A stretch of DNA of 64,000 nucleotides from Echinicola marina (lineage in GTDB: Bacteria > Bacteroidota > Bacteroidia > Cytophagales > Cyclobacteriaceae). Made by a program: the position numbers and the translations under genes. Positions 1 through 64,000 of the stretch are shown piece after piece. The number at the start of each line of letters is the position of its first letter. Positions within the stretch are counted from its first letter, which is position 1. The stretch spans positions 3,655,501 through 3,719,500 of the forward strand of contig NZ_CP080025.1 of assembly GCF_020463795.1 (NCBI RefSeq). The letters run 5' to 3'. The notes under the pieces are model-generated. The model was not told the DNA's origin. It searched no databases and saw only the letters and a program-made list of their open reading frames with translations.

Positions 1-1
1 G

Positions 2-58
2 GGAGCTGTCAAAATTGAATCTGGACTGAAAAAGAATGTCAAAACTAAATATTATTGA
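2..58 (+). CDS. possible 3' end of an upstream gene (partial)
   Basis: Reading from base 2, an open frame runs 18 codons to a TGA at 56-58 and overlaps the start of the permease gene by 23 bases. The tail is lysine-rich (ending KTKYY), as many cytoplasmic protein ends are. The overlap would fit the compressed layout of this cluster, but 18 codons are too few to identify a product and the frame could be chance. Confidence 0.25.
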   Translation, partial: GAVKIESGLKKNVKTKYY

Positions 59-854
59 GCCTTCAAAAGGTTGGAGGCTAATTGATTTAAATGAATTATG
101 GAGGTATAAGGACCTATTATATTTCCTGACGGTAAGAGGCATTAAGGCCAGGTATGCCCAATCCATTTTAGGGATTGGCTGGGCAATTATCCAACCTCTA
201 TTTACAACTCTGGTGTTTACGGTGGTTTTTGGGAATTTGGCCAAGGTGGATTCGGATGGTATGCCTTATATTCTCTTTTCATACTTGGCTTTATGGCCAT
301 GGAGCTATTTTTCCGGAACCTTGACGGACTCCGCCAATAGCTTGGTGGCCAATGCAGGCATGATTACCAAGGTGTATTTCCCTAGGTTGATTCTGCCGCT
401 ATCAGCCATATTTTCCAAATTATTGGACTTTATGATCTCTTTTGTAATCCTGCTGGGGCTCTTAATCTATTTTCAAGTGTTGCCAGGTTGGGAAATTATT
501 TTCTTACCGGTTTTATTGCTTCAGCTCTTACTGACTTCATTGGGCATTGGTATGATCTTGTCTGCTATGGCGGTACAATACAGGGATGTGAAATATGCCC
601 TGAGTTTTATTGTTCAGCTTCTTCTTTATGCTGCTCCAGTGGTTTACAGTACTATGGCAGTTCCTGAAGTTTGGAGGTTTGTTTATTCACTTAATCCAAT
701 GGTGGGGGTAATAGAAGGCATCAGGGCCATGTTATTGGCCAGAGAAGTTCCCTGGGAATGGGTCTGGCCGGGAAGTTTAGTGTCAATTGGTCTTTTTACC
801 TTTGGCTTATTCTACTTCAGAAAAATGGAAAAAGTCTTTGCGGATGTAGCCTAA
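36..854 (+). CDS. ABC-2 type polysaccharide export permease (Wzm-like)
   Basis: Inner-membrane subunit of an ABC exporter that moves a lipid-linked polysaccharide (O-antigen or capsule type) across the cytoplasmic membrane. The 272 residues match the usual length of Wzm/KpsM-like permeases. The N-terminus has the family pattern, a cytoplasmic stretch (ELWRYKDLLYFLTVRGIKAR) followed by an amphipathic entry (LGIGWAIIQPL), then about six hydrophobic segments. The C-terminus ends FRKMEKVFADVA, also typical. The ATPase partner is at 1800-3029, separated from it by a methyltransferase gene, whereas the two subunits are usually adjacent. The ATG at 36 gives the expected N-terminus. The gene is visibly richer in GC than the methyltransferase that follows. 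Family assignment is secure; the substrate is unknown. Confidence 0.93.
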   Translation: MSKLNIIEPSKGWRLIDLNELWRYKDLLYFLTVRGIKARYAQSILGIGWAIIQPLFTTLVFTVVFGNLAKVDSDGMPYILFSYLALWPWSYFSGTLTDSANSLVANAGMITKVYFPRLILPLSAIFSKLLDFMISFVILLGLLIYFQVLPGWEIIFLPVLLLQLLLTSLGIGMILSAMAVQYRDVKYALSFIVQLLLYAAPVVYSTMAVPEVWRFVYSLNPMVGVIEGIRAMLLAREVPWEWVWPGSLVSIGLFTFGLFYFRKMEKVFADVA

Positions 855-962
855 TATAAATTTAAAGATTGATTTATTTACCTATAATTTAGAATCCAAG
901 GTGCACAATTTCTAAATTATATATTTGTCATTTTATCCCAAATTTCAATTTTGCAAAATAGA

Positions 963-995
963 AGCGTTTTATGTGTCTTGAGAGCTTAAAACGCT
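963..995 (+). other. hairpin in the permease-methyltransferase gap
   Basis: AGCGTTTTA at 963-971 pairs perfectly with TAAAACGCT at 987-995 across a 15-base loop, in the 164-base AT-rich gap after the permease gene. It is followed by TATGATTTTATAAG rather than a clean T run, so it is a poor classical terminator. It might attenuate transcription or mark the join between the GC-richer exporter gene and the AT-rich cassette. Confidence 0.35.
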
Positions 996-1018
996 TATGA
1001 TTTTATAAGCCATTAATA

Positions 1019-1789
1019 ATGATAAAGAATAAATATTTTAAGGAAGTCTTAGATTCAGGTATGGCCGAAAGCGCATCTGGAGAAAAGATTAAGATACATT
1101 CTGGACTTTCCAAAGATGAAATAGAAGCAATTATTCAAATAATTAAGGAAAATGATTTAATTGTAAATACGATTGAAATAGGTTGTGCTTATGGTATCTC
1201 TACTTTAGCTATTTGTGAAGCTTTAGACGATAAAGAAAATGCGTTTCATACTGTTATAGATCCCTTTCAAGAATCTGACTGGAAAGGAGTAGGAATAAAC
1301 AATATTGAAAAAGCTGGATATAAGAAAATAGTTTTTGTTCAGGAATATTCGGAGATAGTTCTTCCTAAACTCCTTAATGACAATAAGCGATATGATTTTG
1401 CACTCATAGACGGTTATCACACATTTGAGCATACATTATTAGATTTTTTCTATTTGGAAAGAATGATAAGACCAGGAGGGATTATTGCAATAGATGATTC
1501 GAACTGGCCGAGTATAAGGAAAGCTATTTCTTATATATTAAATTTTGACAACATAAAATTGGAACGAATTGTTAAGGAGGATGTTGATTTTAAGGAAAAT
1601 TTAAGGGAAAAAACTTTTTTAACTTTAATAAAGGGGATTTATAAATTAATACCCTTTAAAAGAAAAAAATATTTTTTTACTGAAAGAATACATAATCCAC
1701 ATTCATTTGATATAAAGAATTCATCAATGGTTTTTTTAAGAAAGACCCATGATTCTGTTAGACATTGGAAATGGTTTGAGCAATTTTAA
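1019..1789 (+). CDS. class I SAM-dependent methyltransferase (Methyltransf_24-like)
   Basis: Predicted to methylate a sugar or glycan end. Motif I is visible as TIEIGCAYGISTLAI (about residues 51-65), and FALIDGYHTFEHTLLDF followed by MIRPGGIIAIDDS gives the acidic post-motifs of this family. The C-terminal 60 residues are basic and less conserved. The gene is strongly AT-rich and lies between the two exporter genes, an unusual place. Methyltransferases near ABC exporters can cap the non-reducing end of O-antigens to set chain length (known for WbdD-type systems); whether this one does so is inference. The ATG at 1019 follows a 164-base gap. Acceptor unknown. Confidence 0.8.
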   Translation: MIKNKYFKEVLDSGMAESASGEKIKIHSGLSKDEIEAIIQIIKENDLIVNTIEIGCAYGISTLAICEALDDKENAFHTVIDPFQESDWKGVGINNIEKAGYKKIVFVQEYSEIVLPKLLNDNKRYDFALIDGYHTFEHTLLDFFYLERMIRPGGIIAIDDSNWPSIRKAISYILNFDNIKLERIVKEDVDFKENLREKTFLTLIKGIYKLIPFKRKKYFFTERIHNPHSFDIKNSSMVFLRKTHDSVRHWKWFEQF

Positions 1790-1799
1790 TTAAAGAGTT

Positions 1800-3029
1800 T
1801 TGAAGACCGTAATCAAAGTAGAAAACCTTTCTAAACGCTACCGCATCGGGCTTAAAGAAAAGAAAGCGGATACCTTAGCGCAGCAGTTAGTGAATACCAT
1901 CAAATATCCATTTCAGAACTTTCAGCGGATCAAAAACTTAGGCCGCTTTCAGGAGGATCAGGAAGAAGGTGTGCATTGGGCACTGAAAGATGTATCTTTT
2001 GAAGTAAAGGAAGGGGAAGTGTTGGGGATTATAGGGAAGAATGGCGCTGGAAAGTCCACTTTACTAAAAATCCTATCTAAGATCACCGAGCCCACTTCAG
2101 GAAGAATTGAAATCAATGGGCGAATTGCCGCCTTATTGGAAGTGGGGACAGGTTTCCATCCAGAGCTCAGTGGCCGTGAAAATATCTATATGAATGGGAC
2201 CATCTTGGGCATGACCAAAAGGGAGATAGATCATAAGCTGGACGAAATCATTGATTTTTCCGGAGTGGAGAAATATATCGATACCCCTGTCAAGTTTTAT
2301 TCCTCAGGAATGCGGGTGCGCTTGGGCTTCTCAGTAGCCGCCCATCTGGAACCAGAAATATTAGTGATTGATGAAGTATTGGCGGTGGGGGATTTTGAAT
2401 TCCAGAAGAAATGCCTAGGGAAGATGGAGGATGTGAGCAAGAATGAAGGTAGAACGGTGTTATTTGTAAGTCATAATATGGGAGCTGTTCGATCATTATG
2501 CAATGCAGGAATAGTTCTTCAAGATGGATATTTGAAATTTTTGGGAAGTTCTAGGTCTTCATTACAATATTATTTATCGAATAATTTAAAAGTATCTATC
2601 CCTGAACATAATTTTGAATTTTTGAATTTAAAAAACTTTCAAATATCATGTGATGGGAAAGATGATATGAATAATTCAATTCCTCATGACAAGGATTTTC
2701 AAATTTATATACGATTTGAGTCTATTAAAAATATTTCTAATGTTATAATCGCTTTGCTATTAAAAGATAATTTAGACGTAAAAATATCATCCATTCATAT
2801 AAAGCCATTTAATATCAAAGTTGGGAAAAACGAAGTCAGAGTATTTATTAAAGGAGGTTTATTAACTCCAAATTCTTTCAAATGGTTAATAAACATCCAC
2901 GATGAATATGATTCTTATTTGTATTTAGATGGATTAGCTCCATTTAAAATTTTTGATAATGGTAGCACCTTTTATAAATGGGAAAATATTGACTATGGAA
3001 GAGTGTTTTTAAATTATAACTATGAATAA
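1800..3029 (+). CDS. ABC polysaccharide exporter ATP-binding subunit (Wzt-like)
   Basis: ATPase of the export system formed with the permease at 36-854. Walker A is GKNGAGKST (residues 79-87), the signature is YSSGMRVRLGF and Walker B is ILVIDEVLAVGD. At 409 residues it is longer than a bare KpsT-type ATPase; the extra ~160 C-terminal residues match the place of the Wzt carbohydrate-binding domain that recognises the modified glycan end. The start is TTG at 1800, giving the normal family N-terminus MKTVIKVENLSKRY; no in-frame ATG precedes it. Codons 1 to about 226 are GC-richer and the C-terminal part is strongly AT-rich, so the substrate domain looks exchanged. The 3' end overlaps the next gene by 8 bases. 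Confidence 0.93.
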   Translation: MKTVIKVENLSKRYRIGLKEKKADTLAQQLVNTIKYPFQNFQRIKNLGRFQEDQEEGVHWALKDVSFEVKEGEVLGIIGKNGAGKSTLLKILSKITEPTSGRIEINGRIAALLEVGTGFHPELSGRENIYMNGTILGMTKREIDHKLDEIIDFSGVEKYIDTPVKFYSSGMRVRLGFSVAAHLEPEILVIDEVLAVGDFEFQKKCLGKMEDVSKNEGRTVLFVSHNMGAVRSLCNAGIVLQDGYLKFLGSSRSSLQYYLSNNLKVSIPEHNFEFLNLKNFQISCDGKDDMNNSIPHDKDFQIYIRFESIKNISNVIIALLLKDNLDVKISSIHIKPFNIKVGKNEVRVFIKGGLLTPNSFKWLINIHDEYDSYLYLDGLAPFKIFDNGSTFYKWENIDYGRVFLNYNYE

Positions 3030-3780
3030 TAGAATTGTATTTCCATATAATTGGGTTGGTCATATTCCATTTGCGTTTTATTTAATTGAGAAAACAAAAC
3101 CAAAAATGATAGTGGAACTGGGAACGCATTCGGGTAACTCATTTATTGCATTTTGCGAAGCTTGTAGAATATATAATTCTGATGCAAAACTTTATGCAAT
3201 TGATTTATGGAAGGGGGACAACCATGCAGGTTTTTATGATGAAAATATTTTTGAGGATTTAAAAAAATATGTTGATGAAAATTATTCTGACAATGTTAAG
3301 TTAATAAGAAAAGATTTTAATAGAGCTGTTTTTGATTTTGAAGATGGGTCTATAGATTGCCTTCATATTGATGGCTTACATACTTATGATGCGGTAAAAA
3401 ATGATTTTGAAACATGGTTACCAAAACTTAAAAGCAATGCAGTAGTGCTTTTTCACGATACTGAAGTTTATCGGAAAGATTTTGGTGTTCATAGGTATTG
3501 GAAAGAACTTATAAAGACGTACAAATTAAATTTCAATTTTAGACATTCTAATGGTTTAGGAATTATAATTCTTAAAGAAAATTTTGAAAATAACTTCATT
3601 TCTGAGTTGAGAAATAGTAGCTGGCTCAGTTCCTTTTTTGAAGATTATGGAAATAAATTAATAGAGTTTAATTCCTTGAAAGACTCCTACAATAAAATAA
3701 AATTAAATTATGAGACAAGTATTAGTTTTAGATTTAGAATTATACTTCGTAAAATTAAAAATAAGGTTTTAAACAAATAA
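3022..3780 (+). CDS. class I SAM-dependent methyltransferase
   Basis: A second methyltransferase of the same broad type as 1019-1789. Motif I reads MIVELGTHSGNSFIAF (about residues 29-44), and CLHIDGLHTYDAVKNDF plus VVLFHDTEVY give the acidic-residue motifs. The 252 residues are typical. The gene starts with ATG inside the end of the ATPase gene (8-base overlap), so translation is probably coupled and the enzyme may act on the glycan recognised by the exporter. It is strongly AT-rich. Methylation of a sugar is the likely reaction; the exact acceptor cannot be read from sequence. Confidence 0.78.
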   Translation: MNNRIVFPYNWVGHIPFAFYLIEKTKPKMIVELGTHSGNSFIAFCEACRIYNSDAKLYAIDLWKGDNHAGFYDENIFEDLKKYVDENYSDNVKLIRKDFNRAVFDFEDGSIDCLHIDGLHTYDAVKNDFETWLPKLKSNAVVLFHDTEVYRKDFGVHRYWKELIKTYKLNFNFRHSNGLGIIILKENFENNFISELRNSSWLSSFFEDYGNKLIEFNSLKDSYNKIKLNYETSISFRFRIILRKIKNKVLNK

Positions 3781-3789
3781 ATATACAAC

Positions 3790-4659
3790 TTGAATTCAGT
3801 AAAAGTTTCTATATGTATACCAATATATAATGGGGAAGAATATTTATGTGAATGTTTGTCTTCAGTAAAAAATCAAACTTTTAAAGATTTCGAACTTATC
3901 ATTTCAGATGACAAATCAACAGATTCGTCATTAAAGATTGTTCAGGGATTTCTTCGTAAAAACCCTTGGATAAAGAATAAAATTTTTTTCAACAATACAA
4001 GAGGTATCGGGTCAAATTGGAATAACTGTTTGAGAAATGTCTCTGGAGAATATATAAAATTTTTATTTCAAGATGATATATTAGAGCCAAATTGCCTTGA
4101 TCAAATGGTTAGTTATTTGGATGCAAATGCAGAGGTTGGTATGGTGGGATGCTTAAGAAGGATAATTTGTCATGATGGGGATTCTGAATATTATAGTAAT
4201 TGGATTGAAAATTATTCTGATTTACAACAAACATTAAGGAATACAGAAATTGGTAATTTTAGGATTTCTTATTCACTTTTTAAATCCTCTCTTTTTTTTC
4301 AGGAACCAAAGAATAAAGTCGGTGAGCCTTCATCAGTAATGTTTAGAAAAAAAATAATTAAGGAGGTAGGATTTTTTCGAGAAAATCTAAATCAATCATT
4401 AGATTACGAATATTGGTATAGAATATTAAAGGTTTCAGATATTATTATATTAGATTCTACCTTAATTGGATTTAGGCTGCATAAAAATCAAGCTAGTAAT
4501 AAAAATTCCTCGAATTCTAAATTGGAACTAAAAAGCCTTAATAGGCTTTATTTATTAAACCATTTTTGGGATTTTAGTTTTAGAAATAAGATTGAAATAA
4601 TTTTGAGAAGTTATCCAATAGTTCAAAAAATGATTCGACGGATTAAACGGTTTTTTTGA
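3790..4659 (+). CDS. glycosyltransferase family 2
   Basis: GT-A fold sugar transferase expected to work at the inner face of the membrane. The N-terminus VSICIPIYNGEEYLCEC and the nucleotide-binding ELIISDDKSTDSS are diagnostic, and FLFQDDILEPN provides the metal-binding DxD-like motif. The 289 residues fit a single-domain GT2. Start is TTG at 3790, nine bases after the previous stop; it gives a normal GT2 start (MNSVKVSICIPIYN) and no ATG is available upstream. AT-rich like its neighbours. Donor and acceptor unknown. Confidence 0.88.
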   Translation: MNSVKVSICIPIYNGEEYLCECLSSVKNQTFKDFELIISDDKSTDSSLKIVQGFLRKNPWIKNKIFFNNTRGIGSNWNNCLRNVSGEYIKFLFQDDILEPNCLDQMVSYLDANAEVGMVGCLRRIICHDGDSEYYSNWIENYSDLQQTLRNTEIGNFRISYSLFKSSLFFQEPKNKVGEPSSVMFRKKIIKEVGFFRENLNQSLDYEYWYRILKVSDIIILDSTLIGFRLHKNQASNKNSSNSKLELKSLNRLYLLNHFWDFSFRNKIEIILRSYPIVQKMIRRIKRFF

Positions 4660-4694
4660 TATTAAATAATATTAGTTTTCTTCTTTTTGAAAAA

Positions 4695-5618
4695 ATGAAA
4701 AAGGTTTTATCAATAGTAGTAACATATAACGGGGAAAAGTGGATTGAAAATTGCATATTTTCAATTTTAAATTCTATATATCCCGTTGAAATCATAGTAA
4801 TTGATAATAATTCAAATGATTGTACTTGCGATATTATCTTAGAGAATTTTCCTGAAATTAATTTAATAAGGAATAAAGAGAATTTAGGTTTTGGGAAGGC
4901 AAATAATATTGGGATGAAATACGCTATAGAACAAAACTATGATTACGTATTTTTATTAAATCAAGATGCAACGGTTGAAAGTATCACACTTGAGAAATTG
5001 ATTAATACTGCTAATAATAATCAAGAATATGCAATTTTAAGTCCAATTCAATTGGATGGTCAAGGGAAAAGGATCGATCTTAAGTTTTCTAATTATATAA
5101 TTGAAATTAAGTGTGATAATTTATTTTCAGACCTAATTAAGGGAAATAAGCTTAAAAATGTTTATCCATTACCCTATGTGAATGCAGCAGCTTGGTTAAT
5201 TCCAGTAAATATCATAAAATTAATTGGAGGATTTGATCCTATATTTTTTCATTATGGTGAGGATGAGAATTATTGTCATAGATTAAGATATCATGGATAT
5301 AAAATTGGTGTTGTCCCTTCTGCATTTATTTATCACGATAGAGAACAACTTTTTATAAATGAGGATAAATATGAAAATGTCAAATTGTTTGAAAAATATA
5401 TCAAAATTAAGTGTGGGGATATTAATAAACCACTAGAACCAATGATAAATGCAGAATTTAAAGAACTTAAAAGAAAATTACTTATTTCTTTTTTTGCCTT
5501 AAGAGCTTCCAGTTTTATAAAATGGATAAAAACATTTCTCATTTTAAGATCATTAAAGGTGCAGGTGGAAGATTCCCGAATAAAAAATAAAGTAAAAGGA
5601 AACAATTATCTTAATTGA
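4695..5618 (+). CDS. glycosyltransferase family 2, rhamnosyltransferase-like
   Basis: GT2 enzyme with the N-terminal pattern VVTYNGEKWIENC and EIIVIDNNSNDCT, the acceptor/metal motif FLLNQDATVE and the later GEDENYCHRLRYHGYKIG, a pattern common in rhamnosyltransferase-like GT2 proteins. The frame is open from a TTG at 4656 that overlaps the previous gene, but the ATG at 4695 (MKKVLSIVVTYN) matches the usual family start better and is preferred; it gives 307 residues. The 3' end overlaps the next gene by four bases. The specific sugar is not determinable. Confidence 0.87.
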   Translation: MKKVLSIVVTYNGEKWIENCIFSILNSIYPVEIIVIDNNSNDCTCDIILENFPEINLIRNKENLGFGKANNIGMKYAIEQNYDYVFLLNQDATVESITLEKLINTANNNQEYAILSPIQLDGQGKRIDLKFSNYIIEIKCDNLFSDLIKGNKLKNVYPLPYVNAAAWLIPVNIIKLIGGFDPIFFHYGEDENYCHRLRYHGYKIGVVPSAFIYHDREQLFINEDKYENVKLFEKYIKIKCGDINKPLEPMINAEFKELKRKLLISFFALRASSFIKWIKTFLILRSLKVQVEDSRIKNKVKGNNYLN

Positions 5619-6559
5619 AAACCCCGTTAGTATCTATTCTTGTACCCAACTATAATAAAGCTCCCTATCTAAAGGAATCTTTAGATTCGGTATTGGCCCA
5701 AACTTATAAAAACTGGGAATGTATTATTGTAGATGATCATAGTACGGATAGCTCCTGGGAAATCTTAGAGGAATATGTAGCAAAGGATAAACGATTTAAA
5801 GTTTATAAAAGGCCAGATAATCGAAAAAAAGGAGGGAATGCAGCAAGGAATTATGCCTTTGAGATGGCCCAAGGGGAATATATAAATTGGTTTGATTCAG
5901 ATGATGTTTTAGATGAAAACTTTTTGTTTTTTAAGGTAGCTTCCTTCTTCAATCATCAATATAAATTTGATTTCATTATTAGTAATATTCATCAAATTGA
6001 TGATAATAATTATAAACTGCCTGTCTTTGAAAGGTTAGATTATGAAAATTTAAATAGAAACTTACCTCTTGATTATATTAAAGGTAGTTTTTGGATTCAA
6101 ACCGCACAGCCATTATTCAAAAAGGAATATTTATTGAATTTTGATATATTATTTAATGAGAACTTAAAAAAAGGTCAAGAGGCTGAATTTTTTACAAGAT
6201 TATTTTTACAAAATCCTAGGTTTATTTTTGAAGAGAAATCTATCGTTTACTGGAGATTGGCTCAAGGATCAATTACAAATAGCCATTTTAAATTACAGAC
6301 TAAATACCAATACCTAATAAGTTATCTCAGTTATAAATTGATTTTTAAAAATTTTAAAAAGATAAAAGGGAAGGTAAATAAGACTGAAAAATTATTTTTC
6401 AGAAATGTATTTAATGATATGCTTTTATTCCTTCCGTTATCTTCAAAACAGTTTTGGGATCTGTTTTATTTTGGAACTGTAAATAATCTTTTTAAGGGTA
6501 GATTTCAAGGTATCAAAATATTAGGTATTCGATTTTTGAAAGGAGTAAAGCTAATATGA
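5615..6559 (+). CDS. glycosyltransferase family 2
   Basis: GT2 enzyme, 314 residues. LVSILVPNYNKAPYLKESLD and CIIVDDHSTDSSWEI mark the nucleotide-sugar binding half, and WFDSDDVLDENF is the metal-binding motif. The TTG start at 5615 overlaps the TGA of the previous gene (TTGA) and yields the expected N-terminus MKTPLVSILVPNYN, so translation is probably coupled by re-initiation. The 3' end overlaps the next gene by four bases (ATGA). The C-terminal third is basic, suggesting peripheral membrane association. Confidence 0.88.
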   Translation: MKTPLVSILVPNYNKAPYLKESLDSVLAQTYKNWECIIVDDHSTDSSWEILEEYVAKDKRFKVYKRPDNRKKGGNAARNYAFEMAQGEYINWFDSDDVLDENFLFFKVASFFNHQYKFDFIISNIHQIDDNNYKLPVFERLDYENLNRNLPLDYIKGSFWIQTAQPLFKKEYLLNFDILFNENLKKGQEAEFFTRLFLQNPRFIFEEKSIVYWRLAQGSITNSHFKLQTKYQYLISYLSYKLIFKNFKKIKGKVNKTEKLFFRNVFNDMLLFLPLSSKQFWDLFYFGTVNNLFKGRFQGIKILGIRFLKGVKLI

Positions 6560-7317
6560 TTCCTGAAATCATTCATTATTGTTGGTTCGGACAAGGTGAG
6601 ATGTCAGCTTTAGAATTGAATTGTATAGAAAGCTGGAAAAAGCATTTACCAGATTATCAGATAAGACGTTGGGATGAGAGCAATTTTGATATAAGGTTAT
6701 GCGATTTTACTAAGGAAGCTTATCGTTTAAATAAGTTTGCTTTTGTATCTGATGTATGCCGGCTGTTTGCCCTTTACCATGAGGGTGGTATTTATTTGGA
6801 TACTGATATGCTATTGCTAAAATCATTAGATGATTTGAGACATCATAAGTTCTTTTTAGGGGAAGAAAAGAAAGGACAAATTAATGCCGCTATAATCGGT
6901 GCGGAGAAAAATAATGCTATCATAGGAAATTTGTTGGGAGGGTACAAGCAAATAAAATTTGATCACCAAGCTCCATTGGATATTCCTCATTATTTGACCA
7001 TACGCTTAAGTGAAGAAGAAAAAGCCAAAGCCTCCTCACCGGAATATTTTTATCCTTTGCCCTATACCAAGAGAGGGGAAGATTACCTTCCGTATTTAAC
7101 TGAAAAATCATATACAGTACATCTATGGAACCATAGCTGGAAAAATGAATGGGATTACCTGCATGACAAGGATTTTAGAATGGCTGTATATAGTTATTGG
7201 AAAAGACTTATGAAGAAGCCTGCATCCCTAATTCAGGATGCATTTATAAAAGACTTTTCCAAATACCTGTTGGCAGATAAACTGGGGCCAATTTATAGGT
7301 GGTATAAAAAGAGATAG
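6556..7317 (+). CDS. GT32-like glycosyltransferase (DXD sugar-binding region)
   Basis: Probable capsule/LPS glycosyltransferase of the Gly_transf_sug (OCH1-like, GT32) group. The N-terminus IPEIIHYCWFGQGEM and the tract FVSDVCRLFALYHEGGIYL followed by DTDMLLLKSLD are typical; the DTD is the metal/nucleotide-sugar motif. LWNHSWKNEW near the C-terminus fits the family's conserved histidine-tryptophan end. Length 253 is normal. The ATG overlaps the previous stop (ATGA), and the next gene follows two bases after the stop. Confidence 0.88.
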   Translation: MIPEIIHYCWFGQGEMSALELNCIESWKKHLPDYQIRRWDESNFDIRLCDFTKEAYRLNKFAFVSDVCRLFALYHEGGIYLDTDMLLLKSLDDLRHHKFFLGEEKKGQINAAIIGAEKNNAIIGNLLGGYKQIKFDHQAPLDIPHYLTIRLSEEEKAKASSPEYFYPLPYTKRGEDYLPYLTEKSYTVHLWNHSWKNEWDYLHDKDFRMAVYSYWKRLMKKPASLIQDAFIKDFSKYLLADKLGPIYRWYKKR

Positions 7318-7319
7318 GG

Positions 7320-8237
7320 ATGCAGAGGATACTTAATCAGTTTCAGACCATTTTACCAATATTAGGAGATTTGGAAGGTGAACTAATCGTACTATCTACT
7401 TATTTTTCTTCTAAGCAAGACCCAGTTAGGGGAGGTTTCCAGAAAGAAAATGACTTTGAATATATCCAGCATTGGTATGAAAGTGTGAAGGAACATGGTC
7501 TAAAAGCAGTGGTCTTTTATGATCAATTGAGCGAAGCATTTTTAGAAACATATCAGACACAGCATATCCGTTTTGTCAAATGCCAATTGGGAAAGATGTC
7601 CTTAAATGATGAGCGCTTCTTTGTATTTTATGAGTTTGTACAAAAGCTCCCTGATAATTGCTTTGTATTGACTACAGATATCAATGATGTGATTATTAAT
7701 AAAAACCCTTTACCTTTTTTTATGTCCAATCCCGAGCGATTAAATATTGGAAGAGGAAATAGACGTGTATGGAAAAATGGGATATGGACTTTAAAAGCAT
7801 TAAAGTACTTTAATGACAGGTTTTTAGATAATATGGCAGTAAGCTTTTTTTTCTATCCAGTGTTTAATCCAGGTACTATTGGTGGTAGAAAGCAAGAGGT
7901 CGCAGAATTACTGAAAAGAATGGTAAGTATTTTCGAAAATCTAGCCGATGACCAAAACTATGATATGCAAGTCTTTAATTATATCATCAAAGAACATTAC
8001 TATCCTCAATCTGGAAAGTATGATAGCTGGATGAGCTTTTCACTAGCATGGTATTATTATTATTATAGTTACAGGATGAGAAGAAAATTAGAAAGAAATT
8101 ATATTAAGAGTAAATATGATATTGCTACCTATGAGGAATCTATTGAAAGGAATGATAAGATTTATGCTGGGTTTCCATTTGTCAGTATGTTTAGTTGGTA
8201 TGAAAAAAAAACAAGCGCTTATCTGATTCATAAATGA
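7320..8237 (+). CDS. unassigned protein, candidate GT-A-like glycosyltransferase
   Basis: I do not recognise the family with certainty. The 305 residues show no signal peptide or membrane segment. CFVLTTDINDVIINKNPLPF resembles a DxD region, and VFNPGTIGGRKQEVAELLKR followed by DDQNYDMQVFNYI resembles the conserved acceptor-side blocks of GT-A enzymes that act on nucleotide sugars. It sits between a GT32-like gene (two bases upstream) and an FkbM methyltransferase (four-base ATGA overlap), so a role in building or decorating the same glycan is likely. It could also be a non-catalytic accessory protein. Confidence 0.55.
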   Translation: MQRILNQFQTILPILGDLEGELIVLSTYFSSKQDPVRGGFQKENDFEYIQHWYESVKEHGLKAVVFYDQLSEAFLETYQTQHIRFVKCQLGKMSLNDERFFVFYEFVQKLPDNCFVLTTDINDVIINKNPLPFFMSNPERLNIGRGNRRVWKNGIWTLKALKYFNDRFLDNMAVSFFFYPVFNPGTIGGRKQEVAELLKRMVSIFENLADDQNYDMQVFNYIIKEHYYPQSGKYDSWMSFSLAWYYYYYSYRMRRKLERNYIKSKYDIATYEESIERNDKIYAGFPFVSMFSWYEKKTSAYLIHK

Positions 8238-9130
8238 ATAAATTAAAGGAATATTATCATCACAACTTAGCTCGGCCAGTTTATCAATTATTAAAGCCTT
8301 TACAGCCAATTTTAGGCCTAAAGAAACGAACCTTTATTGATAAGTTTAGGGTAAGAACAAAAGATGGGATCGGATTCTGGTTATATAATAATGCCTTTTA
8401 TTGGGAGACTGAAATTTTTTGGCAAGGATTTGATAAAATCAATTGGGAAAAGAAAACAAGGTCTATTTGGGCTGAATTGAGTAAAAAATCATCGACTATT
8501 CTGGATATAGGAGCTAATACTGGAATATTTTCAATGTTGGCCCAAGCATATAATTCAGATGCGCAAATTTTTGCTTTTGAACCCCAACCCAATATTTATA
8601 AGGTTTTAAAATTAAACAGTGAAGTCAATGGTTTTCAAGTTAATTGTATTCAGTTAGCTCTTTCTGATTCCAATGGAAGTCTTCCTTTTTATAATACGGG
8701 ATTCTCAACCTTCGAGGCAAATAATACTACACATGGTAGCTTAAATAAGGAATGGAGGACGGAAAAACAACAATCTATAATGGTTAAGGTAAGTCGCTTA
8801 GATCAGTTTTTGGAGGATAAAAACATCGAAAAAGTGGATCTGGTGAAAATAGATGTGGAAACCTTGGAATATGAAGTCCTATTAGGTTATGGGGAAAGAT
8901 TATGGAGGGATAGACCTACAATTATTCTGGAGGTCCAAAGTAAGGAAATAGGAGAGAAATTGGAGAATTTATTCAATGATAAGGATTATAAATTTTATTG
9001 GATTAATGAAAATAGTGGGATTGAACCAATCATTAAGCTAGGTGAAAATACTGATCAGAATAACCTGAACTATTTAATGAGCCCAAAAGAAAAGGCTGCA
9101 GAAATAGAAAAATATGGTGGTATTGGATAA
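8234..9130 (+). CDS. FkbM family methyltransferase
   Basis: SAM-dependent O-methyltransferase of the FkbM family, often found in polysaccharide clusters. Motif I is TILDIGANTGIFSMLA, followed by IFAFEPQPNIYKVLKLN, and the FkbM signature VDLVKIDVETLEYEVLLGYG is present. The 298 residues include an N-terminal extension of about 75 residues before the catalytic core. The ATG overlaps the previous stop. The 3' end overlaps the following GT4 gene by 17 bases, so the two are likely made together. Probable methylation of a sugar hydroxyl; acceptor unknown. Confidence 0.88.
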   Translation: MNKLKEYYHHNLARPVYQLLKPLQPILGLKKRTFIDKFRVRTKDGIGFWLYNNAFYWETEIFWQGFDKINWEKKTRSIWAELSKKSSTILDIGANTGIFSMLAQAYNSDAQIFAFEPQPNIYKVLKLNSEVNGFQVNCIQLALSDSNGSLPFYNTGFSTFEANNTTHGSLNKEWRTEKQQSIMVKVSRLDQFLEDKNIEKVDLVKIDVETLEYEVLLGYGERLWRDRPTIILEVQSKEIGEKLENLFNDKDYKFYWINENSGIEPIIKLGENTDQNNLNYLMSPKEKAAEIEKYGGIG

Positions 9131-10319
9131 GAAATGTTTAATTATACCTTCTTGGTACCCAACCCTTAATAATCCGTTAAAAGGGTCTTTTTTTAGGGAG
9201 CAGGCAGCTTTTCTTTCTCATCATAAGGATATTGATATAAAAGTTTTATATGGCTTGAAACAATCAACACCTTTGTTGAAATTATTATGGATTTATTTTC
9301 TGAGTTTTATAAAATCTAATTTAGAGATTGATCGTCAATTTTTGCCTCAAAACCCAATAGCTTATGGATTTATCATTCCGGATAATAGAAGAGTACCAGA
9401 TCGTTTTCGAATCCAATTGGCGAGATATTTTTACAGGAAAGCATATGACTCATATGTGAAAATAAATGGTATTCCAGACCTTATTCACGCCCAAAGCGGA
9501 ATGGATGCAAGTATATATGCTCACGAACTTTCTAAAATTAATAATATCCCTTTTGTGATTATAGAGCATCAGGTTTTTGTTTTTCATTATTATTCAAGGT
9601 TGAGGGCTAAACTGATACTAGATGCTTTTAAAGCTGCCACAAAAATAGCAACAGTAAGTTATGATGAAAGACGTCAAGTATTGATGAATCAACCCGAATG
9701 TAACCCTGAAGTAATTTGGAATTTGGTGGATGAAACGAAATATGAAATTGATTTGAGTAGAAGAAACAGGAAGTTTACCATCATAACTATTTTAAATTCC
9801 TTACCAATAAAAGGTGCGATAACATTTTTAGAAGCTATAAAAGAGGTAGTAAAGATGAATCATGATGTCGAATTCATCATGATTGGAAAAGGTGGTGATT
9901 TAGATTCCAAAAATGCTGAACATAATATGTTTATTACCAAAAGTAAAGAACTGGGGATATATGAAAAAGGCACATTTTTACCTTTTGTAGAGAGATCAAA
10001 AATAAGTGATGTGTTAAATAGAGCACATGTTTTTGTTTCTCCTACCATTCAGGAGCCTCATGGAATCGCAGTAAGGGAGGCGATGATGTGTGGTTTGCCT
10101 GTTGTAACAACTGCAAATGGTGGAGTAGAAGATAGTATTACCCATGAAACAGGTCTGGTTGTACCAGTAAAAAATCCCCAATCATTGGCTGAAGCTATTA
10201 TAAAGATTAAAAATAAGGAGGTACTTATTAATCCTCAAAAAATCAGAAATTTAGCTGTTTTTCAATGTGGAAGAGAAACTTTTTTTAAATCTATGAAATC
10301 ATTTTATCAAGTTGACTAG
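9114..10319 (+). CDS. glycosyltransferase family 4
   Basis: GT-B fold retaining glycosyltransferase, 401 residues. LIIPSWYPTLNNPLKGSFFR is a common GT4 N-terminus, and the C-terminal Rossmann half has EPHGIAVREAMMCGLPVVTT, the E-x7-E donor-binding motif, followed by TGLVVPVKNPQSLAEAI. The ATG at 9114 lies 17 bases inside the FkbM gene, and the next gene begins eight bases before this stop. AT-rich. Donor not predictable. Confidence 0.9.
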   Translation: MVVLDKKCLIIPSWYPTLNNPLKGSFFREQAAFLSHHKDIDIKVLYGLKQSTPLLKLLWIYFLSFIKSNLEIDRQFLPQNPIAYGFIIPDNRRVPDRFRIQLARYFYRKAYDSYVKINGIPDLIHAQSGMDASIYAHELSKINNIPFVIIEHQVFVFHYYSRLRAKLILDAFKAATKIATVSYDERRQVLMNQPECNPEVIWNLVDETKYEIDLSRRNRKFTIITILNSLPIKGAITFLEAIKEVVKMNHDVEFIMIGKGGDLDSKNAEHNMFITKSKELGIYEKGTFLPFVERSKISDVLNRAHVFVSPTIQEPHGIAVREAMMCGLPVVTTANGGVEDSITHETGLVVPVKNPQSLAEAIIKIKNKEVLINPQKIRNLAVFQCGRETFFKSMKSFYQVD

Positions 10320-11244
10320 GGATTCATTTAAGGTCTCTGTAATTATTCCTGTTTATAATGCAGCATCTTTTGTTGAGGAGGCAGTGGAATCAGCTATTCA
10401 TTTAACAGAGGTGGGGGAAGTGATTTTGGTGGAAGATGGATCTAAGGATAATTCATTGGAAGTTTGTAACAGAATTGTTGCTAAATATTCTTCTGCTGTT
10501 CTTGTGACGCACTCTAATAGAAAAAATAAAGGAGCTTCAGCAAGTCGAAATTTGGGGATTCAGCATGCATCATTTGAATATATTGCTTTCTTAGATGCAG
10601 ATGATTGGTATGAACCTTTTCGATTCCGTTCTGAAAAAGACATTTTTCAGAATGGAATTAAATTTGATGCTGTCTACTCTTTATCAGCCATTGCTTATCA
10701 AAATGGGGAAATAGAGGAGTTTGGGATTAAAATTGTACTAGAGGACTATCAAAAAAAGTTGGGTACTAAAAGGACTTACCAATTCGGTTTGGAAGAAGAT
10801 TTGATTATTGGGCATACCAATGCCAATACTTTTAGAAAGGAGGTATTATTGGAATTGAACGGATTTGATGAAAGATTGACTTTGCATCAGGATACTGAAT
10901 TATGGTTGAGATTTTCAAGGAAATTTAGTTTCATTTCAGGAGAATTGGATAAGCCTGTTTCTATTGCTAGAAGACATAGTAATAATAGAATTACTGGAAG
11001 ATCGAGGTCTTCTAAAATGAAATTATTGTTAGTTATCATAGATAATATAGGTTTAAATAAACTATATGATTTTGAGAGAAAGTATGTGATATATCATATT
11101 GCCAGAGCCATTTCAAACCCGATTCGTCCACATTTTATGAGAAAGGCATTATTACATGGATTTCAATTTATAATACATCCCATAAGAGCTTGGTTTATTC
11201 CTTTCTTTTATAACTGGGGAATGAAGCATTATAAATTAAAATGA
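10312..11244 (+). CDS. glycosyltransferase family 2
   Basis: GT2 enzyme of 310 residues. VSVIIPVYNAASFVEEAVES, VILVEDGSKDNSLEVC and AFLDADDWYEPF are the nucleotide-sugar and metal motifs; HQDTELWLRFSRKF fits the catalytic-base region. The TTG start at 10312 overlaps the previous gene by eight bases; no in-frame ATG is close enough to give the conserved start. The 3' end overlaps the next gene (ATGA). The sugar is not predictable. Confidence 0.88.
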   Translation: MTRDSFKVSVIIPVYNAASFVEEAVESAIHLTEVGEVILVEDGSKDNSLEVCNRIVAKYSSAVLVTHSNRKNKGASASRNLGIQHASFEYIAFLDADDWYEPFRFRSEKDIFQNGIKFDAVYSLSAIAYQNGEIEEFGIKIVLEDYQKKLGTKRTYQFGLEEDLIIGHTNANTFRKEVLLELNGFDERLTLHQDTELWLRFSRKFSFISGELDKPVSIARRHSNNRITGRSRSSKMKLLLVIIDNIGLNKLYDFERKYVIYHIARAISNPIRPHFMRKALLHGFQFIIHPIRAWFIPFFYNWGMKHYKLK

Positions 11245-12128
11245 GTCAAGTTATTTTGTTTTCAATAATTATTCCCGTTTACAAGGATACCAATAGATTG
11301 ATATTATGCTTAAGGGCACTGATGCACCAGAAAATTAATGGTTATAGATCAGAAATATTAGTAATAAATAATGATCCGGAAGGGGATGTGGAAGTTCCAA
11401 GGGAATTAACTGATTGTTTGAATATTAGAATAATTGATGAACCCATATCTGGTTCTTATGCAGCGAGGAATACGGGAATCAAATACGCAAATGGAAGGAT
11501 CCTGGCGTTTACTGATTCGGACTGTGTTCCGGATAGGGATTGGTTGGAAAATGCCTATCATTTGTTTGAACATGATGATAAAAGGGAAATAGGTATATTG
11601 ACAGGGCCAGTTCCTTTATTTTTCAGGGATTCACATAATCTGACTGCTGCGGAAAAATATGAAAAACATACTGGTTTTACCACTCATTTATATGTAAGAG
11701 AAGGTAAGGCAATTACAGCCAACTGGTTTTCCTATAAAGATGTGATCGAGGAATTTGGAGGTTTTAATGCGGCATTAAAATCAAATGGAGATTCAGATTT
11801 ATCAGGGAAGATCAGCTCCAAATATAAGATTGTGTATAAAGAGGATATCATTGTCCATCATCCAGCCAGGTATCATACAGAGGACTTGGTAAATAAATAT
11901 AGAAGACTATTAGGTGGTGCATTTACCCGCAGGTTTGAGGAGAATACATGGGCTTTTACTCCCCATGTGCTAAATTTTATTTTAAGGAGGTATAGGTTCT
12001 CACTAAAGAAATTCTTTACTGTTCCCATTCATGAGTCTTGGGCCATCTTTAAAGTTTGTAATGCCATCAATTGGGGTGCAGTTAAAGAATACTTTAATTT
12101 GATTAGAGGAGGAGAGACAAAACGGTAG
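11241..12128 (+). CDS. glycosyltransferase family 2
   Basis: GT2 enzyme of 295 residues. SIIIPVYKDTNRLILCLRAL starts the domain, ARNTGIKYANGRILAFTDSD followed by CVPDRDWL gives the metal-binding site, and GGFNAALKSNGDSDLSGKI carries the downstream acidic motif. It is closer to the 'glycosyl transferase 2 with GGF...D.dl' subgroup than to its neighbours. It starts by ATGA overlap. It is followed by a 193-base palindromic repeat, the only sizeable gap in the 3.0-13.3 kb gene train. Confidence 0.87.
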   Translation: MSQVILFSIIIPVYKDTNRLILCLRALMHQKINGYRSEILVINNDPEGDVEVPRELTDCLNIRIIDEPISGSYAARNTGIKYANGRILAFTDSDCVPDRDWLENAYHLFEHDDKREIGILTGPVPLFFRDSHNLTAAEKYEKHTGFTTHLYVREGKAITANWFSYKDVIEEFGGFNAALKSNGDSDLSGKISSKYKIVYKEDIIVHHPARYHTEDLVNKYRRLLGGAFTRRFEENTWAFTPHVLNFILRRYRFSLKKFFTVPIHESWAIFKVCNAINWGAVKEYFNLIRGGETKR

Positions 12129-12321
12129 TGATGGTGGGACTGCCACGCTCCCTTTGGTCGCTCGCAGTGACGTATCCGTCATTGGGAGGGACATAAATAA
12201 TTCAATATATTCGAAAAGGTTTTAGAGAGACCCGAAGCAATCTAATCTACCGAAAATGGGATTGCCTGCCCTCCTGGAGGCGGGCTTCGTCCTCCTACCT
12301 CGTCCTCGCAATGACGTAAAT
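12129..12321 (+). repeat. two REP-like palindromic repeat units between glycosyltransferase genes
   Basis: Two related imperfect palindromes fill this gap: 12138-12172 (GACTGCC...CAGTGACG, with CTCCCTTTGGTCGCTCG inside) and about 12260-12316 (GATTGCCTGCC...CGCAATGACG). The GATTGCC/CGCAATGACG ends are related to 29124-29181 and 31222-31290. They resemble dispersed extragenic palindromes common in Bacteroidota. The second unit can be read in frame with the next gene, which could mislead start choice. Function unknown; mRNA stabilisation or attenuation are possible. Confidence 0.7.
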
Positions 12322-13272
12322 ATGAATCCATTAGTATCCATCATTATCCCAGTTTATAATAAAGCAGCCTATGTGTCACAGACCATAGATTCAGCTTTAG
12401 CTCAGACTTATCAGAATATTGAGATCATATTAGTAGATGATGGATCTACTGATGGATCAAAGTTGATTATAAGAAGATATGCAAAGCAATTCCCTGAAAA
12501 AATAGTATTAATCGAACAGGAAAATTCGGGGGTATCTAAGGCTACAAATAAGGGAATTAGCTATGCAAAAGGTGAATACATCCAATTTCTGGATGCAGAT
12601 GATTTGATTTCATCAAATAAGATAAAAAATCAAGTAAATTTACTTCTGGGCAAGGGTAAAATGACAATGGCCTCTTGTGAGTGGGTCACATTTGTCAAAA
12701 GCAATACTATTTATGAGAATTGGTCATTAGGTGTTTATAAAGATTATGAAATTCCCATACAAATGTTATTGGATTTATATAACAATGCAGAAATGATGCA
12801 GCCTGCTGTTTATTTGTGTCATAGAGAGTTAATTGATAGGGCAGGTGCATGGGATGAAACCCTAATAATAAACCAGGATGGTGAATTTTTTATGCGAGTA
12901 TTACTTCAGGCAGAAAAAATATTATATGAATCTACCCAAAAGGTGTATTACAGAAAACCTGGTGTAACCAATGTGTCTCAGCAAAAATCATTTATGGCTT
13001 CAGCCTCATTATTGGAAAGTTACCGTTGTTATGAAAGAGAATTAAGAAATAAAGAAGATTCAATCAGAGTCAGAATTGCTTTAGCCAAGAATTATCTTAG
13101 ATTTATTTATGTGACCTACCCTAAATACCCTGAACTAATTAGGGAAGCAGAAATGGAGTTTAAAAAGTTTCATTTTGATAGTCCAGTTAGAATAGGGGGA
13201 CCAAAATTCCGAAACTTATCCAAATTCTTGGGCTTTAAAAATGCCATAAGGTTGAAGCGGTTTTTGTCTTGA
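12322..13272 (+). CDS. glycosyltransferase family 2
   Basis: GT2 enzyme. PLVSIIIPVYNKAAYVSQT, IEIILVDDGSTDGSKLII and IQFLDADDLISSNKI are the family motifs, and IINQDGEFFMRVLL the catalytic region. The frame stays open upstream to an ATG at 12256, but that part is translated repeat DNA; the ATG at 12322 (MNPLVSIIIPVYN) gives the normal start and 316 residues. It is expected to add one sugar of the repeat unit. Confidence 0.88.
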   Translation: MNPLVSIIIPVYNKAAYVSQTIDSALAQTYQNIEIILVDDGSTDGSKLIIRRYAKQFPEKIVLIEQENSGVSKATNKGISYAKGEYIQFLDADDLISSNKIKNQVNLLLGKGKMTMASCEWVTFVKSNTIYENWSLGVYKDYEIPIQMLLDLYNNAEMMQPAVYLCHRELIDRAGAWDETLIINQDGEFFMRVLLQAEKILYESTQKVYYRKPGVTNVSQQKSFMASASLLESYRCYERELRNKEDSIRVRIALAKNYLRFIYVTYPKYPELIREAEMEFKKFHFDSPVRIGGPKFRNLSKFLGFKNAIRLKRFLS

Positions 13273-13347
13273 CTGTCCTTGTCTGTGCTTTTAGTCCAGA
13301 TAACTCAGGGGCTCAATTCTCATGTATAACATCTCACTTCTAATCCA

Positions 13348-14286
13348 TTGTTTTCAGTAATCATCCCTTTATACAATAAAGCACCATATATCTGCAGGGC
13401 TATTGAGTCTGTGCTTCAACAATCCTATAGAGATTTTGAGATCATCGTAGTGAATGATGGTTCTTCCGATGGAGGAGAGCAGCTTGTTGAGGAGAGATAT
13501 GGGAGCAAAGTAGTTTTGATTCACCAGGCTAATCAGGGAGTATCAGTAGCCAGAAATAATGGTATTTCACAAGCAAAAGGTGAATATATCGCTTTTTTAG
13601 ATGCAGATGATCTTTGGCACCCAATGTATTTGACGGTAATCAAAGATGGAATCACTCGATTTCCCCAAGCAGGAGTTTGGGGAAGTAGCTACAGTTTTTA
13701 TCAAAAGGAACTAAGTTTTTCTGGAGAAGAGTTTCATTTAATACAAAGGTATTTTGATAAAGCAATTGTTAACACATTGTTTTTTACCTCTGCTATGGTG
13801 ATATCCAAGCGATTTTTTGATGAGAATATTGGATTCAAAGAATACCTGAAAAGAGGAGAGGACCTAGATGTGCTTTTTAGGGCTGTATTGACTTTTGGAA
13901 GTCCTGCATTTTGCAAAGCACGGTTGGTTTGTTACGAACAAGGTGATGTAAAAAGTGCCACTAACGTTCAGTTTGATATATCCTCATCTCTACTATGTGA
14001 AATAGGGCGAAATGGATATTTAAGATCCTCATCAATTGAAAGTAAGGATGACTTTAACCAGTTTAAAATCAAATACATCTATTTTAATCTTTTTCAATAC
14101 TACCTTGATTCCAGAAATTTCCGAGAAATAAGAAGGATTATCAACCATCAGGGGAACAAATATTTTCTTGGTAAAATAGTTTATTTTATTCCTAGTGTTC
14201 TCATGAAGGAAATAGTGAAAGTTTCTTTTCTTAAGAAACAGTTAAGAAACTATCTTAAATTTTGTTTTAGGGTTATCTACGGCTAA
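13348..14286 (+). CDS. glycosyltransferase family 2
   Basis: GT2 enzyme of 312 residues with FSVIIPLYNKAPYICRAIES, EIIVVNDGSSDGGEQLV and IAFLDADDLWHPMYLT, and LKRGEDLDVLFRAVL as the catalytic block. The start is TTG at 13348, giving the exact family N-terminus MFSVIIPLYNK; the ATG at 13322 is out of frame. The stop TAA shares its last base with the ATG of the next gene. It is related to the gene at 12322 and may be an old duplicate. Confidence 0.88.
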   Translation: MFSVIIPLYNKAPYICRAIESVLQQSYRDFEIIVVNDGSSDGGEQLVEERYGSKVVLIHQANQGVSVARNNGISQAKGEYIAFLDADDLWHPMYLTVIKDGITRFPQAGVWGSSYSFYQKELSFSGEEFHLIQRYFDKAIVNTLFFTSAMVISKRFFDENIGFKEYLKRGEDLDVLFRAVLTFGSPAFCKARLVCYEQGDVKSATNVQFDISSSLLCEIGRNGYLRSSSIESKDDFNQFKIKYIYFNLFQYYLDSRNFREIRRIINHQGNKYFLGKIVYFIPSVLMKEIVKVSFLKKQLRNYLKFCFRVIYG

Positions 14287-15347
14287 TGAAAATAATACGC
14301 TTGGTTTCATCATTGGATTATGGAGGAGTTGAAAGGAGGCTGATTAACATTTCTCATTGGCAAGATGAGCATGAATGGATTTTTTGTGCATTAGGTAAAG
14401 GAGGGGAGGCTGAAAAACAAATTATGGAAAACGGAAAGAATGTAGTGGTTTTGGCTCAGAATATAAAGATACCAAGTTTGGTAACTATCCTATCCTTGAT
14501 TAATTTTTTCAGAAAGGAAATGCCTGATGTTATCCATACCTCTGGAGCTGAAGCTAATTTCCATGGAGTGATAGCTGGTAGATTGGCAGGTATTAAAAAT
14601 ATAATTACTGAAGAAATTGGAATTCCTGGACAAAGTAAGGTAGCTAATAAGGTGTTCCAAGGAATTTATAGGTTTTCAAATCATGTCCTTTGTAATGCTA
14701 AAGTAGTGGCGGATTATTTAGTATTAAAAAACAAGGTTTCCATGTCAAAGGTAAAAATCATAGATAATCCTATTCCCAAAAGTATACAATCAAAAATAGC
14801 ATTTTCAAATGATGGAATATTTAGGGTTTTGACCGTTTCTAGATTAGAACCAGTTAAAAACTTGGAGTCTCTGATTCTTGTTTTTTCAAAAATATTACAA
14901 TATTATCCTAAAACCATTCTTACTATTATTGGTGATGGCCCACAAAAAGAACATCTTAAGGGAATGGTGAATGAAATGAACCTAGATCATAAAGTGGATT
15001 TTGTTGGGTTTAAGACTAGGCCTTGGGAAGCTATTCTAAATGTGGACCTGTTCGTATTAAACTCACATACGGAAGGGTTTTCCAATGCATTGGCTGAGGC
15101 GATGTTGTTGGGGATTCCAGTGCTTTCAACTAAGGCTGGGGTAGCACCAAAGTTGATTTATTCAGGTAAATCGGGCTGGCTGGTTTCTCCTGGTAATGAA
15201 AATGAGCTTTTATCTACAATGCTTTCTATAATGGGATTATCGCTAGAAGAGCTATGTGAGATTGGTTTAAATGGAAAAAGGGAGGTAGAAGAAAAATATT
15301 CTTTGGAAAAACATGTCTCCGACTTGATGGATATATATAATAATTAA
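14286..15347 (+). CDS. glycosyltransferase family 4
   Basis: GT-B retaining glycosyltransferase of 353 residues. LVSSLDYGGVERRLINIS is a typical N-terminal glycine-rich acceptor loop, and LFVLNSHTEGFSNALAEAML carries the E-x7-E donor motif; SGWLVSPGNENELLSTM follows. It starts on the last base of the previous stop codon. The next GT4 gene begins one base after its stop, with a GTG. The pair 14286/15349 may carry out consecutive steps. Confidence 0.9.
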   Translation: MKIIRLVSSLDYGGVERRLINISHWQDEHEWIFCALGKGGEAEKQIMENGKNVVVLAQNIKIPSLVTILSLINFFRKEMPDVIHTSGAEANFHGVIAGRLAGIKNIITEEIGIPGQSKVANKVFQGIYRFSNHVLCNAKVVADYLVLKNKVSMSKVKIIDNPIPKSIQSKIAFSNDGIFRVLTVSRLEPVKNLESLILVFSKILQYYPKTILTIIGDGPQKEHLKGMVNEMNLDHKVDFVGFKTRPWEAILNVDLFVLNSHTEGFSNALAEAMLLGIPVLSTKAGVAPKLIYSGKSGWLVSPGNENELLSTMLSIMGLSLEELCEIGLNGKREVEEKYSLEKHVSDLMDIYNN

Positions 15348-15348
15348 A

Positions 15349-16479
15349 GTGAATAGTATTAGGCTACTTTTTTGTGTCGAAACTATTGCATCTGGGGGGG
15401 TGGAACAGACACGTTTGATGATTTGTAAATATTTAATCCATAGAGGTTTTCAAATAAAAATAACCTGTACCTATGCTGGAGGCCCTATTGCAGATTCATT
15501 TCAGAAACTTGGTGTAGAACTCATTCAGGTTGGAGCTATGAAAGGGCCATTTGATATAGATGTACATAGAAAAGTTCAGAATTTAATTAAATCTTTTCGC
15601 CCACATATTATTCATGGGGGGGTATTTGAAGGAAATAGTGTAACAGCCATTTCTGGTTTTTTAAAGAATGTTCCAATACGTATAATAGAAGAAACTTCCG
15701 ATCCTCAGAATCGCTCAACAAAAGCAAACTGGCTTTTAAAAATATATTCTAAAATGTCAGATAAGGTTGTCGCCATTTCTCCCAAGGTTTATGAGTATCT
15801 AAGTTTGGAGGCAAAAATAAAACCGAAAGAAAAAATAGTTTTAATTAATAATGCTGTGCAAGCTATTCAAAGAAGTGCTTCTAATGAAATCGCTAGATTA
15901 AAATTAAAATTTGGGATAGGAGATGGAAATTTAGTAATTGGCTTTGTAGGAAGATTGAATAATGATCATAAAAGGATATCTGATTTATTGTCAGCGTTAC
16001 CACTATTAAAATCAAACAGGATTAAATTACTAATTGTGGGAAACGGAGTCGATATGCAGATGATTAAAGAGAGAGTCGATGAATTGAAACTTTCGAATCA
16101 GGTAATATTTGCTGGATATCAATTTAATACCTCAATATTTTACCAAATCATGGACATAGCCTGTTTCCCCTCTGCAAGGGAAGGCTTTGGCTTAGTAGCC
16201 GCAGAAGCCATGATGCATCATTTACCAGTGGTAGCGACCAAGGTAGGCGGCTTACAAAATGTGGTGGTGGATGGAGAAACCGGTTTTTTAGTCCCACCCT
16301 ATAATCCCCAGTCCCTGGCCGACAAGCTCCAACACCTCATCGACCACCCCGACCTCAGAACCCAATTCGGCCATGCCGGTTACGAAAGAGCCAAAAAGCA
16401 TTATTCCGCAGAAAGGTACGTAAAGGAGGTAGAGGATTTGTATTTGGGGCTATTGAAGGAGAAAGGGATTACGCCCTAA
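15349..16479 (+). CDS. glycosyltransferase family 4 (mosaic composition)
   Basis: GT-B glycosyltransferase of 376 residues. CVETIASGGVEQTRLMICKY opens the N-terminal domain and SAREGFGLVAAEAMMHHLPV carries the E-x7-E donor motif, followed by VDGETGFLVPPYNPQSLADK. GTG start at 15349. Up to about 16140 the DNA is AT-rich like the upstream genes; from about 16150 it is markedly GC-richer (for example 16300-16390), within one uninterrupted reading frame. This suggests recombination in the conserved donor-binding half, mirroring the break inside the Wzt gene. It is the last gene of the compact gene train. Confidence 0.9.
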   Translation: MNSIRLLFCVETIASGGVEQTRLMICKYLIHRGFQIKITCTYAGGPIADSFQKLGVELIQVGAMKGPFDIDVHRKVQNLIKSFRPHIIHGGVFEGNSVTAISGFLKNVPIRIIEETSDPQNRSTKANWLLKIYSKMSDKVVAISPKVYEYLSLEAKIKPKEKIVLINNAVQAIQRSASNEIARLKLKFGIGDGNLVIGFVGRLNNDHKRISDLLSALPLLKSNRIKLLIVGNGVDMQMIKERVDELKLSNQVIFAGYQFNTSIFYQIMDIACFPSAREGFGLVAAEAMMHHLPVVATKVGGLQNVVVDGETGFLVPPYNPQSLADKLQHLIDHPDLRTQFGHAGYERAKKHYSAERYVKEVEDLYLGLLKEKGITP

Positions 16480-16675
16480 ATCCCTCCCGAATCAAGTTCG
16501 GGACAGGCTTTGTAGAGAGACATATTGATTCCGTTTACGATTATGGTTCCTCACCCTAAAGGGGGAGGCTAGGAGGGGGGGACAGAAGCCATTGAGTTTA
16601 TCTCTATAGGGATGACCTATCAAATTAATCTCTATATTTACCCCAACATAAAACCACAAAAGTCAAAGAAATACT

Positions 16676-17923
16676 TTGCTCGACCTCATCATTATCATCA
16701 TATGCCTTATCGCCCTGGTCAATACCAACCAAAGTATGGCCAAAAAATTTGGCCTGCCCCAAAAATACCAATACCACCTCCACTACCTCCTTTTTTACCA
16801 CCTCTTTTTTAGCCTATTCTTTACCTGGTATATCCTTAATTTTGGAGGGGATTCGCAAGGTTATTGGCGTTTGGGAATGCAACAGGTGTTGATTCATGGA
16901 GAGGAAACTTGGATGAAATATTTTGGGGAAAGCACCACCTTTATTTTATGGTTATGTTATATCCCTAGTAAAGTGTTTGGATTAAGTTATATCACAGGAA
17001 ATATTTTATTTGGTTTTTTAGGTTTTATAGGGATTAGATATCTTTTCATTTTGACGGCTGAGTATTTCCCGTTAAACCATAAGATCTTAAATATCCCTTT
17101 ATTTCCTGCCATTTTTTATATGGCTAATTTTAATTTTTGGACTGCAGGAGTGGGGAAGGATGCTATTTGCTTTTGGGCCATTGCCTGGTTTATGTTTGCA
17201 GTACAAAAGTACAATTCCCGTTGGTGGCAAGGTCTAATTGCCTTTTTCTTTGTGTACATGGCTAGACCCCATATGGGGCAGGCATTGATTGGTGGAACAG
17301 CCTTTGCTATTATATTGGGATCAGAAATTCGAAGGGAATATAAATTTGTATTAGGTGCTTTAGCTTTGTTTGGGACTTTTTATTTAAGTTCTCATACTAT
17401 GGAGGTACTTGAGTTGGATGATCTTTCATTGGATAGTTTAGTTGCTTATACAGGTGAAAAAGTTGGTAATTTGAATGATAGTCATGTGGGGTCTGGAGTA
17501 GATATGAATAATTATTCTTTACCTCTAAAGATTTTTACTTATATGTATAGACCGATTTTTATTGATGCCCATAATATCATGGCTTTCTTAAGTTCCATAG
17601 AAAATGCTTTGTACCTATGGTTAAGTTTGTTTATTGTTAGAAACTGGACCCCAGAGGCATTAAGGGATATGCCGGTTTTCTTAAAGGTGGGTTTTGTGAC
17701 CTTTATTCCCGTAACCTTGGCCTTTGCCAATAGTTTAGGAAACTTAGGGGTAATCATGCGCATGAAGAATATGATGATGATCTATTTTGTCCTTTTTATT
17801 CTATTTCTGATCGTCTACAATAAAAAGCTTCGCTACCAAAAGCACTTGGAAAAACAACGCTATTACCAAAAACGCCAAGAAATCATAGCACAGAAAGCAG
17901 CAGCAAAAGAGGAAAATGTCTAA
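16676..17923 (+). CDS. polytopic membrane protein, candidate O-antigen polymerase-like
   Basis: Integral membrane protein of 415 residues with roughly nine hydrophobic segments. It is a paralogue of the protein at 22679-23857: shared blocks include GGDSQGYW after the second segment, FWTAGVGK in the middle and ANSLGNLG...MRMK near the last segment. The role is unproven; an EpsG/Wzy-like polymerase or a glycan flippase partner would fit the locus. The start is TTG at 16676 (MLDLIIIIICLIAL), chosen because it gives the same N-terminal segment as the paralogue; it lacks an obvious ribosome site. The stop codon is the first base triplet of a heptad-repeat tract. Confidence 0.75.
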   Translation: MLDLIIIIICLIALVNTNQSMAKKFGLPQKYQYHLHYLLFYHLFFSLFFTWYILNFGGDSQGYWRLGMQQVLIHGEETWMKYFGESTTFILWLCYIPSKVFGLSYITGNILFGFLGFIGIRYLFILTAEYFPLNHKILNIPLFPAIFYMANFNFWTAGVGKDAICFWAIAWFMFAVQKYNSRWWQGLIAFFFVYMARPHMGQALIGGTAFAIILGSEIRREYKFVLGALALFGTFYLSSHTMEVLELDDLSLDSLVAYTGEKVGNLNDSHVGSGVDMNNYSLPLKIFTYMYRPIFIDAHNIMAFLSSIENALYLWLSLFIVRNWTPEALRDMPVFLKVGFVTFIPVTLAFANSLGNLGVIMRMKNMMMIYFVLFILFLIVYNKKLRYQKHLEKQRYYQKRQEIIAQKAAAKEENV

Positions 17924-17962
17924 AGCTGAATGCCGAAAGCCAATGGCCGAAGGCATCAGGCT
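17921..17962 (+). repeat. degenerate 7-bp repeat tract starting at the stop codon
   Basis: Six consecutive 7-base units (TAAAGCT, GAATGCC, GAAAGCC, AATGGCC, GAAGGCA, TCAGGCT) begin exactly at the TAA of the preceding membrane-protein gene. It is the first of the heptad tracts that occupy the gaps up to 26.1 kb. Confidence 0.6.
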
Positions 17963-17968
17963 TATGCT

Positions 17969-18017
17969 GTTCCACATTTGCGATGTGAAACTCAAATAAT
18001 AGGGCATTGGTAATGCC
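17969..18017 (+). repeat. double-hairpin repeat, copy A (degenerate)
   Basis: GTTCCACATT TGC GATGTGAAAC followed about ten bases later by AGGGCATT GGT AATGCC. It is the most degenerate of four copies (others at 20052, 20239 and 23903) of a two-hairpin module. Confidence 0.6.
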
Positions 18018-18115
18018 ATAGCATACCCGTTGTGCTGAGGGCTGTGCCCCAGTACCACAAACCCTGAGCCCGCCTGCTGTAGGCAGGCCTGCCTACCTTT
18101 AGGTAGGTCTCAGAC

Positions 18116-18866
18116 TCATTTGATAAAGTAAATAATTCATCCCATTGGCTTTAGGCTTTTAACCTTAGGCCTTTGACTTATACTCAACCCCAGGGACCGC
18201 TGTGATACCTCCGCGTTACGCTGTGGTTACCCTTAGACCTGGTTCATTTGATAAAGTAAATAGTGAGCCCCATCGGCTTTCGGCCTTTAACCTTAGGCCT
18301 TTGCTTATATTCAACTTCAGTGACCGCTGTGCTACCTCTGCGCTACGCTGTGGTTCCCCTTAGCCCCGGCTCATTTGATAAAGTAAATAGTGAGTCCCAT
18401 CAGCTTTCGGCCTTTAACCTTAGGCCTTTGCTTATATTCAACCTCAGTGACCGCTGTGTTACCATTGCGCTACGCTGTGGTTCCCCTTAGCCCCGGCTCA
18501 TTTGATAAAGTAAATATTGAGTCTCATCGGCTTTTGGCCTTAGGCCTTTGACTTATACTCAACCTCAGTGGACTCTGTGCTATCTCTGCGATACTCAGTG
18601 GTTACCCTTAGGCCCGGCTCATTTGATAAAATAAATAATTAGGCCCATCTGCTTTAGGCCTTTAACCTTAGGCCTTTGACTTATATCAACCTCGGTGACC
18701 TCTGTGCTATCTCAGCGCTACGCTGTAGTTACCCTTAGACCCGGCTCATTTGATAATGCCAATAATTAGTCCCATTGGCTTTAGGCTTTTAACTTTAGGC
18801 CTTTGACTTATATTAAACCTCAGAGAGCTCTGTGCTATCTCAGCGCTACGCTGTGGTTCTTCCGAG
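18116..18866 (+). repeat. 127-bp tandem repeat array, six copies
   Basis: Units start with TCATTTGATAA at 18116, 18244, 18371, 18498, 18619 and 18746, giving spacings of 128, 127, 127, 121 and 127 bases. Each contains a palindromic stretch around CTGTGCTACCTCTGCG/CTACGCTGTGGTT and an inner heptad-phased part (CGGCTTT, CGGCCTT, TAACCTT, AGGCCTT). Copies differ by scattered substitutions. Short open frames inside it are not conserved between copies. Upstream, 18060-18115 holds small palindromes (CCTGCC...GGCAGG type). Confidence 0.85.
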
Positions 18867-18932
18867 ACCCCGAAGGGGTCAAACATCACTAACGGATCGG
18901 AATAACAATCATCCACGACCCCGAAGGGGTCG
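18866..18932 (+). repeat. two GACCCC/GGGGTC hairpins before a glycosyltransferase gene
   Basis: GACCCCGAAGGGGTC at 18866-18880 and CGACCCCGAAGGGGTCG at 18916-18932 are near-perfect short hairpins with a GAA loop. The second ends 17 bases before the GTG start at 18950 and could occlude or set the start region. Relatives occur at 20356, 20409, 31358-31797, 32573 and 32622. Confidence 0.65.
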
Positions 18933-18949
18933 AATATTACTATAAAAAA

Positions 18950-20035
18950 GTGCCCAAAAAAAACAAAATACTCTTCCTTCCCAAATACCCACGAATGGGA
19001 GCCAGCAGCAGGCTAAGGACCTTTCAGTACCTGCCCTTATGGGAGGCAGCAGGTTTTGATGTAACCCTTTCCTCCTTCTTTAATAAACAATACCTGGAAG
19101 AACATTATGCAAAGCGCCCCATCGATAAAGGTAATGTGCTTGCCTGTTATAAAAGACGCTGGAAGATACTTCGGAACGCTGCTGATTATGAGTATATCAT
19201 CATAGAAAAAGAACTCTTTCCCTTTATCCCCTTTGGCTTGGAAAAATGGGCCTTCAAACAAGGTCCCCAATACATCTTCGATTATGATGATGCCGTATTC
19301 CATAATTATGACCTACATGGGAATAAATGGATCAGAAGCTTACTAAGGGACAAAATAGACCGGCTAATGGCCAGGGCAGATCAACTTTGGTTGGGCAATG
19401 AGTACTTGGCCGCAAGGGCACAAGAAGCCGGTGCCCATAATATCATGGACCTCCCTACCGTCATTGATTTAAATAAGTACCAACTGGGACCTGTAAAGGA
19501 AAATGCAACCGTAAAAATAGGTTGGATAGGCTCGCCCACCACACTGAAATACTTGGACCAATTAAAGCCGGTTTTTGAAGGGCTGAAAAAAGAAGAGGCT
19601 TTCACCCTACATATTATCGCCAATGGACAGGGGATAGGCTTGTTTGACCTGGAAAAAACACTCTACTGGTCCGAGCAAGAGGAAGTAGCTATGATCCAGC
19701 AATTGGATATCGGCATCATGCCCCTAAACGATACTCCTTGGGAGCAGGGAAAATGTGCCTATAAGCTCATCCAGTACATGGCCTGTGGGCTGCCCGTTAT
19801 CGCTTCACCCATTGGCATGAACAAGGAAGTGGTCCGGCATGGAGTGAATGGCTTTTTGGCCAGCAGCCACGAGGAATGGACCCGGTACCTGAAAATCCTT
19901 CTGGAAGACCCTTATCTCCGGCAAATCATGGGCACAGCAGGCAGAAAACTGGTAGAAGAAAAATACACCCTCGAGCACAACTGGCAAAAAATCCAATCCT
20001 ACTTAAATATTAATAGTGAAGTTCCACATTTATAA
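18950..20035 (+). CDS. glycosyltransferase, GT4-like (GT-B fold)
   Basis: 361-residue GT-B glycosyltransferase. ILFLPKYPRMGASSRLRTFQ opens the N-terminal domain; KCAYKLIQYMACGLPVIASP followed by GVNGFLASSHEEW is the donor-binding half. The usual first Glu of E-x7-E is replaced by the EQGKCAYK context, seen in a subset of GT4 proteins. GTG start at 18950 (MPKKNKILFLPK), just downstream of a stable hairpin; no Shine-Dalgarno-like sequence is seen. The gene is GC-richer than the cassette before 16.1 kb and stands alone between long repeat-filled gaps. Confidence 0.85.
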   Translation: MPKKNKILFLPKYPRMGASSRLRTFQYLPLWEAAGFDVTLSSFFNKQYLEEHYAKRPIDKGNVLACYKRRWKILRNAADYEYIIIEKELFPFIPFGLEKWAFKQGPQYIFDYDDAVFHNYDLHGNKWIRSLLRDKIDRLMARADQLWLGNEYLAARAQEAGAHNIMDLPTVIDLNKYQLGPVKENATVKIGWIGSPTTLKYLDQLKPVFEGLKKEEAFTLHIIANGQGIGLFDLEKTLYWSEQEEVAMIQQLDIGIMPLNDTPWEQGKCAYKLIQYMACGLPVIASPIGMNKEVVRHGVNGFLASSHEEWTRYLKILLEDPYLRQIMGTAGRKLVEEKYTLEHNWQKIQSYLNINSEVPHL

Positions 20036-20051
20036 CGAAGCTGTCGAAGCT

Positions 20052-20102
20052 GTTCCACATTTGCAATGTGGAACCACTATAAAGGGGCATTTGTAATGCC
20101 CC
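20052..20102 (+). repeat. double-hairpin repeat, copy B (perfect)
   Basis: A perfect hairpin (GTTCCACATT, loop TGC, AATGTGGAAC) is followed by a second perfect hairpin (GGGGCATT, loop TGT, AATGCCCC). It lies 17 bases after the stop of the glycosyltransferase gene. No T run follows, so it is not a classical terminator. Confidence 0.75.
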
Positions 20103-20238
20103 ATTGAATCCATGGAAAACGAATATATGCAGATATGTGAGGCACAGGCTAGCGTAAAGAATAATGCGATCTTGCAAAGAGACTCTCTACCAAAGGCAGA
20201 CAGGTTCCTTACACTCAGAGTGACAATCGATTATCGCT

Positions 20239-20288
20239 GTTCCACATTTGCAATGTGGAACCAATATAAAGGGCATTTGCAATGCCCC
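20239..20288 (+). repeat. double-hairpin repeat, copy C
   Basis: Same module as copy B: GTTCCACATT/AATGTGGAAC around TGC, then GGGCATT/AATGCCC around TGC. Between copies B and C, 20150-20228 carries a tract (TTGCAAAGAGACTCT...CTCAGAGTGACAA) that recurs at about 20811-20850. Confidence 0.75.
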
Positions 20289-20355
20289 TAAAATTCATTT
20301 TAAACCAAATCTGGATTGGTGCTACTTTATGATTTATCTGTTATCGTGTGAGGTT

Positions 20356-20423
20356 CGACCCCTTCAGGGTCGTTGGGACGACGTGATGCCTGACGTCTAC
20401 GTATATTTGACCCCTCCGGGGTC
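20356..20423 (+). repeat. two GACCCC-type hairpins
   Basis: CGACCCCTTCAGGGTCG at 20356-20372 and GACCCCTCCGGGGTC at 20409-20423. They belong to the same small-hairpin family as 18866-18932 but with changed loops. Confidence 0.6.
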
Positions 20424-20703
20424 TTGAGGGAAGGAAATCCTGTTGATGAGTTTCGCCTAAGGATCATGAGTGCGGTTGGGCTCCCCTTCAGGGGTTGGGG
20501 GTAGCGGAGGTGCAGATGCCTAAAGCTGAAAACTTATTCGATCATCAGTCTTTACTCTTTGTTCTATTATCTCAAATCTCATATCTCAAATCTCCAGAAG
20601 ACAGTCTCCCCTTCGGGGTCTTGAGGGAAGGAAATCCTGTTGATGAGTTTCGCCTAAGGATCATGAGTGCGGTTGGGCTCCCCTTCAGGGGCTGGGGGTA
20701 GCG
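20417..20703 (+). repeat. 90-bp direct repeat pair around a heptad tract
   Basis: 20417-20506 and 20614-20703 appear identical except for one T/C difference (TTGGGG versus CTGGGG). Each ends with the hairpin CTCCCCTTCAGGGG followed by GGGGGTAGCG, a tail also found near 20938, 24070 and 25774. Between them 20513-20610 is built of fourteen in-phase 7-base units, which share the GTCTTTA and ATCTCAA types with the tract at 20966. Confidence 0.8.
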
Positions 20704-20965
20704 ATAGAGAAATGCTTTTAAGCTCCATTCTTTTATCTCAGGTCTAATACCTAATATTCAGAGCAAAGCGAACCTGTCTTCCGAAGGTAGAGAATCGCTT
20801 CTAGTAATGATATTGCAAAGAGACTCTTCGCTACCCTCAGAGTGACAAAAGGATAGCGTGCCCCATTTTCAACAAGGTACCCCGTGCCTTTCTCAAGTCT
20901 CATATCTCAAATCTCACATCTCCAGAAGAAAGGCTCCCCTTCAGGGGCTGGGGGTAGCGGAGGTG

Positions 20966-21112
20966 CAGATACCGAAAGCTGAAAACTTACTCAATCCATA
21001 GTCTTTACTCTTTACTCTTTCTTCTATTATCTCAAGTCTCAAGTCTCAAGTCTCAAATCTAAAGTCTCAAGTCTCAAGTCTCAAATCTAAAGTCTCAAAT
21101 CTCAACGCTCAT
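20966..21112 (+). repeat. 21 consecutive in-phase heptads ending at a glycosyltransferase start
   Basis: The tract splits without remainder into 7-base units: CAGATAC, CGAAAGC, TGAAAAC, TTACTCA, ATCCATA, GTCTTTA, CTCTTTA and so on, then mainly GTCTCAA and ATCTAAA/ATCTCAA. The last unit ends six bases before the ATG at 21119, so the repeat forms the whole leader of that gene. Variation in unit number would change the spacing of any upstream signal. Confidence 0.85.
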
Positions 21113-21118
21113 CAACCA

Positions 21119-22342
21119 ATGAACAACCACCACCCCAAAAAACTCCTTTTCATCACTTGGGACAGTGACAGTACCAATTACCTGGAAAGCCTCTTCCTGC
21201 CCATACTTCAGGGCTTGCAGGAAAGTGGGATAGTAAGCTGTGCCATCCTACAGTTTTCCTGGGCTGCCCCGGATAAGATCAAACAATTAAAAAGCCTCTC
21301 TGAAGCACAGGACATTGCTTATTGGCATTATCCGATCAGTCGGAAACCCCATCCACTGCTGGGGAGCTTATGGACCGTTTATAAGGGGCGAAAGATCATC
21401 AAAAAGCTGATCAAGCAAGAAGGTTTCCAGCTCCTTATGCCTAGGAGCACCATGCCGGCCATGATGGTCAATAGACTCTGGCGGGTATTGAAAAGAAAGG
21501 AGGTGAAGGTGCTCTTCGATGCGGATGGCCTGCCTTTGGAGGAAAGACTGGATTTTACGGCCTTAAAAAGCAATGACTTTCAGTATAAATACCTGAAAAG
21601 GCAGGAAACCCAAATGCTGCAAAAAGCCAATAAGGTTTTGTGCAGGACACAGAAAGCCATAGACTTCCATATTCCCAAGGTAGGGGAGAGTCGGCGCAGG
21701 GATTTTCACTGGGTAAGCAACGGAAGGGATGCCGACCGGTTTACTTTTTCGACTCAAGATAGGGAACGTGTCAGGCAGGCACTGGGCATAAGGGAGACCG
21801 AGAAACTCTGGGTATACACAGGCAGCTTAGGACCCCAATACGCCCTGAAGGAGATGTTGGGCATTTTTGAACTGTATCAGACAAAACAGCCCAACAGCCG
21901 CTTTTTAATTTTGGTCAATCATAAAGAGCATTTGGGGCATGCCATACCAAAGGGCCTAAAGGATAAGTTGATCTTCCGATCCCTACCTTTTCAGGAAATC
22001 CCTGCCCACCTGTCAGCGGCAGATATCGCTTTTTCCCTGCGCCTGCCAGCCTGGAGCATGAGGGGAGTGGCCCCCATTAAGTTGGGGGAGTATTTACTGA
22101 TGGGCCTTCCGGTGATCGCCAGTACTGGGATTGGCGATACAGAAATTTTACTGCAAGGACTGCCATTTGTCCACCTCTATTACCACCGCGAAAAGGACCG
22201 AAAAGAGCGGGCCGTGGAATGGGTGAAGGACTTATCCACAGTAGACCGTCAGGAGATCAGGGATTTTGCCCTGGCGCATTTTAGCCTCAATAAAAGCATA
22301 GCCGAATATAGCAAGGTCATCAACGAGAGCCTTAAGGAATAA
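21119..22342 (+). CDS. glycosyltransferase, GT-B fold (GT4-like)
   Basis: 407-residue protein with the GT-B plan: an N-terminal domain starting KLLFITWDSDSTNYLESLFL, a central ALGIRETEKLWVYTGSLGPQ that begins the donor-binding domain, and GVAPIKLGEYLLMGLPVIAS near the C-terminus. LRLPAWSMRG precedes the donor loop. It is probably the enzyme for one linkage of the same surface glycan. ATG start at 21119 directly after the heptad tract. GC-richer than the genes before 16.1 kb. Confidence 0.82.
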   Translation: MNNHHPKKLLFITWDSDSTNYLESLFLPILQGLQESGIVSCAILQFSWAAPDKIKQLKSLSEAQDIAYWHYPISRKPHPLLGSLWTVYKGRKIIKKLIKQEGFQLLMPRSTMPAMMVNRLWRVLKRKEVKVLFDADGLPLEERLDFTALKSNDFQYKYLKRQETQMLQKANKVLCRTQKAIDFHIPKVGESRRRDFHWVSNGRDADRFTFSTQDRERVRQALGIRETEKLWVYTGSLGPQYALKEMLGIFELYQTKQPNSRFLILVNHKEHLGHAIPKGLKDKLIFRSLPFQEIPAHLSAADIAFSLRLPAWSMRGVAPIKLGEYLLMGLPVIASTGIGDTEILLQGLPFVHLYYHREKDRKERAVEWVKDLSTVDRQEIRDFALAHFSLNKSIAEYSKVINESLKE

Positions 22343-22678
22343 CCAGCCAAGCTTAAAGTCCACAGCCAAAGACGAATGTCAATAGTCCAATGTCAAAAAT
22401 CGAGAACCTAAATCCCCCAACCAATTAACCATTAACCCTAAACCGATCCCCATTCCCCAATCCCATTCCCCAACCCCCAAACAATTAACCAATTAACCCT
22501 TAACCACTCTCCATTTCCAAATCCCCAATCCCGAATCCCTATTCCCCATTCATCATCCTTCCCACCTCGTACCTTATTTCCACTCACGACTCATGACTTT
22601 TATCTCCAATCTCATGTCTCAGGTCTCATGTCTATCCTCAAATTTTTACTAGCTTAGATTTTTCTTAACCTACGAAAT
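22343..22678 (+). repeat. intergenic heptad-repeat tract
   Basis: The 336-base gap is mostly 7-base units: around 22357-22400 CAAAGAC, GAATGTC, AATAGTC, CAATGTC, AAAAATC; then AACCATT/TTAACCC and CATTCCC/CAATCCC types; near 22600-22640 GTCTCAG, GTCTCAT. Strand bias is strong (C over G, pyrimidine-rich). The last 35 bases before the ATG at 22679 are AT-rich and could hold a promoter. Confidence 0.75.
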
Positions 22679-23857
22679 ATGCTCCAATACCTTTTTATCA
22701 TCCTATTGATAGGCCTCTGCATAGCGGACAATAGGCATATGGTCAAGAAAAAAGGCCTGCCCAAAGCTTACCTGTTTCACCTTCAGGCACTCTTGGTCTT
22801 TCATATGCTCATGGTCTTGGTATTTAGCTATTATATCGGCCAAAAAGGAGGGGACAGCCAGGGTTATTGGGCACTGATCGGTCCTTTGGCCCATCCCCAT
22901 GCCAGCTCTTGGGGGGATTATTTTGGGGTAGGCTATCCATTTATGTATTGGCTCAACTATATTCCCTCCAAGGTCCTGAACTGGTCCTGGTATACCGGCA
23001 ATATGCTGTATGGGCTGCTGGGCTATTATGCTTTTAGGTATTTGAGTCATACCGTGTACTACCACTACCAAGCTGCTCCCCAATTCAGGGGATTGCCAAT
23101 GGCCTTACTGTTGCTTTATTGGCCCAATATACATTTTTGGACCGCTGGAGTAGGGAAGGAGGCACTCTGTTTTTGGGGATTGTCAGCCCTGCTTTTTGCC
23201 TTGTCCCGGGGAAGTCAAAAAAGGTATTGGGCATTGGGCATGATTGGCTTGGCCAGTGTTTTTATGGTCAGGACCTATTTGGCCGCCATCATGGCAATAG
23301 CTTTGGTCTTGCTTTTTCTTATGGATTTCAAAAAGCTCTCCAAGTCCCAAAAACAGCTGTTTTGGAGAGGGCTCTTTCTATTGGTTTTATGCATACCCGC
23401 CATTTATAGGTATTCGGGTATCAAGGACTTGCCCAATATTAATCCGATAGCCATCAGCCAGCAACAGATCGCCATGCTCAGTGGGGAGGGCATTGGATCA
23501 TCAGTGCCCGTGAAGGATTATGGATTGGCCATGCGATTGATCACTTATTGGTTCAGGCCTTTTGTTGGGGAAATAAAAGGTGGATTGATGTATATGGCCG
23601 CGGCCATAGAAAATGCCCTGTTGATAGTACTCTTGCTTTTCTTTTTGGTCAAAGCCAAATGGCAAGCTTGGAGGAAAATTCCGCTTTTCCTGCGCTATTC
23701 ACTTGTTTTATTTGTCCTGACATCACTTTTATATGCCAATAGCCTGGGGAATTTGGGCATCATGATGCGCATGAAAGCCCCTTATATGCTATTGATCATA
23801 TTGTTTATGGCTTGGATGTATCAGAAGAAATCCAAACAAACTTCTCAACCCATTTAG
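22679..23857 (+). CDS. polytopic membrane protein, paralogue of 16676-17923
   Basis: 392 residues with about nine hydrophobic segments. It shares GGDSQGYW, FWTAGVGK(E/D)A and ANSLGNLG(I/V)MMRMK with the protein at 16676 and has the same segment order, so the two are paralogues separated by 5 kb. The role is unproven; a polymerase or transporter of the surface glycan is the best guess. ATG at 22679 starts directly with a membrane segment (MLQYLFIILLIGLCIADN). The DNA is GC-richer than its paralogue, arguing that they are not a recent tandem copy. Confidence 0.75.
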   Translation: MLQYLFIILLIGLCIADNRHMVKKKGLPKAYLFHLQALLVFHMLMVLVFSYYIGQKGGDSQGYWALIGPLAHPHASSWGDYFGVGYPFMYWLNYIPSKVLNWSWYTGNMLYGLLGYYAFRYLSHTVYYHYQAAPQFRGLPMALLLLYWPNIHFWTAGVGKEALCFWGLSALLFALSRGSQKRYWALGMIGLASVFMVRTYLAAIMAIALVLLFLMDFKKLSKSQKQLFWRGLFLLVLCIPAIYRYSGIKDLPNINPIAISQQQIAMLSGEGIGSSVPVKDYGLAMRLITYWFRPFVGEIKGGLMYMAAAIENALLIVLLLFFLVKAKWQAWRKIPLFLRYSLVLFVLTSLLYANSLGNLGIMMRMKAPYMLLIILFMAWMYQKKSKQTSQPI

Positions 23858-23902
23858 CAATCAATCAGCCACCCTATACCCATAATTCCCCATTCCCACG
23901 CT

Positions 23903-23952
23903 GTTCCAAATTTGCAATTTGGAACTCATATAAAAGGCCATTTGCAATGCCC
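23903..23952 (+). repeat. double-hairpin repeat, copy D (compensated)
   Basis: First hairpin is GTTCCAAATT, loop TGC, AATTTGGAAC: compared with copies B and C, a C-to-A change on one arm is matched by G-to-T on the other. The second hairpin (GGCCATT TGC AATGCCC) has one mismatch. Confidence 0.7.
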
Positions 23953-24010
23953 AATCCCAAACAATTAACCAGTTAACCCTTAACCCTTAACCATTCACAA
24001 TTCCCGAATC

Positions 24011-24199
24011 CCCATTCTCCATCCTTCCTACTTTAAACTCATATTTTCTACATAGTGACTTAGTGCGGTAGGCTCCCCTTCAGGGGCTGGGGGTAGCGAA
24101 GGGAATGCTGAGACTTATCCCATTCTAAGTCTTTACTTTTTGCTCTTTATTCTTTTATCTTTACTCCCATATAGCGACTAGCTACTCTGAGCATCCCCC
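24011..24199 (+). repeat. direct repeat 1 flanking the deacetylase gene
   Basis: Matches 25709-25887 over almost its whole length apart from scattered substitutions and a deletion of about a dozen bases near 24140. Both contain CATAGTGACTTAGTGCGGTA, the CTCCCCTTCAGGGG hairpin with GGGGGTAGCGA, GGGAATGCTGAGACTTATCC and AGCGACTAGCTACTC. Confidence 0.8.
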
Positions 24200-24633
24200 T
24201 AACCAATTAACCAGTTAACCCTTAACCCTTAACCATTCCTCATTTCCCATTCCCGACCCCAAACACTTAACCAATTAACCCTTAGTCAATTAACACTTAA
24301 CCATTCCCCATTCCTAATTCCTCATTCCCCATTCCCAACCTCAAACACTTAACCAATTAACCCTTAACCCTTAACCATTCTCCATTCCTAATTCCTAATT
24401 CCTCATTCCCCATTCCCGACCCCCCAACCAATTAACCCTTAACCCTTAACCATTCCCGAATCCTCATTCCCCATTCTTCCTCCTAAATTTCACTTTATAG
24501 ACTTAATTAGCTAGGTTTGCTAAAACATTGAATACCTCCAAGGTTCCCCAATGGGAATATAATTGAGGCTTATTGAAATATTTTCGTGATAAACTGTAAA
24601 TATTTATATGCAAAAGTGTATTTTTAGTTGTTG

Positions 24634-25617
24634 ATGAGAAATTCCATTTTTACCATATCGCTGGATTTTGAATTGCATTGGGGAAGGTTCGATAAGTTTC
24701 CACTGGCTGCAGAACGGGAATATTACCAGAATGCCCGCATGGCCATTCCAAAAATATTGGATTTATTTGCCGATTTTGGAATAGAAGCCACTTGGGCCAC
24801 CGTGGGGATGTTATTTGCAGAAAGCTGGGATGAATGGAAGGATTATTTGCCGGAAGATTTTCCCAATTATGACAATATTAAACTATCCGCCTATGAATGG
24901 GCGGCAAAGAACATGCATGAGGCCCCTAATTGTCTTTTTGCTCCGGATCTGATCACCAGAATCATCAATAGTCCTGGCCAGGAAATAGGCTCCCATACGT
25001 TTTCTCATTTTTATACCCAAGAAAAAGGACAAGAGCTTTCCCAGTTTAGGGCGGATTTAAAAATGGCCAAGAAGATAGCAAAGGATAAATTTGGCCTTAG
25101 TCTTAGTTCCTTGGTATTCCCTAGAAATCAATACGGGCCAGAAAGTATTGCTATCTGTAAAGAAGAGGGCTTTGAGGTTTATCGGGGCAATCCTTCCGAT
25201 TGGTTTTGGAAGTCTCCCGAAAAGAGCAACTTGCTCAAGAAGGTTTTCCGTACTGGCGACACCCTTTATGCCTTGGGCAACAGGACATCTTATCCTAAGG
25301 AGCAGATTTTCGATGAAGCTTCAGGGATGATCAATATACCGGCATCCAGATTGCTCAGGCCATATCGACAGCCTTCTATTTTTAATCATCGCCGGATCCA
25401 ACGGATCACAGAGGAAATGACCTTGGCAGCCAAGAAAGGGGAGGTATATCATTTATGGTGGCATCCACATAATTTTGGAACCTATACCTCGGACAACTTA
25501 AGTTTTTTGAAGGTGATTTTACAACATTTTAAGGGACTGAAAGAGGAATACGGCATGCAGTCCTGTAATATGCTATCCCTCAGCGGCGCACACAAAAAAG
25601 TAAAGGCCGTCTCATGA
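24634..25617 (+). CDS. polysaccharide deacetylase (NodB homology, CE4-like)
   Basis: Predicted to remove N- or O-acetyl groups from sugars of the surface glycan. Motif 1 is FTISLDFELHWG with Asp11 and the adjacent acidic residue; motif 2 is EIGSHTFSHFYTQE with the H-x3-H metal ligands; motif 3 appears as VFPRNQYGP; YHLWWHPHNFG near the C-terminus supplies the last His. No signal peptide is seen, so it probably acts in the cytoplasm. The frame opens with two TTGs at 24628, but the ATG at 24634 is preferred (327 residues). The gene is bracketed by ~180-bp direct repeats at 24011 and 25709. Confidence 0.88.
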   Translation: MRNSIFTISLDFELHWGRFDKFPLAAEREYYQNARMAIPKILDLFADFGIEATWATVGMLFAESWDEWKDYLPEDFPNYDNIKLSAYEWAAKNMHEAPNCLFAPDLITRIINSPGQEIGSHTFSHFYTQEKGQELSQFRADLKMAKKIAKDKFGLSLSSLVFPRNQYGPESIAICKEEGFEVYRGNPSDWFWKSPEKSNLLKKVFRTGDTLYALGNRTSYPKEQIFDEASGMINIPASRLLRPYRQPSIFNHRRIQRITEEMTLAAKKGEVYHLWWHPHNFGTYTSDNLSFLKVILQHFKGLKEEYGMQSCNMLSLSGAHKKVKAVS

Positions 25618-26150
25618 TTTAAGCATTAACCCTCTTCCCCCCAAACCCTTAACCCTTAACCAGTTAACCCTTAACCACTCCCCAATCCTCATTCCTCATT
25701 CCTAATTCCCCATTCTCCATCCTTCCTACTTTAAACCTCATATTTTCTACATAGTGACTTAGTGCGGTAGACTCCCCTTCAGGGGCTGGGGGTAGCGATG
25801 GGAATGCTGAGACTTATCCCATTCTTTTTGCTCTTTATTCTTTTATCTTTACTCCCAAATAGCGACTAGCTACTCCGAGCATCCCCCAAACCCCAAAACA
25901 CTTAACCATTCCCCACTCCCGAATCCCCAAACCCTTAACCAGTTAACCCTTAACCATTCACAATTCCCCACTCCCGAACCCCAAAACACTTAACCAATTA
26001 ACCCTTAACCACTCCCCATTCCTAATTCCTAATTCCCCATTCCTAATTCCTCATTCCCCATTCCTCATTTCCCACTCCCCATTCACCCTACTTCGTACAT
26101 CGTACCTTATACTTTATACCTTATCTCCGTCTCAAATCCCCACCCGATAA
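25618..26150 (+). repeat. intergenic heptad-repeat tract downstream of the deacetylase
   Basis: Dominated by TTAACCC, CATTCCC, TAATTCC and TCATTCC units in 7-base phase, ending with CCTTATA, CTTTATA, CCTTATC near 26110-26130. It contains direct repeat 2. The tract is pyrimidine-rich on the + strand throughout. Confidence 0.82.
25709..25887 (+). repeat. direct repeat 2 flanking the deacetylase gene
   Basis: Partner of 24011-24199. The main difference is loss of roughly the AAGTCTTTACTTT segment, equal to about two heptads, consistent with slippage in 7-base steps. Confidence 0.8.
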
Positions 26151-26266
26151 ATTCCTTTTCCTTTTGAAAAAAACCATTATTTCCTTTCTTATTTTTTGAC
26201 TAATGAGCTAAAACCATAAAAAATGATCAAGATTATTTAAATAAATTCAATAAATTGGCTTCTTAA

Positions 26267-26442
26267 TTTAACCCGTTTTATGCATTAGGAATCGTTATGA
26301 GAACTGAAACTACAAGAAAATCAGGCTGTTTGGAGATTGAATCATAGCATCGCTATGGTGAAATCGAAAACAGCAGCGAAGCGACTGATTTTAAAGTAGT
26401 TTCAGGTCGCAATAGATAGGCTAATGCATAATGCGGGTTTAA
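26267..26442. repeat. 176-bp fold-back element, copy 1
   Basis: The 22-base ends 26267-26288 and 26421-26442 are inverted repeats (19 of 22 paired; core TTATGCATTAG). Inside, nested pairs continue almost to the centre: AACTAC 26308-26313 with GTAGTT 26396-26401, AAAATCAG 26317-26324 with CTGATTTT 26385-26392, GCTGTTT 26325-26331 with AAACAGC 26368-26374, GATT 26335-26338 with AATC 26362-26365, and CATAGC 26343-26348 with GCTATG 26352-26357. Copy 2 at 59945 has the same length. It ends 229 bases before a sulfatase gene. It could be a MITE-like element, a REP relative or a structured RNA. Confidence 0.88.
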
Positions 26443-26671
26443 ACTAGACTTAACAACTGTGGGTAATCCTTCAAATTGGAGGATACGGGTGTGTTAAAAT
26501 CATGGTTTGCAAAATTGTTTGATTTATAGGAACAATGCCTGAGGCAATCCTTCGGTCTTCCTTCTTCAAACTTCCAGCCTTACAAGTAAATGAGCTTTGG
26601 CTATTGCAATCATTGCGGATAAATAGAAATAACAAATAGCAAAAAAATAAATTTATAAAACCCCACTTATA

Positions 26672-28741
26672 ATGCATAAAAGACCAAGCTTTTTTACCTG
26701 GGTGCTGATGGGCAGCTTCTTGCTTTCTTTTAGCCTCAGCGCACAACAGTCTTCCAAAGAGAAGCCGAATATCATCTTTATCCTCACAGATGACCTGGGC
26801 TATGGGGACTTGGGCAAATTCTTCCAAAATGAACGGATGGCTACTGGAGACCGTAGTGAACCTTGGATCTTGACCCCGGAACTGGACAAGATGGCCGAAG
26901 CAGGGGCCATGCTCACCAATCATTACACCGCAGCACCTGTCTGTGCGCCTTCCAGGGCATCCATTTTAATGGGCGTCAGCCAAGGCCATGCCCATGTCAG
27001 GGATAATCAGTTTGACAAATACCTGGGAGACAATTATACCATCGCCGATGTGCTCAAAGAAGCAGGCTATTCCACCGCCTTGATCGGCAAATGGGGCTTG
27101 CAGGGACCGGGGGAAGGACCTGACTGGCCATCACATCCACTAAAAAAAGGATTTGATTATTACTATGGCTATATCCGCCACCGTGATGGCCACGAACACT
27201 ATCCCGTGGAAGGGGTTTACCGCGGCCAAAAGGAGGTATACGAAAATTATAAGATCGCCCAAGGGCTGGACAAATGCTATACGGGAGACCTTTTTACGGC
27301 CAAAGCCAAGCAGTATATTATAGAACATAATCAGGATAAGGAAGATGAACCCTTTTTTATGTTCCTTTCCTATGATACACCCCATGCGGTATTGGAGCTG
27401 CCCACCCAGGATTACCCGGAAGGCGCGGGCCTAAATGGTGGCTTGCAATGGCTGGGAACTCCAGGTAAAATGATCAACACGGCCTCTGGAGAGGTAGATA
27501 CTTTTACTTATCCTGAGTTTGCCAATGCCACCTATGATGATGACAAAGATCCTTCTACTCCCGAGGTGGCCTGGCCGGATACCTATAAGCGCTATGCTAC
27601 GGTCAATAGAAGAATTGATGATCAGGTAGGGGATATCCTGCAATTATTGAAGGACTTGGAAATAGATGAAAACACCCTGGTAGTCTTTACCTCTGATAAT
27701 GGCCCTTCCAGGGAATCTTACCTGCCAAAGGAATATGTGGACTATACGCCTGAGTTCTTTAATAATTTCGCCCATTTTGACGGGATCAAGAGGGATGTCT
27801 ATGAAGGGGGATTAAGAACAGCTACCATTGCCTATTGGCCCGGACAGATCAAGGACAATACCGTGGTGGATGCCCCAAGTATCTCTTATGATTGGTTGCC
27901 TACTTTTGCAGAGGCTGCTGGAATAGCAGCGCCGGTGAGGACAGACGGGGTGTCATTATTGCCTGCTTTGACCCATAGGGGGAAGCAGGAAGCAAGCTTT
28001 GTCTATGTGGAATATTTCCAAAATGGAGCAGTGCCAAAATATGCAGAATTTGATGAAAACCATCAAGGTAAAAAACGGGGACAAATGCAGATGATCCGAA
28101 AGGGCAAGCATGTTGGGCTAAGGTACAATATCCAAAGCCATGAGGATGATTTTGAAATTTATGATGTCAGTGCAGATAGCCAGCAGACCGAGAATTTGGC
28201 CGCGGCAATGCCTGGACTTCAGCGTGAATTAAAAGCGGTAGTATTGAGAAGCAGAATGGCGGATGCTGAAGCGCCCAGGCCTTATGATAAAGAGTTGGTA
28301 CCTGCCATGGAAATCAAGAAGGCAAAGCCTGGCTTGACCCTTTATACTTATGGCTTTGATACCCCTTGGATTCCCCAGCTGAGCGCTAAGGCCAAAAAAG
28401 GACAAAAACTAAGCAGTCTCACACCGGTCAATGTCCCATCTGGTAGACATCTTCAGGTTTTTGAAGGATATATCAATGTGCCCGGTGACGGTAAATACGA
28501 ATTTTCTATAGAGGCTGGAGCCCAAAAGGTCTTTATGCGCATCCATGATATGGCGGTCTTGGATGGAAATTATTCCACCGAAGGCCCGATTTCAGGTAGC
28601 GTATACCTAGAGGCGGGCTATCATCCTATCAAGCTTTATTATTCAAATAAGGAACTAAGTACAGATCCCGAATTGAACCTATTCTGGAACTTCAATGATA
28701 CTGGAAAAACTGAGTTACCGGATAATGTTTATTTCAGGTAA
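26672..28741 (+). CDS. secreted sulfatase with C-terminal PA14-like domain
   Basis: Type I (formylglycine) sulfatase of 689 residues, predicted to cut sulfate esters from polysaccharides outside the cytoplasm. Residues 1-25 form a signal peptide (FFTWVLMGSFLLSFSLSAQ). Metal-binding Asp40-Asp41 lie in IIFILTDDLGYGDLG, and Cys91 in CAPSRAS is the residue converted to formylglycine. VVFTSDNGPSRES carries the later Asp-Asn ligands. Residues about 570-689 (LQVFEGYINVPGDGKYEFSI and on) resemble a PA14 carbohydrate-binding domain. It is monocistronic, following fold-back copy 1, and is not next to its maturation enzyme in this window. Confidence 0.9.
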   Translation: MHKRPSFFTWVLMGSFLLSFSLSAQQSSKEKPNIIFILTDDLGYGDLGKFFQNERMATGDRSEPWILTPELDKMAEAGAMLTNHYTAAPVCAPSRASILMGVSQGHAHVRDNQFDKYLGDNYTIADVLKEAGYSTALIGKWGLQGPGEGPDWPSHPLKKGFDYYYGYIRHRDGHEHYPVEGVYRGQKEVYENYKIAQGLDKCYTGDLFTAKAKQYIIEHNQDKEDEPFFMFLSYDTPHAVLELPTQDYPEGAGLNGGLQWLGTPGKMINTASGEVDTFTYPEFANATYDDDKDPSTPEVAWPDTYKRYATVNRRIDDQVGDILQLLKDLEIDENTLVVFTSDNGPSRESYLPKEYVDYTPEFFNNFAHFDGIKRDVYEGGLRTATIAYWPGQIKDNTVVDAPSISYDWLPTFAEAAGIAAPVRTDGVSLLPALTHRGKQEASFVYVEYFQNGAVPKYAEFDENHQGKKRGQMQMIRKGKHVGLRYNIQSHEDDFEIYDVSADSQQTENLAAAMPGLQRELKAVVLRSRMADAEAPRPYDKELVPAMEIKKAKPGLTLYTYGFDTPWIPQLSAKAKKGQKLSSLTPVNVPSGRHLQVFEGYINVPGDGKYEFSIEAGAQKVFMRIHDMAVLDGNYSTEGPISGSVYLEAGYHPIKLYYSNKELSTDPELNLFWNFNDTGKTELPDNVYFR

Positions 28742-28853
28742 ATGAAGAAGGGTAAAATTAAATCTGTTCATGTCTTAATTAACAAAGTCGGCTATAATAC
28801 TAAGACCTAAAATTTAGAGAATGAACAAATACAGGAGACAATAATTGAAAAAC
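28742..28853 (+). other. short gap after the sulfatase
   Basis: 112 bases of ordinary AT-rich sequence with no recognised gene or clear terminator, leading into the palindromic element at 28854. Confidence 0.4.
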
Positions 28854-29199
28854 AGGCTGTCTTATAAGTCTGAAATACGTCATACGAGAGGTCAACGTTT
28901 TCTCAAATATAAAAGAGTTGTATGACGTGAGCTTCAAATCGATGTCATCCTGACAAAGGAAGGATCTCTCTAGTTAATTGTTACTAGAAGAGATGCTTTC
29001 CCGATAATAGGGACTGGCTCTATCGTCAGCATAGCCTGCCCCGAGGAATATCTGGGACATTTTATTCACGTCAATAGTAGCGACGAAGTCATCTAAAAGT
29101 ACTCATATTGTACATATCCGGAGTTTGTCTGCCTTCCGACAGGCAAACTTCTTTTCGCTATCGCTGCAATCACAATGACGTGGATTTTTGAGACTGTCT
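28854..29199. repeat. dispersed palindromic element with AGGCTGT ends, long copy
   Basis: Begins AGGCTGTCTTATAAGTC and ends GGATTTTTGAGACTGTCT, which are imperfect inverted ends. Contains further inverted tracts (ATACGTCATAC/GTATGACGT around 28872-28927) and, at 29129-29181, the CTGCCTTCCGACAGGC and TTTTCGCTATCGCTGC motifs shared with the copy at 31127-31310. It appears longer than that copy through an internal insertion. No coding sense. Confidence 0.65.
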
Positions 29200-29244
29200 G
29201 CATATGGAGAGCGCCAGGTCTTTCTGCCCAGGTAGGGGTAAAGG

Positions 29245-29349
29245 GGATATACAGGTTCACGACATTAGTCGCCAAAATATTTGGGGTGGTTTTACCTATC
29301 GCTAATGCCAAGCTAACTAAATTATGGATTTCAGAAAATCTGTATATCC
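29245..29349. other. widely spaced inverted repeat upstream of a sulfatase
   Basis: GGATATACAG at 29245-29254 is the exact reverse complement of CTGTATATCC at 29340-29349. The rest of the 340 bases between the palindromic element and the sulfatase gene at 29540 has no recognised gene; an open frame of 65 codons across it has no family features. Confidence 0.4.
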
Positions 29350-29539
29350 GTAAAGACACCAGTATTTTGTAAATAAGATATTCTTTCAGTAAGAACACAA
29401 AAGTCAAAAGAAACGATATTTTATTCCGTGCAAATCTGTGGAATCCGTGAGAAATAAGTTTACTGGTGTAATAACGGATAATCATATTAGAAAATATTAT
29501 TTTTAATGAGGACCAAAACAAATAAACAATAAACCACTT

Positions 29540-31102
29540 ATGAAATACAAACCTTTAAAACAAATGGTACTTGGCTTTATGGCCATATTGGCCACTGTTG
29601 GATGTAGTACCAAAACCCAAAATGAAACGACAACAGCAACACCTTCAAAACCCAATATCATCGTTATCTATATGGATGATTTGGGCTATGGGGATATCAG
29701 CGCCTATGGGGCTACTGAAATCAACACCCCCCATATGGACAAGCTGGCCAATGGTGGCATTCGCTTTACCAATGGCTATGCAACATCGGCAACTTGTACC
29801 CCAAGCCGCTACGCCCTGTTGACAGGCATGTACCCTTGGAGAAATAAAAATGCCAAAATCCTTCCTGGGACGGCTCCTTTATTGATCAGCACGGATCAGG
29901 AGACCCTTCCCAAGATGCTGAAAGAACAAGGCTATTACACGGGGATAGTGGGGAAATGGCACCTAGGTCTTGGTACCGGGAATGTCAACTGGAATGAAAA
30001 GATCAGCCCCAGCCCTAATGAGGTGGGCTTTGACTATAGCCATATTTTGGCTGCCACCCAGGATAGGGTACCCACGGTCTATATTGAAGATGGCCATGTG
30101 GTGAACCTTGATCCAAACGATCCTATTGAGGTAAGCTATAAAAAGAACTTTGAAGGTGAACCTACAGGCAAGGAAAATCCGGAATTACTGAGCATGAGAT
30201 GGCACCATGGACATAATAACAGCATCGTGAATGGCGTGCCTAGAATTGGCTTTATGAAAGGCGGAGAAGCAGCCAAGTGGTCTGATGTGGATATGGCCGA
30301 TCATTTCCTGGCCAAGGCCCAAGACTATGTGAAAGCCCATAAAGATGAGCCTTTTTTCCTATACTATGCCCTGCAGCAGCCCCATGTGCCGCGTACTCCT
30401 CACCCAAGATTTGCAGGAAAGTCAGGTATGGGACCAAGGGGTGATGTGATCCTTGAAGCGGATTGGTGCGTAGGTGAATTTATGAAAACTTTGGAAGAGG
30501 AAGGTTTAATGGAAAATACCTTGATTGTGTTCTCTAGTGATAATGGTCCTGTATTGAATGATGGTTATTATGATGGTGCAGTAGAGAAATTAGGAGACCA
30601 TACTCCAGCCGGTCCACTCAGAGGTGGTAAATACAGTTTGTTTGAAGCGGGTACCCGTGTGCCTTTTATGGTTTATTGGAAGGATAAGATTGCTCCTCAG
30701 GTTTCCGATGCCTTGGTATGTCAGATGGACTTGTTGAATTCAGTGGCTGATTTGGTGGGCAGTGAGCAAAAAGATTTGGATAGCAAAAATCTATTGGATG
30801 TTTTTATGGGTGAATCCCAAAAGGGCAGGGAGGAGTTGATCTTGGAAGCAAGTACCAGAACAGCCCTAAGGCAAGGTGATTGGGTCATGATTCCTCCATA
30901 CAAAGGCCCTGCGGTAGCTGGACAGGTAAATATAGAGTTGGGCAATGACAGTGAATATCAATTGTATAATCTAAAAGAGGATATGGGTCAACAAAACAAT
31001 GTGGCTGCCAGCAATCCTGAAAAACTGCAAGCCATGATCGCTGATTATAACAGGATCAGAGGCAATGAAAACACAGAAGTTGAAGCTTTGGAGTTAAAAT
31101 AA
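29540..31102 (+). CDS. arylsulfatase-like sulfatase, probable lipoprotein
   Basis: Formylglycine sulfatase of 520 residues. A hydrophobic N-terminus ends ILATVGC, so Cys22 is likely lipidated and the enzyme is anchored in an outer or inner membrane leaflet. Asp46-Asp47 in IYMDDLGYGD bind metal and Cys86 in CTPSRYALLTG is the active-site residue; IVGKWHLGLG and IVFSSDNGPVLND complete the site. The C-terminus (QLYNLKEDMGQQNNVAASNP) is the usual sulfatase tail. It resembles the arylsulfatase A/N-acetylgalactosamine-6-sulfatase branch; the substrate is not certain. A palindromic element starting 25 bases downstream may act as its terminator. Confidence 0.9.
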   Translation: MKYKPLKQMVLGFMAILATVGCSTKTQNETTTATPSKPNIIVIYMDDLGYGDISAYGATEINTPHMDKLANGGIRFTNGYATSATCTPSRYALLTGMYPWRNKNAKILPGTAPLLISTDQETLPKMLKEQGYYTGIVGKWHLGLGTGNVNWNEKISPSPNEVGFDYSHILAATQDRVPTVYIEDGHVVNLDPNDPIEVSYKKNFEGEPTGKENPELLSMRWHHGHNNSIVNGVPRIGFMKGGEAAKWSDVDMADHFLAKAQDYVKAHKDEPFFLYYALQQPHVPRTPHPRFAGKSGMGPRGDVILEADWCVGEFMKTLEEEGLMENTLIVFSSDNGPVLNDGYYDGAVEKLGDHTPAGPLRGGKYSLFEAGTRVPFMVYWKDKIAPQVSDALVCQMDLLNSVADLVGSEQKDLDSKNLLDVFMGESQKGREELILEASTRTALRQGDWVMIPPYKGPAVAGQVNIELGNDSEYQLYNLKEDMGQQNNVAASNPEKLQAMIADYNRIRGNENTEVEALELK

Positions 31103-31126
31103 ACCTCATCAAAAAGTACTCAAAAG

Positions 31127-31310
31127 AGGCTGTTTCATAAGTCTTAAATCCGTCCTCGATTTAGAGCGGGGCAGGCGATCACGAGCCAAGCGAAGTGATC
31201 TCGAAGTACTCCCATTGCGCGTCTGTTGAGATTGCCTGCCTTCCGTCCTTTAGGCAGGCTTCTCTTCGCTATCGCCTCAATCGTATGGAGTGGATTTTTG
31301 AGACAGCCTT
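31127..31310. repeat. dispersed palindromic element with AGGCTGT ends, short copy
   Basis: Starts AGGCTGTTTCATAAGTC and ends GATTTTTGAGACAGCCTT, so the ends are inverted repeats (AGGCTGTYTCA type). The inner part has GCCTGCC...GGCAGGC and a CTTCGCTATCGCCTCAATC tract. A T-rich run (ATTTTTTATTT) follows the right end at 31311, so a transcript of the preceding sulfatase gene could terminate here. Shares ends and core with 28854-29199. Confidence 0.68.
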
Positions 31311-31783
31311 ATTTTTTATTTAATTTGCCGAGTTTGATAGATGAAACAGGATATGTTCGACTCCTTTGGAGTCGCAGGATACTTTAGATTAGACGATCTC
31401 GTTAAGAATGTTTGATCCCTTCGGGATCATTGTTCAGGAGTAACCTATTCTTGATACCATATTTTTTAATGTCATAGTCAGAAGGGTTAAAATATGCTTG
31501 CTCCATTTGCATCCAGATATGGTCCCACTTCCTCTAAGAAAATTGGCCATGTTACGGTCTATACCCCTAAAGGGGGGAAACATTTTTATATTCATAAAGA
31601 AGATTGATCTTTTGATCGGAATGAGGTCAAATATTCCATCAGGTAAGAGACTATTATAATCTTTGCACTATGCGATTGGCCTTATCGATAGTTCCCTTAA
31701 TATATTTATTACCCACCTCTCTATTGCCCTTACCCCGAAGGGGTAAAACATGCTTAGCCTGGTATACGATATCCCCCTAGCGA
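31311..31783 (+). other. gap with a cluster of short hairpins
   Basis: No gene recognised. Hairpins: CGACTCCTTTGGAGTCG 31358-31374, GATCCCTTCGGGATC 31414-31428, ACCCCTAAAGGGG near 31562-31575, TACCCCGAAGGGGTA 31731-31745, and CGACCCCGACGTGGTCG 31781-31797. The stem is kept while its sequence varies between copies. They lead into the 158-bp array. Confidence 0.6.
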
Positions 31784-32573
31784 CCCCGACGTGGTCGAAA
31801 ATACTATTGATAATTGGAAACGTTCAATACAGTTTGTACCGTGAAGGATGCATTATTCAAATTCAATTAGGATGATATATTCCTTATGTATTCGGGCGCA
31901 GAGAGCATTTATTTTTAAAAATCATTCCGTTACCCTCAGTACCCCGACGTGGTCGAAAATACTATTGTTAATTGTAAACGTTCAATACAGTTTGTACTGC
32001 GAAGGATGTATTATTCAAATTCAATTAGGATGATATATTCCTTATGTATTTGGACGCAGAGAGGATTTAATTTTGAAAATCATTCCGTTACCCTCAGTAC
32101 CCCGACGTGGTCGAAAATTCTATTGATAATTGGAAACGTTCAATACAGTTTGTACCGCGAAGGATATATTATTCAAATTCAATTAGGATGATATGTTCCT
32201 TATGTATTTGGACGCAGAGAGCATTTATTTTTAAAAATCTTTCCGTTACCCTCAGTACCCCGACGTGGTCGAAAATACTATTGTTAATTGGAAACGTTCA
32301 ATACAGTTTGTACCGCGAAGGATGCATTATTCAAATTCAATTAGGATGATATGTTCCTTATGTATTCGGGCGCAGAGAGGATTTATTTTTGAAAATTTTC
32401 CCGTAACCCTCAGTACCCCGACGTGGTCGAAAATTCTATTGATAATTGGAAACGTTCAATACAGTTTGTACCGCGAAGGATGCATTATTCAAATTCAATT
32501 AGGATGATATGTTCCTTATGTATTCGGGCGCAGAGAGCATTTAATTTTGAAAATTTTCCCGTTACCATCAATA
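31784..32573 (+). repeat. 158-bp tandem repeat array, five exact-length units
   Basis: The marker CCCCGA occurs at 31784, 31942, 32100, 32258, 32416 and 32574, every spacing exactly 158 bases. Units differ only by scattered substitutions and no length changes. Each has a CCCCGACGTGG(T)CGAAAAT hairpin-derived boundary, then GGAAACGTTCAATACAGTTT, TTCAAATTCAATTAGGATGA and GCGCAGAGAG blocks. 158 is not a multiple of three, so the array cannot be one repeated protein. The last boundary changes to ACCCCGAAGGGGTAAAA. Confidence 0.93.
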
Positions 32574-32638
32574 CCCCGAAGGGGTAAAAACATAATTAGA
32601 TCGAAAGCGATAATCAGAACACGACCCCGACGGGGTCG
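32573..32638 (+). repeat. two hairpins after the tandem array
   Basis: TACCCCGAAGGGGTA at 32573-32587 and CGACCCCGACGGGGTCG at 32622-32638; the latter is followed by AATTTTTATC and could weakly terminate transcription entering from the left. Confidence 0.55.
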
Positions 32639-32716
32639 AATTTTTATCGAGAAAAGAAATTGATTAAAAATACCAAAAACATTATATTCCATAGCTACAA
32701 CCAATAAACCTTAGCG

Positions 32717-33127
32717 ATGGAAAAAATCACCATAAAAACCACTGTCCATGCCCCAGTAGAAAAAGTTTGGCGGTATTGGACCGAACCAGAACACATCACC
32801 AAATGGAATGCGGCCAATGATGAATGGCATTGTCCTAATGCTTCCAATGATCTAAAAAAAGGAGGCGTTTTTACCGCTAGAATGGAAGCAAAAGATGGTA
32901 GTATGGGCTTTGACTTTTCAGGTGTTTATTTGGATGTGGTTCAAGAGAAGCTGATCACTTATGAACTTGAGGATGGTAGAAATGTTCGGGTGATTTTTAA
33001 AACTGAGGGCGATACAAGCCTGATAGAGGAAACCTTCGATCCAGAGAGTTCTAATCCAGTAGAAATGCAGAAGACAGGCTGGCAGGCGATCCTGGACAAT
33101 TTTAAAAAATATGTGGAATCCAATTAA
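32717..33127 (+). CDS. SRPBCC-domain protein (AHSA1/START-like)
   Basis: Small cytoplasmic protein of 136 residues with a complete Activator-of-Hsp90-ATPase-homologue (AHSA1-like) SRPBCC fold: ITIKTTVHAPVEKVWRYWTE at the start, HITKWNAANDEWHCPNA, GVFTARMEAKDGSMGFDFSG in the middle and WQAILDNFKKYVES as the closing helix. The family binds hydrophobic ligands; the ligand here is unknown. ATG start at 32717. It stands alone, 17 bases before the left end of the insertion sequence, which has probably removed or displaced its original downstream neighbour. Confidence 0.85.
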   Translation: MEKITIKTTVHAPVEKVWRYWTEPEHITKWNAANDEWHCPNASNDLKKGGVFTARMEAKDGSMGFDFSGVYLDVVQEKLITYELEDGRNVRVIFKTEGDTSLIEETFDPESSNPVEMQKTGWQAILDNFKKYVESN

Positions 33128-33143
33128 TTGATATAATTTCAAT

Positions 33144-34470
33144 GCTGTCCTAAATAATTTTTGATAAGCCCTTTATCCAGTGTTTAAATCCAAATTAGGG
33201 ACATATTAAGGAGTTTGAGCAAACAGATCCCCCTGTACTATATTCTGGGGTGGTTTATCGGGTTCCATGAAGGGGCTGTCGAGCCATTTCTGCAGTTCGA
33301 TTTTAACAAAGATATTAAGCCGGATAAAGGCGACAAGATTGGACAGGTGCCAGCCGAATTTTGCGGTAGCCTTCATGACTTTGAGCAACAGGATGGTGAT
33401 CAAAGCCGTCCATATCTGGATCATTACCGCATTTTTAGAGGTTCCGATAAAAGTTTTGATATGCAATAGCTGCTTGATGTCCCGAAAAAACACCTCAATT
33501 TCCCATCGTGATTTGTAGAGATCCCCAATGGTCTGAGCGGCCCATGCAAAGTTGTTGGTGATCAGTTCTATGGTCTGCTGGTTTTCCTCATCCCACACGG
33601 CCACTCTTCTGAGCCTCCCGGGGTACTTGGCCTTGGACTGTGGGTTTGTCAGTTCGATTTCTTCGTCCTTGAGCACATGTTGAGCGGTTGTTGTGGGCAG
33701 TTCCCGTTCTTCGACGGTACTGAAAGCAAGGTTGCCCTTGTGCCTGATCACGAAGAACACCCCTTTGCTGTCCCAGACGTTGAGCATGGGAAAGTCATTG
33801 TAATACCGGTCGGCGACGATCACCGACCCTTTTTCCAGGGGGATGTCGTAAGCCCCTTTATTGTCCCCGACACTCCCCTCGGTAATGTTCACGTAAACAG
33901 GGAGTTTCCCGTCATATTCCAGCAGGGTATGCATCTTTACAGCTCCCTTTTTGGTACGGAAAGTGGCCCAGTCAAAAACCGAAAGGCAAAGGCTGATCAC
34001 CGTGGCATCCAGCAGATAAACAGGAACCTTGATCCTGAGTTTGGACCTCTTAATGGAAGCCTGCTGTCCTAAACTTCCCAGCAGGGAATAGTAAAGGTCC
34101 CTGAACAGGTCCGAATCCCTTCGTTTGTTCTGATAGCTGATACTTGATTTGGAAGGGGCCCTGGAAATACCAAGATGGTTAAGGTTACCGGTGGCAGACC
34201 GGAGTCCGTTGGAAATGTCCCTTACCGAGGTGCTCTTGGCAAAATGGCAGAACAACATCGAGACAAGATGTGTCCAGCTATCGAATCCCTTGCAGCCCTT
34301 ATCGGTCTGCTTTTTCTTTACCAAATTCTTGAAAATTGATCGGTCTATCTTTTTAATAATTTGTGAAAACAATGTAATATTACCCATGGGAGGTCTGAGT
34401 TTTTGGTGCAAACCCAAAATAACTATTTTGGGCAAAAATTAAGACCTCCCATTTTTTTATTTAGGACGCT
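33144..34470 (-). mobile_element. IS4-family insertion sequence
   Basis: A single transposase gene lies between inverted ends: GTCCTAAATAA at 33147-33157 and TTATTTAGGAC at 34457-34467. Just outside, ATTGATATAATTT occurs at 33127-33139 and again at 34471-34483. The right copy abuts the element and the left copy is four bases from the boundary chosen here, so it may be the target duplication if the left end is drawn as 33140. Total length about 1.33 kb. The coding region is complete, so the element may be active. Confidence 0.82.
33206..34435 (-). CDS. IS4-family transposase with N-terminal DUF4372-like domain
   Basis: DDE transposase of 409 residues. The N-terminal third (SQIIKKIDRSIFKNLVKKKQ; HFAKSTSVRDISNGLRS) matches the DUF4372 region. 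Catalytic residues are Asp143 (LLDATVI), Asp209 (IVADRYYND) and Glu314, inside the IS4 signature Tyr307-Arg310-Glu314-Lys321 (YKSRWEIEVFFRDIK). All are intact. Met17 (MGNITLFSQII) is an alternative start more like other family members. Opposite in direction to its neighbours and unrelated to them in function. Confidence 0.92.
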   Translation of the reverse strand: MPKIVILGLHQKLRPPMGNITLFSQIIKKIDRSIFKNLVKKKQTDKGCKGFDSWTHLVSMLFCHFAKSTSVRDISNGLRSATGNLNHLGISRAPSKSSISYQNKRRDSDLFRDLYYSLLGSLGQQASIKRSKLRIKVPVYLLDATVISLCLSVFDWATFRTKKGAVKMHTLLEYDGKLPVYVNITEGSVGDNKGAYDIPLEKGSVIVADRYYNDFPMLNVWDSKGVFFVIRHKGNLAFSTVEERELPTTTAQHVLKDEEIELTNPQSKAKYPGRLRRVAVWDEENQQTIELITNNFAWAAQTIGDLYKSRWEIEVFFRDIKQLLHIKTFIGTSKNAVMIQIWTALITILLLKVMKATAKFGWHLSNLVAFIRLNIFVKIELQKWLDSPFMEPDKPPQNIVQGDLFAQTP

Positions 34471-34804
34471 ATTGATATAATTTAATATTAAATATTTTTT
34501 TTGGTAGAGATATGGTGTTTTATATGTCTACCTATTTTTTTATTGTCATTTCACTAGCTCATAATTAGCAAGATTTTCATGATTTTTTAATTAGGTTTTT
34601 AGTTACTGATTTTATTTTACCAAATATCCATACCTGATTTGCAATATCGTTAAAAAGCTTTTAACAAATTTTGATATTGTTCTACTTAGCTGTTGATTTA
34701 TTTTGACATAGGGTATTGGATTGACGTGGATAATACAATATTGCTAGCTCCTATCCATAATATTACCCAAGAATCCTTTTATAGTAATTCCCAAAACACC
34801 CAAA
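34471..34804 (+). other. leader region of the sigma factor gene
   Basis: 334 bases, very AT-rich, no gene. It must contain the promoter of the sigma-FecR-PUL genes or have received it before the insertion sequence arrived. No clear TANNTTTG box with a correctly spaced TTTG was found. Confidence 0.45.
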
Positions 34805-35485
34805 ATGCTTCGCCTGAATACGCAGTTTTCAGATAATACGGATAATCCAAATAAGGAGGATATCGTACCCCTTGTGGGTAATTCTGTTGGTACGCTAACA
34901 GATGAATTGTTATGGGATCGAGTGAAAATGGGAGAAGATGAGGCACTTGCTGAAATATATACCCGCTATGCAGACAAACTTTTTAATTATGGGACCCAAA
35001 TAACCAATGATCGGGACTTGGCATATGATATTGTCCAAGATGTCTTTTTGTATATGGTCTCTAAAAAGCACCAATTGGGAGAAATCAAATCCGTAAAAAA
35101 TTACCTGTATTCATCCTATCGTAGAAAATTGTTACGGGTCTTAAAGCGTAACAGAAAGATAAAACTCAATGAAGATTATGAGCGGTTGGATGGTTTTAAA
35201 ATGGAAGTGGAAGCTGATTTCTATGCCTTGACTACACCTTTTACCTTAGATATAAAAAAGCTTCTTCATAAAATCAGCAATGACTTACCTGTAAGACAAA
35301 GGGAAATCATTTCACTCTATTTTTTTGAACAGCTTTCCTATAAGGAGATTGCTGGGATAATGGATTTTTCCAATTTACGTTCCGCTCGAAATCTACTTTA
35401 TAAGGCACTTAACAATATGTCCGAGGTCTTGAAAAAACATGAAGACGTACTTTTTCTATTGGTTTTATTGTTCAATATACTTTGA
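34805..35485 (+). CDS. ECF RNA polymerase sigma factor (FecI-like, sigma-70 family)
   Basis: Alternative sigma factor of 226 residues that should direct RNA polymerase to this locus's promoters. Region 2 is DEALAEIYTRYADKLFNYGT to DIVQDVFLYM; region 4 is LPVRQREIISLYFFEQLSYK and EIAGIMDFSNLRSARNLLYK, the helix-turn-helix. It has a 35-residue N-terminal extension and a hydrophobic tail (VLFLLVLLFNIL), both common in Bacteroidota ECF factors next to FecR. ATG at 34805. The FecR-type anti-sigma gene follows 233 bases later. Transposition of the IS just upstream could affect its expression. Confidence 0.9.
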   Translation: MLRLNTQFSDNTDNPNKEDIVPLVGNSVGTLTDELLWDRVKMGEDEALAEIYTRYADKLFNYGTQITNDRDLAYDIVQDVFLYMVSKKHQLGEIKSVKNYLYSSYRRKLLRVLKRNRKIKLNEDYERLDGFKMEVEADFYALTTPFTLDIKKLLHKISNDLPVRQREIISLYFFEQLSYKEIAGIMDFSNLRSARNLLYKALNNMSEVLKKHEDVLFLLVLLFNIL

Positions 35486-35718
35486 CTTTTTAAAACTCTT
35501 TGAAATTTCTATTTAGAGTTATTTCTATTCACCTCAGTCTTCCTGATTCTGACTTAAAAACCACATGGATTAGGGCTTTTGTAATCATTTCATTTAAGCA
35601 GATTTTACCTAGATTACTTTTTTCGAAAAAAAATCTCCCTTTTTCCGATGTCACTTTTTGAATGTGTGTCTCTAAGTAATCAATAAAGTAAAATTGATTT
35701 CAATCTAGAGATATATAA

Positions 35719-36774
35719 ATGGAATTCAAGCCAAAGAACGAATCTGATTTTCTGAAAAATACATTTTTTATCAAATGGGTAAGTGAGCCAAACGACCATA
35801 GCAACAGGTACTGGGAAAAGTGGTGCAGGAACAATCCTGATAAGATAAAAATGTTCAACAATGCCAGACTGATAGCCAAAAAACTGAAGCCTGTTGAAGA
35901 AAATAAAATGGATGAAGAAAGATTCTATAAAGGTTTGGATCAACTTATCCTGGCCAACCATAAGAGTGATGAGGAAGGTAGTAGCAGATATTATGCTGTG
36001 AAGAAACCTGGAATTTTCACTTGGGGAGGGTCTATAGCGGCATCTATTCTTCTTTTGGGAATGATGATGCTTTCTTACAGTATTTGGTTCAACAAACCAA
36101 AGGAAGAGGTTATTGCAGTGAGTATTCCAACAATATATAAATCAGCCCCAAAAGGCATAAAAAAGACAGTCATGCTTCCTGATGGGTCTAAGGTGGTATT
36201 GAATTCAGGTAGTAGCATAAGTTATCCTGAAACTTTTGGCAATACTAGAGAAATAGATTTGAAAGGACAGGCATTTTTTGATGTGGAAAGGGATACAGCA
36301 AGGCCCTTTATAGTTAAAAGTGGGGAATTGGAGACCAGGGTATTAGGAACCTCTTTCGATATCAAGGCATATGATGGCCAAAACAAACTCCATGTAGCTG
36401 TGGTAACAGGGAAGGTCCGTGTGAGCACGGGCAATGGAATAGAAAGCCATATTACTCCAACAGAAGCCATTTTTTATGACAGGAAAACCAATGCAATGAG
36501 CAAGGATTTCTATGATTATGAATTATTGGTGGGCTGGAAAGAAAAGATCCTAAAATTTCAGGATACGCAGTACGATGAGGTTTTTGAACAGCTCTCCAAC
36601 TGGTATGATGTCTCCTTTGTCATTGAAAAGGATGTAACACTTGAAGGAGACTATACAGGGAGGTTTGAAGACCAAAGCCTAAAAAATGTTCTGATGGGAA
36701 TGGAATATTCTGCTGGAATAAAATTCGAAATACAGGGACAAACAGTATTGGTGAAATCCAAGGACAATACATAA
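35719..36774 (+). CDS. FecR-family anti-sigma factor
   Basis: Inner-membrane regulator of 351 residues that relays the state of the SusC receptor to the sigma factor. The N-terminal cytoplasmic part (about 1-95) binds sigma; one membrane segment lies at about residues 100-122 (GGSIAASILLLGMMMLSYSI); the periplasmic FecR domain has TVMLPDGSKVVLNSGSSISY, LKGQAFFDVERD and LGTSFDIKAYDG; the end (YDEVFEQLSNWYDVSFVIEK) is the usual STN-like closing domain. It starts with ATG at 35719. SusC follows 47 bases after the stop. Confidence 0.92.
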   Translation: MEFKPKNESDFLKNTFFIKWVSEPNDHSNRYWEKWCRNNPDKIKMFNNARLIAKKLKPVEENKMDEERFYKGLDQLILANHKSDEEGSSRYYAVKKPGIFTWGGSIAASILLLGMMMLSYSIWFNKPKEEVIAVSIPTIYKSAPKGIKKTVMLPDGSKVVLNSGSSISYPETFGNTREIDLKGQAFFDVERDTARPFIVKSGELETRVLGTSFDIKAYDGQNKLHVAVVTGKVRVSTGNGIESHITPTEAIFYDRKTNAMSKDFYDYELLVGWKEKILKFQDTQYDEVFEQLSNWYDVSFVIEKDVTLEGDYTGRFEDQSLKNVLMGMEYSAGIKFEIQGQTVLVKSKDNT

Positions 36775-36821
36775 TGTAAACTCATATGATTATTAATAAC
36801 ATAATTTTCAACTAACCCAGA

Positions 36822-39800
36822 ATGATTATGAAACAACACGTACCAATTTTAAATTTTAGCAGGATGGTATGGATGCCATTTTTGCTGGCATTTGTAATGT
36901 TAAGCCATACCCTGACTGCTAGGGTCAACAGCTCACAAGACAAGAGCATTGAGGAAGTGTACCTTACCATTCATGCCAATCAGCAAGAGCTTTATTCCAT
37001 TTTTGAGGAAATAGAAAGGAAGACAGGTTATGCCTTTGCCTATGAGAAGCAAAGGCTGGGAAATGTGCCTCCGCAAGATTTGTCCGTTCAAAATGGTACC
37101 TTATTATCGGCATTGGAGGAGCTTTCAAGAAATGCCAAATTACGCTTTAAAAGTATCAATAATACCATCCATGTTTCCAAACAAGAAGAAGAGGTTATGG
37201 TGGAAAACGTAGTGTTTGATAAAACAGTGAAGGGTGTGGTAACCTCTGCAGTTGATGGCATGGCCATTCCAGGAGCAACTGTAAGCATTAAGGGGACCAC
37301 AACAGGAACTGCAACGGATATTGACGGGGCTTTTTCTATTACCGTTCCTGACGAGGAGTCAATACTGATCTTTTCTTTTGTGGGATACAAGCCTCAAGAG
37401 ATAAGAGTTGGTAATCAGTCGATCATCGAAGTAGCCTTGGAAGAGGATCTTCAGGGTTTGGAAGAAGTGGTTGTAGTAGGCTTTGGTACCCAGAAAAAAA
37501 TCAATGTAACTGGTGCTGTGGCAGATGTAGATGGTGACGTACTTTCAAGAAGACCTGTAACCAATGCTGCTTCCATGTTACAGGGTAGGTTACCAGGTGT
37601 AAGGGTAGTGCAAAATTCCGGTCAACCTGGAAATGAAGGCCTTGGGATCCAGATCAGGGGCCAAGGTACTTTCAGTGGTGCGGGTTCTAATCCATTGGTC
37701 CTAATAGATGGTGTAGAAGGTAGTTTATCCGATATCTCTCCAAATGATATAGAGAATGTCTCTGTCCTTAAGGACGCCGCTTCAGCTTCAATCTATGGTT
37801 CTAGGGCTGCCAATGGTGTGATCTTGGTAACTACCAAAAAGGGAACAAAGGGGGGACTGAGAATAGATTATAATGGTAATTATGCGATTAATACACCTTC
37901 CAGAATGCCGGAATTTATTACCAATTCTGCAGAATATATGGAAATGTTCAACGAGGCAAAGTTGAATACCAATATCACTACTGGCCTGTACACACAAGAA
38001 CAAATTGACATGTACAGAAATGCTACGGATAGGAATAAATATCCCAATGCTGATTGGGTGGACATCATGTTTAACCCTGCACCGACGCAAAATCATTATT
38101 TGTCGTTCAATGGGGGCGAGAAACTGACCACTTATAATGTGTCCCTGGGATATGTCAATCAAGAAGGGGTGATGAAGGGCTTTGATTATGAGCGCTATAA
38201 CTTCAGGGTAAACCTGAATTCCGCTTTGAATGAAAATATCAAATTCGGTACTAACCTGTCTTTAAAAAGGGGAGACCGATCTAACCCGCGACAAGGTGGG
38301 GTGGATATGTTCTTGTCCACTTTGTCACAAGCACCAACCTATTTGCCCACCTTACCTGATGGTTCTGGAAGGTATGCATATAAGGCTTTTCCTTTTGAAA
38401 GCAATAATAAAAATCCTGTGGCCATTGTTGAAAATGGCGTGCTCAATACCCTAGTGGACCATTCGGTGAATGCCCAGGCCTGGACAGAATTTCAATTGGT
38501 ACCCGGATTAAAATGGTATACCAAGGGGGCTGTGGTAGCAGATTTTTTCAAAAGTAAAGATTGGAGGCCTGCAGTACCTTTATATAACTACCATACAGGA
38601 GATTTTATGACTGATTTGGATGTAGGAGGCAGGGGACTTATGATCGATGCTTATCAGGAGATCTATACCAATTTGTTTACTTACTTGAATTACGAGAAAA
38701 GCATTGGTGAAAAGCATCATATAAATTTACAGGGTGGATATAGCCAAGAGAGTGAAAATTACGAATTCCTTAGAGGTTATAGAGAGCGTTTTTCCAGTAA
38801 TGAACTATTGGAACTTAATGCGGGTAGTCCAGCGGTACAAAATGCTTCTGGAACCAGTAATGCATGGGCCATACAGTCTTTCTTCGGGCGTGCAGGATAT
38901 AATTATGACGAACGCTATTTGTTAGAAGTGAACCTACGATATGACGGGACCAGTAGGTTGAGCCCTGATACTAGGTGGGGTGCTTTCCCTTCTGTCTCTG
39001 CAGGATGGAGGGTTTCTGAAGAGTCATTTATTACTGATGGAAATATCAACTGGTTAAATGACCTTAAGCTTAGGGCTTCTTATGGTGAATTGGGAAACCA
39101 GAACATAGGACTATATCCTTACCAGGATATATTATTATTCACAGGTGCATATCCGTTTGATAATGCAGACCTGTCCACCGGGGTCGCCCAAACCAGGCTA
39201 TCCAATGCCAATATCAAATGGGAAACCACTAAGGTGACGGATATTGGTTTGGACATGTTAATATTCAATGGATTGAGTGTGACGGTAGATTGGTATAGAA
39301 AGGTGACTTCAGATATTTTAAGGGATTCTCAATTGGCAGGGGTAGTGGGATTGACTCCTCCTACCATTAATGATGGGGTGATGCAAAATACCGGCTTGGA
39401 ATTTAGTATGAATTACAGGAATTATTTAAAAGATGGAGGGTTGAAAGGACTGACTTATGAAGCAGGCTTTTATATAGACCGCTTCAGAAATAAATTGGTA
39501 GAATATGGAGCGGAGCAGATCAGTGGTAACAATATTTATCGCGAGGGATTACCTTGGGGCAGCTATTATATGCTGGAATGGGAAGGCATCTTCCAAACTG
39601 AGGAGGAAGTTAACAATTCTCCAAAGCAATTCAATGATAATACCACGCCTGGAGATTTGAAGTTCAAGGATCAAAACGGTGATAATGTAATCAATGCAGA
39701 TGACCGAGTAGTTATAGGGAATCCATTTCCAAAGTTTGAATATTCTTTTAACCTTGGGGCTTCTTATAAGGGATTTGACTTTTCTGCTTTTTTTCAAGGG

Positions 39801-40208
39801 GTACAAAAGAGAGATGTTTTTGTAAACAATTGGGGAACAATACCATTTGTGCAAGGTGCCGTACCAACAGTGGATTGGAGAAACCGTTGGACTCCTGAAA
39901 ACCCTTCAACCACTATGCCTAAGATGTACTGGGGATGGAATGATGGTGGTAAGATTTCTAGAGCATCTACCTATTTCCTACAGGATGCCAGCTATTTGAG
40001 AATGAAAAATTTGGTGCTAGGATATAGCTTTAATGAAGTCATTTTGAATAAGCTAAGGCTTAACAAACTGAGGGTCTATTTCTCAGGGGATAATTTGTTT
40101 ACTATCACTGATTATCCTGGATTAGATCCTGAAAGGGGTGGAAATGGAAATTTCGTAAACTATCCACAGAATAAGATTTATTCTTTTGGCCTTCAGGTTC
40201 AACTTTAA
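36822..40208 (+). CDS. SusC/RagA-type TonB-dependent transporter with STN domain
   Basis: Outer-membrane import channel of 1128 residues, paired with SusD. Order: signal peptide (about 1-34, MVWMPFLLAFVMLSHTLTAR), STN signalling domain about 45-125 (LTIHANQQELYSIFEEIERK), carboxypeptidase-regulatory-like beta domain about 135-215 (GTATDIDGAFSITVP), TonB box region LEEVVVVGFGTQKK, plug about 225-345, and a barrel to the C-terminus ending IYSFGLQVQL. The STN domain is the partner of FecR in trans-envelope signalling, matching the sigma/FecR genes upstream. ATG at 36822 or 36828 are both possible. Substrate expected to be an oligosaccharide. Confidence 0.95.
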   Translation: MIMKQHVPILNFSRMVWMPFLLAFVMLSHTLTARVNSSQDKSIEEVYLTIHANQQELYSIFEEIERKTGYAFAYEKQRLGNVPPQDLSVQNGTLLSALEELSRNAKLRFKSINNTIHVSKQEEEVMVENVVFDKTVKGVVTSAVDGMAIPGATVSIKGTTTGTATDIDGAFSITVPDEESILIFSFVGYKPQEIRVGNQSIIEVALEEDLQGLEEVVVVGFGTQKKINVTGAVADVDGDVLSRRPVTNAASMLQGRLPGVRVVQNSGQPGNEGLGIQIRGQGTFSGAGSNPLVLIDGVEGSLSDISPNDIENVSVLKDAASASIYGSRAANGVILVTTKKGTKGGLRIDYNGNYAINTPSRMPEFITNSAEYMEMFNEAKLNTNITTGLYTQEQIDMYRNATDRNKYPNADWVDIMFNPAPTQNHYLSFNGGEKLTTYNVSLGYVNQEGVMKGFDYERYNFRVNLNSALNENIKFGTNLSLKRGDRSNPRQGGVDMFLSTLSQAPTYLPTLPDGSGRYAYKAFPFESNNKNPVAIVENGVLNTLVDHSVNAQAWTEFQLVPGLKWYTKGAVVADFFKSKDWRPAVPLYNYHTGDFMTDLDVGGRGLMIDAYQEIYTNLFTYLNYEKSIGEKHHINLQGGYSQESENYEFLRGYRERFSSNELLELNAGSPAVQNASGTSNAWAIQSFFGRAGYNYDERYLLEVNLRYDGTSRLSPDTRWGAFPSVSAGWRVSEESFITDGNINWLNDLKLRASYGELGNQNIGLYPYQDILLFTGAYPFDNADLSTGVAQTRLSNANIKWETTKVTDIGLDMLIFNGLSVTVDWYRKVTSDILRDSQLAGVVGLTPPTINDGVMQNTGLEFSMNYRNYLKDGGLKGLTYEAGFYIDRFRNKLVEYGAEQISGNNIYREGLPWGSYYMLEWEGIFQTEEEVNNSPKQFNDNTTPGDLKFKDQNGDNVINADDRVVIGNPFPKFEYSFNLGASYKGFDFSAFFQGVQKRDVFVNNWGTIPFVQGAVPTVDWRNRWTPENPSTTMPKMYWGWNDGGKISRASTYFLQDASYLRMKNLVLGYSFNEVILNKLRLNKLRVYFSGDNLFTITDYPGLDPERGGNGNFVNYPQNKIYSFGLQVQL

Positions 40209-40234
40209 TTCTCCCAATCAAAAACTAAGCGATT

Positions 40235-41758
40235 ATGAAAAGGATAAAACAACATATTTTAATCATATTGACGATAACATTGATGGCGGGCTGTGATGGA
40301 TTCCTTGATAAAAACCCTACAGATCAGTTATCATCCAATCTGTTTTGGAAATCCAAATCTGACTTTGATAATGCTCTCACGGCAATATATGGGACCATTC
40401 AAAATTCCATGTACTCCTTCGGAGCACCTAATTTGGATGTGCTGACCGATAATGGTTATGGACAGCATAATTATTGGGGGTCTAGGGAAATTGTACAAGG
40501 TAATATCAATCCCACTTCTGGTGGCTATGTGTCCGATATTTATAGGTCTAGCTATCAGGCTATCTCAAGGATAAATATTTTCTTGGATCAATTATCCAGT
40601 TATGTAGGTACTGATATTAGTGTAGACCAGAGAGGGATTTATGAGGGCGAGGCAAAGTTCTTTAGGGCCTATTATTATTTTGAACTATACAAAGCTTATG
40701 GAGCTGTACCCATTGTACTGGAACCATTGAATCTAGATAACCAACATCAGGAGAAACAACCTGAATCAGCTGTATTTGACCAAATAACTGATGATCTAAA
40801 TGAAGCCATTGGGAAGCTTAGCGCAGTTCCGTTTAGTGATGGAGGAGGACATGCCGTTAAATCTTCAGCTGAGGGCTTGTTATTGAGAGCGCTGATGTAC
40901 AATGCTTACGATGAAAATGGGAATGCAAAAGCTGAAATTCTTCAGTCTGCCAAGGGATTAGCTACCTCACTAATGGGAGTAGGTTATGATTTGTCTGAGG
41001 AATATGTAGATGTATTTAAGGATGCTACGCAGGAAGGAAATGAGGAAATTATATTCTCGATCAAGTTTTTGGCTCCTGATAATGCCACAGCAATGGACCA
41101 GTGGTATGGTGATTGGTTTGTGATAAGCCCGCTTCAGAATTTTGTGGATGATTATGAATGCACTGACGGACTTCCATATGGAGAATCACCATTAACAAAT
41201 ACAGAGCAACCCTTTAATAATAGGGATAGCAGATTGGCCAAAACAGTATTTAAAGATTTTGTTGACTGGGGCGATGGAAATACTCATACCCCTTCCAATG
41301 GTGGTCCAACAACATTTGGTTTGAAGAAATTCCTGACACCTAGCTTGATTCCATATGGTTATTCTACTAGAAGTCAACAGGATTGGGTTCTGCTTAGATA
41401 TGCTGATGTATTATTGATGTTTGCAGAAATTGAGAATGAACTTTCAGGTCCCAATTCTGAGGTATATGATGCAGTCAATGAGGTCAGGTTCAGATCTGAT
41501 ATGCCAGAATTGCCGGATGGACTTTCCAAGGAAGAGATGCGTGAGCGGATCAGACATGAACGAAGGATTGAATTGGCCTTTGAAGGTTTAAGGCTTTATG
41601 ACCTGAAAAGATGGAGGATTGCAGAAGAAGTCCTAAATAATGTTGAGGACGGAATCGTCGGTTATCATTATGAAGATAAGTTTTTTCATTGGCCGATTCC
41701 ACAGTCAGAAATAGATATTAGCCAAGGGGTATTGGAACAAAATCCCGATTATCAATAA
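40235..41758 (+). CDS. SusD/RagB-type surface glycan-binding lipoprotein
   Basis: 507-residue lid of the SusCD importer. Lipoprotein signal with LMAGC, Cys20 lipidated; the following DGFLDKNP is acidic, as in surface-exported Bacteroidota lipoproteins. RagB/SusD N-terminal region: FWKSKSDFDNALTAIYGTIQ; TPR-like helices include GEAKFFRAYYYFELYKAYG with VPIVLEP; the C-terminal ERRIELAFEGLRLYDLKRWR and FFHWPIPQSEIDISQGVLEQ are classical. It follows SusC by 26 bases and is in the same operon. Confidence 0.95.
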   Translation: MKRIKQHILIILTITLMAGCDGFLDKNPTDQLSSNLFWKSKSDFDNALTAIYGTIQNSMYSFGAPNLDVLTDNGYGQHNYWGSREIVQGNINPTSGGYVSDIYRSSYQAISRINIFLDQLSSYVGTDISVDQRGIYEGEAKFFRAYYYFELYKAYGAVPIVLEPLNLDNQHQEKQPESAVFDQITDDLNEAIGKLSAVPFSDGGGHAVKSSAEGLLLRALMYNAYDENGNAKAEILQSAKGLATSLMGVGYDLSEEYVDVFKDATQEGNEEIIFSIKFLAPDNATAMDQWYGDWFVISPLQNFVDDYECTDGLPYGESPLTNTEQPFNNRDSRLAKTVFKDFVDWGDGNTHTPSNGGPTTFGLKKFLTPSLIPYGYSTRSQQDWVLLRYADVLLMFAEIENELSGPNSEVYDAVNEVRFRSDMPELPDGLSKEEMRERIRHERRIELAFEGLRLYDLKRWRIAEEVLNNVEDGIVGYHYEDKFFHWPIPQSEIDISQGVLEQNPDYQ

Positions 41759-41877
41759 ATATCAATAGATTAAATAGAAATGCTTTGGGAATCCCCAAGG
41801 CTTTTCTACATTTAGGGCAAATAGACTATATAGCCCTGGGGTAATGAACAGTTTTAAAGAATATATATTTTAGTAGA

Positions 41878-44331
41878 ATGAAAAAGCTTTTTAGAAAAGC
41901 CCTTCCACTTCTGGGAGGTTTGGTGTTACTAGGACATAATCTGTGGGCGCAAAAAGCGGATTTAAGCCTTTATTTTAAGCAACCTGCAGGTAATTATCTG
42001 GAATCCTTGCCTATAGGCAATGGGGAGCTGGGGGGAATGATCTTTGGCAATCCCAATAGGGACCGCATAGTACTTAATGAAAAATCCTTATGGTCAGGTG
42101 GTGTGCAGGATGCCGATAGGGAAAATGCCCATGAATACCTGGATGATATCCAAAAGTTATTACTTGAAGGCAAAAACAGGGAGGCAGAGGCACTCTTGCA
42201 AAAGAATTTTGTCAGTAAGGGCCCCGGATCTGGCAGAGGTAGGGGGGCCAATGTAAGTTATGGTAGTTACCAGACCCTTGGTGACCTTTGGATTACATGG
42301 AAGGATACAACCGCCGATTATGCTGATTATTCAAGGATATTGGATATAGAAAATGCCCTGGCCCAAACAACATGGACGAGGGAAGGTGTAGATTATATCC
42401 AAGAGGCATTTTCTAGTATTGAGGATAAGGTGATATTGATCAAACTTTCCGCCTCTGAAAAGAAAAAACTCAGCTTTAGCATTGGCCTGACCAGAAAGGA
42501 AAATGCCAGTACTGAAGCGATTGGACAGGAACAACTGCTAATGACTGGACAACTCCCCAATGGGGATCTTCCTGGGATGAAGTTTGCCTCGGCAATTAAG
42601 CTTGTCGCCCAAGGAGGGAATGTAAATAGCAAGGAGGGTAAAATTGTCGTGGAAGGCGCCAATACTTGCTATTTGATTATGGCTGCCGCAACGGATTTCA
42701 ATATAGAGGACCCTAAAACAAGGGCTGCCAATCCAGTAGATGTGGTGAATGAAAGGCTAAGGGCATTTAAAATAAAAGGGGCACAAAAACGCCATATTGA
42801 TGGCTATCAGGAATATTTTAAGAGAAATACCTTTGTGCTGGACCATCAGGATGAAGAAGTCAACAGCTTGAGTACTCCTGAAAGGTTACAAAGATATGCT
42901 GATGGAAAGGAAGATGCTCAGTTGCCAGTATTGTATTATAATTACGGCAAGTACTTGATGATTGCTTCTTCTCAGCCTGGCCAATTGCCGGCAAATTTGC
43001 AAGGAATCTGGGCACCTGAATACCAAGCCCCCTGGAATGGGGATTATCACTTGGATATAAACTTACAAATGAACTATTGGGTGGCCGAGCAAGTAGGTTT
43101 GGGAGATTTGGCAGAACCTGTACACCAGTTTGCCGCTGATTTGGTAGAACATGGAGAGAAAACGGCAAAAGCATACTATAACGCACCGGGATGGGTGGCT
43201 CATGTCATCAGTAATCCATGGAGGTATACTTCCCCAGGGGAAGGAGCGAGTTGGGGATCTACCATGACGGGGGGAGCTTGGTTGTCAGAACATATTTGGG
43301 AACATTATAGGTTTACCCGGGACACGGCTTTTTTGGCCGCTTATTATCCGGTGTTGAAAGGTGCTGCTCAGTTTTTGTCATCGGTGCTGATCGAAGAACC
43401 TGAAAATCAGTATTTGGTTACCGCCCCTTCTAATTCTCCAGAAAATACCTATGTGAAGCCCAATGGCTATAGAGGTCATACCGTAATGGGACCGACGATG
43501 GATATGCAAATCAGCAGGGAGCTTTTTGGAAGTACCATCAAAGCGGCTGAAATACTTGGGGTAGACAAAGCTTTTGCTCAGCAATTAGCCGAAAAACGTT
43601 CAAGACTTGCTCCCAACACCATAGGAGCTGAAGGAGATCTCAATGAATGGTTGCATGATTGGAAGGATGCAGATCCTAAACATCGCCATGTTTCGCATTT
43701 GTATGGTTTGCACCCTTATGATGAAATTACCCCTTGGGATACTCCCGAATTGGCCAAAGCGGCAATCAAAACCTTGGAAATGAGGGGTGATGGTGGTACA
43801 GGCTGGAGTCGTGCTTGGAAAATTAATTTTTGGTCCAGATTGGGAGATGGAGACCACGCCCTATTATTACTGAAAAAATTATTGCAGCCTGTTGGAGGTG
43901 ATGGCACCAAGATGGTCATGAGCAATGGGGGAACCTATCCCAATTTATTCTGCGCACATCCACCATTCCAAATCGATGGTAATTTTGGCGGAGCAGCGGG
44001 AATCGCAGAGATGCTTTTCCAAAGTCAAGGTCAGGATGAAACCATTCGACTTATTCCTGCATTGCCTAGTGACGATGCTTGGCAAAACGGTAGTGTAAAA
44101 GGAATGCGGGGCAGAGGAGCCTTTAAGGTTGATTTCTCTTGGGAAAATGGAAATATTGTAAAGGCCTCTATCGAATCCTTGGCAGGGTCAGCCTGTAGTG
44201 TATTGGTGCCAGCCAGAATGAAGGTGAGCACCCTTAAAGGCAAGACACTGCTGGAGAATTCAGGTAATGCAGCAAAAGTAATGTCCTTTGATACAGAGAA
44301 AGGAGAAAAGTATATTTTGACCGAAATCTAA
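41878..44331 (+). CDS. GH95 glycoside hydrolase (alpha-L-fucosidase / alpha-L-galactosidase)
   Basis: Secreted enzyme of 817 residues that releases terminal alpha-L-fucose (or alpha-L-galactose, also known in GH95). Signal peptide about 1-23 (LLGGLVLLGHNLWAQ). The N-terminal beta domain starts ESLPIGNGELGGMIFGNPNR and NEKSLWSGG. In the (alpha/alpha)6 barrel, INLQMNYWVAEQ, APSNSPENTY and FQIDGNFGGAAGIAEML are the GH95 active-site blocks; the Glu of SPEN and the Asp of IDGNFGG correspond to catalytic residues known in the family. Complete length. It lies 119 bases after SusD and 14 bases before the next gene. Confidence 0.93.
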   Translation: MKKLFRKALPLLGGLVLLGHNLWAQKADLSLYFKQPAGNYLESLPIGNGELGGMIFGNPNRDRIVLNEKSLWSGGVQDADRENAHEYLDDIQKLLLEGKNREAEALLQKNFVSKGPGSGRGRGANVSYGSYQTLGDLWITWKDTTADYADYSRILDIENALAQTTWTREGVDYIQEAFSSIEDKVILIKLSASEKKKLSFSIGLTRKENASTEAIGQEQLLMTGQLPNGDLPGMKFASAIKLVAQGGNVNSKEGKIVVEGANTCYLIMAAATDFNIEDPKTRAANPVDVVNERLRAFKIKGAQKRHIDGYQEYFKRNTFVLDHQDEEVNSLSTPERLQRYADGKEDAQLPVLYYNYGKYLMIASSQPGQLPANLQGIWAPEYQAPWNGDYHLDINLQMNYWVAEQVGLGDLAEPVHQFAADLVEHGEKTAKAYYNAPGWVAHVISNPWRYTSPGEGASWGSTMTGGAWLSEHIWEHYRFTRDTAFLAAYYPVLKGAAQFLSSVLIEEPENQYLVTAPSNSPENTYVKPNGYRGHTVMGPTMDMQISRELFGSTIKAAEILGVDKAFAQQLAEKRSRLAPNTIGAEGDLNEWLHDWKDADPKHRHVSHLYGLHPYDEITPWDTPELAKAAIKTLEMRGDGGTGWSRAWKINFWSRLGDGDHALLLLKKLLQPVGGDGTKMVMSNGGTYPNLFCAHPPFQIDGNFGGAAGIAEMLFQSQGQDETIRLIPALPSDDAWQNGSVKGMRGRGAFKVDFSWENGNIVKASIESLAGSACSVLVPARMKVSTLKGKTLLENSGNAAKVMSFDTEKGEKYILTEI

Positions 44332-44345
44332 GCACCAGGCCTTTT

Positions 44346-46001
44346 ATGATGACAATAAACAATAAAGTTTTTGGGGCATTCATGGTTTTGATCCTGCTAT
44401 CAGGTATCAAGGCCAATGCCCAAATAGAGGAAAGACCAAAACCTCCAGAATGGAATAACCTGGTGGAAGGTGGTCGCTTCCTTGACCTATTTAAGCCTAT
44501 TGATCCTGTTGGAAAATTGGTCAATGAAATATGGGGAGAAGAAGGAGTCGTGCCAAGGTATATAGACAATGGTATTGAAGATGGAGAATGGTCTTATTGG
44601 GGAGGAAATATCATGCAGACAGAGGATGGTAAGTATCACCTTTTTGTTTGTAGGTGGAGGGAAGATGCTCCTAAGGGGCATATGGAATGGCCCAATTCGA
44701 TCGTTGTACATGCCGTAGCAGACAATTCAATAGGACCCTTTAAGGTAATTAATACCATAGGGAAAGGACACAATCCAGAAATCTACAAAACCAAGGAGGG
44801 CAGTTATATCATTTATGTAATCGATGGTTATTATATCGCCGATAATTTAAATGGCCCTTGGCATTATGATAAATTTGAGTTTGACCCAAGAGACCGGCCA
44901 ATTATTGAAGGATTATCCAATTTGACCTTCGCCCAACGTGAAGATGGTTCCTATTTGATGGTATGTAGGGGAGGTGGTGTATGGTTCAGCAAGGATGGGA
45001 TTTCTACTTTCAATCAAGTCAGTAATGAAAGGGTTTATCCTCCTGTAGAAGGTCGTTTTGAAGATCCTGTAGTTTGGAAAGACCATGTTCAATATCACCT
45101 TATTGTCAATGATTGGTTGGGAAGAATCGCCTTTTATCTCAGGTCAAAGGATGGTATCAATTGGAAAACTGATCCCGGAGAAGCTTATATGCCAGGAATT
45201 ACCCAATATACCGATGGGACCAAGGAAGATTGGTTCAAATATGAAAGGATAAAAATTCTTCAGGATGAACTAGGAAGAGCTGTCCAAGCGAACTTTGCGG
45301 TGATTGATTATTTGAAGCATGAGGACAAACCAAATGATAAACACAGTTCAAAGAATATAGGTATCCCGCTGACAGTTGGGAGACAGTTGACGATACTCAA
45401 TAAAAAAGAGATAAATGCCAAAACCAAAAGTATTGAGGTTTTAGTGAAGTCTGAAGAAGGATTTAATGCGCAGACAGATATGGATCTTTCCTCTTTGCAT
45501 TTTGGAGCTTCTGAAGAAGTTAATTATGGCCATGGTTGTAGATTAAAATCATCTAGACCATCAGGTCAAGATCTTATCTTGGTCTTTGAAGGAGAAGGAA
45601 ATGGTTTTAAGGAAGATAATTTTGCAGGAAAACTGCTAGGAAAAGACAAGGAAGGTAACTTGCTTTTTGGATTTGCTAGGTTGCCATGGGTAAATTATTT
45701 GGAGGCTGCCCTTTCAGCTAAATTACCTAGGATTGATCAAAATATGCTTTCAGTGGAGGTGCAGAATTTTGGACAAAGCAGATCTATGAAATCCACGCTA
45801 AGCGTGAAATACCTTGATGATGATGGATATGAGGAGATAGGTAAGACCATTGTTCCTGAGTTGGAGCCTTTTGAAAAAAGAACCATTCAAATTCCTATAA
45901 AAGAGAAGCTTTTAAATGGAGGAAAAATCAAGGTACAAGTTATGATAAGTTCAGATGGGCAAACTTCTGATATTCTAACGGGTGAAATTCCCGCGAAATG
46001 A
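44346..46001 (+). CDS. secreted probable beta-propeller glycoside hydrolase (GH43/GH117-like)
   Basis: 551-residue protein with signal peptide (about 1-26, ending IKANAQ). Repeated short blocks WSYWGGNIMQTEDGKYHLFV, HNPEIYKTKEGSYIIYVID, FAQREDGSYLMVCRGGGVWF and RFEDPVVWKDHVQYHLIVND look like blades of a five-bladed propeller, with the acidic residues at blade starts seen in GH43/GH32/GH117 clans. The C-terminal ~190 residues form a probable beta-sandwich. I cannot assign the exact family or linkage. ATG at 44346, 14 bases after the GH95 gene; the stop overlaps the next start (ATGA). Confidence 0.7.
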   Translation: MMTINNKVFGAFMVLILLSGIKANAQIEERPKPPEWNNLVEGGRFLDLFKPIDPVGKLVNEIWGEEGVVPRYIDNGIEDGEWSYWGGNIMQTEDGKYHLFVCRWREDAPKGHMEWPNSIVVHAVADNSIGPFKVINTIGKGHNPEIYKTKEGSYIIYVIDGYYIADNLNGPWHYDKFEFDPRDRPIIEGLSNLTFAQREDGSYLMVCRGGGVWFSKDGISTFNQVSNERVYPPVEGRFEDPVVWKDHVQYHLIVNDWLGRIAFYLRSKDGINWKTDPGEAYMPGITQYTDGTKEDWFKYERIKILQDELGRAVQANFAVIDYLKHEDKPNDKHSSKNIGIPLTVGRQLTILNKKEINAKTKSIEVLVKSEEGFNAQTDMDLSSLHFGASEEVNYGHGCRLKSSRPSGQDLILVFEGEGNGFKEDNFAGKLLGKDKEGNLLFGFARLPWVNYLEAALSAKLPRIDQNMLSVEVQNFGQSRSMKSTLSVKYLDDDGYEEIGKTIVPELEPFEKRTIQIPIKEKLLNGGKIKVQVMISSDGQTSDILTGEIPAK

Positions 46002-47536
46002 AATACATTCTAAAAATTAACATGGAAATATTTATAAAAAGTAGAACGGTCAAAGTTATAATGGCTTTGTTGATGCTAGGGAGTTTTGGGCAGTTATTTG
46101 CTCAAAGTAAAAAGGCATCGAAAGTACCTAATATTGTTTTCTTCTTTGTGGATGATATGGGCTGGCAAGACACCTCTGTGCCCTTTTATACGGAAAAGAC
46201 AACCTTAAATAATCAATACCATACTCCCAATATGGAAAAGCTGGCGAGTCAAGGAGATAAGTTTACACAGGCCTATGCCTCGGCGGTTTGTTCTCCTTCT
46301 AGGATCAGCTTAATGACCGGTATGAATGCCGCGAGACACCGGGTGACTTCCTGGACTTTAAGGAAAGATAAATCTCCAGATCAAGATCATCCTGTTTTAC
46401 AATCTCCGAAGTGGAACTTAAATGGATTAAGTGATCGAGAAGGGCAAGAATTAACCGTTTATCACAGTACCCTTCCGCAGCTTTTAAAAGCGGCAGGTTA
46501 TGAAACCATCCATGTGGGAAAAGCCCACTTTGGGGCGAAGGATACCCCCGGAGAGGATCCCCGAAATCTGGGCTTTGATGTCAATATCGCCGGACATGCC
46601 GCAGGAGGCCCTGGAAGTTATCATGGAACGCATGATTTTAGTTCCGTTTGGAGATCAGGCAGCCCTGTATGGGATGTGCCTGGTTTGGAAAAGTACCATG
46701 GAAAAGAAATTTTCTTGACGGAAGCCCTGACCTTGGAAGCCAACAAGGCCATTGCCTCAGCAGTGGACAAGGGGAAGCCTTTTTACCTGTACATGGCCCA
46801 TTATGCCATACATGCCCCTTGGGAAAAGGATGAACGCTTTTACCAAAAATACATTGATGCCGGCCTTGGTGAGTTTCAAGCTACCTATGCTTCCATGATT
46901 GAGGGGATGGATAAATCCTTGGGAGATATCATTGGACAGCTCGAAAAGCTAGGGGTAAAAGATAATACCATCATCGTTTTTATGTCGGATAATGGCAGCC
47001 CTAAGCAAACTCCTAGGAACCTGCCTTTGAGAGGACATAAATTAACGCCCTATGAGGGGGGAATCAGGGTGCCAATGATCGTGAAATGGCCGGGAGTGAG
47101 TCAGCCCGGTCGTGTAATTGATGATTATTTGATCATTGAGGATATCTACCCAAGTTTTCTGCAAATGGCGGGGATTTCTAAGGGCATAGACAAAGAGGTG
47201 GATGGACAAAGCTTTGTGCCTTTACTTAAAGGGGAAGAGGCTAACCATGAGAGGGCCTTATTTTGGCATTATCCCAATACTTATGATCAGCCTCCTTACA
47301 GTATGGTGAGGAAAGGTGATTGGAAATTGATCTACCATCATGTGGACCAATCATTAGAGCTTTTCAATATTCCAGAGGATATCAGTGAAGAGAATAATTT
47401 ATTGGCCCAAAATCCTAAAAAAGCGAAGGAATTGGCCAAACTGCTGACACAGCATTTAAAGAAAACAAAGGCGCAAATGCCTATCATTAAGGAAACTGGA
47501 AAGCCAGTGCCATACCCATATATTTCGAAGAAATAA
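45998..47536 (+). CDS. PUL sulfatase (formylglycine type)
   Basis: Periplasmic sulfatase of 512 residues, coupled to the hydrolase upstream through an ATGA overlap. Asp52-Asp53 in FFVDDMGWQD and Cys98 in CSPSRISLMTG form the metal/formylglycine site; HVGKAHFGAKD and IVFMSDNGSPKQTP complete it. The start at 45998 gives an eight-residue longer N-terminus than ATG 46022, whose product starts nearer the signal peptide (MALLMLGSFGQLFAQ). Coupling favours 45998, signal-peptide length favours 46022. The gene ends at the PUL's strong terminator. It probably desulfates the oligosaccharide imported by the adjacent SusCD. Confidence 0.9.
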   Translation: MKYILKINMEIFIKSRTVKVIMALLMLGSFGQLFAQSKKASKVPNIVFFFVDDMGWQDTSVPFYTEKTTLNNQYHTPNMEKLASQGDKFTQAYASAVCSPSRISLMTGMNAARHRVTSWTLRKDKSPDQDHPVLQSPKWNLNGLSDREGQELTVYHSTLPQLLKAAGYETIHVGKAHFGAKDTPGEDPRNLGFDVNIAGHAAGGPGSYHGTHDFSSVWRSGSPVWDVPGLEKYHGKEIFLTEALTLEANKAIASAVDKGKPFYLYMAHYAIHAPWEKDERFYQKYIDAGLGEFQATYASMIEGMDKSLGDIIGQLEKLGVKDNTIIVFMSDNGSPKQTPRNLPLRGHKLTPYEGGIRVPMIVKWPGVSQPGRVIDDYLIIEDIYPSFLQMAGISKGIDKEVDGQSFVPLLKGEEANHERALFWHYPNTYDQPPYSMVRKGDWKLIYHHVDQSLELFNIPEDISEENNLLAQNPKKAKELAKLLTQHLKKTKAQMPIIKETGKPVPYPYISKK

Positions 47537-47573
47537 TATTATCCGGGAGGATATCGATTGATTGAATTAACAG

Positions 47574-47614
47574 GAAACCACATGAACTATAAGATTCATG
47601 TGGTTTCTTTTTTT
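47574..47614 (+). terminator. intrinsic terminator of the PUL operon
   Basis: GAAACCACATGAA (47575-47587 region) pairs with TTCATGTGGTTTC (47595-47607), a 13-base-pair perfect stem with an eight-base loop, directly followed by seven T residues. It lies 38 bases after the sulfatase stop and marks the operon end. Confidence 0.9.
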
Positions 47615-47804
47615 CGACAAGATTAGACTGTTTCCTTTTGATTAATTAACAACCCTTTTTGATAAAATAGAGCTGATATAATGGCAATATTAATTTAAAC
47701 AAACCGGAAGTTTAAAAGACTAAATTTGCCTTTACTATTCATCAGGGCGGTTTGGTTTTCGTCTCGAGGTTGATAATAATGAAATTATTTGTCCACGCAA
47801 TTAA

Positions 47805-49427
47805 ATGATCACAATGAGATTGAAATTTTTGTTCCCTCAGTCAACGGGTTTGTTTGGTGTACTGATGTTTTTTTTGGGTTTGCAAGGGCAGCTAAAGGCC
47901 CAACAGATAGAAATCAAACCTTATCTACAAAATGCATCGCCAAATGGGATCACCATCATGTGGCAGACAGATTTTGGGGAAGAAAGTATGGTGGAGTGGG
48001 GCACATCTTCCAAATTGGGCAATCAGACAGTAGGCAAGGCATTTGATATCAATTTTACGGAAGCAAGGGTACATGAGGTGAAACTGGAGGGGCTACAAAG
48101 ACTGACAGAATATTATTATCGCGTAAGGACAGGGGAGGCTGTGTCGGATATATATCAATTTAAGACACCACCATTTTCCAGTGACCGGAAGTCCTTTAAC
48201 CTGTTGGCCATGAGTGATATGCAGATTGACGGTAATGAGCCTGGAAAATTCAGCGAAATTGTAAATGAAGGAATTCTATCTTATTTGGAAGAAGAGTTTG
48301 AAGGAAATGTCCCTGAAAACCTGGCCATGGTCCTGATTCCCGGAGATCTGGTAGGAAGAGGCAGCGTATATGAGCACTGGAAGGAGCATTTCTTTGGGCC
48401 TGCAGCACAGCTTTTTTCCCAAGTGCCGGTGTATCCTGTTTTGGGCAACCACGAAGATCAATCACTATTTTATTTTAAGTATTTCAGTTTACCGGAAAAT
48501 GGTACCCCTGCCTATGCAGAAAACTGGTGGTTCAAGGATTATGGCAATACCCGTATTTTGGGTTTGAATTCAAATATCAGTTATGGGATTGGAGGAGCAA
48601 AGCCCCAGTTGGAATGGTTGGATAAGGTGTTGGCTGAAACAGAAGGAATGGCTGAAATAGACTTTGTTTTTGCTCAGATGCACCATCCCCATAAATCGGA
48701 ATTATGGATTCCCGGAGAATCTGATTTTAGTGGTGAAGTGGTCAAAAGGCTGGAGGCATTCACAGATAAGACTGGCAAGCCCAGTGTTCACTTTTTTGGA
48801 CATACTCATGCTTATTCCAGAGGGCAGTCCAAGGACCATAAGCACTTATGGATCAACGTGGCTTCCGCGGGTGGTTCACTGGACAACTGGGGTGAGTTTG
48901 AAAGTAGGGATTATGATGAATTTACAGTGAGCCAAGACGAGTATGGTTTTGTGATGGTAGAGGTCGATGCCAATCCTGCGGACCCTAAATTCACAGTGAA
49001 AAGGATCAGTAGGGGCAATCAATACCATTCCAGGGACAATGAATTGAGGGATTCCATTACGGTATGGAAAATGAATTGGGCCCCAAAGGTCCCTCAGGCG
49101 GTTTATCCTAGGAATGAAGGAGCACCTGCCAAGGGATTGGTGTTAAGAGCAGGGGCTTTTGAAAGCGATAGAAAGGGAAATTTTCATGCAGCATCAAATT
49201 GGCAAATAAGCATAGATCCGGATTTTTCCGATCTTATCATGGATACTTGGAAGCAACATGAAAATTGGTATTATGATAAAGACCAACAGAAGGGGGATGA
49301 CCTGAGGGATGAAAAGGTATTTAAACTATTAACTGTAGGGAAAAAATACTATTGGCGGGTAAGGTACAGGGACCAGCACCTTAATTGGAGTGATTGGTCT
49401 GAGGTGCAGTCCTTTGAAGCTAGATAA
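47805..49427 (+). CDS. secreted purple-acid-phosphatase-like metallophosphoesterase
   Basis: 540-residue secreted phosphoesterase. Signal peptide about 1-31. Residues about 35-125 form the fibronectin-like N-terminal domain of purple acid phosphatases (NGITIMWQTDFGEESMVEWG). Metal motifs: MSDMQIDG, IPGDLVGRG, VLGNHEDQS, QMHHPHKSE and FFGHTHAYS. The first motif has Gln where many relatives have His (D-x-Q). The last ~110 residues are a second FN3-like domain (KKYYWRVRYRDQHLNWSDWS). It has its own transcript after the terminator, with TAAATTTG at 47721-47728 as a weak candidate -7 box. It might supply phosphate from the polymer-rich niche. Confidence 0.85.
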   Translation: MITMRLKFLFPQSTGLFGVLMFFLGLQGQLKAQQIEIKPYLQNASPNGITIMWQTDFGEESMVEWGTSSKLGNQTVGKAFDINFTEARVHEVKLEGLQRLTEYYYRVRTGEAVSDIYQFKTPPFSSDRKSFNLLAMSDMQIDGNEPGKFSEIVNEGILSYLEEEFEGNVPENLAMVLIPGDLVGRGSVYEHWKEHFFGPAAQLFSQVPVYPVLGNHEDQSLFYFKYFSLPENGTPAYAENWWFKDYGNTRILGLNSNISYGIGGAKPQLEWLDKVLAETEGMAEIDFVFAQMHHPHKSELWIPGESDFSGEVVKRLEAFTDKTGKPSVHFFGHTHAYSRGQSKDHKHLWINVASAGGSLDNWGEFESRDYDEFTVSQDEYGFVMVEVDANPADPKFTVKRISRGNQYHSRDNELRDSITVWKMNWAPKVPQAVYPRNEGAPAKGLVLRAGAFESDRKGNFHAASNWQISIDPDFSDLIMDTWKQHENWYYDKDQQKGDDLRDEKVFKLLTVGKKYYWRVRYRDQHLNWSDWSEVQSFEAR

Positions 49428-49481
49428 AGCAGGCCGTGAAGGTGCAATGGCCAAGCAAAGGATCAAATCAATCACTTGTTC

Positions 49482-49883
49482 TTAGTTAATCAATAGCTGG
49501 CTGATATTTTCCACCGAGATGGGCTTGATAATAAAATTGTCAATCACATCATATTCCTTGGCCTTTTCATGATCTTTGGGGTCGATCGAGCTGGAAATGA
49601 TATAGATTTTGGTTTTTTGTGAAGTCTTTATTTTGGTGAATTCATCCAAAAATTTCCAACCATTCCATATGGGCATATTGATGTCCAGCAAAATTATTTC
49701 CGGAATGGATTTTCCTTCGTCAATGGATTGGGACAATTTTTCGAAAGCTTCTTTGCCATTTTCATAAAATATGGTTTCTACATCAAAGCCACCCAATTCG
49801 ATAATTTTTCTCAATCCAAAAGTATAGATGGGGTCATCATCTATTATACAAAGACTGCTGATTTTTTTCATGTCATTATCCAT
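49482..49883 (-). CDS. single-domain response regulator (receiver only)
   Basis: CheY-like protein of 133 residues without output domain. Acidic pocket Asp15-Asp16-Asp17 (CIIDDDPIYTFG), phosphoacceptor Asp67 (IILLDINMPIWNGW), the conserved Ser of YIISSSIDPKD and Lys of IIKPIS are all present. The N-terminus may start at Met1 or Met5 (MKKISSLCIIDDD). It lies 505 bases downstream of a PAS kinase on the same strand; phosphotransfer between them is plausible. Such stand-alone receivers often work through protein contacts in Bacteroidota. Confidence 0.9.
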   Translation of the reverse strand: MDNDMKKISSLCIIDDDPIYTFGLRKIIELGGFDVETIFYENGKEAFEKLSQSIDEGKSIPEIILLDINMPIWNGWKFLDEFTKIKTSQKTKIYIISSSIDPKDHEKAKEYDVIDNFIIKPISVENISQLLIN

Positions 49884-50388
49884 ATGTATCTCTAACAGTA
49901 AAAGGAAAAAAACAAATTATTGCCTATATGAAAATACGCTAAATTTCTTTTCAATACCTTTTGGCTGATAGCTTTCCCTAAGCTCCGCCAGTAAAACAAA
50001 TATATAAAATAAGTATAAGCTGTTTTTGTTTAAACATAATATTTTATTCCATTATTTTTAATAATACCTTAAAATCATCTAAAATTTACCATGAACTCGG
50101 GTGTTGGTTGGTGAAATGTTTTTGAATAATAAATATTCTGATTATCCGCAATGATGCCAGTAACCTTAAATCCTTTGCTTAAGTGGTCGGGAGTTTGAAG
50201 ACTGAAGACCGAAGCAGTTGATATTTTAACTAAAACCAACATTTCGATTCGCTTTTAACCTTTACTGGTGCAATTGCGGATATACATTATAAATATTATT
50301 ATTGAGCTATATTGGTTTAGATAATCCAGTTTTGTAAAGAAATGTGTATAAAATTGTGAACTGGTGCTGCCAGCAAAATACCCTTGAG
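49884..50388 (-). other. gap between PAS kinase and response regulator
   Basis: 505 bases, AT-rich, no credible gene on either strand. A short 7-base-phased remnant (GTTTGAA, GACTGAA, GACCGAA at 50193-50213) recalls the heptad tracts of the polysaccharide locus. Confidence 0.5.
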
Positions 50389-53001
50389 CTATTTACATTT
50401 TTGAAAGTAGACCTTAAACATTGTGCCTTTGTTGACCTCACTGGTGACTTCTATTTTTCCGCCCAGGGCATCGACCTGACTTTTGGTGATAAAAAGCCCT
50501 ATTCCCCTGGATTCTGGATGACGGTGGAAGGTTTTGTACATGCCAAAGAGCTCTTTTCCATTGCGCTGCAAATCCATCCCCAATCCATTGTCCTCAAATT
50601 TGATAACGATATAATTTCCTTGTTCTTGACTGCTAATTTCCAGTTTATCGGCTTTTCCATTAGAACGGTACCTGATGCCATTGGTCAGGAAATTCAGGAT
50701 AATACTGTCCAGATAAGCTGGCAAACCAAGTATTTCATGACCTGCTTCTATTTTGTTAATGATATTGACCTGGGCAGATTGGGCCAAGGCCGATACATTT
50801 TCTATTCCCTTATGAATGGCCTCATGGACAGATATACATTTTAGGTTTTCCTTTACTGAAGTATTGATCAAGGCAACCTCGTTGAGGTGGTAGATGGTTT
50901 CTGAGAGGTTTTTGGAGGCTTGTTTTAAGTGGGCGATGGTAGGAAGATCTTTCAAATCCGGTTTTTCGTCCAAAACAATATCGATCATAAAATCGATGTT
51001 CCCTGAATGGGATTTAAGGTTATGGGAGACAATATGGGCGAAATTTTGTAACCTACTGTTTTGCTCTTGGGTGGTGTTGAGGAGGCTTTGGATTTTTTGC
51101 TGTGCTTGCTTTAGCTCTGTAATATCAATGATCTGGGAAATAAAGTACATGGGCTTATTATTGATACCTCTTAATAAGGATACTGCCAAGATGATGTTGA
51201 CGATGTCGCCGTTCTTATGGTAATACCTTTTTTCCATCTGATAGTTTTCCCTTTTGCCAGCCAATAGCTCCTCGCAAAAAGCCAAATCGGTCTCCAGGTC
51301 ATCTGGATGGGTGATTTCGGCAAAGGTGAGCTTAAGCAACTCCTCGGTGGTATAGCCGATCATTTGGCATAATTTCTTATTGACTTTCAGCCAGTATCCC
51401 TCTAGGCTGACCAGTGCCATTCCTATCGCAGCGTTGGAAAAGTTTCTTAGAAATGAAAGTTCACTGATTTTGAGTTTTTCTTCGTTTATTTTTTGTTGGG
51501 TGATGTCCTCTGCTGACATGATGAATCCCCCGACCTTTCCATGGTCATTTATCCAGGGGCTTGCTTCCCATCTCAACCACTGTACCTTACCCTCTTTGCT
51601 GATCTTATAGGCTTCCTCGGAGTGGTTTAATCCTTTGGTGCAATATTCCCTGATTTCTTTTAGCTTCTCTTTGGTTTCTGGAAAAGTATCGAGGAGGCTG
51701 AGGTGATTCATATCATCTTTTTCTATATGGAAGCTCTGCAGCCATTTTTGAGAGGTGCCGATATATTTGAAATCAAGGTCAACCATGGCCAGGGCGGATG
51801 GGGCGTGTTTAATGAATAGCCCCTGATTTTCTGTTAATTGTTTGCTGGAGGTGATGTCCTGATGGGTGCCAAACATCTGTAAGGGCCTGTCATCAGCTGT
51901 CCAAGAAAAGGCCTTGCCTTTGTCCAAGATCCATAACCAATGCCCGTCCTTATGTCTTACCCTATATTCACACTTATAAAAGTCCCTTTTTCCAGAAAAG
52001 TATTTTTTCAGTTTCTTTTGCTGCTTTTTAAAATCATCGGGGTGAATAAAACTTTCCAATGTTTTGATGGAAATAGGGGCTAATTCCTCTAAAGTATAGC
52101 CTATTATCTCGGCGGACCTTTTATTGCAAATGGCCTCTCCAGTTTGGACATTCCATTCCCAGGTGCCTACATTGGTACCTTTGATGACATTATTGAGTTT
52201 TTCCCTTTCTTTGGTGAGTTTTAAGTTTTGAATTTTTTGTTCATTGATATCCTGAATGGTCCCATAAAATCCCAATATTTTATCATTGCCTGTTTGGGGA
52301 ATTCCAATTAGCTTGATCCAGTGGGTGGATCCGTCCTGATAAAGAATAGGCAGTTCCAGTTCAAAACTGACGTTTTCCTTGAGAGCTTCCTTGCTGCTAT
52401 TGATGATTAAAAGGCGGTCATTTCTGTTTTCCAGTTTGTCCAAACAGGTTTTTAAACCAGGGCTTAAATCAGGTTCAATCTGTAGGATCTTCTTCGCTAC
52501 CTTACCTAGGTTCAGTTTTAGCGTTTCTAAATTTAACTGCCAATGCCCAATGGAGGCTACGGTATTACAATGTTCAAGGATTTGCTCTTTTGTTTTGAGT
52601 TCCGTGAGGTCTATATGGGCACCAAACATTCTAATGGGCTTTCCGCTTTCATCCCTTATGACCTTGCCCCAACACCTCAACCAAACGGTATGTCCATCTT
52701 TATGGAGGAAACGGACGATTTGGTCATAGGGGGAATTGGAATCATCCAGATGTCTGTGGAGGCTTTTATCGATTTGATCTAGATCCTCCTTAAAAATAAA
52801 GTTCTTCCAAATTAAGGCTTGCTTGGGAAAACTGTCCGGTTCGTAGCCTAAAGTTGTCCAAAACCTGTTGTCCATCCATTCGTTTTCCGGTTTTTCTAGA
52901 TCCCAATACCACATTCCATCTAAGGCGGATGCTTTAATAAAACCGAAAATGGTATCATCATTTTTAAGTAAATCCTTAAGCTCTGTCTCTAAATAATTCA
53001 T
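50389..53001 (-). CDS. multi-PAS sensor histidine kinase
   Basis: Cytoplasmic sensor kinase of 870 residues with no membrane segment or signal peptide. About five PAS/PAC repeats precede the kinase core (for example IRFLHKDGHTVWLRCWG-type PAC ends, GYTLEELAPISIKTLESFIH, IGYTTEELLKLTFAEITHPD). The dimerisation helix has His660 in IVSHNLKSHSGN; the ATPase domain has LNFLTNGIRY (N box), EDNGLGMD (G1) and SRGIGLFITK (G2). No receiver domain is fused; the adjacent receiver at 49482 is a likely partner. Ligands of the PAS domains are unknown. Confidence 0.92.
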   Translation of the reverse strand: MNYLETELKDLLKNDDTIFGFIKASALDGMWYWDLEKPENEWMDNRFWTTLGYEPDSFPKQALIWKNFIFKEDLDQIDKSLHRHLDDSNSPYDQIVRFLHKDGHTVWLRCWGKVIRDESGKPIRMFGAHIDLTELKTKEQILEHCNTVASIGHWQLNLETLKLNLGKVAKKILQIEPDLSPGLKTCLDKLENRNDRLLIINSSKEALKENVSFELELPILYQDGSTHWIKLIGIPQTGNDKILGFYGTIQDINEQKIQNLKLTKEREKLNNVIKGTNVGTWEWNVQTGEAICNKRSAEIIGYTLEELAPISIKTLESFIHPDDFKKQQKKLKKYFSGKRDFYKCEYRVRHKDGHWLWILDKGKAFSWTADDRPLQMFGTHQDITSSKQLTENQGLFIKHAPSALAMVDLDFKYIGTSQKWLQSFHIEKDDMNHLSLLDTFPETKEKLKEIREYCTKGLNHSEEAYKISKEGKVQWLRWEASPWINDHGKVGGFIMSAEDITQQKINEEKLKISELSFLRNFSNAAIGMALVSLEGYWLKVNKKLCQMIGYTTEELLKLTFAEITHPDDLETDLAFCEELLAGKRENYQMEKRYYHKNGDIVNIILAVSLLRGINNKPMYFISQIIDITELKQAQQKIQSLLNTTQEQNSRLQNFAHIVSHNLKSHSGNIDFMIDIVLDEKPDLKDLPTIAHLKQASKNLSETIYHLNEVALINTSVKENLKCISVHEAIHKGIENVSALAQSAQVNIINKIEAGHEILGLPAYLDSIILNFLTNGIRYRSNGKADKLEISSQEQGNYIVIKFEDNGLGMDLQRNGKELFGMYKTFHRHPESRGIGLFITKSQVDALGGKIEVTSEVNKGTMFKVYFQKCK

Positions 53002-53184
53002 GCGGTGTAGCCTTTCTACTTTTATGGATAATTTACAGTTCTTGTATGCTATAAATGATAACTATTAGACGACTATATCATCGAACCCTGCAAATGGCCA
53101 TTTGTTTTTTTACTTTACTGACATTTTTATATGCTAGTTAAATAGCAATAAATTTCAATTAGAATCATTGAAATAAGAACTTAT

Positions 53185-54282
53185 CTAAAACCATTTTTTC
53201 TTTTTGAAATAAACCAACATGGCGATGGTGATCACAATCATTACCAGCCACATGATATAATAGCTGTAGCGGTAATGCAGTTCTGGAAGTACGTCAAAGT
53301 TGGTCCCATATATCCCTGCTATAAATGTTAAGGGAATAAAAATAACAGAGAAAATGGTCAGGAACTTCATGATATCGTTAAGCTTGGAGCTGATGGTGGT
53401 GTGATAAATATTCAGCTGGTCAGATAGCATTTCCCTGTAATTGTCCGAGGTTTCGCTGGCATGGCTGATATTTTCTTGGAGCTCCCTGAAATAGATTTCA
53501 TTTTCCTCATGGATAAAGTCCGTATCCAGTTTTGCAAGGGCTAAGATCATCTCTTTGGCGGGCTTGATGCTTTTTCTCATAAAGTTCAATTCCCGCTTGT
53601 AGCGATTGATCAGGTCGATGGTCTTTTTGTTTTGGTTGACGAGCAGGCGATCTTCCAGATCTTCTATTTTCTCTCCTAATATGCCCAAGTTATAGATATA
53701 GTTATCTATGACGATATCCAATAGCGTAAAGGCCAGATAATCTGTTCCTGAATTTCTGATGCGCTTTCTGTTCATTCGAATCCGCTCACGGACAGGGTCA
53801 AATACATCTCCCTTTTTTTCCTGAAAAGAAATCAACATATGATCCATAATCACCATACTCAGATTTTCAATGGTTATCAGATCGGTTTCAGGATTACGTT
53901 GCAGCATTTTGAGGGAGATAAACAAGCTGTTTTCGTGGTCTTGGACTGTGGGGCGAGCTTGGGTGTCCATAACATTGGAAAGCACAAGTTTGGGTAGATT
54001 TAGCCCTTTATGGATTTTGTCCATGATTTGAGCCTCATGCAGCCCGTCTATATTGAGCCAGGTCACCGTAGCGGTATCGCTGAGGGGAAATGCCTCATCA
54101 ATGTTTTCAATGGACTTTTCTTCTAATTGTTGGTCATCAAAATCAATGATCCTTAAATGAACTTTATCTGATTTTCTTATCCCCCTGAACAAAAGCTCAT
54201 CTGGGGAAATGCCGATTTCCTGCTTTTGCTTTTTGACAAATTTAAATGGGTTGGAAGGTAAAGGTATTTTAGGTGTAATCAT
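53185..54282 (-). CDS. corA: CorA-type divalent cation transporter
   Basis: Magnesium/cobalt channel of 365 residues. The long soluble N-terminal domain is followed by two C-terminal membrane helices (FLTIFSVIFIPLTFIAGIYG and SYYIMWLVMIVITIAMLVYF) with the signature YGTNF, a variant of YGMNF, between them. A lysine-rich end (FKKKKWF) stays in the cytoplasm. Length is at the upper end for the family. It is separate from the kinase by 183 bases and from topoisomerase by 470 bases; it could be its own transcript. Confidence 0.93.
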   Translation of the reverse strand: MITPKIPLPSNPFKFVKKQKQEIGISPDELLFRGIRKSDKVHLRIIDFDDQQLEEKSIENIDEAFPLSDTATVTWLNIDGLHEAQIMDKIHKGLNLPKLVLSNVMDTQARPTVQDHENSLFISLKMLQRNPETDLITIENLSMVIMDHMLISFQEKKGDVFDPVRERIRMNRKRIRNSGTDYLAFTLLDIVIDNYIYNLGILGEKIEDLEDRLLVNQNKKTIDLINRYKRELNFMRKSIKPAKEMILALAKLDTDFIHEENEIYFRELQENISHASETSDNYREMLSDQLNIYHTTISSKLNDIMKFLTIFSVIFIPLTFIAGIYGTNFDVLPELHYRYSYYIMWLVMIVITIAMLVYFKKKKWF

Positions 54283-54752
54283 TTTGGGAAAATTTTGACT
54301 GCTTAGTTTCGATACAAGATAGGACTTTTTGTTTTATTGGTTTAGAAAAACTGTTTGTGAGAAATTATGTTTAAAAATAGGGTTGGATTTGTGGATAAAA
54401 TAGGAATGTCTCAGGAATTGTCTGATGCTGGTAGGACTTCTCAAAAGTAATTATCAGGAGTTTTATGCTGATTTCAGAATAAGAGTGATTTGATAGCGGA
54501 AATTAGATCCGTACCAAAGGAATGGATTAATCTCATCACAAATTCCCAATCCTTATCCACTGCTGATCACTCAATCGGGGCCAAGGTGTTTTGCCTGGAA
54601 TTTGCTGGGTTCCTATTATGAAGAGTGTTTCATTTTTTTCTGCACTCCTTGCGTCATACCAGTTTGGTTTAATTGGAAAAGAGGACTGTAAATAATACTA
54701 TTATGCTTAAAAGATGCAGGCATTGAAGATGATTGATGAAGTTATCAAATAA
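54283..54752 (-). other. gap between topoisomerase and CorA genes
   Basis: 470 bases between genes on the minus strand, no open frame with family features on either strand and no repeat seen. It may carry the CorA promoter. Confidence 0.45.
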
Positions 54753-57104
54753 TCAACTGCTGATAATCTCCAGTACCAGTTCTTTGGTCAGTGGCCGGCC
54801 ATTGGCCTTGGTCTTGATATCCTGAAAGGCAAACCTGAAATCACAACCGGATTTCCAATCACTACATCCATAGGCCGTCTTTCCTTTGATGATGCTGCCT
54901 TTTTTGCACTTTGGACAGGAAGGCATTTTATTGGTATCAGCTTCTTTTGGTTTACTGTCTTTTGATTCAAATTCAAGCTGGAAGTCGTCTCTTAGTTGAA
55001 TAATACCATCTACCTTTTGGCCATTATGCATAAAGCCTTTCAATTTGGTAGTGGACTTCTTTTCCAATAGTCTTTGGACTTGCTTGTCCGTAAGTTTTTT
55101 TTCTAGGAACTTGAAAGGCAAGCGGAGATTGCATCCCGATTTCCAATGACTACACCCATAGGCTGATTTTCCTTTGATGATATGGCCTTGCTTACATTTT
55201 GGACAAATGACCTCTTCTATGCTTTTGGCGCTTTTTTTACTTTTTGTGGTAGCGTTGGATTTAGTAGCCGTTTCTTTTGTTGCAGATTTTGGGCTGCTTG
55301 GTGCTGCTTCTGGTGCTGCCAATCTAGGTTTGCCTGTTTCCAAACGTACTTCCTGTACCAGCTCAGCCACCATTTTTTTCATATTATGGATAAACTTGAT
55401 GGCGCTGAATTCACCTTCCTCAATTTCTTTCAATTGCTTTTCCCACTGTCCGGTAAGTTCTGCTGATTTTAACAGTTCATTTTGGATGGTACCGATCAGC
55501 TGAATACCCATTTCTGTGGGAACCACCTGCTTTTTTCTTCTTTCTATATACTTCCTTCTGAAAAGCGTTTCTATAATACTTGCCCTAGTGGAGGGGCGGC
55601 CGATGCCATTGGCTTTCATCAGGTCGCGGAGTTCTTCGTCTTCCACCTGCTTACCGGCGGTTTCCATGGCACGCAAAAGAGAGGCTTCGGTATAGTGCTT
55701 AGGGGGCTTGGTGGTCTTTTCTGTAAAAGACGGTTCATGGGGACCATGTTCTCCTTTATCAAAGGAAGGTAAGATGCCTTCTTCGTCCTCCTTATCATCA
55801 TCTTCCTTGTTTTTCTTGGACTCCTTGGGGAAGAGTACTCGCCAACCTTCCTCTAGGATTTCTTTTCCTTTGGCTTGAAAGGTGACGGTTTCTACGGCTG
55901 CGCTTACAGAAGTTTTGGCCACTTTACAATCCGGATAAAATACGGCGATAAAGCGCCTTACGATAATATCATAGATCTTTTGCTCTGCATTGGGCAATGG
56001 CTTTTGTTCACCTGTTGGGATGATGGCATGGTGATCGGTCACCTTTTTGTCATTAAATACCTTTGGGGATTTTCTGATCTTTTTACCTAGTAGCCGCGAT
56101 GTATATTGGGAATAATTGCCGAGTCCTTTTAAAATACCAGGTACTTTTGGGTACATGTCATTGGGCAAAAAGGTGGTGTCCACCCTGGGATAGGTGACCA
56201 CTTTCATTTCATAAAGTTTCTGCACCAGTTTAAGTGTGGTGTCGGCAGTGAAACCAAATTTATTATTACAGTAAACTTGTAAACTGGTCAGGTCAAATAG
56301 CTTTGGGGCATATTCTTTGCCTTCCTTTTTCTCAATATCAGTAATAAACAGGTCTTTGCCACTGACTTGTTCTAGCAGTTTTTCTCCATCTTCTTTTTTG
56401 AAAAACTTTCCCTCAGTGCTGCTGAACTTGGTTTCGCGGTAAAGGGTCTGAAGTTCCCAGTAAGGTTCTGGTTGGAAGTTTTCTATTTCATGGTGTCTTT
56501 GTACCAACATGGCAAGGGTAGGGGTTTGAACCCTACCTATGGACAATAACTGCTTATAGCCCCCGTATTTGAGTGTGTAAAGCCTTGTGGCATTCATGCC
56601 CAAAAGCCAGTCACCTATGGCCCTCGAGCTGCCTGCGTAGAAAAGGTTATCAAAATCCTCTGCAGGTTTTAAATTATCAAAGCCTGATTGGATGGACTCG
56701 GTAGTCAATGATGAAATCCAAAGCCGCTGAACAGGACCTTTATAATCGGCCTGTTTCATTACCCATCGTTGGATCAGTTCTCCTTCTTGTCCGGCATCAC
56801 CACAGTTGATGACTACTTCAGCTTTTTTAAATAACTGTTGGATAACCTTAAACTGCTTTTTTACCCCACTGTCTTCGATGACCTTTGTTTCAAACCTTTT
56901 TGGTAACATGGGCAAGGTGTAAAGGTCCCATCTTTTCCAGCTGCTATCATAATCTTCCGGTGGGTAAAGGGTGCAGAAATGTCCAAAGGTCCAGGTTACC
57001 TGGTAGCCATTGCCTTCAAAATATCCATCCTTTCTGGCATTGGCCCCTATGACTTGGGCTATCTCTTTGGCTACACTGGGCTTCTCGGCGATACAAACTT
57101 TCAT
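54753..57104 (-). CDS. topB: DNA topoisomerase III (type IA)
   Basis: Type IA topoisomerase of 783 residues that resolves single-stranded DNA crossings and decatenates replication intermediates. The TOPRIM start KVCIAEKPSVAKEIAQVIGA with Asp103-x-Gly (CGDAGQEGEL) is present; SIGRVQTPTLAMLVQR is the conserved core and Tyr305 in TYPRVDT is the catalytic residue. GIGRPSTRASIIETLFRRKY is the typical second block. The C-terminus has two copies of a Cys-rich ribbon (CPKCKQGHIIKGKSAYGCSH and CPKCKKGSIIKGKTAYGCSD). It is 74 bases downstream of the SEC-C gene. Confidence 0.93.
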   Translation of the reverse strand: MKVCIAEKPSVAKEIAQVIGANARKDGYFEGNGYQVTWTFGHFCTLYPPEDYDSSWKRWDLYTLPMLPKRFETKVIEDSGVKKQFKVIQQLFKKAEVVINCGDAGQEGELIQRWVMKQADYKGPVQRLWISSLTTESIQSGFDNLKPAEDFDNLFYAGSSRAIGDWLLGMNATRLYTLKYGGYKQLLSIGRVQTPTLAMLVQRHHEIENFQPEPYWELQTLYRETKFSSTEGKFFKKEDGEKLLEQVSGKDLFITDIEKKEGKEYAPKLFDLTSLQVYCNNKFGFTADTTLKLVQKLYEMKVVTYPRVDTTFLPNDMYPKVPGILKGLGNYSQYTSRLLGKKIRKSPKVFNDKKVTDHHAIIPTGEQKPLPNAEQKIYDIIVRRFIAVFYPDCKVAKTSVSAAVETVTFQAKGKEILEEGWRVLFPKESKKNKEDDDKEDEEGILPSFDKGEHGPHEPSFTEKTTKPPKHYTEASLLRAMETAGKQVEDEELRDLMKANGIGRPSTRASIIETLFRRKYIERRKKQVVPTEMGIQLIGTIQNELLKSAELTGQWEKQLKEIEEGEFSAIKFIHNMKKMVAELVQEVRLETGKPRLAAPEAAPSSPKSATKETATKSNATTKSKKSAKSIEEVICPKCKQGHIIKGKSAYGCSHWKSGCNLRLPFKFLEKKLTDKQVQRLLEKKSTTKLKGFMHNGQKVDGIIQLRDDFQLEFESKDSKPKEADTNKMPSCPKCKKGSIIKGKTAYGCSDWKSGCDFRFAFQDIKTKANGRPLTKELVLEIISS

Positions 57105-57178
57105 GGAAATGGATAAACAGGTCTTGGGTATGGCCTGATGAATAAATTGATTGGGTTAAAAATAAAGAACTATAATGG

Positions 57179-57658
57179 TTAGCCACAACATTTTTTGAAC
57201 TTCTTGCCACTTCCACATGGGCAAGGATCATTGCGGGATACCTTATTGGATTGGACTGGGGCTGATTTTGGGTAGCTACCCTCCAAGTAAAACCATTTTC
57301 CGTCTTCCTTTAGAAATACTGATCTTTCTTGGTGAACATGCAGTTTGCCATCAGCAGCGATAAAGTGTGCCTTAAATTCAACTATTCCTTCATTATCTGA
57401 AGATTGGCCCTTTTCAGTATGAATGATTTCCAGTTTGGTCCATTTATTTTCTTTGGCCCAGTTTTGAATATCCTCAAACTGGTATTGCTCCTGTACCTTG
57501 GGATGTGAAGTTTGATGGATATAACCAGCATCGACGATACAATAGGCAGCATACCTGGATCGCATCAAGGCCTCCGCCGTTGGAGCAGCTTTGGATTTAA
57601 TGATTGGTCCGCAGCAATCCTGAAAGGACCGTCCTGATCCACAATAGCAATCTGTCAT
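57179..57658 (-). CDS. YchJ/UPF0225-family SEC-C motif protein
   Basis: 159 residues with SEC-C zinc motifs at both ends: [13 protein letters not shown] (N-terminal) and [14 protein letters not shown] (C-terminal), and the YchJ middle region ([32 protein letters not shown]). The biochemical role of the family is not established. It is followed by topoisomerase III 74 bases downstream on the same strand, so the two are probably co-transcribed. Confidence 0.9.
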
Positions 57659-58079
57659 ATCCGATGTGTATTTAAACTATAAAACTGCTACAAAGATATC
57701 CATTGAAATTAGGGATTAAAGAATGTGCTGGGTGAAAATTAAATATGAACTTACAGATGGTTTTGGATGTCTTTGAATGCTTGCTGGTTAAGACAGGATA
57801 TAATTGAAAGAATATCTATATCTGCAATGATGTCAGTAAACGTTTAACTAAAGAAGAATGGCTCATCAATCGGCCAGTTGAGCATGGATTGTTGATGGTT
57901 TATCAGTGATCATCCGAGAAATCCGAGAGAAACTATATTACTAGCAAGAAAGCGGATCATTTATAGGGAAATAAATTTTGCTGGTGGATGGAGAGCGTGC
58001 TTTTTAAATTGGTATTTATTTTGTGGACTAAAATAATACCATGATTTTTATAGGATACTTTTGAACATTATAAAACCAA
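57659..58079. other. divergent promoter region of the SEC-C and sulfatase genes
   Basis: 421 bases between divergent genes. No gene is recognised. TACTTTTG at 58056-58063 fits the Bacteroidota -7 pattern TANNTTTG 17 bases before the sulfatase ATG, but no TTTG lies at the expected 19-21-base spacing upstream (nearest 58020), so the promoter call is weak. Confidence 0.4.
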
Positions 58080-59591
58080 ATGCCGGCAAAATTGAGAAAA
58101 CTGAATTTTTTACCATTTGAACTCATCAAGCAAAATGTCCTTTTGGGCTTAATCATGCTTTTGACCCTATCCTGTCAAGAGAAGAAGGAAGTGCCTTTGA
58201 ACGTGCTGTTCATCGCTATTGATGACTTAAGACCCGAATTAGGCGCGTATGGAAAGGATTATGTGCATTCACCCCATCTGGATGAATTGGCCGGTCAGAG
58301 CAGTTTGTTTATGAATCATTATGTTACCGTTCCCACTTGTGGCGCCTCCAGGTATAGTTTGTTGACTGGTCAGTTGCCCAAAAATAAGGGAGATTTGAAT
58401 AATCAAGCGGCAGCAAATAAAATTGCAGGGAAGCCAGAAGGAGAGCTGCCGGAGACTTTTGTACACCAGCTGAAGAGAAATGGATATTATACGGTAGGCA
58501 TCGGCAAGATTTCCCATCATCCAGATGGCTATGTCTATGGTTATATGGACCCAAAAAGTGACCAGTTAGAATTGCCACATAGTTGGGATGAAATGCTATT
58601 GGATGCAGGGAAATGGGGAACGGGTCACAATGCTTTTTTCGGTTATGCAGATGGTAACAATAGAAATGGTATGAACAAGCAGGTAAAGCCTTACGAATCA
58701 GCCGATGTGGAAGATGAGGGGTATCCGGATGGTCTGACAGCTAATTTGGCCATAAAAAAATTAAAAGAGCTTAAATCCCAAAAAGAGGGTGAACCCTTCT
58801 TTTTGGGAGTAGGCTTTTTCAAGCCGCACTTACCTTTTACCGCTCCCAAAAAATATTGGGACCTTTATGATGAGGAAGATATTCCCTTGGCGCCATTTGC
58901 AGCTGTTCCAGAAAATTCCTCCAAAGCCAGTTTATTAGAGAGTGGTGAATTCAACCAATATGCTTTAGGAGAAGAAAAAGCGGGCTTGGACCATAAGGTA
59001 TCTGATGCTTACGCCAGAAAACTTCGTCATGGTTATTTGGCAGCTGTTAGCTATGTGGATGCTCAAGTGGGAAAGGTTTTGGATGAACTGGAGCGTTTGG
59101 GCTTGGATGAGAATACGGTAGTAGTGGTTTGGGGAGATCATGGCTGGCATTTGGGCGACCAATTGGTTTGGGGCAAGCATACCATTTTTGAAAGGGGGCT
59201 GAAAAGCGTTTTGATGATAAAGCATCCCAAAGTGGAAGCTCAGGAAATTGAGAAAATCGTTAGTACCGTTGATATTTATCCTACATTGATGGATTTGATG
59301 GGCGTGAAAACCAACTATCCATTGGATGGAAAAAGCATGGTTCCTTTAATGGAAAACCCTGATTGGGAGGAATGGAGGAATACAGCCTATGGTTATTTTA
59401 GAAATGGAATTTCGTTAAGGACACCTGAATATAGACTGAGTAAATACTTCAGGGAACAGGAGCCCAAAATAGAGCTTTATGATCATAAGAACGATCCCAA
59501 TGAAACCGTGAATATCGCCCAGCAAAAGCCGGAAATAGTGGAGCAATTGATGCCGCTGTGGGAGCGGGGAAATACTGGGATTTTTGAATAG
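58080..59591 (+). CDS. iduronate-2-sulfatase-like sulfatase, probable lipoprotein
   Basis: Formylglycine sulfatase of 503 residues of the iduronate-2-sulfatase-like branch (IDDLRPELGAYG after Asp48-Asp49). Cys87 lies in CGASRYSLLTG; the Pro of the CxPSR motif is Ala here, which is allowed. IGKISHHPDG, GVGFFKPHLPF and VVWGDHGWHLGDQ are characteristic of this branch. Residues 20-32 form a hydrophobic stretch ending TLSC, so Cys32 may be lipidated. A fourth sulfatase of this window, 10.5 kb from the PUL and on its own transcript; it could still serve the same substrate. Confidence 0.9.
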   Translation: MPAKLRKLNFLPFELIKQNVLLGLIMLLTLSCQEKKEVPLNVLFIAIDDLRPELGAYGKDYVHSPHLDELAGQSSLFMNHYVTVPTCGASRYSLLTGQLPKNKGDLNNQAAANKIAGKPEGELPETFVHQLKRNGYYTVGIGKISHHPDGYVYGYMDPKSDQLELPHSWDEMLLDAGKWGTGHNAFFGYADGNNRNGMNKQVKPYESADVEDEGYPDGLTANLAIKKLKELKSQKEGEPFFLGVGFFKPHLPFTAPKKYWDLYDEEDIPLAPFAAVPENSSKASLLESGEFNQYALGEEKAGLDHKVSDAYARKLRHGYLAAVSYVDAQVGKVLDELERLGLDENTVVVVWGDHGWHLGDQLVWGKHTIFERGLKSVLMIKHPKVEAQEIEKIVSTVDIYPTLMDLMGVKTNYPLDGKSMVPLMENPDWEEWRNTAYGYFRNGISLRTPEYRLSKYFREQEPKIELYDHKNDPNETVNIAQQKPEIVEQLMPLWERGNTGIFE

Positions 59592-59944
59592 TTAAGCCAA
59601 GACTCCGAATTACTACAGTCTTTCTAAAAATAAAAGAACCGTTATCTTGACCATTAAATAAACATACATTTTTAAGCTAAGACAGGTTAAATACAACCAT
59701 ACTGCTCTTATTGGAAAAGAAACTTAATCAATTGTTAATCTTTATTAGGATTCTTTAGTGGATGATGTGAATAATTTTGTACTTTCATTAAGCCCCAATT
59801 ATTCAATGACAATTCAATCTATTTATACCCGTAATTTTATGATTTAGTCGTTTAGATTGGTATAGGAATATACCATCAAGGCTATAGGAAAATGCTTTAA
59901 GGAGGTGATTTGGATTGATTTCCCAAGCTATGTATGCTCCTCGG
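59592..59944 (+). other. gap downstream of the sulfatase
   Basis: 353 bases of AT-rich sequence; no gene and no strong terminator seen. AGGAGGTGATTTGG near 59900 looks like a ribosome site but no reading frame follows it. Confidence 0.4.
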
Positions 59945-60120
59945 TTTAACCCGGATTATGCATTAGCAATCGTAGTGAGGACTAAAAATGCAAGAAAATC
60001 AGGCTGTTTGGAGACTGAGGCATAGCACCGCTATGGTGAAGTCGAAAACAGCAGCAAAGCGTCTGATTTTAAAGCATTTTCAGTCCGTAATAGATAAGCT
60101 AATGCATATTTCGGGTTTAA
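59945..60120. repeat. 176-bp fold-back element, copy 2
   Basis: Same length as copy 1 at 26267. Inverted ends 59945-59966 and 60099-60120 (19 of 22 paired). Inner pairs include AAATGC 59986-59991 with GCATTT 60074-60079, and GACT 60013-60016 with AGTC 60040-60043. Compared with copy 1, several pairs changed on both sides. It ends 46 bases before the ATG at 60167, so it forms most of the leader of the phosphatase gene. Confidence 0.88.
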
Positions 60121-60166
60121 TAGATTTCAAAAATAATTGACTAAAAATTCCACAAATTATTCCCAT

Positions 60167-62011
60167 ATGAAAATCAGGATTATTTTCACCTTTTTTTACT
60201 TTTTATTGTCATTGAGTTTGCTGGCGCAGGAAAAGGAGCTTTTTAAGCTTCATTCTCATAATGATTACAAACAAAATGTGCCTTTCTGGACGGCTTTTGC
60301 CAGTCATTGTGCCTCTATAGAAGCGGATGTATTGTTGGTCAATGGAGAATTGATGGTAGCCCATGAAAGAGAGAGTATAAAGCCCGGCCAAACATTGGAG
60401 AGTCTTTACCTAGCACCGATCAGAAAGGCAAAAGATTTGGGGCTTCCACTATCCATGGATTTTCAACTTTTGGTGGACATCAAAACAGAAGCTTATGCCA
60501 CCATGGAAGTATTGGAAAAGGTGCTTGAAGATTATAGAGATATTCTTTCGGATGGAGCTAAATCTGGTGTTCAAGTGGTGGTCTCCGGCAGCAGGCCTGA
60601 TATAAATGACTATAAAAATTATTCAGATTTGATACGGTTTGATTATCAGGATACTGATTTGTCCAAGCGTTTACCATGGGATAAAATAGCCTTGGTAAGT
60701 TTGCCCTATAGTAAATATTCCGTTTGGAATGGAAAGGGCAGATTGGTAGCTGAAGAGGAAAAAGTGTTGAAAGAATTGATCAAAACTGTCCATGATGCCA
60801 ATCGCCCCATTAGGTTTTGGGGGGCGCCGGATAGCAAAACAGCATGGAAAGCTTTTTTTGATTTAGGCATTGATTATATCAATACCGACCAGCCCAATAA
60901 GGCTTACGAGTACCTAAGCAAATTGGATAAAAACCTAGTTATCACAAAATATCCGCATGCGGTTTACCAGCCCGAATACCTAGTGGATGGACAGGAAGTA
61001 CCTATAGAGCAAATTATAATGATGGTCGGCGACGGCAATGGTTTGGCGCATATATCTGCAGGTGTATATGCCAATGGAGGGGTTTTGAATCTGAGCCAAT
61101 TAAAGCATATCGCCTTGGTCAAGACCCAATCAGCTGATGATTTTACGACTGATTCGGCCGCTGGAGCCACAGCGCTGGCCACGGGTGAAAAAGTGAATAA
61201 CAGGGCCATTGGCTTTTCTGTAAATGAAACACCACTTAAAAATCTTCCGGAAATCCTTAAAGAATATAATTTTAACAGTGGTATTGTCACTACTGATCAT
61301 GTGACAGGCGCTACTCCATCTTCTTTTTATGCACATAGAATGGACAGGGGAATGACCCTTGGTATCGCAGAGGACCTCGCTAACAGCCCATTGAGCTTAT
61401 TTATTGGAGCTGGTAAAAATGATTTTGTGACCAATGGAAGGGATTTAATCCAATCTTTGGAAACATCAGGTTTTTCAATGGCCAAATCAATCAGGGAAAT
61501 TGCACATTCAGGAGCTGAAAGGATCGGTTATTTTGCGAGTAATCAGGGCCTGCCAACAGTTAATAAAGGTAGAGAGGACTACTTGTTAGAAGCGACAAGA
61601 AATGCTTTGAGCTTTTTGGATAATAAGCAGGCTCCATTCTTTTTGCTGATCGAAGGGGCCATGATAGATTCAGGAGGCCATATCAATGACGCTGGAATGG
61701 TGGTGGAAGAGGAAGTAGATTTTGATTTAGCGATAGGTGAGGTGCTAAAATATGCTGATGACCATCCTGGAACTTTGGTATTGATCACTGCGGACCATGA
61801 AACGGGGGGAGTGACTTTACCTCAGGGAAATATAGCAGAAAGGGAAGTTGAGTTGGAATTTAGTACGCATGACCACACCGGCATTATGGTGCCTTTATTT
61901 GCTTATGGTGCCCATGCATCCGCATTTACCGGTGTTTATGAGAATACCGATATTTTTAAGAGGATTATGGAATTGGTCCATAGCCATCAGCAGGTAAATA
62001 GCAGTAATTAG
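60167..62011 (+). CDS. fused phosphodiesterase-like / alkaline phosphatase protein
   Basis: Secreted protein of 614 residues with two parts. A signal peptide (1-20, IIFTFFYFLLSLSLLAQ) leads into a domain (about 25-265) like PI-PLC/glycerophosphodiester phosphodiesterase: FKLHSHNDYKQNVPFW, IEADVLLVNGELMVAHE. From about residue 280 it is a PhoA-type alkaline phosphatase: Asp289 in MMVGDGNG, nucleophile Ser330 in TTDSAAGATALATG, TTDHVTGATPSSFYAHR, MIDSGGHINDAG, ADHETGG and HDHTGI. Together they could cut phosphodiesters and then free phosphate. The frame is open from TTG 60137, but ATG 60167 gives the correct signal peptide. Confidence 0.88.
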   Translation: MKIRIIFTFFYFLLSLSLLAQEKELFKLHSHNDYKQNVPFWTAFASHCASIEADVLLVNGELMVAHERESIKPGQTLESLYLAPIRKAKDLGLPLSMDFQLLVDIKTEAYATMEVLEKVLEDYRDILSDGAKSGVQVVVSGSRPDINDYKNYSDLIRFDYQDTDLSKRLPWDKIALVSLPYSKYSVWNGKGRLVAEEEKVLKELIKTVHDANRPIRFWGAPDSKTAWKAFFDLGIDYINTDQPNKAYEYLSKLDKNLVITKYPHAVYQPEYLVDGQEVPIEQIIMMVGDGNGLAHISAGVYANGGVLNLSQLKHIALVKTQSADDFTTDSAAGATALATGEKVNNRAIGFSVNETPLKNLPEILKEYNFNSGIVTTDHVTGATPSSFYAHRMDRGMTLGIAEDLANSPLSLFIGAGKNDFVTNGRDLIQSLETSGFSMAKSIREIAHSGAERIGYFASNQGLPTVNKGREDYLLEATRNALSFLDNKQAPFFLLIEGAMIDSGGHINDAGMVVEEEVDFDLAIGEVLKYADDHPGTLVLITADHETGGVTLPQGNIAEREVELEFSTHDHTGIMVPLFAYGAHASAFTGVYENTDIFKRIMELVHSHQQVNSSN

Positions 62012-62018
62012 ATTTAAT

Positions 62019-62477
62019 TTATTGCTTTACGGGATAATCTTTATCGATCCAGTCCACCTTGATATTGGTCAGTAAGGCCAATAGTTGATGGTTTTTGAAG
62101 CCCATTTCGTTCAAGGTGGAGAAAGCAGGTCTTACATTGGGACATTTGGTCAGTGGGCAGCAACCACAATAAAGAACGATTTCTTTGTCCTTAGGTAATT
62201 TACTGACCAAGGCTTTAAGTTGAGTAATGTTCTTGGGGTTTTGTCCCGCACCTATATCCACGGAGTTCTTTATGACCGCTTGGGGGCCGATGCTGATGAT
62301 AAGGGGTTGTTTGTCTTTGGGAAGTTTTAATTTTTGAACAAGTTCAGCAGGTGGTAACATTTGCTTGGCTGTCCAAGGCTCCTTTTGTTGGAATGCTACC
62401 GTGATCAAAATGGCCAAGAATAAGAAAGGTAGCTTGCTTAGAAGGAATTTTTGGATCTTTGGAAGATTATTCATCAT
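62019..62477 (-). CDS. secreted rhodanese-like protein
   Basis: 152 residues, convergent with the phosphatase gene (seven bases between stops). An N-terminal hydrophobic stretch (LLSKLPFLFLAILITVAF) acts as signal peptide or anchor. The rest is rhodanese-like: PLIISIGPQAVIKNSVDIGA and the loop VLYCGCCPLTKCPN with several Cys, followed by ALLTNIKVDW. The usual CxxxxR(S/T) active loop is replaced by CGCCPLTKC, so sulfurtransferase activity is uncertain; a redox or metal role is possible. Confidence 0.72.
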   Translation of the reverse strand: MMNNLPKIQKFLLSKLPFLFLAILITVAFQQKEPWTAKQMLPPAELVQKLKLPKDKQPLIISIGPQAVIKNSVDIGAGQNPKNITQLKALVSKLPKDKEIVLYCGCCPLTKCPNVRPAFSTLNEMGFKNHQLLALLTNIKVDWIDKDYPVKQ

Positions 62478-62651
62478 GGGATAAATGAGTAAGCTAGAAG
62501 TATGTTTTTATTGCAAGATGGCTTTTTTACTTTGTTTTGGAAACAAAAGACCAGAATTTTCAGGGGAGTGAAGGAAAGCTTAATGTTCACAAGGTAAATT
62601 TTTTTAATGGATAAGTAGGTGGATTGATAGCAGTAATATTTATGATATAGC

Positions 62652-63095
62652 TTAATTTTCAATTGTATGATGATAAAGCCACTCAAACTCTTGCCAAAAT
62701 TCCTGAGCTATTTTGTGCTGTATCAAAAGAGGAACAGCACTACTGTCATTTCCTAAAACTTGTATGTTAAGGGATGGCTTTTGGTCTGGATCCTCGACCT
62801 GTATAAAAATATATTGGTTCTGCAAGAAATAGATTCCCGCCCATTTTATGATTTTTGTATCAAGGTCAGATAATCCATATTCAAGGACTGAGGAATCCAT
62901 AACTGACCTAACAAGCTCAAAATGGGTGATTTTGACTTCAATTATGGCTTGTTTAGGACTGGAGAGCAATTTTGCCAATTCAGCAATTTCCAAGGATTCA
63001 AAGGAAGTAGGGCTCCTTTGATATTTTGACTGGAAATTGTAAAGCAGTTGTTTCAATAGGCCTTGATCTCTCGGCTTTTTGGGCTGATGCTTCAT
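62652..63095 (-). CDS. hypothetical protein, 147 residues
   Basis: I do not recognise the family. Soluble, slightly acidic, no signal peptide or membrane segment, with a basic N-terminus (MKHQPKKPRDQGLLKQLLYN). The end is rich in Trp, His and acidic residues (IAQEFWQEFEWLYHHTIEN). Codon use and length support a real gene. It is 174 bases upstream of the rhodanese-like gene on the same strand, so they may share a transcript. Confidence 0.6.
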   Translation of the reverse strand: MKHQPKKPRDQGLLKQLLYNFQSKYQRSPTSFESLEIAELAKLLSSPKQAIIEVKITHFELVRSVMDSSVLEYGLSDLDTKIIKWAGIYFLQNQYIFIQVEDPDQKPSLNIQVLGNDSSAVPLLIQHKIAQEFWQEFEWLYHHTIEN

Positions 63096-63562
63096 ATAGA
63101 TTAAAGGGATACTTTTTTTGCCAAAGAGGAATAGCTGTAAGGGGATAGGGTGATGATAAACTATTTTTTCTAAATCAATTGTTAAAATGAGAATTTGTAA
63201 TTGATGATTTGGTATTGGTGACTAATCTATGAACAGACAAATACGGTGTTTTGTTTAATATTGGATCATATTATTCTAAAAAATAGTTTTTTAATGTTCA
63301 AAAAGGCTGGATTCTTGTTTTTTAGGTCTTTTGTGCTAAATTTGATAAAGATGGCTGCCAACAAAGAGAAAGTCGTATTCCTGCCCATAATAATCCACTT
63401 GCTTGTAAAAAGCATTTATTGCTAGATATATGAATCCAATTAAGTTAAACAATATTTTATATGTGTATCCGTAAGAGTGCACGTAATAAAATATGACAAT
63501 ACGTGTCATTAAATTTCAAGGTATCAGGATAGTTGTTTTCTTGCATAAAAACAAGAAAAGCT
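63096..63562. other. gap before the IS1595-type transposase
   Basis: 467 bases, AT-rich, no gene recognised. It should contain the left end of the mobile element that starts at or before 63563, but no inverted end can be fixed because the partner end lies outside the window. Confidence 0.45.
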
Positions 63563-64000
63563 ATGAACCTTATAGAATTTACGGGCCATTTCCCAGATGA
63601 GGAAAGTTGTGAACAATACATCAAGAAATACCGTGAGAAAAGCGGTATACGGTGCAAAAACTGTGAGAAGATAACCCGACACTATTGGTTTGCCAACGGC
63701 AGGTTTTTCGAATGCAGCAGTTGTCGGAGACGTTCTTCTCTTAAATCAGGGACGGTAATGGAAAACAGCAAGCTTCCGCTCCGTATCTGGCTATTGGCCA
63801 TGCTGTTTATGTCGGCGACCAAGAAAGGGTTTTCCTGCCTTGAGCTCCAGCGGCAACTGGGGCTTAGCCGATATGAGACCACTTTCCGTCTGATGCACAG
63901 GATACGGTCAGCCATGGGACAACGAGATGAGCTTTATATCCTCAGTGACATGATTGAATATGACGAGTGTTATATGGAAACCGTACAGGAGAACCAGATC
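63563..64000 (+). CDS. IS1595-family transposase, 5' part (cut by window end)
   Basis: An open frame from ATG 63563 runs without stop to the last base (146 codons). The N-terminal zinc ribbon (Cys31, Cys34, Cys51, Cys54: RCKNC and ECSSCRRR) and the helix segment (PLRIWLLAMLFMSATKKGFS, LQRQLGLSRYETTFRLMHRI) match ISXO2/IS1595-type transposases. Asp134 in EYDECYME is the first catalytic acidic residue. The rest of the catalytic domain lies beyond the window. Confidence 0.88.
   Translation, partial: MNLIEFTGHFPDEESCEQYIKKYREKSGIRCKNCEKITRHYWFANGRFFECSSCRRRSSLKSGTVMENSKLPLRIWLLAMLFMSATKKGFSCLELQRQLGLSRYETTFRLMHRIRSAMGQRDELYILSDMIEYDECYMETVQENQI

What the first reader, a model, noticed from the sequence alone, without database searches (positions are those of the whole stretch)
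26267..26442. 176-bp fold-back element, two copies 33 kb apart with compensating changes
Copies at 26267-26442 and 59945-60120 have identical length and 22-base inverted ends. Comparing them, paired positions changed together: 26308-26313/26396-26401 is AACTAC/GTAGTT in copy 1 and AAATGC/GCATTT in copy 2 (two covarying pairs); GATT/AATC becomes GACT/AGTC; 26302/26407 A-T becomes G-C at 59980/60085. At least four covarying pairs imply selection for the folded form, as RNA or as single-stranded DNA. Both copies precede secreted hydrolase genes (sulfatase 26672; phosphatase 60167). It could be a MITE-like or REP-derived element or an undescribed structured RNA.
Basis: seen in the sequence. Interest (0 to 1): 0.8.

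Follow-up and report, generated by a model that had tools for sequence, protein, structure and literature searches.

The report
Jumping DNA with a conserved fold
The two look-alike stretches are copies of a small transposon, probably spread by a borrowed enzyme through many related bacteria, whose 176-letter body has kept one folded shape while its sequence changed, which suggests that the fold itself helps the element to spread.

Summary
The 176-bp fold-back is a miniature inverted-repeat element (MITE) with CCCG..TATGCATTAG ends and 5-bp TTNAA target duplications (identical in 30 of 38 own-genome copies and 44 of 71 rows from relatives). A copy nested in another duplicates TTTAA exactly. Four IS1380-family transposons in related genomes have closely similar ends and a TTNAA duplication, so an IS1380-type transposase is the likely mover, though the own genome lacks one.

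The body is not filler. A covariance model finds it in 115 of 344 family genomes and in 17 genomes of seven other families of the order. 45 of 53 pairs show double changes; a tree-based test supports 18 (12 on a structure-blind alignment), against 0-2 for slid partners. The + strand folds better in 63 of 64 copies, so one strand, probably as RNA, seems selected. Private mutations hit stems as freely as loops: selection seems to act on the spreading lineage, not on each site. The hydrolase neighbourhood is not general. No Rfam match. What the fold does is inferred.

The parts
26267..26442 (+). Copy 1 of the element, including both TTTAA target-site duplications (subfamily A)
26267..26271 (+). 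Left target-site duplication TTTAA
   Evidence: TTNAA identical on both sides in 30 of 38 own copies
26438..26442 (+). Right target-site duplication TTTAA
26272..26288 (+). Left terminal inverted repeat CCCGTTTTATGCATTAG
   Evidence: closely similar to the ends of IS1380-family transposons
26421..26437 (+). Right terminal inverted repeat (CTAATGCATAATGCGGG)
26343..26357 (+). Tip hairpin CATAGC-ATC-GCTATG, within helix 8 of the consensus fold
   Evidence: 97% of cells paired, 5 of 7 pairs with double changes
26376..26382 (+). Side hairpin GC-GAA-GC on the 3' arm only (three-way junction)
   Evidence: columns 110-116 (GC/AT/GT) and 111-115 (CG/TG/TA) rank 1st and 4th of the local column pairs, p 0.004 and 0.012 uncorrected
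59945..60120 (+). Copy 2 of the element, including both TTTAA duplications (subfamily B)
59950..59966 (+). Left terminal inverted repeat of copy 2
60099..60115 (+). Right terminal inverted repeat of copy 2
26672..28741 (+). Neighbouring sulfatase gene (context only)
   Evidence: PF00884
60167..62011 (+). Neighbouring alkaline phosphatase / GDPD_2 gene (context only)
   Evidence: PF00245, PF13653

Best explanation
It is a non-autonomous transposon (MITE) moved in trans by an IS1380-family DDE transposase. The enzyme recognises the CCCG..TATGCATTAG ends and inserts at TTNAA, duplicating those 5 bp (ends and duplications shown by sequence; movement by this enzyme inferred). Between the ends the element keeps, across the order that I take to be Cytophagales, one long imperfect hairpin with conserved internal loops, a three-way junction and a tip hairpin, which folds better on one strand (supported by covariation and by folding). 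Selection on that fold appears to act on the lineage that keeps spreading, not on each inserted copy (supported). The most likely reading is that the folded + strand, as RNA made by read-through from neighbouring promoters, helps the element's own propagation, for instance by binding the transposase or by making insertions tolerable to the host (inferred; RNA about 60%, single-stranded DNA about 25%).
For: Duplications and ends; natural empty site by nesting (L026). IS1380-family elements of 1,412-1,428 bp with TTCAA, TTAAA, TTTAA and TTTAA duplications and closely similar 17-nt ends (13-15 of 17 matching between the two ends): 4 of the 16 loci examined (L224, the same copy as L137; L227; L228; L230). 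Transposase family NF033539, 259.7 bits against a cut-off of 180. Genomes with the transposase carry the element more often: 17 of 29 against 98 of 315, odds ratio 3.1, p 0.004, not corrected for kinship. Fold: 45 of 53 pairs with double changes, 489 double-change cells against 126.4 +/- 11.6 in shuffles; tree-based test (my own script) 18 of 53 pairs, 12 of 53 on a MAFFT alignment, slid partners 0-1 and 0-2. Strand: 63 of 64 copies fold better on +, interior alone 64 of 64, mean 16.0 and 10.3 kcal/mol; G.T events exceed A.C, 69:39 to 121:56 on the MAFFT alignment for Watson-Crick cut-offs of 0.8 to 0.5. Level of selection: singletons 91 in 492 paired against 37 in 164 unpaired columns, p 0.38; pairs kept 191 of 321 between lineages against 36 of 91 singletons, p 0.0008.
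Against: The own genome has no IS1380 transposase by three searches. Of 32 genomes with the element, chosen mostly as element-rich, only 4 had a PF13701 match and 2 one over the cut-off. G010 and G237, with about 250-320 copies by end counts, have none over the cut-off; G010 has a fragment with a stop. The mover there is therefore lost, or is another enzyme. 12 of the 16 IS1380 loci did not show these ends (some cut by contig ends, some distant relatives), and 12 of 29 genomes with the transposase showed no element. At the strictest cut-off G.T against A.C is 31:20, p 0.16, and singletons show the same lean, 25:11, so part of that bias may be mutational. In a test over all column pairs only one pair exceeded every null value. 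The 64 sequences are related, so 63 of 64 is not 64 independent trials. Transcription was not tested.
Confidence: 0.74

Rival explanations
1. The fold acts as single-stranded DNA: the hairpin forms in one DNA strand during replication or transposition and brings the two ends together, as proposed for REPINs, so the covariation is selected at DNA level.
For: Whole-element hairpin with paired ends; REPINs show compensatory changes under element-level selection (PMC3116915, passages); selection at lineage level.
Against: 5-bp duplications and DDE-type ends; no significant bias towards one replication strand, 59 against 82, p 0.064; G.T preferred over A.C and a side hairpin on one strand fit RNA better.
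Confidence: 0.2
2. It is a host regulatory RNA or 3'-UTR element spread by transposition and kept at each site because it controls neighbouring genes.
For: Among 105 rows, with relatives largely represented by their best-scoring copies, 45 lie in the sense of both flanking genes and 20 against; other MITEs alter mRNA stability (PMC10969869, passages).
Against: 92 copies from stretches of two high-copy genomes show 16 against 30, the other way, p 0.054; own genome 11 against 10; singletons damage stems as freely as loops.
Confidence: 0.08
3. An ordinary decaying palindrome: the arms stay complementary through intra-hairpin gene conversion or template switching, with no selected function.
For: Arm-to-arm repair can mimic compensatory change (recalled); short internal-deletion derivatives exist.
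Against: Internal loops and bulges keep their places in the alignment, wobble pairs persist (column pair 33-144: GT 31, GC 17, AC 0, other 16), the side hairpin lies on one arm only, and most of the best-scoring places listed across genera and families are 172-178 nt long.
Confidence: 0.07
4. A REP/REPIN-type element moved by a RAYT (Y1) transposase.
For: Y1 transposase genes occur in 12 of 12 genomes searched.
Against: TTNAA duplications and IS1380-like ends; no copy within the 12 Y1 loci read, one per genome, out of several such genes per genome.
Confidence: 0.03

Closest known systems
MITEs of bacteria (e.g. the IS982-derived Cardinium MITE, PMC9769881)
   Same: Short, inverted ends, target duplication, mostly intergenic, a likely parental IS
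   Different: Here the interior is a conserved, covarying fold across an order; the Cardinium MITE is IS982-derived and reported from one strain (PMC9769881, first of three parts read)
ERIC (imperfect palindrome of Enterobacteriaceae and Vibrionaceae)
   Same: Long imperfect palindrome (recalled), many intergenic copies in several genera
   Different: Other lineage; here a likely parental IS family and a TTNAA duplication are identified (ERIC copy numbers and hosts from PMC10969869 passages; the rest recalled; sequences not compared)
REPIN / REP-RAYT
   Same: Mobile hairpin with compensatory changes and selection at element level (PMC3116915, passages)
   Different: REPINs are linked to Y1 transposases; this element has DDE-type ends and 5-bp duplications
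IS1380-family transposons (e.g. IS1247, 5-bp repeat)
   Same: Closely similar 17-nt ends and TTNAA duplication in four members of the same family of bacteria; IS1247 is listed with a 5-bp repeat (PMC3281130, table passage)
   Different: The 176-nt body is not part of these IS elements: the model gives one weak hit (41.5 bits, L236) in 16 IS1380 loci

Membership tests
MITE | Terminal inverted repeats | tested here: met
   17-nt ends inside the duplications
MITE | Target-site duplication | tested here: met
   identical TTNAA in 30 of 38 own copies and 44 of 71 rows from relatives; nested insertion duplicates TTTAA
MITE | No transposase gene, with an autonomous relative sharing the ends | tested here: met
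   176 nt; IS1380-family elements with closely similar ends and duplication in four related genomes; none in the own genome
IS1380-derived element | Mobilised by an IS1380 transposase | not testable with these tools
   inferred from ends, duplication and co-occurrence
REPIN / RAYT | Association with Y1 transposase genes | tested here: inconclusive
   Y1 genes in 12 of 12 genomes; the element is absent from the 12 loci read, one per genome, other Y1 loci not read
REPIN / RAYT | No DDE-type target duplication (definition recalled) | tested here: not met
Known structured RNA (Rfam 15) | Match above gathering score | tested here: not met
   window none; around copy 1 and in 8 loci with copies only hits far below cut-off
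Structured RNA in general | Covariation above phylogenetic expectation | tested here: met
   18 of 53 and 12 of 53 pairs, slid controls 0-2, by a script of my own; R-scape itself was not available
Structured RNA in general | Transcribed | not testable with these tools
   no expression data

The most novel reading that the evidence does not exclude
A mobile structured RNA: the element encodes a roughly 176-nt folded RNA, conserved through Cytophagales, that takes part in the spread of a DDE transposon, for example as an RNA partner of the IS1380-family transposase or of its mRNA. A non-coding RNA working with this class of cut-and-paste transposase would be new as far as I recall; the paper searches listed nothing of the kind.
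Probability: 0.22. Interest if true: 0.88.

Novelty: new variant of a known kind. Interest (0 to 1): 0.66.

Why it matters
MITEs are usually treated as ends plus filler. Here the filler is a fold kept across an order while the sequence diverges, better on one strand, with selection apparently at the level of the spreading lineage. That makes a testable case of an RNA or single-stranded DNA structure serving a DDE-type transposon, and gives a likely source (an IS1380-type transposase) for an intergenic repeat that reaches some 300 copies in some genomes of this group.

Tried and rejected
Host-gene control: an early lean (45 sense against 20 antisense among 105 rows) vanished or reversed in 92 copies from two high-copy genomes (16 against 30). 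In the first set the relatives were largely best-scoring copies (34 against 10), the own genome gave 11 against 10, so I give it little weight. The 92 copies come from 60 stretches, 40 of them chosen around known copies or ends and 20 spaced along G010.

Encoded peptide: subfamily A has a 16-codon frame (read by eye), but stops interrupt it elsewhere (e.g. ATGAGGACTTAA in G029); rejected.

Replication-strand preference: 59 against 82, p 0.064 over three genomes; not supported. Replichores were placed by GC skew of sampled stretches only.

Reach: 6 of 395 genomes in a phylum sample, 3 of them outside the order, two of these weak. Phages: no match. Plasmids: 1 record, Microscilla plasmid pSD15, 72.6% identity.

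Insert modules as independent repeats: four hairpin inserts were found only inside copies or derivatives of this element in the own-genome stretches searched (those listed there as outside lie in L037, the same place as L026, and in the derivatives of L081, L086 and L090).

Weak points of my own tests. The 71 rows from relatives include one copy read twice (L054 and L095, neither with identical 5-mers), and L029 and L030 have the same flanks, so are one insertion event. The consensus of the 168-nt set from G237 lacks the true left end. The 16 comparisons were picked by hand, so I rely on the 33 disjoint nearest pairs. Rows left out: L039 and L040 (poorly bounded); L063, L067 and L068 (partial or not bounded) among relatives; three cut-off or short matches, plus two copies without a gene on both sides (94 typed, 92 counted); copies under 85% to their consensus; copies of 95% identity or more before the covariation test (82 to 64); the 77 loci given to one search were chosen to limit near-identical copies.

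Full report
What is there. Both copies are present as described: 176 nt, 22-nt inverted ends (19 of 22 matching), 24 differences; five pairs changed on both sides and kept, two changed on one side and kept, three broken in copy 2. The window lies in a one-contig 5.69-Mb genome; the closest relatives of the neighbouring sulfatase are in Echinicola, which I take as the genus. A DNA search of that genome lists 61 matches, some of them reverse-strand echoes of the palindrome. I read 40 places. Besides the 176-nt form there are 196-nt and 214-258-nt forms with extra GC-rich hairpins at fixed points, and internal deletions of 56, 74 and 107 bp measured from AACCCG to CGGGTT.

It is a transposon. The outermost bases TTNAA are a direct repeat, not part of the palindrome: the middle base agrees on both sides and may be T, A, C or G. 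Identical TTNAA occurs in 30 of 38 own copies and 44 of 71 rows from relatives, one copy being in there twice. One copy lies inside another, and the interrupted copy reads GAT-TTTAA-[element]-TTTAA-AGTAG where uninterrupted copies read GAT-TTTAA-AGTAG. This is a natural empty-site test.

What moves it. I guessed an IS1380-family enzyme from the 5-bp duplication (recalled) and tested it. In L137, from a genome of the same genus, a 440-residue transposase (NF033539, 259.7 bits against a cut-off of 180; PF13701) is flanked by TTCAA duplications, CCGTGATTATGCAATAG and the inverted CCCGGATTATGCATTAG. Of 16 transposase loci examined, four (L224, the same copy as L137; L227; L228; L230) show such ends and a TTNAA duplication at 1,412-1,428 bp; the other 12 do not, some being cut by contig ends and some distant relatives. 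Transposase relatives occur in 29 of 344 genomes of the family, and 17 of those 29 carry the element against 98 of the other 315. Against this, the own genome has none; of 32 element-bearing genomes only 4 had a PF13701 match, 2 over the cut-off; and the two genomes with some 250-320 copies by end counts have none over the cut-off, one keeping a fragment with a stop. Either the enzyme was lost after the bursts or another enzyme helps.

The body is conserved. The model R1, built from 22 diverse copies, finds the element in 115 of 344 genomes of the family, 41 of 84 genera. In a sample of 390 genomes of the order it finds 48, of which 17 belong to seven other families, a few of them weakly. In a phylum sample it finds 6 of 395, three outside the order. 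The lists are capped, but most of the best-scoring places listed are 172-178 nt long; longer ones of about 194-199 nt match the insert forms in length, and weaker matches vary more.

Covariation. On 82 matches (81 distinct), 94.1% of cells pair, 45 of 53 pairs have double changes, and double-change cells number 489 against 126.4 +/- 11.6 in shuffles; with slid partners pairing falls to 28-41% and double-change cells to 65-111. That alignment was fitted to the model, so I repeated the test on a MAFFT alignment of the same 64 non-redundant copies, with a null that keeps the tree and the number of substitutions per column (a script of my own in the manner of R-scape). Significant pairs: 18 of 53 (fitted) and 12 of 53 (MAFFT); slid partners give 0-1 and 0-2. 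In a stricter test over all column pairs only one exceeds every null value, and it is a stem pair. A small side hairpin on the 3' arm, absent from the 5' arm, also covaries: its two pairs rank 1st and 4th of the local column pairs (p 0.004 and 0.012, uncorrected). It makes a three-way junction, which a simple palindrome does not explain.

One strand. The + strand folds better than its complement in 63 of 64 copies (mean 16.0 kcal/mol), and in 64 of 64 for the interior alone (10.3 kcal/mol). G.T mismatches arise more often than A.C: on the MAFFT alignment 121:56 events for pairs at least half Watson-Crick, 103:49 at 0.7, 69:39 (p 0.005) at 0.8, but 31:20 (p 0.16) at 0.9. Singletons show a like lean, 25:11, so mutation may contribute. 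I take strand-specific selection as likely, RNA as more likely than single-stranded DNA, and neither as proven.

Level of selection. Within four sets of copies (7, 14, 17 and 38), singletons fall in stems and loops alike (91 in 492 against 37 in 164 columns, p 0.38) and mostly break pairs (55 of 91). Between lineages, in 33 disjoint nearest pairs, 191 of 321 changed pairs stay paired, 87 of them by double change, against 36 of 91 singletons (p 0.0008). So inserted copies seem to drift, while the lineage that goes on spreading keeps the fold. The simplest reading is that the fold serves propagation of the element. The search tools miss badly damaged copies, which would hide some breaks, not create them.

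Where it sits. 0 of 92 copies in two genomes overlap a called reading frame by more than 50 nt; 1 of 105 rows in another set lies inside a frame. Orientation to neighbouring genes is inconsistent (45:20:30). The hydrolase neighbours in the window therefore look incidental.

Known or new. No Rfam family matches above its cut-off. Paper searches listed no description of this element; the library holds only open-licence papers. The nearest MITE found in print, from Cardinium, is IS982-derived and reported from one strain (PMC9769881, first of three parts read). REPINs are the closest precedent for compensatory change under element-level selection (PMC3116915, passages). A 5-bp repeat for an IS1380-family element is in print (PMC3281130, table passage); PMC4133298 (passages) gave nothing on TTNAA. 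I file it as a new variant of the MITE kind: mobility is ordinary, the conserved, strand-biased body is not.

Noticed in passing
L257, L258, L261, L262 (genomes G237 and G287): Another insertion sequence (frames of 461-489 aa in three of the loci, 369 aa in L261; ends CAATGTCGTTTAG / CTAAACGACATTG) sits exactly in the terminal 10 bp of this element in 4 of 4 loci read, with 10-bp duplications such as ATATTTCGGG and CCCGGATTAT: an IS that targets MITE ends. End hits at the same distance lie beside two more copies.
   Followed up: partly
L026, 1435-1820 (own genome 3334885-3335270): One element nested inside another of the other subfamily, giving an exact empty-site comparison.
   Followed up: yes
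own-genome copies L008-L011, L026-L028, L031, L033-L036, L038, L041: GC-rich hairpin modules (about 20-34 nt) inserted at fixed loop positions, in both subfamilies; not found outside copies or derivatives of the element in the stretches searched.
   Followed up: partly
L029 and L030 (own genome 5441424 and 626035): Two identical copies with identical 25-nt flanks, so a duplicated chromosome segment rather than two insertions.
   Followed up: no
NC_002806.1 55492-55655 (L276): A copy on the mobilizable plasmid pSD15 of Microscilla sp. PRE1, a possible vehicle between genera.
   Followed up: no
L138, L148, L151 (genome G029): Copies of the element lie on both sides of partial IS1380-type transposase genes, like a composite transposon.
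   Followed up: no
window 17966-18017, 20049-20100, 20236-20287, 23900-23951: A second short palindromic repeat family, GCTGTTCCACATTTGC.., four copies.
   Followed up: no
window 31783-32714 and 18115-18869: Tandem arrays of 158-bp and about 127-bp units.
   Followed up: no
window, intergenic stretches within 22405-26084: Degenerate TTAACC / CCCATTCC repeats.
   Followed up: no
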